DNA of 28,147 nt from an uncultured Sutterella sp. (GTDB taxonomy: Bacteria > Pseudomonadota > Gammaproteobacteria > Burkholderiales > Burkholderiaceae_F): NCBI GenBank assembly GCA_934255515.1, contig CAKQON010000017.1, forward strand, positions 1 to 28,147, read 5' to 3'. Below the pieces are notes generated by a model. It was given only the letters and a program-made list of their open reading frames with translations, was not told the origin of the DNA and did no database searches. Positions 1 through 28,147 of this stretch are shown here, piece by piece (within the stretch, counting starts at the first letter, position 1; every line of letters begins with the position of its first letter). The translations under genes were made by a program, and so were the position numbers.

Positions 1-74
1 GGCGTCCCCATCCGGATTCGAACCGGAGTTGACAACGTGAGAGGCTGCCGTCCTAACCGCTAGACGATGGGGAC
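1..74 (-). tRNA. tRNA-Glu (anticodon CTC), 3' end cut by window edge
   Basis: The minus strand folds as a complete cloverleaf. The acceptor arm pairs GTCCCC with GGGGAC, the T arm carries GGTTCGAATCC, and the anticodon loop is CTCTCAC, so the anticodon is CTC and reads GAG. The discriminator base is G. The encoded CCA is visible except for its last A, which lies outside the window. The gene is identical to the copy at 178-252. No clear sigma70 promoter lies in the 57 bases between it and the upstream hairpin, so it may depend on read-through. Confidence 0.96.
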
Positions 75-130
75 ATCGGCGCGAAGAGGCTCTTTGAGAA
101 ATGCTTTCCGCCAAAGTGCTCCGCCTGAAA

Positions 131-165
131 CAAAAAAGCCCTGCCGATAGAGCAGGGTTTCTTTT
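131..165 (-). terminator. Intrinsic terminator between the two tRNA-Glu genes
   Basis: On the minus strand a stem of about nine pairs (AAACCCTGC with GCAGGGCTT, one wobble) is followed by six T residues. It sits directly downstream of the tRNA-Glu at 178-252 and upstream of the tRNA-Glu at 1-74. It should therefore end, or partly end, transcription of the promoter-bearing copy before the second copy is reached. Confidence 0.75.
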
Positions 166-177
166 CGCCGTGATGCT

Positions 178-252
178 TGGCGTCCCCATCCGGATTCGAA
201 CCGGAGTTGACAACGTGAGAGGCTGCCGTCCTAACCGCTAGACGATGGGGAC
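178..252 (-). tRNA. tRNA-Glu (anticodon CTC)
   Basis: This is a full 75-nt gene with encoded CCA (TGG at 178-180 on the plus strand). The anticodon loop CTCTCAC gives anticodon CTC for codon GAG. Its sequence is identical to the copy at 1-74. A good sigma70 promoter lies immediately upstream. Many bacteria carry only the TTC isoacceptor, so a CTC gene in two copies fits a GC-rich genome that uses many GAG codons; a TTC gene must lie elsewhere. Confidence 0.97.
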
Positions 253-271
253 ATCACTGCGGAGAGGTCGA

Positions 272-300
272 ACTATACAGAAGTCTCTTCAAAAAAGCAA
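272..300 (-). promoter_or_regulatory. sigma70 promoter of tRNA-Glu
   Basis: On the minus strand TTGCTT (295-300) and TATAGT (272-277) are separated by exactly 17 bases. The -10 box ends 19 bases before the tRNA 5' end. Its strength and position make it the clear promoter for the tRNA-Glu at 178-252. Confidence 0.75.
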
Positions 301-320
301 GTGCCTCGATCCCAAAAGCT

Positions 321-364
321 CGAAAAAAAGAAAGGGACTATCCTTTCGGACCGTCCCTTTTCTT
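321..364 (-). terminator. Intrinsic terminator after gltX
   Basis: AAAGGGAC (331-338) pairs with GTCCCTTT (353-360). On the minus strand the stem is followed by a run of seven T residues. It lies 24 bases past the gltX stop codon and separates gltX from the tRNA-Glu promoter. The flanking sequence is also T-rich in the plus direction, so it may work both ways. Confidence 0.8.
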
Positions 365-387
365 AAGAAGTCGGAAACTGCTTCCTT

Positions 388-1782
388 TTAGGCGAGCGCC
401 TTAGCGATGCGGGCGAGCACCTTTTCGCGGCCGATGAGGCAGAGCGTGCGGTCGATCTGCGGCGTGTGGTCGGCAACGCAGACGCCGACGCGAAGCGGCG
501 TGGCGAGCACCTTCATCGGGATTTCGCGTTCCGTCATGACGGCCTGAATGGCGTGGTAGACGTTTTCAGGGGTGACTTCCTCAAGGGCCTTCAGCTTTTC
601 GCCGAAGAGCGCGAGCGCTTCGCGGCCTCCGTCGGCGAGGGCAGTGGCGAGGTCTTCGGGGTCCGCATCCTTCTCAACATAGAAGAAGAGCGCGGCGTCG
701 GCGAGCGCTTCGAGCGTGGCGCTGCGGGTCTTCAGGAGACCGCAGACCTGAACGAGGTCGGGACCATTCTCAATGAGGCCGCCGCGGGCTTCGATGCGGG
801 GCTGAACGAGTTCCGCGAGGCGCGCATCGTCGGCTTCCTTCATGTACTGGCCGTTCAGCCAGTCAAGCTTCTTCCAGTCGATGCGGGCGGAAGCGCGCGA
901 GCAGTCCCTGAGGTCGAAGACCTTGGCGAGCTCCTCGCGGGAGAATTTCTCCATATTGCCGTGGCCCCAGCCCAGGCGCGCGAGGTAGTTGAAGATCGCT
1001 TCGGGGAGGTAGCCCTTCTTTTCGTATTCGAGAACGGACACCGTGCCGTGGCGCTTCGAGAGTTTCTGGCCGTCCTGACCGCAGATGAGCGGGAGGTGCG
1101 CGAAGACGGGCACCTCAGCGCCGAGCGCGCGGTAGATGTTGATCTGGCGCGGGGTGTTGTTGATGTGGTCGGCGCCGCGGATCACGTGGCTCACCTTCAT
1201 GTCCCAGTCGTCCACCACAACGGCGAAGTTGTAGGTGGGGATGCCGTTGCGCATGATGATGAGGTCGTCGAGCTCGGAATTCTGAACCGTGATGGGGCCG
1301 TAGACAGCGTCGTCCCAGGTCACCGCACCCTCGTCGGGGTTGCGGAAGCGGATCACGGGCTTCACGCCTTCGGGAATCGGGCGGCCCTTGCAGTTTTCAG
1401 GACGCCAGCGGCCGTCGTAGCGGGGCTTGAGGCCCTGGGCGCGCTGCGCTTCGCGAAGCTCATCGAGTTCTTCCGGGGTCGCGTAGCAGTAGTAGGCGCG
1501 GCCGTCGGCGAGCATCTGGTCGACCACTTCCTTATAGCGGGCAAGACGGTCCATCTGATAGATGGGGCCCTCGTCGTAGTCGAGGTTGAGCCACTTCATG
1601 CCGTCAAGAATCACCTGCACGGCTTCCTTGGTCGAGCGCACCTGATCGGTATCTTCGATGCGCAGGAGAAACTTGCCGCCGAAGTGACGGGCGACAGCCC
1701 AGCAGTAAATGGCCGTGCGCGCGGTACCGAGGTGCATCATGCCGGTGGGGCTCGGCGCGATGCGGGTGCGAATTTCTTTCAT
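388..1782 (-). CDS. gltX: Glutamyl-tRNA synthetase
   Basis: This 464-residue class I synthetase joins glutamate to tRNA-Glu in the cytoplasm. The HIGH-type signature is PSPTGMMHLG (residues 10-19) and the KMSKS-type motif is KLSKR (240-244), followed by the C-terminal anticodon-binding region. The length is normal for the family. The zinc-site cysteines known from the E. coli enzyme are only partly kept (C99 and C131 are the candidates), which is common in other lineages. The ATG is preceded by a GGAG-type ribosome binding site (CCGGAGC) at suitable spacing. The gene lies next to two tRNA-Glu genes, its own substrate, but a terminator and a separate promoter divide them. Whether it charges only tRNA-Glu or also tRNA-Gln cannot be read from the sequence. 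Confidence 0.97.
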   Translation of the reverse strand: MKEIRTRIAPSPTGMMHLGTARTAIYCWAVARHFGGKFLLRIEDTDQVRSTKEAVQVILDGMKWLNLDYDEGPIYQMDRLARYKEVVDQMLADGRAYYCYATPEELDELREAQRAQGLKPRYDGRWRPENCKGRPIPEGVKPVIRFRNPDEGAVTWDDAVYGPITVQNSELDDLIIMRNGIPTYNFAVVVDDWDMKVSHVIRGADHINNTPRQINIYRALGAEVPVFAHLPLICGQDGQKLSKRHGTVSVLEYEKKGYLPEAIFNYLARLGWGHGNMEKFSREELAKVFDLRDCSRASARIDWKKLDWLNGQYMKEADDARLAELVQPRIEARGGLIENGPDLVQVCGLLKTRSATLEALADAALFFYVEKDADPEDLATALADGGREALALFGEKLKALEEVTPENVYHAIQAVMTEREIPMKVLATPLRVGVCVADHTPQIDRTLCLIGREKVLARIAKALA

Positions 1783-1871
1783 GTCGAAAAGCTCCGGAAA
1801 AACTCGTTCGCGTTCCGCAGGCGGCGTGGATTAAGTGAGGCCGCCCGGGAAGCGGAAAAGAAGAATTGGAT

Positions 1872-1898
1872 ATTTTAGAACGCTCAATCTTAAGCGTT
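1872..1898 (-). promoter_or_regulatory. Possible gltX promoter with an inverted repeat upstream of the -10
   Basis: On the minus strand a TAAAAT box (1872-1877) lies about 90 bases before the gltX start. Directly upstream is the inverted repeat AACGCT-N8-AGCGTT (1879-1898), which begins just after the stop codon of the preceding gene. No good -35 is present. The repeat could be a weak terminator for the preceding gene or an operator. Either reading is tentative. Confidence 0.3.
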
Positions 1899-1903
1899 TG
1901 TGC

Positions 1904-3127
1904 TTAGGCCCATGTGAAGTAGGTCCAGGCGGAGAAGATGACGGCAAGGATCGCTTCGCAGATGAAGATCTGCTTGAAGGACTGGAAGAAGTCGGCCTTG
2001 AAGTAGTCCACCGAAATCGTGAAGCAGAGATGCACGGGCGTGAGCATCTGGCCGATGCAGCCGAATACCATCGCCATGCCGGCGTAAGTGAGGCTTCCCG
2101 GGGCAATCGCCGCGCAGATCGGCATCGCCATCGCGATGTAGCCCTGGGACATGCCGGTGAGAAGGCCGACCAGGACGGAGAGCATCGCAAAGATCACGGG
2201 AGTCGGAAGCGGGAGCGCCTTCAGAGCCGCGAGCGTTTCGTCAAGCACTCCGGTGCCGGAAAGGAGCGAAATGAAGTAGAGAATCATCACGACGTTGAGA
2301 AGGAGCTTTCGGTCGAAGGCCTCGAGGATAATGTCCTTGATGGGCACGGGGCGCTTGAGGAAATAGAAGGTCGGGATGAGCGCGAGCACGGAAATGCCCA
2401 TCGCAATGCCGGCGGGCATGTTGAAGATGAGCATGAGGAGAATGTTGAGAACAACCGGGGAGATCGCAAGGGCGACGTTCCCGAAGTCCGCAAGGCGCGA
2501 AGCCCCCGTCGAGACCTCCTTTTTGACGTGATCCTCGCCCTTCAGGGGCGCGAGAAGCACGAACCAGCCCACGATGAAGGTGGCTGCGGCGAACCAGATG
2601 AGGTGAAGCACGAGGTCGGAGAGGTGAATGCCGGCAATCGCGCAGGCAAGGAGCATTCCGGGAACCGTCGGGCTTGATGTCTCAAAGATGTGGCGGAAGT
2701 AGTAGTTGATGGAGGCTTTCCGGGCCGGAGAAATATTCATCCCTTCGCTTGCCGCCTGAACGATCGGGGCGGAGAAGCGCGCCCCCCCGAGCGACGGGAG
2801 AAGCCCGAGGAACGCGGGCATGACGGCGAGCGTGATGCGCGAGGAGGAAAAGAGCCGGTTCAAGGCTTCGACCATGCCTTTCAGCGTTCCGGATTTTCTC
2901 AGCTGCACCTCAAGGCACATGACGAAGTAGAGCGCGAAGATGAGGTCGTAGGTTCTCGGAAGCGTCGCCGTTTCCACGGCGCTCGACCAGAGCGTTGCGA
3001 GCGACCGGTCGTTCAGAATCCACATGACGGCGCCCGCCGCGAGAATGGCGAGGCCGATCATCACGCGAAAGCGCAGAAGCACTGCAATCGCGAGAATAGC
3101 CAGGAAGAGAATGAGGAAAATATTCAT
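1904..3127 (-). CDS. DUF401 family integral membrane protein
   Basis: This 407-residue, very hydrophobic protein has roughly ten or more predicted membrane spans, the first at residues 1-20. The sequence resembles the DUF401 family. The conserved-looking central stretch LGLLPSLGGARFSAPIV and the following FRHIFETSSPTVPGM are recognisable. Its function is unknown; the fold looks like an ion-transporter-type permease, and the substrate cannot be read from the sequence. It is the last gene of the apparent imuA-imuB-queH-AEC-DUF401 run, 80 bases after the AEC gene. The ATG has only a distant GGAA, so initiation may be weak. Confidence 0.8.
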   Translation of the reverse strand: MNIFLILFLAILAIAVLLRFRVMIGLAILAAGAVMWILNDRSLATLWSSAVETATLPRTYDLIFALYFVMCLEVQLRKSGTLKGMVEALNRLFSSSRITLAVMPAFLGLLPSLGGARFSAPIVQAASEGMNISPARKASINYYFRHIFETSSPTVPGMLLACAIAGIHLSDLVLHLIWFAAATFIVGWFVLLAPLKGEDHVKKEVSTGASRLADFGNVALAISPVVLNILLMLIFNMPAGIAMGISVLALIPTFYFLKRPVPIKDIILEAFDRKLLLNVVMILYFISLLSGTGVLDETLAALKALPLPTPVIFAMLSVLVGLLTGMSQGYIAMAMPICAAIAPGSLTYAGMAMVFGCIGQMLTPVHLCFTISVDYFKADFFQSFKQIFICEAILAVIFSAWTYFTWA

Positions 3128-3168
3128 TTTTTTGAAATTTCCGAGAGAATTCCGTATCGGAACTTTCT

Positions 3169-3196
3169 ATTTTAGGGGCGTCGGGGAGGTTCGGAA
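3169..3196 (-). promoter_or_regulatory. Weak promoter candidate ahead of the DUF401 gene
   Basis: On the minus strand TTCCGA (3191-3196) and TAAAAT (3169-3174) are 16 bases apart in the 80-base gap before the DUF401 start. The -10 is good and the -35 is poor. A small TTCCG-ATA-CGGAA hairpin lies just downstream. It may be an internal operon promoter. Confidence 0.3.
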
Positions 3197-3207
3197 TTTT
3201 CGAGACG

Positions 3208-4122
3208 TCAACCCGTAAACGCGGCGAGCATGGCGCACATGATGGCCACCGATACCAGGACGGAAACGGAATTGATGTTGGCGGCGGCCTCCCAGTCGAG
3301 ATTCGCCTTCATCGTGAAGATGACGCCCATGACGGGAAGCGGCGACATCATCGTGACGGCGATTGCCTGGCGCACTTCGAGGGGAAAGGGCAGCAGGAAG
3401 TAGAGGCCGACGGCGATGAGCGCGTTGACGACGTAGCGCACGCACATCATTTTGAAAAGCTCGCCGAACTTTTCCCAGTTGATCGCGAGGTTGATCGAGA
3501 GCCCGATGAGGAGCATCGAGAGGAAGGTATTGGCGCCCCCCACGAGCTTGCAGAACTGCAGAATAGGACCGGGCACCCTGATCTCCAGGAAGGAAAGCGT
3601 GATGAGAATGAGGTAGGTCCAGATGGGAGCGGCGTGCGCGAGCGTGCGGAAGACGTTCATGAGGGCTTTGAGCGCTCCGCCGTTGCCGCGGAATGCAAAG
3701 GCGTAGGTGCCGCCCGTGCACATGATGGCGTTCCCGATATCAAAGAGGCAGACGACGAGAAAGCCGAGCGGCGAAACCAGCCCCATCGTGAAGGGCATGG
3801 CGAAGGTCCCCACGTTGAAGCTCGACATGTTGAGCATGGCGAAGGGAACCGCCTTATCCCGGTCAGGCCGCCGGTGCGTCATGAGCCAGGCAATGCCGAT
3901 CATGATCCAGGTCGCCGTAATCGGAATGAGGATGGTGGCGAGGAGTTCGACCGGAAGCGTGACGCCGTTCAGAAACGTGATGATCGCGCAGGGAAGCGTG
4001 ATGTTGAGAACGAGGAATCCCACGGGCTTCGCGAGATCTCTCGGGACAAGTCCCTGCGCGCGGATGAAGATGCCGATGAGGATGACGGCGACGTAGCCGA
4101 GAACGGTGATGAGCGCGGTCAT
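3208..4122 (-). CDS. AEC family (auxin efflux carrier-like) transporter
   Basis: This 304-residue membrane protein has about ten hydrophobic segments arranged as in the AEC/bile-acid:sodium symporter-like carriers. A family-like motif with helix-breaking residues is seen in the first half (LNITLPCAIITFLNG, near residue 40), and MLNMSSFNVGTFAMP lies near residue 95. It should sit in the inner membrane and move a small organic anion or similar solute, but the substrate is unknown. Its ATG overlaps the queH stop codon as ATGA, which indicates translational coupling and a shared transcript. Confidence 0.82.
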   Translation of the reverse strand: MTALITVLGYVAVILIGIFIRAQGLVPRDLAKPVGFLVLNITLPCAIITFLNGVTLPVELLATILIPITATWIMIGIAWLMTHRRPDRDKAVPFAMLNMSSFNVGTFAMPFTMGLVSPLGFLVVCLFDIGNAIMCTGGTYAFAFRGNGGALKALMNVFRTLAHAAPIWTYLILITLSFLEIRVPGPILQFCKLVGGANTFLSMLLIGLSINLAINWEKFGELFKMMCVRYVVNALIAVGLYFLLPFPLEVRQAIAVTMMSPLPVMGVIFTMKANLDWEAAANINSVSVLVSVAIMCAMLAAFTG

Positions 4123-4763
4123 GAGCGCTTCTCCTCTTCCTTCGCTTCCCTGGTTTTGTCCCCGAGCTTCAGAACGAATTCGCGCGCATAGACCGGGATC
4201 TCCTCAATCGGGCGCAGGGCAAGGTGCCCCATCGAAAATTCGCAGCCGCACCAGAGCTGGTTGTAGAAGCCCTCTTCCTTGAGAAGCTCGCCCCTACGCT
4301 GCTGCAGACCGCCTTTGCGCCAGTTCATGTCCCAGTAGGCTGTCCCGGGCGTGAGGCGTGCGGCTTCTTCGGCCGCCTCGCGGATCTGTTCGAGCCGCTT
4401 CCAGCGGCTCCCTGCGAGCGTCGTCGTAAAGGATTCAATGCCGAGTCGCTTCGCGGTCCGGGCGGTGGCGAGCATGCGCACGCCGAAGCAGACGCGGCAG
4501 CGCGCGCCGCGTTCGGGTTCATTCTCGAGCCCCTTCACCGACTCGCGCCAGAGCGCGTGGTCGTAATCGCCGTCAACAAAGGGGACGCCGAGCTTCGCCG
4601 CATAGCGCTGGCACTCGTTCTTCCTCACGAGGTATTCCTCCTGAGGGAAGATGTTCGGATTGAAGTAGAAAATGGTCGGGGCGTAGTCGTGCTGAAGGAG
4701 CCATTCAAGGATGGCGCTCGAGCAGGGCGCGCAGCAGCTGTGAAGCAGTACAGGCCGTGGCAT
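4119..4763 (-). CDS. queH: Epoxyqueuosine reductase QueH
   Basis: QueH carries out the last step of queuosine synthesis in tRNA, reducing epoxyqueuosine to queuosine. It is the alternative to the B12-dependent QueG. The 214-residue protein starts HSCCAPC at residue 8 and carries further cysteine pairs in CRVCF and WCGC, the set expected to bind iron-sulfur and metal cofactors. I chose the ATG at 4761-4763 because family members begin a few residues before the CCAPC motif. A TTG at 4806-4808 would add 15 residues and has a GAGGAG only three bases away. The ATG itself has no Shine-Dalgarno on this strand. It overlaps the downstream AEC carrier by four bases and follows imuB closely. Confidence 0.9.
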   Translation of the reverse strand: MPRPVLLHSCCAPCSSAILEWLLQHDYAPTIFYFNPNIFPQEEYLVRKNECQRYAAKLGVPFVDGDYDHALWRESVKGLENEPERGARCRVCFGVRMLATARTAKRLGIESFTTTLAGSRWKRLEQIREAAEEAARLTPGTAYWDMNWRKGGLQQRRGELLKEEGFYNQLWCGCEFSMGHLALRPIEEIPVYAREFVLKLGDKTREAKEEEKRS

Positions 4764-4847
4764 GAGGAGGTATCGGTTGCAGGTTTTTTTAGAGCAAAAT
4801 TTTAGCAACCGCTCCTCTTCAGAATGACGTCTTCGGTCAATGAAAAA

Positions 4848-6077
4848 TCAGGCAAATCGGCCCTGCAGGAACCATCTTCCGGACGCATCCTCGCGATAGA
4901 GCCAGAGGCGTTCGCCGCGAACGCTCCGGGCGCTGTAGTAGGTTCTTCCGTTTATCGCGCGGTCTTCGGCTTCGAGCGCGAGCGGTCCTTCAAGGACCGG
5001 CTGAAGTCCGCTGCCGAGGGGAAGCTCGCGCGGTTCCGGAAAGACTTCCGTCGGGAAGGGAAGCCCTCCCGCATCACTTCTGACCGGCGTACGCTGGAGC
5101 GCCAGAGGGCGAAGCGCTTCAGCGGGCACGTGTCTCTGAAGCGTTTCAGGAAGCATCCTGCCCGTCCGCTCGAGCTGAAAGACGCGCCTTGAGCCGAAGC
5201 GCTCCTCGAGCTTCTGGACGAGTGAAGACGCCTCACGGATGCGTTTTTCGCCGCGAACCTTCAGCGAAAGACTCCCGAGCAGCGTCGCGGAAGCGGCTTC
5301 CAGCAAAAAGTGCGCGAGCTCTCCGGTTGTCTCTTCCGAGCCAGTCTCGTCGAAGAAAAAGACGCGCGAGTGCTCCCAAAAGCGCCTGACCGGACGGGCC
5401 GCTTCATCGCGAAGCGCGATTTCCAGGGTCAGCCGATTAAATTCTTCCGCCGCTGCCCAGGCGCTGACGGCAGCAGCCATGCGCTCCGCCTGAAGGGGCT
5501 TCGCGTCCGGATCAAGCGTTGCCCGGAGCGCGAGGGCTTCATTCATTTCCGGAAGATTCGGGACGCTCGCGCCGAATGCACGGGCGTGCTTCACGAGGCC
5601 TTCGGCGTCGAAGGATTCCTCTACGTCTTCTGCCGAACCTGCTGCTTTCTGAAGCGCCTCCATCAGGGTGGAGGCGGATGCTGCAAGGTTGTTGAAACCG
5701 AGCGCCTCAAAGCATGCATGCGCTTTTTCGGCTTCCTCGCACCCGCAGTGAAGGAGGAGCGCCGCCGCGCCGGATCCGGGAGAGCGGATGAGCCGGGCTT
5801 CCTTTGAATAGCGCCGCGCGAGAAGAAGCATCAGCGTCGTGAGTTCAGCGGCGGCGGTTGCTCTCGCATGTTCAAGGCTGAGACCGGGAAGGCGCAGCAG
5901 GGCTTCCTTTTCTGTCATTCCCCGGCGGATCCCGTGCGCGTCGGCAGCGGCGTTCCTTGCTTCGATGCGGCCTTCGACCGCGAGCGCGGCGGGATCAGAA
6001 GACCGGGCAGAGAGGCGCTTCGGGTTGAGCGCCAGAAGAAGCTGCGGAAAATAGAGAATCGTGAAATCCGGAGACAT
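4848..6077 (-). CDS. imuB: ImuB-like inactive Y-family DNA polymerase
   Basis: This 409-residue protein resembles the ImuB branch of Y-family polymerases, which act as adaptors in translesion synthesis with ImuA and the error-prone polymerase DnaE2 (ImuC). The N-terminus has ILYFPQLLLAL where active Y-family enzymes carry the first catalytic aspartate, so it is expected to be non-catalytic. A helix-hairpin-like little-finger region follows, and the C-terminus ends with LYREDASGRWFLQGRFA, typical of ImuB. It lies 27 bases after imuA in the same direction. I see no strong Shine-Dalgarno before the ATG and no obvious QLxLW-type clamp motif in the protein. No dnaE2 gene lies in the window. Confidence 0.87.
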   Translation of the reverse strand: MSPDFTILYFPQLLLALNPKRLSARSSDPAALAVEGRIEARNAAADAHGIRRGMTEKEALLRLPGLSLEHARATAAAELTTLMLLLARRYSKEARLIRSPGSGAAALLLHCGCEEAEKAHACFEALGFNNLAASASTLMEALQKAAGSAEDVEESFDAEGLVKHARAFGASVPNLPEMNEALALRATLDPDAKPLQAERMAAAVSAWAAAEEFNRLTLEIALRDEAARPVRRFWEHSRVFFFDETGSEETTGELAHFLLEAASATLLGSLSLKVRGEKRIREASSLVQKLEERFGSRRVFQLERTGRMLPETLQRHVPAEALRPLALQRTPVRSDAGGLPFPTEVFPEPRELPLGSGLQPVLEGPLALEAEDRAINGRTYYSARSVRGERLWLYREDASGRWFLQGRFA

Positions 6078-6104
6078 GAGATCGGGCTCGAAAAGATTTG
6101 GGGA

Positions 6105-6851
6105 TCAGAATGCAGGGAGCGCTTCCGGGAAGAGGCTCGGCTGGCAGGGCCGGGAGGTTCTTTCGTCCTTGGAAGACTGATGATCCGGGGCATTCGCCGG
6201 CCGCTGACCGAGGGCGAGCGTCGACGGGTCGAGAAGAATTTCTTTTGCGGTATTGAGGAAAGCGTTCATCCGGATGGCACGGAGGCGGATTTCCTGAGCG
6301 CCCTCCGGCAGAAAGAGGAGCCTGAGAACCCCTTCGGGCGCGAGGCAGGCGAGCGCGGCCGGGCGGATCGCAAAAAGCGCGGCGCCGTGCGTTTGGGCAG
6401 CAAGCTGAAGCCTGCGCATGCGGATGCGGTCCTGCTTCGGCGAGAGCGCCGGAAGCCAGGCGACGACGGCCTCGGCTTCGCCGCTTGAGAGTGCGAGCTC
6501 GGCCGCGTCGAAAGCCTCCTCTGCAGTGGGCGGCACCACAAAGAGTTCCCGGGAAATATCGATCCCGAACGCCTCGAAGGCCGGGAGGAACGGCTCAAAT
6601 CCGCGCTCAGGGAGCACCCAGACGGCGGAAGCCGCATGAGAAACCGCGCCGAGGAGCATCCTGACTTCGCCGCGGCGAGAGGCCGGCACGAGGATCTCGG
6701 TGAGTCCCGCTTTGGGGAATCCTCCGTCGAGAAGGTCGTCGATCTCCCTGATCCCAGAGGCAAGGCGGTCCCCGGCTTCAGCGGTTTTGGAAGCGGAGAA
6801 GATGGCCCGGCCTTTTGCGGCAAAAGCGCTCAAATGGATGCTGACTGACAT
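6105..6851 (-). CDS. imuA: ImuA-like RecA-fold translesion accessory protein
   Basis: This 248-residue protein matches the ImuA/SulA-like family, a RecA-type fold that partners ImuB in damage-induced mutagenesis. The recognisable core is SGIREIDDLLDGGFPKAGLTE near residues 32-52. The usual Walker A lysine is not present in the next segment (ILVPASRRGEV), so ATP binding is doubtful. The last residues contain QPSLF (237-241), which looks like a beta-clamp binding pentapeptide. The ATG has a strong GGGAGG six bases upstream. A leader of about 100 bases separates it from the candidate promoter at 6962-6991. I found no CTGT-N8-ACAG LexA box in the spacer. Confidence 0.85.
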   Translation of the reverse strand: MSVSIHLSAFAAKGRAIFSASKTAEAGDRLASGIREIDDLLDGGFPKAGLTEILVPASRRGEVRMLLGAVSHAASAVWVLPERGFEPFLPAFEAFGIDISRELFVVPPTAEEAFDAAELALSSGEAEAVVAWLPALSPKQDRIRMRRLQLAAQTHGAALFAIRPAALACLAPEGVLRLLFLPEGAQEIRLRAIRMNAFLNTAKEILLDPSTLALGQRPANAPDHQSSKDERTSRPCQPSLFPEALPAF

Positions 6852-6928
6852 GAGGAACCTCCCTTCGAGGAGAAAAGTGCGTCTTCATGTCAAAGGAGTC
6901 TACGAGAAAGAAATTCTCGAGATCGAAA

Positions 6929-7011
6929 GTTGATCTTCAACAATGATCCTGATTCAGTGAATGTATAGTTTTATTCATATAAAACAATTAAATAAATGAG
7001 TGATCCTCACT
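6929..7011. repeat. Pair of 13-bp palindromes flanking the imuA promoter
   Basis: GTTGATCTTCAAC (6929-6941) and AGTGATCCTCACT (6999-7011) are both perfect 5-bp-arm palindromes with three central bases. They share the core TGATCYTCA and start exactly 70 bases apart, close to seven helical turns. A degenerate third copy of the core lies at 6944-6952 and a half-site at 7114-7121. They look like operator sites, one downstream of the expected transcription start and one upstream of the -35. The binding protein is unknown. Confidence 0.5.
6962..6991 (-). promoter_or_regulatory. Candidate imuA promoter with a palindrome filling the spacer
   Basis: On the minus strand TTAATT (6986-6991) and TATACA (6962-6967) are 18 bases apart. 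The whole spacer (6968-6985) is the inverted repeat GTTTTAT-N4-ATAAAAC. A palindrome exactly between -35 and -10 is the layout seen at repressor- or MerR-type-controlled promoters. The surrounding AT-rich island contrasts with the GC-rich genes. Confidence 0.45.
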
Positions 7012-7240
7012 GCATTTATAATGGAGATGAAAGGCGCCCGGAGCGGAAGTGAGAGGACGCCGTCTTTGTAATGCACTCTTGGAGTAGCCGCTTCCATCTA
7101 CTCTCCTTTAAAAGTGATCCTTTCCGTGCTTCCTGAAGGGCGTGCCGGCACTCCTGCAAAGGCTCAAAGACGCGCATCCCTTTCAGTTGGATGCACTCTT
7201 CCTTGACCTGAATCAATAGCGGAAAAACGCGGCGCGCCTT
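7012..7240. other. Non-coding spacer with short repeats, no convincing gene
   Basis: This stretch lies between the imuA control region and the yggS promoter. The 10-mer ATGCACTCTT occurs at 7071-7080 and 7191-7200, exactly 120 bases apart. Looser CACTCYT-like copies lie between them. A 66-codon open frame on the minus strand opens with TTG and has no ribosome binding site, so I do not call it a gene. I see no RNA family that I recognise. Confidence 0.5.
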
Positions 7241-7270
7241 TTGCGCGCAAGCGCATCCGAACGCGATAAC
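7241..7270 (+). promoter_or_regulatory. Candidate promoter of yggS-proC-yqaA
   Basis: TTGCGC (7241-7246) and GATAAC (7265-7270) are 18 bases apart, 36 bases before the yggS start. The -35 lies inside the 10-bp palindrome TTGCGCGCAA (7241-7250). The match to consensus is moderate. Confidence 0.4.
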
Positions 7271-7305
7271 CTTTCCCGCTTGAAATTTACTTTTAAAGGA
7301 ATGCC

Positions 7306-8028
7306 ATGACCGATCTGACTCCCGGGCTGGACGCCCGGTGGAATCACGTTGTTCGGGAGCTCCATGAGGCGGAGAAGAAGGCCGGGCGGAGCGCCGGCGA
7401 CGTGATGCTTCTTGCTGTCGGGAAGACCTTCAGCGCGGAGGCGCTTTTCGAGTGCGCGAAGCTCGGAGCCCGCGCATTCGGCGAAAACTACGCTCAGGAA
7501 GGGTGCTCGAAGGTGGATTGGTTTCGCGAGCACCATCCGGAACTCGCGCTCGAATGGCATTTCATCGGGCCGCTTCAGGCCAATAAAACGCGCGGCGTCG
7601 CCGAGCGCTTCGACTGGGTGCAGTCGATTGACCGCGAACGGATTGCCAGGCGCTTGTCCGAGCAGCGTCCGGAGGATCTTCCGCCCCTCAACCTGCTTAT
7701 CGAAGTCAATATCGACGGCGAGGAATCGAAGTCGGGCGTGCAGCCCGATGCGCTCGAAGCGCTCGCTGCGGAAATCGAAAAGCTGCCCCGCGTGCGGCTG
7801 CGCGGCCTGATGGCGATTCCGGCGCCTGCGGAGACCTATGAGTCCCGCATGAAGCCGCTTCTCGCGATGCGGGAGCTCTTCAATCAATTTAAAAAGTCTC
7901 ATCCCCATGCCGACACGCTCTCCATGGGCATGAGCGCAGATATGGACGAAGCCGTTGAAGCCGGATCCACAATGGTGCGGATCGGCCGCGCCATTTTCGG
8001 CGAACGCAATTACGCGCAAAAAGCCTGA
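7306..8028 (+). CDS. yggS: YggS/PLPBP family pyridoxal phosphate homeostasis protein
   Basis: This 240-residue PLP-binding TIM-barrel protein has no known catalytic reaction. Family members buffer free pyridoxal 5'-phosphate and affect amino-acid metabolism. The PLP lysine is K40 in LLAVGK, and the family motif HFIGPLQANK follows near residue 85. SMGMSADMDEAVEAGSTMVRIGRAIFG near the end is the phosphate-binding region. The ATG at 7306 has AAAGGA five bases upstream; an ATG five bases earlier leads to a stop after two codons. It is the first gene of a yggS-proC-yqaA unit, a common yggS neighbourhood. Confidence 0.95.
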   Translation: MTDLTPGLDARWNHVVRELHEAEKKAGRSAGDVMLLAVGKTFSAEALFECAKLGARAFGENYAQEGCSKVDWFREHHPELALEWHFIGPLQANKTRGVAERFDWVQSIDRERIARRLSEQRPEDLPPLNLLIEVNIDGEESKSGVQPDALEALAAEIEKLPRVRLRGLMAIPAPAETYESRMKPLLAMRELFNQFKKSHPHADTLSMGMSADMDEAVEAGSTMVRIGRAIFGERNYAQKA

Positions 8029-8049
8029 TTTGGAATTTGGGAGACAATC

Positions 8050-8856
8050 ATGCTGACGATAGGATTTCTGGGCGGCGGCAATATGGCCGCGGCGCTGATC
8101 GGTGGGCTTCTCAAGGAGAAGACCGAAGACCTGACGGTTCATGTGGTGGATCATCATCCGGAAAAGCTCGAGAAGCTTGAAGCCCAGGGCGCCAGAACGC
8201 ACAAGGAGCCGGGCGACTGGATTACGGCCTGCGATCTTCTGGTGCTCGCCGTGAAGCCTCAGACCATGAAGGCGGCGGTGGAGCCGATCGTGAAGCTTCT
8301 GAACCCGAAGGGCGCTGCGCTTTCGATCGCTGCCGGCATTGAAGCGGGCGTTCTTTCCGGCTGGCTCGGAGGCTACCCCCTCATGCGCGCGATGCCTAAT
8401 ACCCCGGCGATGGTCGGGGCCGGCATTGCAGGGCTCTGGTCGCCTAAGGGGATGGATGAATCTCTTCGCGAGGCGGCGCTTCGAGTGCTGCGCGCCGGGG
8501 GCGAGGTCGTCGAAGTGAGGAATGAGTCGGAGATCGACCTTGTGGGCGCTATCCCCGGGAGCGGTCCGGCCTACGTTTTCCGCTTCATGGAGGCGCTCGA
8601 GAAGGCGGGCCTGAAGCGCGGGCTCTCTGAGGAGAGCGCTCATGCGCTCGCGCTCGGCACGGTCTACGGCGCCGCAGAGCTTGCCCGCGTGTCCGGCGAG
8701 GAATTCTCGCTTCTGCGCGAAAAGGTGACGAGCAAGGGCGGCACGACGGCAAAGGCGCTCGAGGTCATGAACCGGCTCGACATTGACCGGATGATGGACG
8801 AGGCCGTGGAAGCGGCCCTGAAGCGCACGGCTGAAATGAAGGCGCTCTTTCGCTGA
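8050..8856 (+). CDS. proC: Pyrroline-5-carboxylate reductase
   Basis: ProC makes proline from pyrroline-5-carboxylate with NAD(P)H in the cytoplasm. This 268-residue protein has the Rossmann motif GFLGGGNMA at residues 5-13. The C-terminal dimer domain carries IPGSGPAYVF and the family signature VTSKGGTTAKALEVM. It lies 21 bases after yggS and has GGGAG before the ATG. Its TGA overlaps the next ATG as TGATG. proA is also in the window but in a distant unit, and proB is absent. Confidence 0.97.
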   Translation: MLTIGFLGGGNMAAALIGGLLKEKTEDLTVHVVDHHPEKLEKLEAQGARTHKEPGDWITACDLLVLAVKPQTMKAAVEPIVKLLNPKGAALSIAAGIEAGVLSGWLGGYPLMRAMPNTPAMVGAGIAGLWSPKGMDESLREAALRVLRAGGEVVEVRNESEIDLVGAIPGSGPAYVFRFMEALEKAGLKRGLSEESAHALALGTVYGAAELARVSGEEFSLLREKVTSKGGTTAKALEVMNRLDIDRMMDEAVEAALKRTAEMKALFR

Positions 8857-9299
8857 TGGGCGACATGACGGCATGGGTGCTTGCGCTCTTTGCGAGCGAC
8901 AGCATCGACATTGCGCTCTTCGTGACGGCCTTTGTGTCGGCGACGCTTTTCCCCGGGGGCTCCGAAGTGATGCTCGCCGGGGCGCTCGCCGCGCAGCCCG
9001 AGCGCTGGGCCTGGCTCCTTGCCGTCGCGACGGCAGGAAACACGCTGGGCTCCATGACTTCCTGGGTGATCGGCCGCTTCATCCCAACGGTGAAGCGGGA
9101 GACGAAGGCCGTCCTGTGGGTGAGGCGCTGGGGCGCCTGGGCGCTTCTTTTTGCGTGGCTTCCCGTCGTGGGAGACGCGATTCCGGTGGCGGCGGGGTGG
9201 CTCAGGATTGACCCGCTCATGAGCCTTCTCGCCATTGCCGTCGGCAAAGGCATCCGCTACGCCTGCGTAGCGGGAGCGGTTCTTCCGCTCGTTCTCTGA
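8856..9299 (+). CDS. yqaA: YqaA family VTT-domain (DedA-like) membrane protein
   Basis: This small 147-residue membrane protein has about three to four hydrophobic segments. The motif LFPGGSEVMLAGALA near residue 32 and the glycine-rich AGNTLGSMTSWVIGR near residue 66 are typical of YqaA/SNARE-associated-like (VTT) proteins. DedA relatives take part in lipid scrambling or membrane homeostasis, but YqaA itself is little studied. The start overlaps the proC stop by one base; a second ATG three codons later (8865) is possible. The next gene is more than 200 bases away, so it appears to end the operon. Confidence 0.82.
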   Translation: MGDMTAWVLALFASDSIDIALFVTAFVSATLFPGGSEVMLAGALAAQPERWAWLLAVATAGNTLGSMTSWVIGRFIPTVKRETKAVLWVRRWGAWALLFAWLPVVGDAIPVAAGWLRIDPLMSLLAIAVGKGIRYACVAGAVLPLVL

Positions 9300-9326
9300 G
9301 AGGCGGCTAAAACCACTCAAAATCAC

Positions 9327-9366
9327 ATAACGGCGGCGATTTTTAAGGGATTCCCGCCGTTATAAT
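9327..9366 (+). promoter_or_regulatory. etfBA promoter -10 overlapped by a 10-bp-arm inverted repeat
   Basis: ATAACGGCGG (9327-9336) pairs perfectly with CCGCCGTTAT (9354-9363) across 17 bases. The right arm runs into a consensus TATAAT (9361-9366). No good -35 lies 16-18 bases upstream. The arrangement suggests an operator over the -10. As a hairpin it has no T-run, so it would be a poor terminator for the preceding operon. Confidence 0.5.
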
Positions 9367-9380
9367 TGCGAATTGCTCTC

Positions 9381-9401
9381 AGGCGGAGCTTCTCTCCGCC
9401 T
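9381..9401 (+). promoter_or_regulatory. Stem-loop in the etfB 5' leader
   Basis: AGGCGGAG (9381-9388) and CTCCGCCT (9394-9401) form a perfect 8-bp stem with a five-base loop. It begins about eight bases after the expected transcription start in a leader of about 135 bases. It may protect the mRNA 5' end or act in attenuation. Confidence 0.45.
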
Positions 9402-9509
9402 TCATATTTATCCCCTCCGCAGAAAGTTCCGCCAGCGCTTCGGTTAATGAAAGAAGCCCAGGCTGCGAGCTCCGGACCGGGGCGCATCCCAATTTTGTTG
9501 AGGAACGCA

Positions 9510-10262
9510 ATGAAGATATTAGTTGCTGTGAAGCGGGTCGTTGACGCGAAGGTCAAGGTCCGCCCGCTCCCGGACCATTCCGGACCGGACATCAAGCTCG
9601 CCCGCATGGCGATGAACCCCTTCGATGAAATTGCGGTTGAAGAGGCCGTCGAGCTGAAGGAAGCCGGGAAGGCCTCAGAGGTGGTCGCCGTTTCGATCGG
9701 CGGCGCGAAGTCGGTTGATGTTCTGCGCACCGCCATGGCGATCGGCGCCGACCGCGCCATTCATGTGGTTACCGACGACGCCGTCGAACCTCTCGCCGCC
9801 GCGAAGATTCTTGCTCAGATCGTTGAGCGCGAGAAGCCCGGCATCGTGCTTCTCGGCAAGCAGGCGATTGACGACGACTGCGGTCAGACGGGCCCGATGC
9901 TTTCGGGTCTCCTGCGCTATCCGCTCGGCGCCTTTGCGAGCGAAATCGAATTCGCGGATGACGGACGCCTCGTCGTCACGCGCGAAACCGACGGTGGCAC
10001 GCAGACCGTGTCGCTCTCGATCCCGGCCGTGATCACGGCGGACCTCCGTCTTGCCGAACCCCGCTACGTGACGCTTCCCTCCATGGCGAAGGCCCGCAAG
10101 AAGCCCGTGGAAGCGATTCCCGTGGGCGAACTCGACGTCGATCTCACGCCGCGCGTGAAGACCCTTTCCGTTGAGCCGCCGCCGGCACGCAAGGCGGGCG
10201 TGATGGTTTCGAGCGTGGACGAGCTCGTTGATAAGCTTCGCAACGAAGCGCATGTGATCTAA
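9510..10262 (+). CDS. etfB: Electron transfer flavoprotein beta subunit
   Basis: EtfB pairs with EtfA to carry electrons from flavin dehydrogenases, such as acyl-CoA dehydrogenases, to the quinone pool. The 250-residue protein starts MKILVAVKRVVD and carries the AMNPFDEIAVEEAV segment near residue 35 and the nucleotide-binding GKQAIDDDCGQTGPMLS near residue 115. All are typical of EtfB. I chose the ATG at 9510 because GAGGAA lies just upstream and the family N-terminus fits; an in-frame TTG at 9366 would add 48 unlikely residues. etfA follows after 20 bases. No dehydrogenase partner gene is adjacent. Confidence 0.97.
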   Translation: MKILVAVKRVVDAKVKVRPLPDHSGPDIKLARMAMNPFDEIAVEEAVELKEAGKASEVVAVSIGGAKSVDVLRTAMAIGADRAIHVVTDDAVEPLAAAKILAQIVEREKPGIVLLGKQAIDDDCGQTGPMLSGLLRYPLGAFASEIEFADDGRLVVTRETDGGTQTVSLSIPAVITADLRLAEPRYVTLPSMAKARKKPVEAIPVGELDVDLTPRVKTLSVEPPPARKAGVMVSSVDELVDKLRNEAHVI

Positions 10263-10282
10263 GGATTTGAAGGAACGAAAGA

Positions 10283-11218
10283 ATGACTGCGCTTCTGATT
10301 GCTGATCATGACAATGTGAATCTGCGTCCTGCGACCGCGCATGCGCTCACCGCCGTCCTCCAGATGAGCGAGCCCGTCGACATTCTGGTTGCCGGCAACG
10401 GCTGCCAGGCCGTCGCCGAGAAGGCTGCGAAGCTGAAGGGCGTGCGCACGGTGATCCTCGCCGAGAACGCGAAGCTCGCGCAGGAGCTCCCCGAGGTCCT
10501 CGCGGACCTTGTTGCGGCGGAAGCTCCCGGGTATTCCCACATCTTCTTTGCCGCCACGGCGCTTGGCAAGGCCGCCATGCCCCGCGTTGCGGCAATGCTT
10601 GACCTCACGGCGATTTCCGATGTGGTCGCCGTGAAGGGGCCGAAGACCTTCGTTCGCGGCATTTATGCCGGGTCGCTCCTCGCGACGGTCGAAACCGAAG
10701 AAGTCGTCGTGGTGGGCACTGTCCGCACGACCGCCTTCGAAGCGACCGGGGAAGGCGAGGTTGCCGCCCCCATTGAAACCGTCGAATGCCCCGATGCCGA
10801 CGATACCTCGCGCTTCGTGAAGTTCACGGAAACGAAGAGCGATCGTCCGGAACTCGTCTCCGCACGCGTTGTCGTCGCGGGCGGACGCGGCCTCATCGAC
10901 GAAGCGGGCTTCAAGGCCCTCGAGGAACTCGCCGACTCCTGCGGCGCTGCCATCGGCGCCACCCGCACGGCGGTCGACATGGGGCTCTGCCCCAACGACT
11001 GGCAGGTCGGTCAGACGGGCAAGATGATTGCCCCGCAGCTCTACATGGCCTTCGGCATTTCGGGCGCCATCCAGCACACGGCCGGCATCAAGGATGCCAA
11101 GGTGATCGTTGCGGTCGACAAGGACCCCGAAGCGCCGATCTTTGAAGTGGCCGATTACGGTCTCGTCGCTGACGGCGCCGAAACCTGCCGGGCGCTCAAG
11201 GGCAAGCTCGGCAAATAA
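10283..11218 (+). CDS. etfA: Electron transfer flavoprotein alpha subunit
   Basis: This 311-residue EtfA binds the redox FAD of the heterodimer. The C-terminal FAD domain is clear: VVAGGRGL near residue 195, then GQTGKMIAPQLYMAFGISGA and the closing NKD-like VAVDKDPEAPIFEVADYGLV. The N-terminal domain is of normal length. AAGGAA lies eight bases ahead of the ATG. A strong terminator 40 bases after the stop closes the etfBA transcript. Confidence 0.97.
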   Translation: MTALLIADHDNVNLRPATAHALTAVLQMSEPVDILVAGNGCQAVAEKAAKLKGVRTVILAENAKLAQELPEVLADLVAAEAPGYSHIFFAATALGKAAMPRVAAMLDLTAISDVVAVKGPKTFVRGIYAGSLLATVETEEVVVVGTVRTTAFEATGEGEVAAPIETVECPDADDTSRFVKFTETKSDRPELVSARVVVAGGRGLIDEAGFKALEELADSCGAAIGATRTAVDMGLCPNDWQVGQTGKMIAPQLYMAFGISGAIQHTAGIKDAKVIVAVDKDPEAPIFEVADYGLVADGAETCRALKGKLGK

Positions 11219-11257
11219 GCGCATCGGTTCCCGAAAGGGAAATCCGCGCTCTGTGAG

Positions 11258-11293
11258 AAGCGGTCTCTGGGATTCCCGGGACCGCTTTTTCTT
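11258..11293 (+). terminator. Intrinsic terminator after etfA
   Basis: AAGCGGTC (11258-11265) pairs with GACCGCTT (11280-11287), followed by a T-rich tail TTTTTCTT. It lies 40 bases past the etfA stop codon. Confidence 0.85.
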
Positions 11294-11308
11294 GCGTCGA
11301 AAGGATTA

Positions 11309-11337
11309 TTGCGGGAGACGCGGCAATCAGCTAGAGT
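11309..11337 (+). promoter_or_regulatory. Promoter of the modCAB-like operon
   Basis: TTGCGG (11309-11314) and TAGAGT (11332-11337) are 17 bases apart. Transcription would start near 11344, at the edge of the ModE-like palindrome. Confidence 0.5.
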
Positions 11338-11344
11338 TGTTTCT

Positions 11345-11367
11345 CGTTATTCATATTGGGAATAGCG
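11345..11367 (+). promoter_or_regulatory. ModE-like operator
   Basis: CGTTATTC-N7-GAATAGCG is an inverted repeat of two 8-base arms with one mismatch. The outer pattern CGnTAT...ATAnCG is the kind of site bound by the molybdate-responsive repressor ModE. It begins at the predicted transcription start and lies 32 bases before the first transporter gene, a position suited to repression. The assignment rests on my recollection of the ModE consensus. Confidence 0.5.
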
Positions 11368-11399
11368 ACGTTTTTTTGCTGCGGGAGACTGTTTCCTAA

Positions 11400-12071
11400 A
11401 TGCTGAAGGCCCGATTCCGAAAGACGCTTGGCGGCTTCACGCTTGAGGCTCAACTCAACCTTGAGCGCGGCATTAATGTGCTTCGAGGCGAATCGGGTGC
11501 CGGGAAGACGACGGTTGCCAATCTCCTTTCGGGCGCGATGAGGCCCGATGACGGCGAAATCGAACTTGAAGGCCTGACGGTTTATTCCCGCGCACGCCGC
11601 ATTTCGCTGCCGCCGCAGTCCCGCGGCATCGGCTTCGTCTTTCAGTCGCATCGGCTTTTTCCGCACCTCACGGTACGGGAAAACATCCTTTTCCCGAGCC
11701 TCTTCGGCGGCCGGAAGTCTGCGGTTGATTTTGACGAAACGATTGAGATTCTCGGGCTTGAGCCGCTTCTTGAGCGCCTCCCCTCGGGGCTCTCGGGCGG
11801 CGAGGCGCAGCGCGTTGCGCTCGGGCGGGCCCTCATGGGCGCCGAGCGGCTACTCATTCTTGATGAACCGCTCTCGAGCCTTGATCCCAGGCGTCGGCAC
11901 GTGCTCATGGATTTCATTGACGGCGCGTCGCGGCGAATGAATGTTCCCTTTATTTACATCACGCACTCGGAAGAAGAAATGAGGAGACTCGCCGACCGCG
12001 CCTTCCTCGTAGAGGACGGAACGATCGCAGAAATTCCGCGGAGTGCTTTTACGGAGGTGACTCTTTCATGA
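11400..12071 (+). CDS. modC: Molybdate-type ABC transporter ATP-binding protein, short form
   Basis: This 223-residue ABC ATPase energises the transporter encoded by the next two genes. Walker A is GESGAGKT (residues 30-37), the signature is LSGGE and Walker B is LLILDEP, with the switch histidine in YITHS. The Q-loop segment GFVFQSHRLFPHLTVRENI matches ModC proteins. ModC of E. coli is about 350 residues and ends in a molybdate-binding TOBE/MOP domain; this protein stops right after the ABC domain. GGGAG lies a rather long 12 bases ahead of the ATG. Its stop overlaps the next start as ATGA. The symbol follows family resemblance and the substrate is not proven. Confidence 0.8.
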   Translation: MLKARFRKTLGGFTLEAQLNLERGINVLRGESGAGKTTVANLLSGAMRPDDGEIELEGLTVYSRARRISLPPQSRGIGFVFQSHRLFPHLTVRENILFPSLFGGRKSAVDFDETIEILGLEPLLERLPSGLSGGEAQRVALGRALMGAERLLILDEPLSSLDPRRRHVLMDFIDGASRRMNVPFIYITHSEEEMRRLADRAFLVEDGTIAEIPRSAFTEVTLS

Positions 12072-12805
12072 AGAAGATTCTTTTGACGACTGCCGTTCTT
12101 GCAGCCTTCGGCTTTTCTGCCGGCGCCTCGGCGCAGGTGACCGTGACGACGGGCGGCGGCTACGTCAAGATGGTCGAGGCCCTTGCCGACAAGTACGAAG
12201 CGGAAACGGGCGCCAAGGTCTCGCGCGCCTTCGGCGGCAACATCGGACAGATGCTCGCGCAGGTAAAGAGCGGAAGTCCCGTGACGGTCGTGATTTCGGA
12301 CGCCACGAGCCTTAAGAAGTTCACGACGGTCCTTAACGCCGATGCCGGCGTACGCCTCGGCGACACGCCTCTGATCCTTGCCTGGAGGAAGGGACTTGAG
12401 CTCAAGGCTCCGTCTGATCTCGCCAAGCCCGAGGTGAAGCGCATTGCCATGCCGGACCCCAAGGCCGCCGTCTACGGCCGCGCCGCGAAGGAATTCCTTG
12501 ACGGCGCCGCTTTCGGCAAGGACGTTGCGCCCAAGATGAACGTCGTCTCCATGGTTCCGCAGGTTCTTTCCTATGTTTCCCAGGGCGAAATGGATGCGGG
12601 CTTCATCAATCTCCTCGCCGCCCGACAGGGAAAGGCGAAGCTCGGGGGCTTCATGGCGGTGAAGGAAGGATATGAACCCATCCGCATGACTGCGCAGCCC
12701 GTGAAGGGTGCGGAAGGAGAAGCAGCCGACGTGAAGGCGTTCCTTCAGTGGCTGGCTTCCCCTAAGGCGGATGCCATCCTCGACAAATTCGGCGTCGTCC
12801 GCTGA
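12068..12805 (+). CDS. modA: ModA-like periplasmic binding protein with altered ligand site
   Basis: This 245-residue solute-binding protein has a clear signal peptide: a charged MKK start, a hydrophobic core, and cleavage after ASA near residue 22. It lines up along its length with ModA. In E. coli ModA the oxyanion is held by Ser12, Ser39, Ala125, Val152 and Tyr170. Here the first serine loop reads TTGGGY and the second reads AFGGNIGQ. The tyrosine region reads AGFINLLAA. The serines and the tyrosine therefore appear lost, while the DPKAAVYG loop keeps an alanine. The protein may bind another anion or use a different geometry. It overlaps modC by four bases and precedes modB by 15. Confidence 0.75.
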   Translation: MKKILLTTAVLAAFGFSAGASAQVTVTTGGGYVKMVEALADKYEAETGAKVSRAFGGNIGQMLAQVKSGSPVTVVISDATSLKKFTTVLNADAGVRLGDTPLILAWRKGLELKAPSDLAKPEVKRIAMPDPKAAVYGRAAKEFLDGAAFGKDVAPKMNVVSMVPQVLSYVSQGEMDAGFINLLAARQGKAKLGGFMAVKEGYEPIRMTAQPVKGAEGEAADVKAFLQWLASPKADAILDKFGVVR

Positions 12806-12820
12806 TCGGACATAGCGCCG

Positions 12821-13516
12821 ATGGATTCCCTGCGCTCGCTTCTGGAGTCGCCTGAGCTTCTCTTTGCCGTGACACTCACGGCAAAGACCTGTGCTGCCGC
12901 GGGCGCAGGCTTCATTCTCTTTGCGCCCCTTCTTGCGCTCCTCTTTTCGAGAAGAAGCGCCTTCTGGGTGCGGGCCCTGAGCTTCGTCGTGACGCTCCCC
13001 CTCGTTTTTCCGCCGGTGGCGCTCGGCTACCTGCTCCTCCTCCTTTTTGGACGAGGCGGCTTATTGGGCGGGATTCTGGATGAGGCAGGACTCTCCATTG
13101 TCTTCTCTGAGAATGCGGTGTTTCTCGCCGCCTTCATTGCCGGCCTCCCCCTCGTGGTGCGTCCCATTGAGGCCGCGCTTTCGGGCGAACGCCTGAAGAG
13201 CCTTGAATTCGCCGCGTGCGTCCACGGCGCGAATGCCGTTACGGTTTTTCGGCGGGTGACGCTCCCCCTCGTGCGCGGGCAGATCCTGGCCGGCCTCCTT
13301 CTCGGCATTTCCCGGGCTTCGGGCGAAGTAGGCATCACGATGATGATCGGCGGCAATATTTCGGGAAAGACGAATACGCTTTCGCTTGAAATCTTCAATG
13401 CCGTATCGCGCGCGGATTTTGATGCGGCAACAGCGCTCTGTCTTCTTCTTTCTGCGTTCACGCTCATTATTTTTGCCGTGCTCGATCGGCTGCAGCGCCG
13501 CGCGCAGGCGCTTTGA
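12821..13516 (+). CDS. modB: ModB-like ABC transporter permease
   Basis: This 231-residue inner-membrane permease has about five to six spans. The cytoplasmic coupling (EAA-type) loop reads EFAACVHGANAVTVFRRVTLPL near residue 128. The closing region GISRASGEVGITMMIGGNI is the ModB/CysT-type signature. It completes the transporter with the two upstream genes. The order C-A-B differs from the usual modABC order. Only a weak ribosome binding site is visible, so translation may depend on the upstream gene. Confidence 0.85.
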   Translation: MDSLRSLLESPELLFAVTLTAKTCAAAGAGFILFAPLLALLFSRRSAFWVRALSFVVTLPLVFPPVALGYLLLLLFGRGGLLGGILDEAGLSIVFSENAVFLAAFIAGLPLVVRPIEAALSGERLKSLEFAACVHGANAVTVFRRVTLPLVRGQILAGLLLGISRASGEVGITMMIGGNISGKTNTLSLEIFNAVSRADFDAATALCLLLSAFTLIIFAVLDRLQRRAQAL

Positions 13517-13540
13517 CTCCAGAAACCTATCCGCTTCTGC

Positions 13541-13570
13541 TTGCAGAAGGCTTCTCATCTCGAGTAGAAT
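13541..13570 (+). promoter_or_regulatory. Promoter of the rpsP operon
   Basis: TTGCAG (13541-13546) and TAGAAT (13565-13570) are 18 bases apart. The -35 lies within the palindrome CTTCTGC-TT-GCAGAAG (13534-13549), which could instead be a weak end signal for modB. The leader to rpsP would be about 128 bases. Confidence 0.55.
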
Positions 13571-13638
13571 CGCGCATTCTGTGAGACCGGGAAAGCAGTT
13601 CAAAGCCGCTCGCCCGGAATTGCACCAAACTTTCGCAG

Positions 13639-13674
13639 AACCGCTTCTCCCCGGGACGGGGGTTCGGTTTTGAT
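13639..13674 (+). terminator. Terminator-like hairpin in the rpsP leader
   Basis: AACCG (13639-13643) pairs with CGGTT (13665-13669), and an inner CCCC pairs with GGGG. TTTT follows. It lies between the promoter at 13541-13570 and the rpsP start, so it would act as an attenuator rather than a gene end. The stem is interrupted and the T-run is short. Confidence 0.35.
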
Positions 13675-13704
13675 TCAACGCACCAATGATTTAAGAGGTA
13701 ACTC

Positions 13705-13986
13705 ATGGTCATCATTCGTCTCGCCCGTGGCGGCGCCAAGAAGCGTCCCTTCTACTCCCTCAACGTTTGCGACTCCCGCTGCCGTCGTGACGGCCGCTTC
13801 ATTGAGCGCGTCGGCTTCTACAACCCGATGGCTGCCGGCCAGGCTGTCAAGCTCCAGGTCAATCTCGAGCGCGTCGCTTACTGGCAGAGCAAGGGCGCCC
13901 AGCTCTCCGATACGGTTGCCCGTCTCGTCAAGGAATTCAAGGCTCAGCCGGCTCCTGCCGCTGAAGAACCCGCCAAGGCTGAATAA
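13705..13986 (+). CDS. rpsP: 30S ribosomal protein S16
   Basis: This 93-residue S16 assembles early into the 30S body. The N-terminal [17 protein letters not shown] and the following [11 protein letters not shown] are signatures of the family. The tail [11 protein letters not shown] is a low-complexity extension common in proteobacteria. AGAGG lies seven bases before the ATG. It is the first gene of the usual rpsP-rimM-trmD-rplS operon. The next gene is unusually far away, more than 190 bases, with strong RNA structure between. Confidence 0.98.
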
Positions 13987-14001
13987 TTTCAGTTCTTGAA
14001 G

Positions 14002-14036
14002 GGGACGGGATGCTTCCCTGAAGCATCTTTTGTCCC
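14002..14036 (+). terminator. Strong hairpin with T-run after rpsP
   Basis: GATGCTTC (14009-14016) and GAAGCATC (14020-14027) form a perfect 8-bp stem with a three-base loop, followed by TTTT. GGGAC (14002-14006) and GTCCC (14032-14036) can close it further. It lies 16 bases past the rpsP stop and would let rpsP be made in excess of rimM-trmD-rplS. The short T-run suggests partial termination. Confidence 0.55.
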
Positions 14037-14042
14037 GCTAGA

Positions 14043-14188
14043 AAACCCCGCATCTCTTTTCGGTGCGGACTCCCGCGAAGCTTCCCGCTCGCAGATCGTG
14101 CCTCTCGTGTCAAAGCACATTGGATCAGCACCAGGGAAGGTCGCCAAAATGGAGTCCGGTATCTACGCCAGAGGAAAATGCGGGGTTT
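14043..14188 (+). ncRNA. Candidate rod-shaped structured RNA between rpsP and rimM
   Basis: Complementary blocks nest in order and give about 41 pairs over 146 nt. AAACCCCGCAT (14043-14053) pairs with ATGCGGGGTTT (14178-14188). GGTG (14062-14065) pairs with CGCC (14166-14169), one wobble. CGGACTCC (14066-14073) pairs with GGAGTCCG (14151-14158). GCGA (14075-14078) pairs with TCGC (14141-14144). CTTCCC (14081-14086) pairs with GGGAAG (14134-14139). GATC (14094-14097) pairs with GATC (14123-14126). GTGC (14098-14101) pairs with GCAC (14115-14118). The closing stem includes an ATG that could start rimM. I do not recognise it as 6S, SRP RNA or a known ribosomal leader. It may be a leader element or a processed small RNA. 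Confidence 0.45.
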
Positions 14189-14222
14189 CGCTTGTCTGCA
14201 ACATTCCCATTCTTCATTCGCT

Positions 14223-14774
14223 ATGACAGATTCTGACATCTCCCGGAGCGATTCCCCGGACGAACTCATCGAGCTCGGCCGCACCGCCGGCGCCTACGGT
14301 TTCAAGGGCTGGGTCCGCATTCAGCCTGAAGGTACGGGCGAGGTGCTCCAGAAAGTGCGCGACTGGGTGCTTGTCGACCGCTTCGGCCTCAAGACGCCCG
14401 TGCATGTGAAGGGACTTCGCGTTCACGGCACGGGACTCATCGCCAAATGGGACGGATGCGAATCGAAGGAAGCGGCCGATGCCGTCCGCGTGAAGGTCGG
14501 CGTCCTCAGGAAGGCCTTCCCGGCTGCCGGCAAGGATGCCGTCTGGGCGATCGACCTTGAAGGCGTTCCCGCATTCAACCGCGAGGGAAGGGAATTGGGC
14601 GTCATTGCGGGCGTGAGCTCCAACGGCGCGCAGGATCTCTTCGTCATTGAATATGAGGATGAAGCGGGCGAAAGGAAGCAGTTCCTCATCCCGAACGTGA
14701 AGGACGTCTACGTGCTTGAACTCAACCCTGAGGAAAAGCGCGCGGTCTTTGACTGGGATCCGGCCTGGCGCTGA
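14223..14774 (+). CDS. rimM: Ribosome maturation factor RimM
   Basis: RimM binds S19 and helps mature the 30S head. The protein has the N-terminal RimM barrel (IELGRTAGAYGFKGWVRI, near residues 16-33) and a C-terminal PRC-barrel ending in the typical DWDPAWR. From the ATG at 14223 it is 184 residues, normal for the family, but no Shine-Dalgarno precedes this ATG. An in-frame ATG at 14178 would add 15 residues and has GAGG three bases upstream, yet it lies inside the closing stem of the RNA fold at 14043-14188. Start choice is therefore open. trmD follows after 20 bases. Confidence 0.93.
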   Translation: MTDSDISRSDSPDELIELGRTAGAYGFKGWVRIQPEGTGEVLQKVRDWVLVDRFGLKTPVHVKGLRVHGTGLIAKWDGCESKEAADAVRVKVGVLRKAFPAAGKDAVWAIDLEGVPAFNREGRELGVIAGVSSNGAQDLFVIEYEDEAGERKQFLIPNVKDVYVLELNPEEKRAVFDWDPAWR

Positions 14775-14794
14775 AGTCTCAAGAGGTGAACCCA

Positions 14795-15559
14795 ATGCGT
14801 TTTGACGTCATTACGCTCTTTCCGGAAATCTTTGCGAGCGTTCGCGACTGCGGCATCACGGCGCGGGCGAGAAAGCGCGACCTCTGGTCCCTCAATACCT
14901 GGAACCCGCGCGAAACGGCCACAGACCTTCACCGCACGATCGACGACCGGCCTTTCGGGGGCGGCCCCGGAATGGTGATGATGGCTGAGCCCCTCGCTCA
15001 GACGCTCGCTGCGATCCGTCAGTCGGGCAACACCGGCCGCGTCATGAGCTTCGCGCCCAACGGCACGCGCCTCACCGACCGGCGCGTCAGGGAAATTGCG
15101 GCCGACGAAGAGCCCGTGGTGCTCGTCTGCGGACGCTACGAAGGGATTGACGAACGCTTCCTTGAAGCCGAGGTCGATGAGGTCGTGAGCCTCGGAGACT
15201 TCGTTCTTTCCGGGGGCGAAATTCCCGCCTGCGCCCTGATCGACGCCGTCGTGCGGCAGCTTCCGGGCGCCATCAAGGATCTCTCGGCTTCCGACGAGAG
15301 CTTCGCGACAGGGCTTCTCGACGCGCCGCACTATACGCGACCCGAAGTCTGGCGCGGCATGCCGGTGCCGGAGGTGCTCCTTTCGGGGCACCACAAGAAT
15401 ATTGAAAAGTGGTCGCGCGAAAAAAGTCTCGAGCTCACCTTGCAGACGCGCCCCGATCTCATTACAATCGCCGATTCTTCGGGTCTGCTGACCAAGGAGG
15501 ACTATAAGTTCCTCAGGTCTCTCGGCGCGAAGATCGAATCCAGGGGTGGGCGCAGATAA
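14795..15559 (+). CDS. trmD: tRNA (guanine-37-N1)-methyltransferase
   Basis: TrmD methylates G37 beside the anticodon of several tRNAs using S-adenosylmethionine and prevents frameshifting. The 254-residue protein has the SPOUT fold signatures: DDRPFGGGPGMVM near residue 49, VCGRYEGIDERF near residue 110, SLGDFVLSGGE near residue 131 and LSGHH near residue 196. I chose the ATG at 14795, since AGAGGTG lies six bases before it; a GTG three codons earlier is part of that site. It is the third gene of the operon. Confidence 0.97.
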   Translation: MRFDVITLFPEIFASVRDCGITARARKRDLWSLNTWNPRETATDLHRTIDDRPFGGGPGMVMMAEPLAQTLAAIRQSGNTGRVMSFAPNGTRLTDRRVREIAADEEPVVLVCGRYEGIDERFLEAEVDEVVSLGDFVLSGGEIPACALIDAVVRQLPGAIKDLSASDESFATGLLDAPHYTRPEVWRGMPVPEVLLSGHHKNIEKWSREKSLELTLQTRPDLITIADSSGLLTKEDYKFLRSLGAKIESRGGRR

Positions 15560-15601
15560 CCCTATCCGCGCTGTCCCTTTCACAACAATCACCATCCTAT
15601 C

Positions 15602-15637
15602 TGCGGCGGGATTTTGTCCCCTAACATTCAGGCCGCA
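15602..15637 (+). promoter_or_regulatory. Stem-loop ahead of rplS
   Basis: TGCGGC (15602-15607) pairs with GCCGCA (15632-15637), with an inner GGGA/TCCC stem (15608-15611 and 15617-15620). It ends 23 bases before the rplS start. Ribosomal protein genes are often controlled by such leaders, but I do not recognise a known class. Confidence 0.3.
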
Positions 15638-15660
15638 TGATGATGGCTTTGGAGCAAAAA

Positions 15661-16035
15661 ATGAATCTCCTTCAGGTTCTTGAACAGGAAGAACTCGCCC
15701 GCGTCACCGCCGGCAAGACCATCCCCGATTTCCGCGCCGGCGACACGGTTGTCGTCTCCGTCAACGTGGTTGAAGGCTCGCGCAAGCGCGTCCAGGCCTT
15801 CGAGGGCGTCGTCATTGCCCGTCGCAACCGCGGCATCAACTCCTCGTTCATCGTTCGCAAGATCTCGTCCGGCGAAGGCGTGGAACGTTCGTTCCAGACC
15901 TACTCCCCGATGATCGCCAGCATCGAAGTGAAGCGTCACGGCGACGTCCGCCGCGCCAAGCTCTACTACCTGCGCGAACGCTCCGGCAAGGCTGCCCGCA
16001 TCAAGGAACGTCTCGTCCGCAAGGTCGAAGCCTAA
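15661..16035 (+). CDS. rplS: 50S ribosomal protein L19
   Basis: L19 lies at the 30S-50S interface. This 124-residue protein has the normal N-terminus [11 protein letters not shown] and the family core [32 protein letters not shown], with [14 protein letters not shown] and a basic tail. I chose the ATG at 15661 because GGAGC lies six bases before it; an in-frame ATG at 15637 would add eight residues that the family lacks. It is the last gene of the operon and is followed by a double-hairpin terminator. Confidence 0.97.
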
Positions 16036-16048
16036 TCCTCGAAGCGAC

Positions 16049-16106
16049 AGGGCCGAAAGGCCCTTTGCCCGAAACCTCCGCCGTTTACGAACGCCGGGGG
16101 TTTTTT
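16049..16106 (+). terminator. Double-hairpin terminator after rplS
   Basis: The first hairpin is AGGGCC-GAAA-GGCCCT (16049-16064). The second pairs AAACCTCCGCCGTT (16072-16085) with AACGCCGGGGGTTT (16090-16103), with one mismatch and one wobble, and is followed by TTTTTT. Together they close the ribosomal operon. Confidence 0.85.
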
Positions 16107-16217
16107 ATTGCCTCCTGAACCGTCTTTACCCGCTCTTCAGGTTTTCTGCTTAGGGCGAATCTCCATTGCCGTTGGAAGTGCCGCAAGGAAGAGAGGAATT
16201 CTTTCGGCCGACTCTCT

Positions 16218-16244
16218 TTGGACGATCCTCTCTTTTCCTAGAAT
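16218..16244 (+). promoter_or_regulatory. Candidate promoter of the gldA-like gene
   Basis: TTGGAC (16218-16223) and TAGAAT (16239-16244) are 15 bases apart, shorter than ideal. The leader to the start at 16364 would be about 113 bases and holds the hairpin GGTGC-CTCAT-GCACC (16265-16279). The rest of the 16107-16363 gap shows no gene. Confidence 0.4.
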
Positions 16245-16363
16245 CGACAGACCCGCCCTCAAAAGGTGCCTCATGCACCATGAATGCGGGCTTCCGAGTG
16301 CAGTTCCAAAAGCGCGCTGGCACGCAATCTGCGCTCCCATCCAATCAACGGAGAAAAGACAAA

Positions 16364-17470
16364 ATGGCTGAAAACTACACAGTGACGCTGCCCCATTACA
16401 GCGTTGGTCCGAACTGCTACGACAATATCGGCGAAGTCACCCACTTCCTCGGCAAGACGGCTGTCGTGGTGGGCGGTGAAACGGCCCTAGAAAAGGCGGG
16501 TCCGCAGCTGCGTGCGGGTCTCGAAAAGGCCGGCATTGAAATCGTCGACTGGTTCGTCTACGGCAAGGACGCCACGATGGCCAACGTCGAGCGCATCACC
16601 TCGAACGAAAAGGTGAAGGGCGCCGACATGATTTTCGGCGTGGGCGGCGGCCGTGCGGTCGATACGGTGAAGACCGCGGCCGACATTCTCGACAAGCCCT
16701 TCCTTTCAGTTCCGACCGTGGCTTCCAACTGCGCTCCGGTGACGGCAATTGCGGTCATCTACAAAGAGAACGGCGCGCTTGATCACTACCACTTCCCGAA
16801 GCGCTGCGCGACGCACTGCTTCATCAACACTTCGATTATTCTCGACAGCCCTGAGAAGCTCTTCTGGGCGGGCATCGGCGACGCGCTCTCGAAGCAGGCG
16901 GAAAGCCAGCTCGCCTCGCGCGGCAAGGCCCTCTCCCACACGCCGCTCCTCGGCGTCCAGGTTGGCCTCGTCTGCGAAGAGCCGCTCCTTACCTACGGCC
17001 GTCAGGCGCTCTTCGACTTCCGCGAAGGGAAGGTCACCGAAGCCTTCACGGAATCGGTTCTCGACATCATTATTTCGACCGGTATTACGTCGAACCTCGT
17101 GACGACGAAGGACAGCTACTACTACAACTCCTCGCTCGCCCACTGCTTCTACAACGCCTCCATGGTGCTCCCCGTGATTCACAAGCACCTGCACGGTGAA
17201 GTCGTGAGCTTCGGCACGCTCGTCCTCCATGCGGTCGACGGGAACGACGAAGCGCTCGAGCGCATGCTTGAGTTCAACCGCGTCCTCGGCCTCCCGGTGA
17301 CGCTTGCAGAGCTCGACATTACGAAGCCCGAAGAGGTCGATGCCCTCGTTGATCGTGCCGTCACGATTAAGGAATGGACCTGCGTGCCCTACGAAATGAC
17401 GAAGGAAAAGTTCCGCGCCGGCATCTACAAGGTCGATGCGCTCGGCCGCGAACTCCTCGCCAATAAGTAA
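16364..17470 (+). CDS. gldA: Iron-containing alcohol dehydrogenase family, glycerol dehydrogenase-like
   Basis: This 368-residue enzyme matches GldA in length and layout. GldA oxidises glycerol to dihydroxyacetone with NAD. The nucleotide-binding motif is GVGGGRAVDTVK (residues 92-103). The metal-binding triad expected in GldA is present as D173 (GIGDALSK), H260 (SLAHCF) and H277 (HLHGEVVSFG). I chose the ATG at 16364, with GGAGA nine bases upstream; the open frame extends 66 codons further upstream through the promoter region and is not coding there. It is a single-gene unit with its own terminator. The precise substrate is uncertain, as relatives include other small-polyol dehydrogenases. 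Confidence 0.85.
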   Translation: MAENYTVTLPHYSVGPNCYDNIGEVTHFLGKTAVVVGGETALEKAGPQLRAGLEKAGIEIVDWFVYGKDATMANVERITSNEKVKGADMIFGVGGGRAVDTVKTAADILDKPFLSVPTVASNCAPVTAIAVIYKENGALDHYHFPKRCATHCFINTSIILDSPEKLFWAGIGDALSKQAESQLASRGKALSHTPLLGVQVGLVCEEPLLTYGRQALFDFREGKVTEAFTESVLDIIISTGITSNLVTTKDSYYYNSSLAHCFYNASMVLPVIHKHLHGEVVSFGTLVLHAVDGNDEALERMLEFNRVLGLPVTLAELDITKPEEVDALVDRAVTIKEWTCVPYEMTKEKFRAGIYKVDALGRELLANK

Positions 17471-17499
17471 CCGGCTTCGAAGTTCGAAGTCAAAAAAGA

Positions 17500-17537
17500 A
17501 AAAGCCGCTGCGCTTCTCCGTCGCAGCGGCTTTTCTC
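17500..17537. terminator. Bidirectional terminator between gldA and rlmL
   Basis: AAAAGCCGCTGCG (17500-17512) and CGCAGCGGCTTTT (17522-17534) form a perfect 13-bp stem with T-runs on both strands. It ends both converging genes. A second palindrome CTTCGAA-G-TTCGAAG lies just upstream near 17475. Confidence 0.92.
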
Positions 17538-17556
17538 TTGACTGTAAGCCTTGCTC

Positions 17557-18747
17557 TTAATTGGCCGCAGGCTTTCTGCGGTTGCTTCCCGCCACCATGT
17601 CGAAGCGGAAGAAGCGGCATTCAAGGGGCCCGTTGAAGAGCACGATCTTGCGTGATTCCTTGAGGCGCATCTGGCCGGGAAGCAGCCTGTCGGATGTGAG
17701 AAGCCACGCAGTCCACCCGGGGAAGCTGCTTTTGAGCGCGGCGGCGAAGTCGCGCATCATCGCGGCGATCGATGCGGACTTAGGGTTCGACTGTTCGCCG
17801 TAGGGGGGATTGGCGATGACGAGACCGGCATCTGCGCCTTCGGGGGTCTGAATTTCACGGGCATCGCCCTGGCTGAAGAGGAGGCGCCCGTCGTCGATCA
17901 TGGCGCCGAAGCCCGCACGACGGGCATTTTCAACTGCCTTCTCAACGACGATCGAGGAAATGTCGTGCGCTTCAATGCGGACCTTCGCATGGAGGTTCAC
18001 GGCTGCCCGGGCATCTTCCTTCATTTCCTGCCAGAGGTCGAGGTCGAACCCCGAGAGGGATTCAAATGCAAAGGAGCGGTTGAGGCCCGGCGCCATGTTG
18101 GCGGCGATGGAAGCCGCTTCAATTGCGATCGTGCCGGAGCCGCAGAAGGGGTCAACAAGGGGCTTCTCGGGGGTCCACCCGGAGAGCGCAAGAAGCGCCG
18201 CCGCGAGGTTTTCCTTGAGAGGGGCTTCGCCGTGCTCGAGGCGCCAGCCGCGCTTAAAGAGCGATTCGCCCGCGAGATCAATGTAGAAGCTCACGTGGTC
18301 GAACGTGAAGTAGGCTTCAAGGCGCACGTCCGGGCGTCGGCGGTCGACGGAAGGACGGCGGCCGGCAAGCTCATTAAAGCGGTCGCAGAGGCCGTCCTTG
18401 ATGCGAAGCGTCGCGAAGTCAAGGCTTTCGAGCGGGCAGCGGTTAGCGGTCGAATGGATGCGGAACGTGACGTCGGGACCGAACCACTTTTCCCAGGGCG
18501 TTCTGCGCGCGATGGAATAGACGTCGCGGCTGTCCCAGTATTCGTCGAAGGCGACGCGCAGAAGAACGCGGGTCGCATACCGGGAGTGAAGGCACACGGC
18601 CATGCCGAGGTCGAGACCGCCCGCAAAGGAAACGCCGCCCTTGCCGGGTCGGACGAGATCTGGATCAGCGTTGAGCGCAAGAATTTCCCGGGAGAGAAGC
18701 TCTTCGAGCCCGAAGGGACAGGGCGCATGAAAGACAAAGCTCGGCAT
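17557..18747 (-). CDS. rlmL: THUMP-domain 23S rRNA guanine-N2 methyltransferase (RlmL-like)
   Basis: This 396-residue protein has an N-terminal ferredoxin-like/THUMP RNA-binding region (FHAPCPFGLEELLSREI at the start). A class I SAM-dependent methyltransferase domain follows, with motif I DPFCGSGTIAIEAA near residue 198 and catalytic NPPYG near residue 314. It matches the RlmL half (m2G2445 of 23S rRNA). The RlmK half fused to it in E. coli is absent, as in many other bacteria. No Shine-Dalgarno is visible before the ATG. A strong minus-strand terminator lies only 25 bases upstream of the start, which raises the question of how it is transcribed. Confidence 0.9.
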   Translation of the reverse strand: MPSFVFHAPCPFGLEELLSREILALNADPDLVRPGKGGVSFAGGLDLGMAVCLHSRYATRVLLRVAFDEYWDSRDVYSIARRTPWEKWFGPDVTFRIHSTANRCPLESLDFATLRIKDGLCDRFNELAGRRPSVDRRRPDVRLEAYFTFDHVSFYIDLAGESLFKRGWRLEHGEAPLKENLAAALLALSGWTPEKPLVDPFCGSGTIAIEAASIAANMAPGLNRSFAFESLSGFDLDLWQEMKEDARAAVNLHAKVRIEAHDISSIVVEKAVENARRAGFGAMIDDGRLLFSQGDAREIQTPEGADAGLVIANPPYGEQSNPKSASIAAMMRDFAAALKSSFPGWTAWLLTSDRLLPGQMRLKESRKIVLFNGPLECRFFRFDMVAGSNRRKPAAN

Positions 18748-18772
18748 GAGGATTTCAGTGTGAGGTCGGAAG

Positions 18773-18807
18773 TAAAAAAATCGAGCCCTTATTTTAAAGG
18801 GCCCGAT
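18773..18807 (-). terminator. Strong terminator between proA and rlmL
   Basis: ATCGAGCCCTT (18780-18790) and AAGGGCCCGAT (18797-18807) form an 11-bp stem with one wobble and a six-base loop. On the minus strand it is followed by seven T residues. It lies about 106 bases past the proA stop and 25 bases ahead of the rlmL start. It ends the lptE-holA-proA transcript, or acts as an attenuator for rlmL, or both. Confidence 0.85.
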
Positions 18808-18852
18808 GGCGGATTCGAAGAGGCGTCCGGGAGGAGGTCAGGAGCGCAAGAC

Positions 18853-18881
18853 AATAATTACGTCTGGTCTCTGGTTTTCAA
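18853..18881 (-). promoter_or_regulatory. Weak promoter candidate upstream of the rlmL terminator
   Basis: On the minus strand TTGAAA (18876-18881) and ATTATT (18853-18858) are 17 bases apart. If used, the transcript would pass through the terminator at 18773-18807 before reaching rlmL. No promoter fits in the 25 bases between terminator and start. Confidence 0.25.
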
Positions 18882-18913
18882 TTGTTCGAGTAAAAAAATC
18901 AAAGTACTATCAA

Positions 18914-20194
18914 TCACGAACGCCCTTCGCCGTGTCCGTACACAACGTACTTGAGGGACGTGAGTCCTTCAAGTCCCACAGGGCCCCTCGCATGAAGGCG
19001 GTCGGTGGAAATGCCGATTTCAGCCCCGAGCCCGTACTCAAATCCATCGGCAAAGCGCGTTGACGCGTTCACCATGACGGAGCTTGAATCCACTTCGCGC
19101 AGGAACCTCTCCGCTGCCCTGACGCTGTCGGTAAGGATGGCGTCGGTGTGGCGGGAGCTGTGGCGGTCGATGAAGTCGATGGCCTCAGTGAGGCTGGAGA
19201 CCACGGCAATGCTGATGATGGGGGCGTTATATTCCGTATCCCAGTCTTCGGGAACTGCCGGAACGACGGGAATCCCCGCATTTTGAAGAATCCTGAGCGC
19301 TTTCTCGTCGGCTCGCATTTCGACCGATTTATCTGCATAAATCCTGCCGATAAGGGGGAGGAAGGCCTGAGCCTGGGCTTCATGGACGAGAAGCGTTTCC
19401 GTCGCATTGCAGGGCGAGAAGCGCTGCGTTTTGGCGTTGTCCGCAACCTTCACGGCCATGTCAAGGTCGACGATCTCGTCGACATAGGTGTGGCAGATGC
19501 CGTTTAAGTGCTTGATCATCGGCACGGTTGCCTCGGCCATGAGGCGTGAAATCAGGCTTTTGCCGCCTCTCGGAATGAGAACGTCGACATAGTCGCGGGC
19601 GCGGATGAGTTCGCCCACGAGCGCGCGGTCGGCGCTTGGAATGAGCTGAACGGCTTCAGCGGGAAGACCTGCAGTGCGAAGCCCTTCGGCAACGACTCGG
19701 GCGAGCACGCGATTGCTTTCAAGCGCTTCGTGGCCGCCTCGCAGAATGACGGCATTGCCGGATTTAAGGCCGAGGGCGGCGGCGTCCACCGTTACATTGG
19801 GGCGGGACTCATAGATCATCGCGATGACGCCGAGGGGTACGCGCATGCGTCCGACTTCAATGCCGGAAGGCATCGGGCGGACTTCTGAAATCGTTCCGAT
19901 GGGGTCGGGAAGATCGGCAATCTGAATCACGCCTTCCGCCATCCGTTCGAGAACGGCCTTCGTGATTGTGAGGCGATCGACGAAGGCTTCGCTCAGGCCT
20001 TCGGCGCGAGCGGCCTTAAGATCCTTTTCGTTCGCGCTGCGGATCTCTGCTTCGCGTTCGATCAGGAGCTTGGCAATGGTTCTGAGCGCCAGATTCTTCT
20101 CCGCCGTCCGGGCGCGGGCCATCTCGCGCGAGGCGCGGCGGGCAGCTTTTCCGATTGATTCAATGAGTTCCTTGGGCGACATGGATCCCGGCAT
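18914..20194 (-). CDS. proA: Gamma-glutamyl phosphate reductase
   Basis: ProA reduces glutamyl-5-phosphate to the semialdehyde, the second step of proline synthesis. The 426-residue protein belongs to the aldehyde dehydrogenase superfamily. The catalytic cysteine is C262 in [13 protein letters not shown], and [22 protein letters not shown] lies upstream as expected, with [23 protein letters not shown] near the end. GGAG lies nine bases before the ATG. A TAGAAT box at 20251-20256 in the 91-base gap after holA could add an internal promoter. It follows holA, as in other betaproteobacteria. proB is not in the window. Confidence 0.97.
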
Positions 20195-20285
20195 GGGTAT
20201 GGTCTCCAGAAGAGAAAATCGCTCGTCTTTGAGAGCGCAGAGGATTCCTCATTCTAAGGAGCGCCGGGAAGGCTGTGGCGTGCCT

Positions 20286-21293
20286 TCAGCGCGAACGCGC
20301 AAGGAAGAGCGAGACGCTTTTGAGCTCAATCCACGGATCGGAATCGCGGTCGGGGACGTCGAGGCCCTTGGAGATCCGGTCAATGTCGGCGAGAACGGAA
20401 AGGGCGGCAGTGAGTTTCTGAAGCTTGAGGCGGCGCGCTCCCGCCTTGAGAGCGGGCGTGGCAAATACGCCCTTCACGAAGCTTTGACCGGCTTCCTGAG
20501 CGGTGCGGAGCTTCACAAGGTTTCTGAGCTGCGAGGTGAGGACCATCAGAACGAGAGGAAAGACCTCGCCCTGCGCTTCAAGACCATCGATGATGCGCGA
20601 TACGCGATCGGGAGCGCCGAGGCAGATGGCGTCGACGAGTCCCTCGATGGTGTAGCGCGAGCAGTTCCCGACGGAAGCTTCAATGTTTTCGCGGGTGAGT
20701 TCGCCCTGCGGGAAGAGTAGGGAAAGCTTGTCGATTTCCTGGCGGGCGGCAAGGAGGTTTCCTTCCACCAGGTCGGCAAAGGATTCAAGCACGTCGCGCG
20801 AGGCTTTCTGGCCGTGCTTTGCCATGCGGGCCGCGATCCAGGCCGGGAGCTGCGGACGGGGAATCGGGTCGCAGTCGACGACGGTGCACTTTTCCGAAAG
20901 CGCCTTCCACCAGGAGGCCTTTACGCCCTGCCAGTCGGGTCTCGGGAGCGTAAAGAGCGTGATGACGCCTTCCGCCGGCGGAATCGCGAGGAAGTCCTGA
21001 ATGGCCTTCGCCCCTTTGACGCCGGGCTTGCCGCCGGGAAGGCGGACCTCTAGAAACTTCCGGTCGTCGAACATGCCGATCGAGGCTGCTGCATCCATGA
21101 GCTGAGACCAGTCGGCCGTCCCCGACATTTCAAGCACCTGCCGGTCGCTGTAGCCGAGCTCCTTCGCCCGGTGCCGGATGAGGTCGCCCGATTCGAGCAT
21201 CAGAAGCGGTTCGCTGCCCGTGGCAAGCCAGAAGGGTGCAAGCGAATCCGAGCGGCCGAGCCAGGCTTCGAGCTGAGGCGCGGCGATGCTCAT
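20286..21293 (-). CDS. holA: DNA polymerase III delta subunit
   Basis: HolA is the clamp-loader subunit that opens the beta sliding clamp. This 335-residue protein has the family layout: an N-terminal degenerate AAA+ region (LATGSEPLLMLESGDLIR near residue 23), the GMFDDRKFLEVRLP stretch near residue 73, VEGNLLAARQEIDKLSLLFP near residue 177, and a C-terminal helical collar. Its ATG overlaps the lptE stop as ATGA. It is part of the lptE-holA-proA unit. Confidence 0.95.
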   Translation of the reverse strand: MSIAAPQLEAWLGRSDSLAPFWLATGSEPLLMLESGDLIRHRAKELGYSDRQVLEMSGTADWSQLMDAAASIGMFDDRKFLEVRLPGGKPGVKGAKAIQDFLAIPPAEGVITLFTLPRPDWQGVKASWWKALSEKCTVVDCDPIPRPQLPAWIAARMAKHGQKASRDVLESFADLVEGNLLAARQEIDKLSLLFPQGELTRENIEASVGNCSRYTIEGLVDAICLGAPDRVSRIIDGLEAQGEVFPLVLMVLTSQLRNLVKLRTAQEAGQSFVKGVFATPALKAGARRLKLQKLTAALSVLADIDRISKGLDVPDRDSDPWIELKSVSLFLARSR

Positions 21294-21811
21294 TTCTGCT
21301 CGGGGGCGCGCGCAGCCTCAAGGCGGCGCACGATCTGGTTGATGAGGTCGTTCTCCATGTCGATGTAGAGCACTTCCTCTTCCTTCTCGCGCGAAAGGAA
21401 TTCGCTTTCGGTGTACGTGATGTCGCGGTTCGCAATGAGGCGCGTCGTATCGACGTACTCGTAGCCTTCAGGCGAGGTGCAGCGGAATTCGAGCGTGAGC
21501 GTGAGCTCGTACTCGCGGGCGCGCCCGGCATCGTTGATGGTGAGGATGTCGCGCGAGCGCGTCATGGAGAGGAGCTCGAGAATTGCATCGGCCTCGCGCG
21601 GCGAGGAGACGCAGCGGATGCTCGAGCCCGATTCGATCATGCGCTTCAGGAGGCCGGAAAAGCGCGTGTTTTCCGTCATCTGAAGGTAGAGCGTCTCAAA
21701 GGGTGCATCAAAGTGTCCGCGAAGGCGGAATCCGCACCCCGCAAGAAGCGTGGAGCCGAGAAGTGCGCCGCTGGCGCTGAGGATCTGACGGCGGGTAAGT
21801 CGCTCGAACAT
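21290..21811 (-). CDS. lptE: LPS-assembly lipoprotein LptE
   Basis: LptE plugs the LptD barrel in the outer membrane and helps insert lipopolysaccharide. From the ATG at 21811 the protein is 173 residues. It has a lipoprotein signal with lipobox LLAGC and mature start CGFRLRG, the usual LptE N-terminus. The n-region holds LTRRQIL, which resembles a twin-arginine motif. An in-frame ATG at 21874 would add 21 residues and has GAGGG close upstream, while the chosen ATG lacks a good Shine-Dalgarno, so the longer form is possible. The gene overlaps holA by four bases. Confidence 0.9.
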   Translation of the reverse strand: MFERLTRRQILSASGALLGSTLLAGCGFRLRGHFDAPFETLYLQMTENTRFSGLLKRMIESGSSIRCVSSPREADAILELLSMTRSRDILTINDAGRAREYELTLTLEFRCTSPEGYEYVDTTRLIANRDITYTESEFLSREKEEEVLYIDMENDLINQIVRRLEAARAPEQK

Positions 21812-21906
21812 TTTGAAGTGTGTGCCCTGGGAGCTCGCGGAATGTCTGCCGGCTTCGCGCTCCGGGGAGAACATCGTCCCTCAGTGCGGCCGGGTGAAGT
21901 CCATTG

Positions 21907-21935
21907 ATTATAGAGGTTTGCCGTGCCTCAATTCC
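21907..21935 (-). promoter_or_regulatory. Promoter of lptE-holA-proA
   Basis: On the minus strand a consensus TATAAT (21907-21912) has GGAATT (21930-21935) 17 bases upstream. The -10 is perfect and the -35 weak. Transcription would start near 21900. The stretch from 21936 to 22027 holds nothing else I recognise. Confidence 0.5.
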
Positions 21936-22027
21936 GCGCCTTCAGGAGAGACGCCGCGGGAAGTACGCCGCCATGAGAGGAAGATGTTTATTGAGTCTTC
22001 ACTCTCCGGACTTCAGGAGGCGCATAC

Positions 22028-22065
22028 GAAAAAACGGCTCTTTCCCGAAAGAGGAAAGAGCCGTT
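22028..22065 (-). terminator. Intrinsic terminator after leuS
   Basis: AACGGCTCTTTCC (22033-22045) and GGAAAGAGCCGTT (22053-22065) form a perfect 13-bp stem with a seven-base loop. On the minus strand a run of six T residues follows. It separates leuS from the lptE operon. Confidence 0.92.
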
Positions 22066-22084
22066 CAGTCGGCTTCGGGACGGG

Positions 22085-22115
22085 GAACCGCATTCCGTCC
22101 GGGGAATGCCGGTTC
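22085..22115 (-). other. Stem-loop in the leuS 3' untranslated region
   Basis: GAACCGCATTCC (22085-22096) pairs with GGAATGCCGGTTC (22103-22115), 12 pairs with one bulged base. It lies between the leuS stop and the main terminator. With no T-run of its own it may shield the mRNA 3' end. Confidence 0.55.
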
Positions 22116-22138
22116 TCCGTCAGGAAGAAGTTAAGAAC

Positions 22139-24781
22139 TTATTTCGCCACGACGTTGACGAGTTTGTTCTTCACGATGATGACGCGACGCACGGTCGCTT
22201 CGCCCACGAACTTCTTCACGTCCGGATTGGCGAGGGCGGCTTCGCGGATTTCATCTTCAGAAGCCTCGGCGGAGACGAGGATCGAGCCGCGGAGTTTGCC
22301 GTTCACCTGAACGACGAGCTTCAGTTCATCGGCCTTGATGACCTCTTCGGACCATTCCGGCCACCTGGCGTCGATGATGTCGCCCATGAGCGGGATGAAG
22401 CCGAGTTCGCCCCAGAGGCTCGTCGTGATGTGCGGCGCAACCGGGTAGAGGGTGCGAAGCAGGATCGACGCGGCTTCCTTGAGCGCTTCCTTGCCGCCCG
22501 CGGTTTCGTCGCCCTTGAAGGCGTCGATCGCGTTGAACATCTTCATGCAGGCAGAAACAACGGTGTTGTACTGCATGCGGCCGTAGTCGAATTCCGCCTG
22601 GCGGAGCGCCGAGTGGATTTCGCGGCGCAGATGCCGGGCTTCGTGGCTCATTTCGCCCGTGTAGGCTTCAACCGCCGGAGCGGCGATGATTTCCTCGCGG
22701 TGCGCATAGGCCCAGGCCCAGACGCGGCGAAGGAAGCGGAAGGTGCCTTCCGCGCCCGAATTCGACCAGGCGGCGGACTGATCAGGGGGACCGGCGAACA
22801 TCACGAAGCTGCGGGCCGTATCGGCGCCGAACTTGTTGATGATGTCGCGCGGCTCGACCACGTTGCACTTCGACTTCGACATCTTCTCGATGCCGCCCAG
22901 CACCACAGGTTCGCCGTCTTCCTTCGAGATGGCGCCGACGGGGCGGCCCTTCTCGTCGTACTGAACCTCGACTTCATCGGGGTAGTACCAGCGGCGGTGC
23001 CCGTCCGGGAGATCCCGGTAGTAGCACTCGGCCATCAGCATGCCCTGCGTGAAGAGGTTCTTGAAGGGTTCGTCGTACTTGACGAGCCCGAAGTCGCGCA
23101 TGACCTTCGTCCAGAAGCGGGCGTAGAGGAGATGCAGAACCGCGTGCTCGATGCCGCCGATGTACTGATCCATCGGCATCCAGTAGTCGGCGCGCTTGTC
23201 GACCATGCCCGTCGTGCAGTCGGGCGAGCAGTAGCGCTGGAAGTACCACGAGGAGTCGACGAAGGTGTCCATCGTGTCGGTTTCGCGTTCAGCGTCGCCG
23301 CCGCACTTCGGGCACTTGACGTTCTTCCAGGCGTCGCACTTGGCAAGCGGATTGCCGGATCCGTCCGGAACGAGGTCCTCGGGGAGGACGACCGGCAGAT
23401 CTTCATCGGGCACCGGAACCGGGCCGCAGTGCGGGCAGTTAATCATCGGGATGGGCGTGCCCCAGTAGCGCTGGCGCGAAATGCCCCAGTCGCGCAGGCG
23501 GAACTTCACTTCCTTGTGCCCGAGGCCCCTCTTCTCAAGGGCGGCGGCAATGGCGTCGATCGCCTCGTGAAGGCCGAGACCATTGAATTCGCCCGAGTTG
23601 ACGAGGTGCGTGTTGAGCGTCTTGTCGCCGTACCATTCCTGCCAGGCGTCGGTCGAGAAGGTTTCGCCTTCAACCGCAACAACCTGTTTGATGGGAAGGC
23701 CGAACTTCTTCGCAAAGGCGAAATCGCGTTCGTCGTGCGCAGGCACGGCCATGACGGCGCCTTCGCCGTAGCCCATGAGGACGTAGTTGGCGATCCACAC
23801 TTCGACGGGTTCGCCCGTGAGCGGGTGCTTGACATGGAAGCCCGTGGGGACGCCCTTCTTTTCCATCGTCGCCATGTCGGCTTCGGAGACGCTCCCCTTG
23901 GCGCATTCGGCGATGAAGGCCTTGAGGTCGGGACGGTCCTTCGCGAGATAGGTGGCGAGCGGGTGCTCAGCCGCGATTGCAACGAACGTGACGCCCATCA
24001 GCGTATCGGCGCGGGTCGTGTAGACGTTGAGCAGCTTCGCTTCGCCCCTCAGTTCATAGGGGAAGGAAAGCGTGACGCCTTCAGAGCGGCCGATCCAGTG
24101 CTCCTGCATGCGGCGCACCTGTTCGGGCCAGCCGTCGAGCTGCTTCAGGTCGTCGAGGAGTTCCTGCGCGTACTGCGTGATCCCGAGGTAGTAGCCCGGA
24201 ATCTCGCGCTTTTCGACGATCGCGCCCGAACGCCAGCCGCGGCCTTCGATCACCTGTTCGTTGGCGAGAACGGTCTTGTCGACCGGGTCCCAGTTGACGA
24301 TCTGGGTCTTGCGGTAGGCGATGCCCTTTTCGAGCATGCGCAGAAAGAGCCACTGGTTCCAGCGGTAGTAGTCGGGCTTGCAGGTGGCGACTTCGCGCGA
24401 CCAGTCGAAGGCGAGGCCGAGAGGCTCCATCTGAGCCTTCATGTCGGCGATGTTGCTGTAAGTCCACTTCGCGGGGGCGACCTTCTTCGAGAGCGCCGCA
24501 TTTTCCGCGGGCAGACCGAAGGCGTCCCAGCCCATCGGGGTCATGACGTTGTAGCCCTTCATGCGGTGGAAGCGGTACATGACGTCGTTGAGGGTGTAGT
24601 TGCGGACGTGGCCCATATGCAGCTTGCCGCTCGGGTAGGGCAACATGGAGCACACGTAGAACTTGGGCTTCGGATGGCTTTCGGCGTCGAGCGCCTCTTC
24701 ATGGGCGCGATAAACGTCGCCGGCCTTCCACATCGCCTGAACTTCGGATTCGACCTCCTGGGGGGAGTATGTCTCGCGCAT
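22139..24781 (-). CDS. leuS: Leucyl-tRNA synthetase
   Basis: LeuS charges tRNA-Leu and edits misacylated tRNA. This 880-residue class I synthetase has the HIGH motif in [13 protein letters not shown] (near residues 46-58) and the KMSKS motif in [10 protein letters not shown] near residue 635. The central CP1 editing domain includes [13 protein letters not shown] and [18 protein letters not shown] zinc-type cluster CPHCGPVP and CPKCGGD lies near residues 445-490. The length is normal for the bacterial enzyme. AAGAG lies four bases before the ATG. A TATACT box at 24830-24835 is a possible -10. Its substrate tRNA-Leu(GAG) is in the window at 27953-28037 but is not linked to it. Confidence 0.98.
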
Positions 24782-24829
24782 AACGCTCTTTATCCAGTGT
24801 GAGTTGTGGGTGGAGAAAAATAACAGGAA

Positions 24830-24835
24830 AGTATA
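24830..24835 (-). promoter_or_regulatory. Possible leuS -10 element
   Basis: TATACT on the minus strand lies 49 bases before the leuS start in the gap shared with the divergent uvrD gene. No good -35 is seen 16-18 bases upstream. Confidence 0.3.
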
Positions 24836-24917
24836 GCCCGAGCGGGCAGGGCTTCGCGCCGTTCGGGGCCCGCCGGAGAGCGCCCCGGCGAAGAGTTTTG
24901 CCCGGGCTCAGAGGCGC

Positions 24918-24946
24918 TTCGAAGTTCTTCCCCGGACGGTTACAAT
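24918..24946 (+). promoter_or_regulatory. Candidate uvrD promoter
   Basis: TTCGAA (24918-24923) and TACAAT (24941-24946) are 17 bases apart, 38 bases before the uvrD ATG. The -10 is good and the -35 half-matched. Confidence 0.4.
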
Positions 24947-24984
24947 CGCTCTTCTTTCTTTGAAGCATTCCGTTTATTCGAGTC

Positions 24985-27378
24985 ATGCCGTCTGATCTTC
25001 TTGAGAACCTCAACCCCAAACAGCTCGAGGCCGTCACCGCCCCTGAGGAATCCGTTCTGATCCTTGCGGGCGCGGGCTCGGGCAAAACCCGGGTCCTCAC
25101 GACCCGTGTTGCCTGGCTTCTTGAGGAGCATCTCGCCACAACTTCGGAAATCCTTGCCGTCACCTTTACGAACAAGGCCGCCAAGGAAATGGTGACGCGT
25201 CTGGAATCAATGCTTCCCTACGATCTGAAGCGCATGTGGATCGGCACCTTCCACGGTCTCTGCAACCGGATTCTGCGCCGGCACGCCGAATATGCGGGGC
25301 TCCCGAAGAGCTTTCAGATCATCGACAGCGCCGATCAGCTCGCCATGGTGAAGCGCATCATGAAGGCGGCCAATGTGGATCCGGAACGGACGGATCCGAG
25401 GTCCGTCACCTCCTTCATCAACTGGATGAAGGAGCAGGGCGTGCGGGCCGCGCATTCGGGTTCGATCGGCGGCGCCGACAATTCGACCAAGGTGGATCTC
25501 TACCGCGCCTATGAGAGCGAATGCCAGAAGCAGGGCGTCGTCGACTTTGCCGAACTCCTGCTTCGCTGCTACGAGCTCCTTGAAAGAAACGAGCTCGTGC
25601 GCGTTCATTACCAGCAGCGCTTCCGCCACATCCTCGTCGACGAATTTCAGGATACGAACGTGCTGCAGTACCGCTGGCTCAAGCTCCTTGCGGGCACGGG
25701 GCTCGGTCCTGACGGGGGGGCGCTTAATTCCGTCTTCGCGGTGGGCGACGACGACCAGTCGATCTATGCCTTCCGCGGCGCGAATGTCGGCAACATGACC
25801 GACTTCATCAAGGATTTTCACGTCAAAAACCCCATCCGCCTCGAACAGAACTACCGCTCGACCAAGGTGATTCTCGATGCCGCCAATGGACTCATTGAGC
25901 AGAACGAGGGGCGGCTCGGCAAAAACCTCTGGACGGCCGGAGACAGCGGCGAAAAGATCACCGTGAAGGAGCTCGATACCGATATCGAGGAAGCCCGCTG
26001 GGTGGCCGATCAGATGGAGAACGCTCGCCATAAGGGCGCGAAGTGGCGCGACTTCGCCGTTCTCTATCGCACGAACGCGCAGTCGCGCTCGATTGAAACG
26101 GAGCTTTCCGGCCGCGGCATTCCCTACCGCGTCTACGGGGGCCTGCGCTTCTTCGAACGTGCGGAAGTGAAGAACGTTCTCGGATATCTGCGCATGATCA
26201 CGAACCCCTGGGACGACACAAGCTTCCTGCGCGTGGTCAACACCCCCACCCGAGGGATCGGCGCCAAGTCGATTGAAGTTCTTCAGAATGCGGCGAGAGA
26301 GAGAGGCATCTCCCTCTGGGCGGCCCTCACCGACCGCATGATCGAAAAGCCTGCCAAGCTCATGGCCTTTGAGAACCTCATCACGCAGATGAGGATTGCT
26401 GCGGACGGGATGCCCCTCCTTGAAGCCATCAACCACGTCATCAAGGCTTCCGGTCTTGAGGAAGCGGCACGGAAGGAAAAGGAGGGCGACGATCGCGTTG
26501 AGAACATGCGTGAAGTGATTTCAGCCGCCAAGGGGTGGCTTGAAAATGAAAAAGTTGAGCTCAATCACCCGGCCTTCGCGCCGGTGAGCGACGATTCGCC
26601 TTCGCCCATGGAAGGGTTCCTCACGCAGGCAACGCTTGAAGCCGGCGACAGGAACGAGAATGCCGACCAGGATGCCGTGCAGCTCATGACCGTGCATTCA
26701 GCGAAGGGCCTTGAATTCCCTTGGGTCTGGATCATCGGCGCAGAGGAAGGGCTCTTTCCGCACTTCTCCGCCATCAAGACCGAATCGAAGGGAAGCAAGG
26801 GGGGCGGCCTCGAGGAAGAACGCCGCCTCATGTACGTCGCCATCACGCGCGCGAAGAAGCACCTGACCTTCACGCACGCGCGCGAGCGCCTGATGTTCGG
26901 CAACGCCTTCAAGAACCCGCTTTCCTCCTTCGTGAACGAAATCCCGCAGTCGCTTCTCGATATCCGTCCGGCGAATAAGAAGAAGGTCTATCAGCCTTCC
27001 TACGAAGATGAGGATCAGGATGAAAAAGGCTGGGGCCGCTCCTGGGGGAGCTCCGGCCGTTCAGGTCGTTCGCAGGGACGAGGCGGCTACGGCTCGTCAT
27101 CGTCCTACGTGCGCTCGTCCTCGATGGGATCGGGCGACAGCATGTCCTTCCGCGGCACGGGCCAGTTCGAAGTCATGCAGAAGAAGGCGGCCGAGCAGTC
27201 GGGCTACAGCAAGGGCGACGTCGTTAAGCACGACGCCTTCGGTGAAGGCGTCGTCAAAAAGTTCATCGGCACCGGCTCGAGCCTCATCATCGAAATCGAT
27301 TTTGGAAAAGCCGGCACCAAGGATCTGCTTCTTACCTTCGCGCGCGACAAGCTTCATCTTGTTCGTCGCGGATCATAG
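24985..27378 (+). CDS. uvrD: UvrD/PcrA-type DNA helicase
   Basis: This 797-residue superfamily 1A helicase unwinds DNA 3'-5' in excision and mismatch repair. Walker A is GAGSGKT (residues 29-35). The DEFQDTN helicase motif II lies near residue 218, GDDDQSIYAFRGA near residue 253 and LEQNYRST near residue 285. VQLMTVHSAKGLEFPWVWIIG lies in the second RecA domain, followed by EERRLMYVAITRAKK. After the helicase core comes a linker rich in Gly, Ser and Arg (about residues 677-720). It ends in a Tudor-like C-terminal domain with YSKGDVVKHDAFGEGVV, as in PcrA/UvrD proteins that contact RNA polymerase. The ribosome binding site is weak. Confidence 0.95.
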   Translation: MPSDLLENLNPKQLEAVTAPEESVLILAGAGSGKTRVLTTRVAWLLEEHLATTSEILAVTFTNKAAKEMVTRLESMLPYDLKRMWIGTFHGLCNRILRRHAEYAGLPKSFQIIDSADQLAMVKRIMKAANVDPERTDPRSVTSFINWMKEQGVRAAHSGSIGGADNSTKVDLYRAYESECQKQGVVDFAELLLRCYELLERNELVRVHYQQRFRHILVDEFQDTNVLQYRWLKLLAGTGLGPDGGALNSVFAVGDDDQSIYAFRGANVGNMTDFIKDFHVKNPIRLEQNYRSTKVILDAANGLIEQNEGRLGKNLWTAGDSGEKITVKELDTDIEEARWVADQMENARHKGAKWRDFAVLYRTNAQSRSIETELSGRGIPYRVYGGLRFFERAEVKNVLGYLRMITNPWDDTSFLRVVNTPTRGIGAKSIEVLQNAARERGISLWAALTDRMIEKPAKLMAFENLITQMRIAADGMPLLEAINHVIKASGLEEAARKEKEGDDRVENMREVISAAKGWLENEKVELNHPAFAPVSDDSPSPMEGFLTQATLEAGDRNENADQDAVQLMTVHSAKGLEFPWVWIIGAEEGLFPHFSAIKTESKGSKGGGLEEERRLMYVAITRAKKHLTFTHARERLMFGNAFKNPLSSFVNEIPQSLLDIRPANKKKVYQPSYEDEDQDEKGWGRSWGSSGRSGRSQGRGGYGSSSSYVRSSSMGSGDSMSFRGTGQFEVMQKKAAEQSGYSKGDVVKHDAFGEGVVKKFIGTGSSLIIEIDFGKAGTKDLLLTFARDKLHLVRRGS

Positions 27379-27385
27379 TGGAGCA

Positions 27386-27394
27386 TGCTAGAAT
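27386..27394 (+). promoter_or_regulatory. Extended -10 promoter of tRNA-Arg
   Basis: TGC followed by TAGAAT forms an extended -10 element starting eight bases after the uvrD stop. No -35 match is needed for this promoter type. A small hairpin CTTTC-GCGA-GAAAG (27403-27416) lies before the tRNA. Confidence 0.5.
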
Positions 27395-27421
27395 CCATTT
27401 CCCTTTCGCGAGAAAGATGGC

Positions 27422-27497
27422 GGGACCATAGTTCAACTGGATAGAACTGGCCCCTCCTAAGGGTCGGATCTGGGTTCGAGTCCCGGTGGTCCCACCA
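27422..27497 (+). tRNA. tRNA-Arg (anticodon CCT)
   Basis: A 76-nt cloverleaf with encoded CCA. The acceptor arm pairs GGGACCA with TGGTCCC and the discriminator is A. The anticodon loop CTCCTAA gives anticodon CCT for the rare codon AGG. The T arm carries GGTTCGAGTCC. It has its own promoter and terminator. Confidence 0.97.
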
Positions 27498-27542
27498 ACA
27501 GAGCTCCTCAGGCATTGAGACTGCTCTTCCCGCCAGAGAAGC

Positions 27543-27584
27543 AAAAAGCCCTGCAAGCCAAACGTTGGCCCAGGGCTTTTTTGT
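27543..27584 (+). terminator. Terminator after tRNA-Arg
   Basis: AAAAAGCCCTG (27543-27553) and CAGGGCTTTTT (27571-27581) form an 11-bp stem, with an inner GCCAA-ACG-TTGGC stem. T residues follow. The outer stem resembles the tRNA-Glu terminator at 131-165. Confidence 0.9.
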
Positions 27585-27822
27585 TGCCGGCTGATCCGGA
27601 TCGATTGCATCAGGGATGCGGCTGGATCCATCAAAGAAGCGCCGTTCCTGCAGAGATAAGGCGCTCAGGGAAGCTGCACGGCGCCTTCGGCCGCTTTACC
27701 GCCCGGAGCCTCTCTGCGATCCATTCGCCCTGGCGTAACGCCTCTCAAGGCGTGCGGAAGAAATCTGATGCGGTCAGTTTCCGTGGGCCGCTGAGCGGAC
27801 GCAGTTTTTTCCGGTGTACAGG
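27585..27822. other. Intergenic region without recognisable gene
   Basis: About 240 bases lie between two converging tRNA units. I see no gene with a start signal or family match. It holds small hairpins (ACGCCT-CTCA-AGGCGT near 27740, and CCGC-TGA-GCGG followed closely by TTTTTT near 27790-27811). The last could be a weak plus-strand terminator. It may be a remnant of lost sequence, but nothing proves it. Confidence 0.4.
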
Positions 27823-27856
27823 CAAAAGAAAAGGCCAGTTCCTTCGAACCAGCCTT
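27823..27856 (-). terminator. Terminator of the tRNA-Gln/Leu/Gln array
   Basis: On the minus strand AAGGCTGGTTC pairs with GAACTGGCCTT (11 pairs, two wobbles) around a GAAG loop, followed by TTTTCTTTT. It begins 12 bases past the last tRNA of the array. Confidence 0.88.
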
Positions 27857-27867
27857 CTCAATACATT

Positions 27868-27945
27868 TGGCAGGGGTAGTAGGATTCGAACCTACGTATG
27901 GCGGATTCAGAATCCGCTGCCTTAACCGGACTTGGCGATACCCCA
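27868..27945 (-). tRNA. tRNA-Gln (anticodon CTG), copy 1
   Basis: A 78-nt gene with encoded CCA. It begins TGGGGTATCGCC, the usual tRNA-Gln 5' end. The anticodon loop TTCTGAA gives CTG for codon CAG. Position 72 is T, so the 1-72 pair is T opposite T rather than the T-A seen in E. coli. It is identical to the copy at 28071-28147 over the visible length. Confidence 0.96.
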
Positions 27946-27952
27946 GCGAATG

Positions 27953-28037
27953 TGGTGCGGTCGATGAGATTTGAACTCATATGGATTGCTCCGCTACCCC
28001 CTCAAAGTAGTGCGTCTACCAATTTCGCCACGACCGC
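27953..28037 (-). tRNA. tRNA-Leu (anticodon GAG)
   Basis: An 85-nt class II tRNA with encoded CCA and a long variable arm. The acceptor pairs GCGGTCG with CGACCGC. The anticodon loop TTGAGGG gives GAG, reading CTC and CTT. It lies seven bases from the downstream tRNA-Gln and 33 bases from the upstream one, so the three are processed from one transcript. Confidence 0.96.
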
Positions 28038-28070
28038 GAAAACCTTCAAATTGTCACAACCTGATCGACC

Positions 28071-28147
28071 TGGCAGGGGTAGTAGGATTCGAACCTACGT
28101 ATGGCGGATTCAGAATCCGCTGCCTTAACCGGACTTGGCGATACCCC
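28071..28147 (-). tRNA. tRNA-Gln (anticodon CTG), copy 2, first base outside window
   Basis: Identical to the tRNA-Gln at 27868-27945. Only the 5'-most base of the 78-nt gene is missing, cut by the window end. The promoter of the array must lie beyond the window. Confidence 0.96.

What the first reader, a model, noticed from the sequence alone, without database searches (positions are those of the whole stretch)
14043..14188. Rod-shaped RNA of about 146 nt between rpsP and rimM
Seven complementary blocks nest in strict order, from an 11-bp closing stem to an apical loop, about 41 pairs in all. Chance would rarely place 11-bp, 8-bp and 6-bp perfect helices in nested order within one spacer. 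The rpsP-rimM gap is usually short, and here it is over 190 bases. The closing stem includes an ATG with a nearby GAGG that is in frame with rimM, while the alternative rimM ATG has no ribosome binding site. It could be a ribosomal-protein or RimM-responsive leader, or a processed small RNA with 6S-like architecture.
Basis: partly seen in the sequence, partly recalled or inferred. Interest (0 to 1): 0.72.

Follow-up and report, generated by a model that had tools for sequence, protein, structure and literature searches.

The report
New rod RNA between rpsP and rimM
A rod-shaped RNA with two fixed loop sequences sits between the genes for ribosomal protein S16 and the ribosome-assembly factor RimM in Sutterella and three related genera; it matches no described RNA family that was searched and looks like a built-in, possibly regulated, stop sign for transcription.

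Summary
The rod is real: window 14043-14188, -63.3 kcal/mol, z -4.77, no shuffle of 200 as stable. No Rfam match at E<=10. Relatives lie directly 3' of rpsP in 34 of 36 genomes of four genera of one family (the two misses gave no rpsP hit), but not in 14 loci of 12 other genera or 28 other order loci read. A tree fits one origin. Stems covary, while unpaired GUGUC (apical loop) and GUAUCUA (3' bulge) occur in 35 of 35 loci. In three genera the closing stem runs into a T-rich tract; in the fourth a separate terminator-like hairpin follows. rimM starts soon after. Best reading: an intercistronic attenuator gating read-through from rpsP into rimM, probably through a factor bound at the two motifs. 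S16 or RimM are candidates by linkage, since trmD-rplS left the operon in one genus while the rod stayed. A trans-acting sRNA or a constitutive terminator remain possible. 6S is rejected: a diverged 6S-like RNA lies at the zapA locus in three of the genera. Termination, switch and ligand are inferred, not shown.

The parts
13705..13986 (+). rpsP (ribosomal protein S16), upstream neighbour in every locus
   Evidence: Pfam PF00886, 1.3e-24; element directly 3' of rpsP in the 34 carrier genomes in which rpsP was found
14001..14036 (+). P0: hairpin between the rpsP stop and the rod
   Evidence: predicted fold (no shuffle control); folds of the 58 nt from the stop also show hairpins in the 10 g1 and 7 g9 loci that the script read; it failed on L012 and three g2 loci; role unknown
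14043..14188 (+). rod-shaped RNA element
14043..14053 (+). P1 5' strand (closing stem; 5' half of terminator-like stem)
   Evidence: CCCCGCA invariant in 12 of 12 aligned Sutterella sequences
14062..14065 (+). P2 upper 5' strand GGUG, pairs with 14166-14169 CGCC
   Evidence: GUG invariant in 12 of 12
14066..14072 (+). P3 5' strand CGGACUC, pairs with 14152-14158
   Evidence: both-sided changes at 6 of 7 pairs in 18 sequences of two genera
14098..14101 (+). P5 5' strand GUGC, pairs with 14115-14118 GCAC
   Evidence: invariant, so no covariation evidence
14106..14111 (+). apical-loop motif CGUGUC (GUGUC 14107-14111 in all four genera)
   Evidence: GUGUC in 35 of 35 loci
14152..14158 (+). P3 3' strand GAGUCCG
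14159..14165 (+). 3'-side bulge motif GUAUCUA
   Evidence: 35 of 35 loci
14178..14188 (+). P1 3' strand
   Evidence: P1 has compensatory changes in genera g2 (three sequences) and g9
14186..14194 (+). T-rich tract after P1 (weak in the window: 5 T in the first 8)
   Evidence: 4-7 T of 8 in the 13 g1 sequences
14223..14774 (+). rimM, downstream neighbour in every locus (in G068 behind an insertion)
   Evidence: Pfam PF24986 and PF01782
14795..15559 (+). trmD (not linked to the element in genus g9)
   Evidence: Pfam PF01746
15637..16035 (+). rplS (L19; not linked to the element in genus g9)
   Evidence: Pfam PF01245

Best explanation
It is a lineage-specific, cis-acting intercistronic attenuator in the rpsP-rimM(-trmD-rplS) transcript. 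Transcription enters from rpsP. The nascent RNA folds into a rod whose closing stem, followed by a T-rich tract (or, in genus g16, a separate hairpin), ends many transcripts before rimM, so S16 is made in excess over RimM. The two invariant unpaired motifs (GUGUC in the apical loop, GUAUCUA in the 3' bulge) are the likely binding site of a factor, most probably S16 or RimM, that sets how much polymerase reads through. Shown: the predicted fold, its covariation, the invariant motifs, the fixed place and the terminator-like 3' ends. Inferred: termination in vivo, regulation, and the ligand.
For: Fold beats all 200 shuffles. Covariation: 11 of 32 pairs with both-sided changes, 0 of 500 shuffles as high, slid controls 1-3 pairs (window plus 11 Sutterella genomes); P3 across two genera (covariation score 0.394 against 0.186 shuffled, 0 of 500; but the number of pairs with both-sided changes was reached by 40 of 500 shuffles and further pair types by 133 of 500); genus g9 independently, 19 of 40 predicted pairs, including the closing stem. 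GUGUC and GUAUCUA in 35 of 35 loci while the surrounding stems change; the g2 and g9 forms were recognised partly by these motifs, but no rpsP-rimM spacer read in the four genera lacked them. Place: g1 12/12, g2 5/5, g9 8/9, g16 9/10; the two misses, G066 and G071, gave no rpsP hit. Each of the 22 genomes with an R1 match has one match, 21 of them at rpsP, as for a single-operon element. P1 followed by a T-rich tract in the 13 g1 sequences, in 5 of 5 g2 loci and 7 of 8 g9 loci; a separate hairpin plus T-run, seen by eye, in 9 of 9 g16 loci. In the 27 of 35 loci where the script found both, the last T-tract before rimM lies 9-59 nt from the ATG (this tract is not always the one after the stem), little room for a promoter. 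P1 forms with probability 0.92-0.95 in the 13 g1 sequences. In B. subtilis a terminator downstream of ylqC lies inside the rimM operon (PMC10100781, passages seen; that ylqC lies between rpsP and rimM is partly recalled).
Against: No expression data. A conserved antiterminator was not found: the alternative 5' hairpin in g1 (CCGCA/UGCGG) dominates the truncated transcript in only 3 of 13 sequences, and no systematic search for one was made in g2, g9 or g16. In the window the T-rich tract is weak, and the simple terminator scan did not list P1 (it allows loops of 3-8 only). That scan found no sigma70-type promoter in 13560-14300, but none for rpsP either, so it is weak evidence. In G068 an IS605-type insertion splits P1 from its T-tract and rimM starts 1.57 kb beyond the rod, so such control cannot work there in the usual way. 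No rRNA mimicry: similarity of the apical hairpins to 23S is within shuffles (98, 277 and 249 of 300 for g1, g16, g2; an earlier run gave 1 of 200 for g1 because masked bases had lowered its control).
Confidence: 0.5

Rival explanations
1. A trans-acting small RNA made from the 3' UTR of rpsP: the rod is cut out of, or ends, the rpsP transcript, and GUGUC and GUAUCUA are seed loops that pair with other mRNAs.
For: Two short invariant unpaired motifs inside a stable rod that ends in a terminator-like structure. The element stays with rpsP even where an insertion separates it from rimM. It follows rpsP in the 34 genomes read.
Against: Equally strict order with rimM next downstream. No promoter-like site in window 13560-14300 (weak, none was found for rpsP either).
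Confidence: 0.25
2. A constitutive partial terminator and 3' stabiliser that only sets the S16:RimM ratio; no ligand.
For: Terminator-like end in all four genera; P1 forms with probability 0.92-0.95 without any ligand.
Against: A plain terminator does not need a 110-170-nt rod with two unpaired motifs kept in 35 of 35 loci while the stems are rewritten.
Confidence: 0.2
3. A diverged or relocated 6S RNA.
For: Rod shape; RF00013 matches 29 of 31 genomes of the other genera at E<=0.001 (25 over the cut-off) but 0 of 36 genomes of the four carrier genera.
Against: In 13 of 18 carrier-clade zapA loci printed (g1 6 of 7, g2 3 of 3, g16 4 of 4, g9 0 of 4) a 6S-like RNA, recognised by eye by the motifs of the sister-genus 6S, lies after zapA; five of these fold to -66 to -73 kcal/mol. 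The window rod is no more like them than shuffles in 4 of 5 comparisons, the fifth 9 of 300.
Confidence: 0.02
4. A metabolite riboswitch (for example for SAM, the TrmD substrate).
For: Aptamer-like conserved bulge and loop.
Against: No Rfam match at E<=10; one R1 match per genome; trmD is unlinked in g9 while the element stays.
Confidence: 0.03

Closest known systems
S16 r-leader of Flavobacteria (Eckert and Weinberg 2020, PMC7247131; abstract, section 5 and passages seen)
   Same: Conserved structured RNA in an operon with rpsP and rimM, narrow lineage, presumed autoregulation
   Different: Described as directly upstream of rpsP; here the element follows rpsP and precedes rimM. Its alignment was not compared here
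L19 leader of Firmicutes and Flavobacteria (named in PMC7247131; Rfam accession RF00556 recalled)
   Same: RNA control of a gene of this group
   Different: No Rfam match at E<=10; rplS is unlinked from the element in g9
B. subtilis rimM operon with terminator T1 downstream of ylqC (PMC10100781; passages seen)
   Same: An internal terminator lowers transcription of the rimM part
   Different: No conserved rod or loop motifs are described in the passages seen
6S RNA (RF00013)
   Same: Rod with closing stem, similar length in g9
   Different: No model match; different locus and motifs; 6S-like RNA present separately at zapA in g1, g2, g16

Membership tests
Covarying structured RNA (any class) | Compensatory changes above controls | tested here: met
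   with controls; two of five measures not beyond shuffles; pair counts, no controls
Transcription attenuator | Intrinsic terminator-like end inside an operon before a downstream gene | tested here: met
   P1 plus T-rich tract in g1, g2 and 7 of 8 g9 loci, separate hairpin in 9 of 9 g16 loci; sequence feature only, T-tract weak in the window
Transcription attenuator | Mutually exclusive antiterminator | tested here: inconclusive
   5' hairpin dominant in 3 of 13 truncated g1 folds; other genera not tested
r-protein leader | Ligand r-protein binds the RNA | not testable with these tools
   needs a binding assay
r-protein leader | Lies upstream of the regulated r-protein gene | tested here: not met
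   follows rpsP; rplS is downstream in the window and in the 2 g1 and 4 g16 loci checked, but unlinked in g9; not read in g2
S16 r-leader (Flavobacteria) | Directly upstream of rpsP | tested here: not met
   element lies 3' of rpsP in 34 of 34 genomes read
6S RNA | RF00013 match | tested here: not met
6S RNA | The only 6S-type gene of the genome | tested here: not met
   6S-like RNA at zapA in 13 of 18 printed carrier-clade loci, judged by eye
Any Rfam 15 family | Match at E<=10 | tested here: not met
   no match in window 13950-14300
3'-UTR sRNA | Discrete transcript | not testable with these tools
   no expression data

The most novel reading that the evidence does not exclude
A new class of ribosome-assembly attenuator: the rod senses free S16, RimM or unassembled 30S material through GUGUC and GUAUCUA and thereby sets RimM supply to the state of 30S assembly. 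A bolder form: both loops pair with free 16S rRNA, since GUAUCUA is complementary to E. coli 16S 789-795 and CGUGUC to 326-331, though chance alone could give this.
Probability: 0.25. Interest if true: 0.78.

Novelty: new variant of a known kind. Interest (0 to 1): 0.6.

Why it matters
[quoted passage not shown] older E. coli work on translational control of rimM and trmD is recalled, not checked). This element gives a concrete, mutable candidate for such control, with two short motifs to test, and would add an RNA family that Rfam 15 does not list. On the way it also turned up 6S-like genes in these genera that the current Rfam model misses.

Tried and rejected
6S RNA: suggested by a striking complementary distribution, rejected after reading the zapA locus, the place of 6S in sister genera; the pattern reflects the reach of the RF00013 model.

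Ligand L19 or TrmD with their own genes as the regulated targets: disfavoured because trmD-rplS moved away as a pair in g9 (rplS near trmD in 8 of 9 g9 loci) while the element stayed with rpsP and rimM.

Two-state switch by the 5' hairpin: dominant in only 3 of 13 truncated folds, so not claimed.

rRNA mimicry: a first 23S comparison gave 1 of 200 shuffles for the g1 hairpin, but its control held masked bases; repeated on the 23S gene alone it gave 98 of 300 (g1), 277 (g16), 249 (g2) and 149 (g1 bulge), so nothing. E. coli 16S has no sense copy of either motif.

rimM start inside the closing stem: not conserved.

G068 looked at first as if the element had stayed with rpsP without rimM; two searches showed an insertion instead, so that argument was weakened.

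No single model recovered all four genera: g2 and g9 were found by reading rpsP-rimM spacers. Absence elsewhere therefore rests on the R1 search (150 order genomes), the R2 search (399), 14 family spacers and 28 order spacers; a diverged form could be missed. Nine further non-carrier-genus or g9 loci were fetched, of which only the three g9 ones were read.

Papers searched: 'rpsP rimM attenuat', 'Sutterella riboswitch' (31), 'ribosomal leader Weinberg S16' (49), 'trmD operon rimM L19 translation' (50), 'Sutterella noncoding RNA conserved secondary structure' (87, none), 'rpsP-rimM intergenic' (88), 'rpsP rimM sRNA terminator' (89), 'betaproteobacteria 6S RNA Sutterella' (90, none). No title or abstract start in these listings described this element. 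Listings only were seen, apart from the abstract, section 5 and passages of PMC7247131 and passages of PMC10100781 and PMC10931766.

Full report
Observation. The spacer between rpsP (13705-13986) and rimM (14223-14774) holds a single nested rod at 14043-14188. Its fold has 49 pairs, -63.3 kcal/mol, z -4.77, and none of 200 dinucleotide shuffles is as stable. Rfam 15 gives nothing in the window at gathering scores except six tRNAs and nothing at E<=10 in 13950-14300. Pfam confirms rpsP, rimM, trmD and rplS.

Distribution. A DNA search of 61 genomes matched all 12 genomes of this genus (g1) at rpsP-rimM. A covariance model R1, built from the window and 11 of those genomes, matched 22 of 67 family genomes: 12 of 12 in g1, 9 of 10 in a second genus (g16), and G014 (E 0.04), which is not at rpsP and is discarded, as is G128 (E 0.093) in the order search. 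Reading spacers by hand showed diverged forms in genus g2 (5 of 5) and genus g9 (8 of 9). The two misses, G071 and G066, gave no rpsP hit. In 14 loci of 12 other genera of the family the gap is -16 to 58 nt without the element (genera g3 and g5 could not be read). Of 29 loci from other genomes of the order (of 58 non-carriers searched), 28 could be read and neither motif occurs in the gap, which is at most 103 nt; in L168 the rimM hit lies elsewhere. Model R2, built from g1 and g16, matched 6 of 399 order genomes, all g1 or g16. A tree of joined S16 and RimM (35 rows) puts the 21 carriers on one side of a branch (support 91/90, 88% of bootstrap trees), which fits one origin.

Structure. In Sutterella: P1 CCCCGCA/UGCGGGG, P2, a 3' bulge GUAUCUA, P3 CGGACUC/GAGUCCG, a variable internal loop, P4, and P5 GUGC/GCAC with the loop CUCUCGUGUCMAA. 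With that structure given, 11 of 32 pairs show both-sided changes against a shuffled mean of 4.5 and 1-3 in slid controls. P1 and P5 hardly vary in this genus and say nothing there, but P1 shows compensatory changes in g2 (three sequences, a few pairs broken) and g9. Across g1 and g16, P3 has both-sided changes at 6 of 7 pairs; two of the five whole-structure measures were not beyond shuffles (40 and 133 of 500), the other three were. GUGUC and GUAUCUA are present in 35 of 35 loci, window included; the g2 and g9 forms were recognised partly by them, but no spacer read in the four genera lacked them. In g1 and g16 a second pairing of the apical region (GUGU with GCAC) is possible, so the exact loop there is open. 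In g9 the stretches folded are 164-172 nt and form one rod each.

3' end. In 13 g1 sequences 4 to 7 of the first 8 bases after P1 are T. In 5 of 5 g2 loci a run of seven T begins within two or three bases of P1, and in 7 of 8 g9 loci a T-rich tract follows; the exception is G068. In 9 of 9 g16 loci the element is followed by a separate hairpin with a T-run, judged by eye. rimM starts soon after: 9-59 nt from the last T-tract in the 27 of 35 loci where the script found both, a tract that is not always the one after the stem. No sigma70-type promoter was found in window 13560-14300, but none for rpsP either. So rimM probably depends on read-through from rpsP; this is an inference.

Which genes matter. 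trmD and rplS are downstream of rimM in the window and in the 2 g1 and 4 g16 loci checked for both; in g2 trmD follows rimM and rplS was not read. In g9 trmD sits elsewhere with rplS near it (8 of 9 loci), while the element stays between rpsP and rimM. The genes common to the loci are rpsP and rimM. G068 has an OrfB_IS605-type gene inserted between P1 and its T-tract, with rimM starting 1.57 kb beyond the rod.

6S test. RF00013 matched 29 of 31 genomes of the non-carrier genera (25 over the cut-off) and 0 of 36 of the carrier genera. That looked like replacement. In six non-carrier loci read, a zapA-like ORF, judged by eye, precedes the 6S gene; PF05164 confirms it in G026 but matched neither G036 nor G091. 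ZapA loci of the carriers (26 loci fetched, 19 printed, 18 of them carriers) show a 6S-like sequence by eye in 13 of 18: g1 six of seven, g2 three of three, g16 four of four, g9 none of four. Rfam did not list 6S at E<=5 in the 12 of these 13 that were given to it. The rod is therefore a different RNA, at least in those three genera.

Mechanism. The most economical reading is an attenuator that ends many transcripts after rpsP, with a factor at GUGUC and GUAUCUA modulating it. S16 and RimM are preferred as ligands by linkage alone. That E. coli bS16 interacts with cruciform DNA is stated in PMC10931766 (passage) and is only suggestive. Against it stand the missing antiterminator, the weak T-tract of the window and the absence of expression data. 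The sRNA and constitutive-terminator readings are kept with probabilities 0.25 and 0.2.

Novelty. No Rfam family matches it, and no title or abstract start in the listings of eight paper searches describes it. The nearest known element, the Flavobacteria S16 leader, lies upstream of rpsP (PMC7247131). I rate it a new variant of a known kind, interest 0.6.

Noticed in passing
zapA loci L199-L201, L203, L205, L206, L208, L211-L215, L217: 6S-like RNA, judged by eye, downstream of zapA in Sutterella and two related genera; Rfam did not list it in the 12 of these 13 loci given to it. Not seen at zapA in four g9 loci or in G004 (L218)
   Followed up: partly
L171 (G068), rpsP-rimM interval: OrfB_IS605-type gene inserted between the closing stem of the rod and its T-tract
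   Followed up: partly
L074, L077, L078, L080, L082, L085, L086, L088, L109-L111 (genus g9): trmD and rplS moved together out of the rpsP-rimM operon; ORFs upstream of trmD in L109-L111 look by eye like hscA-fdx-iscX (names recalled, not searched)
   Followed up: partly
window 14001-14036: A second hairpin (P0) between the rpsP stop and the rod; hairpins are also predicted there in the g1 and g9 loci read, without a shuffle control
   Followed up: partly
window 14106-14111 and 14159-14165: CGUGUC and GUAUCUA are complementary to E. coli 16S 326-331 and 789-795, with no sense copies; could be chance
   Followed up: partly
g16 loci L048-L056, between the P4 and P3 3' strands: A further conserved pyrimidine stretch like UUUCCUCUUU, not seen in g1
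   Followed up: no
G004:C1 372589-375027 and 630017-631899: Partial or fragmented 23S rRNA matches beside five full ones
   Followed up: no
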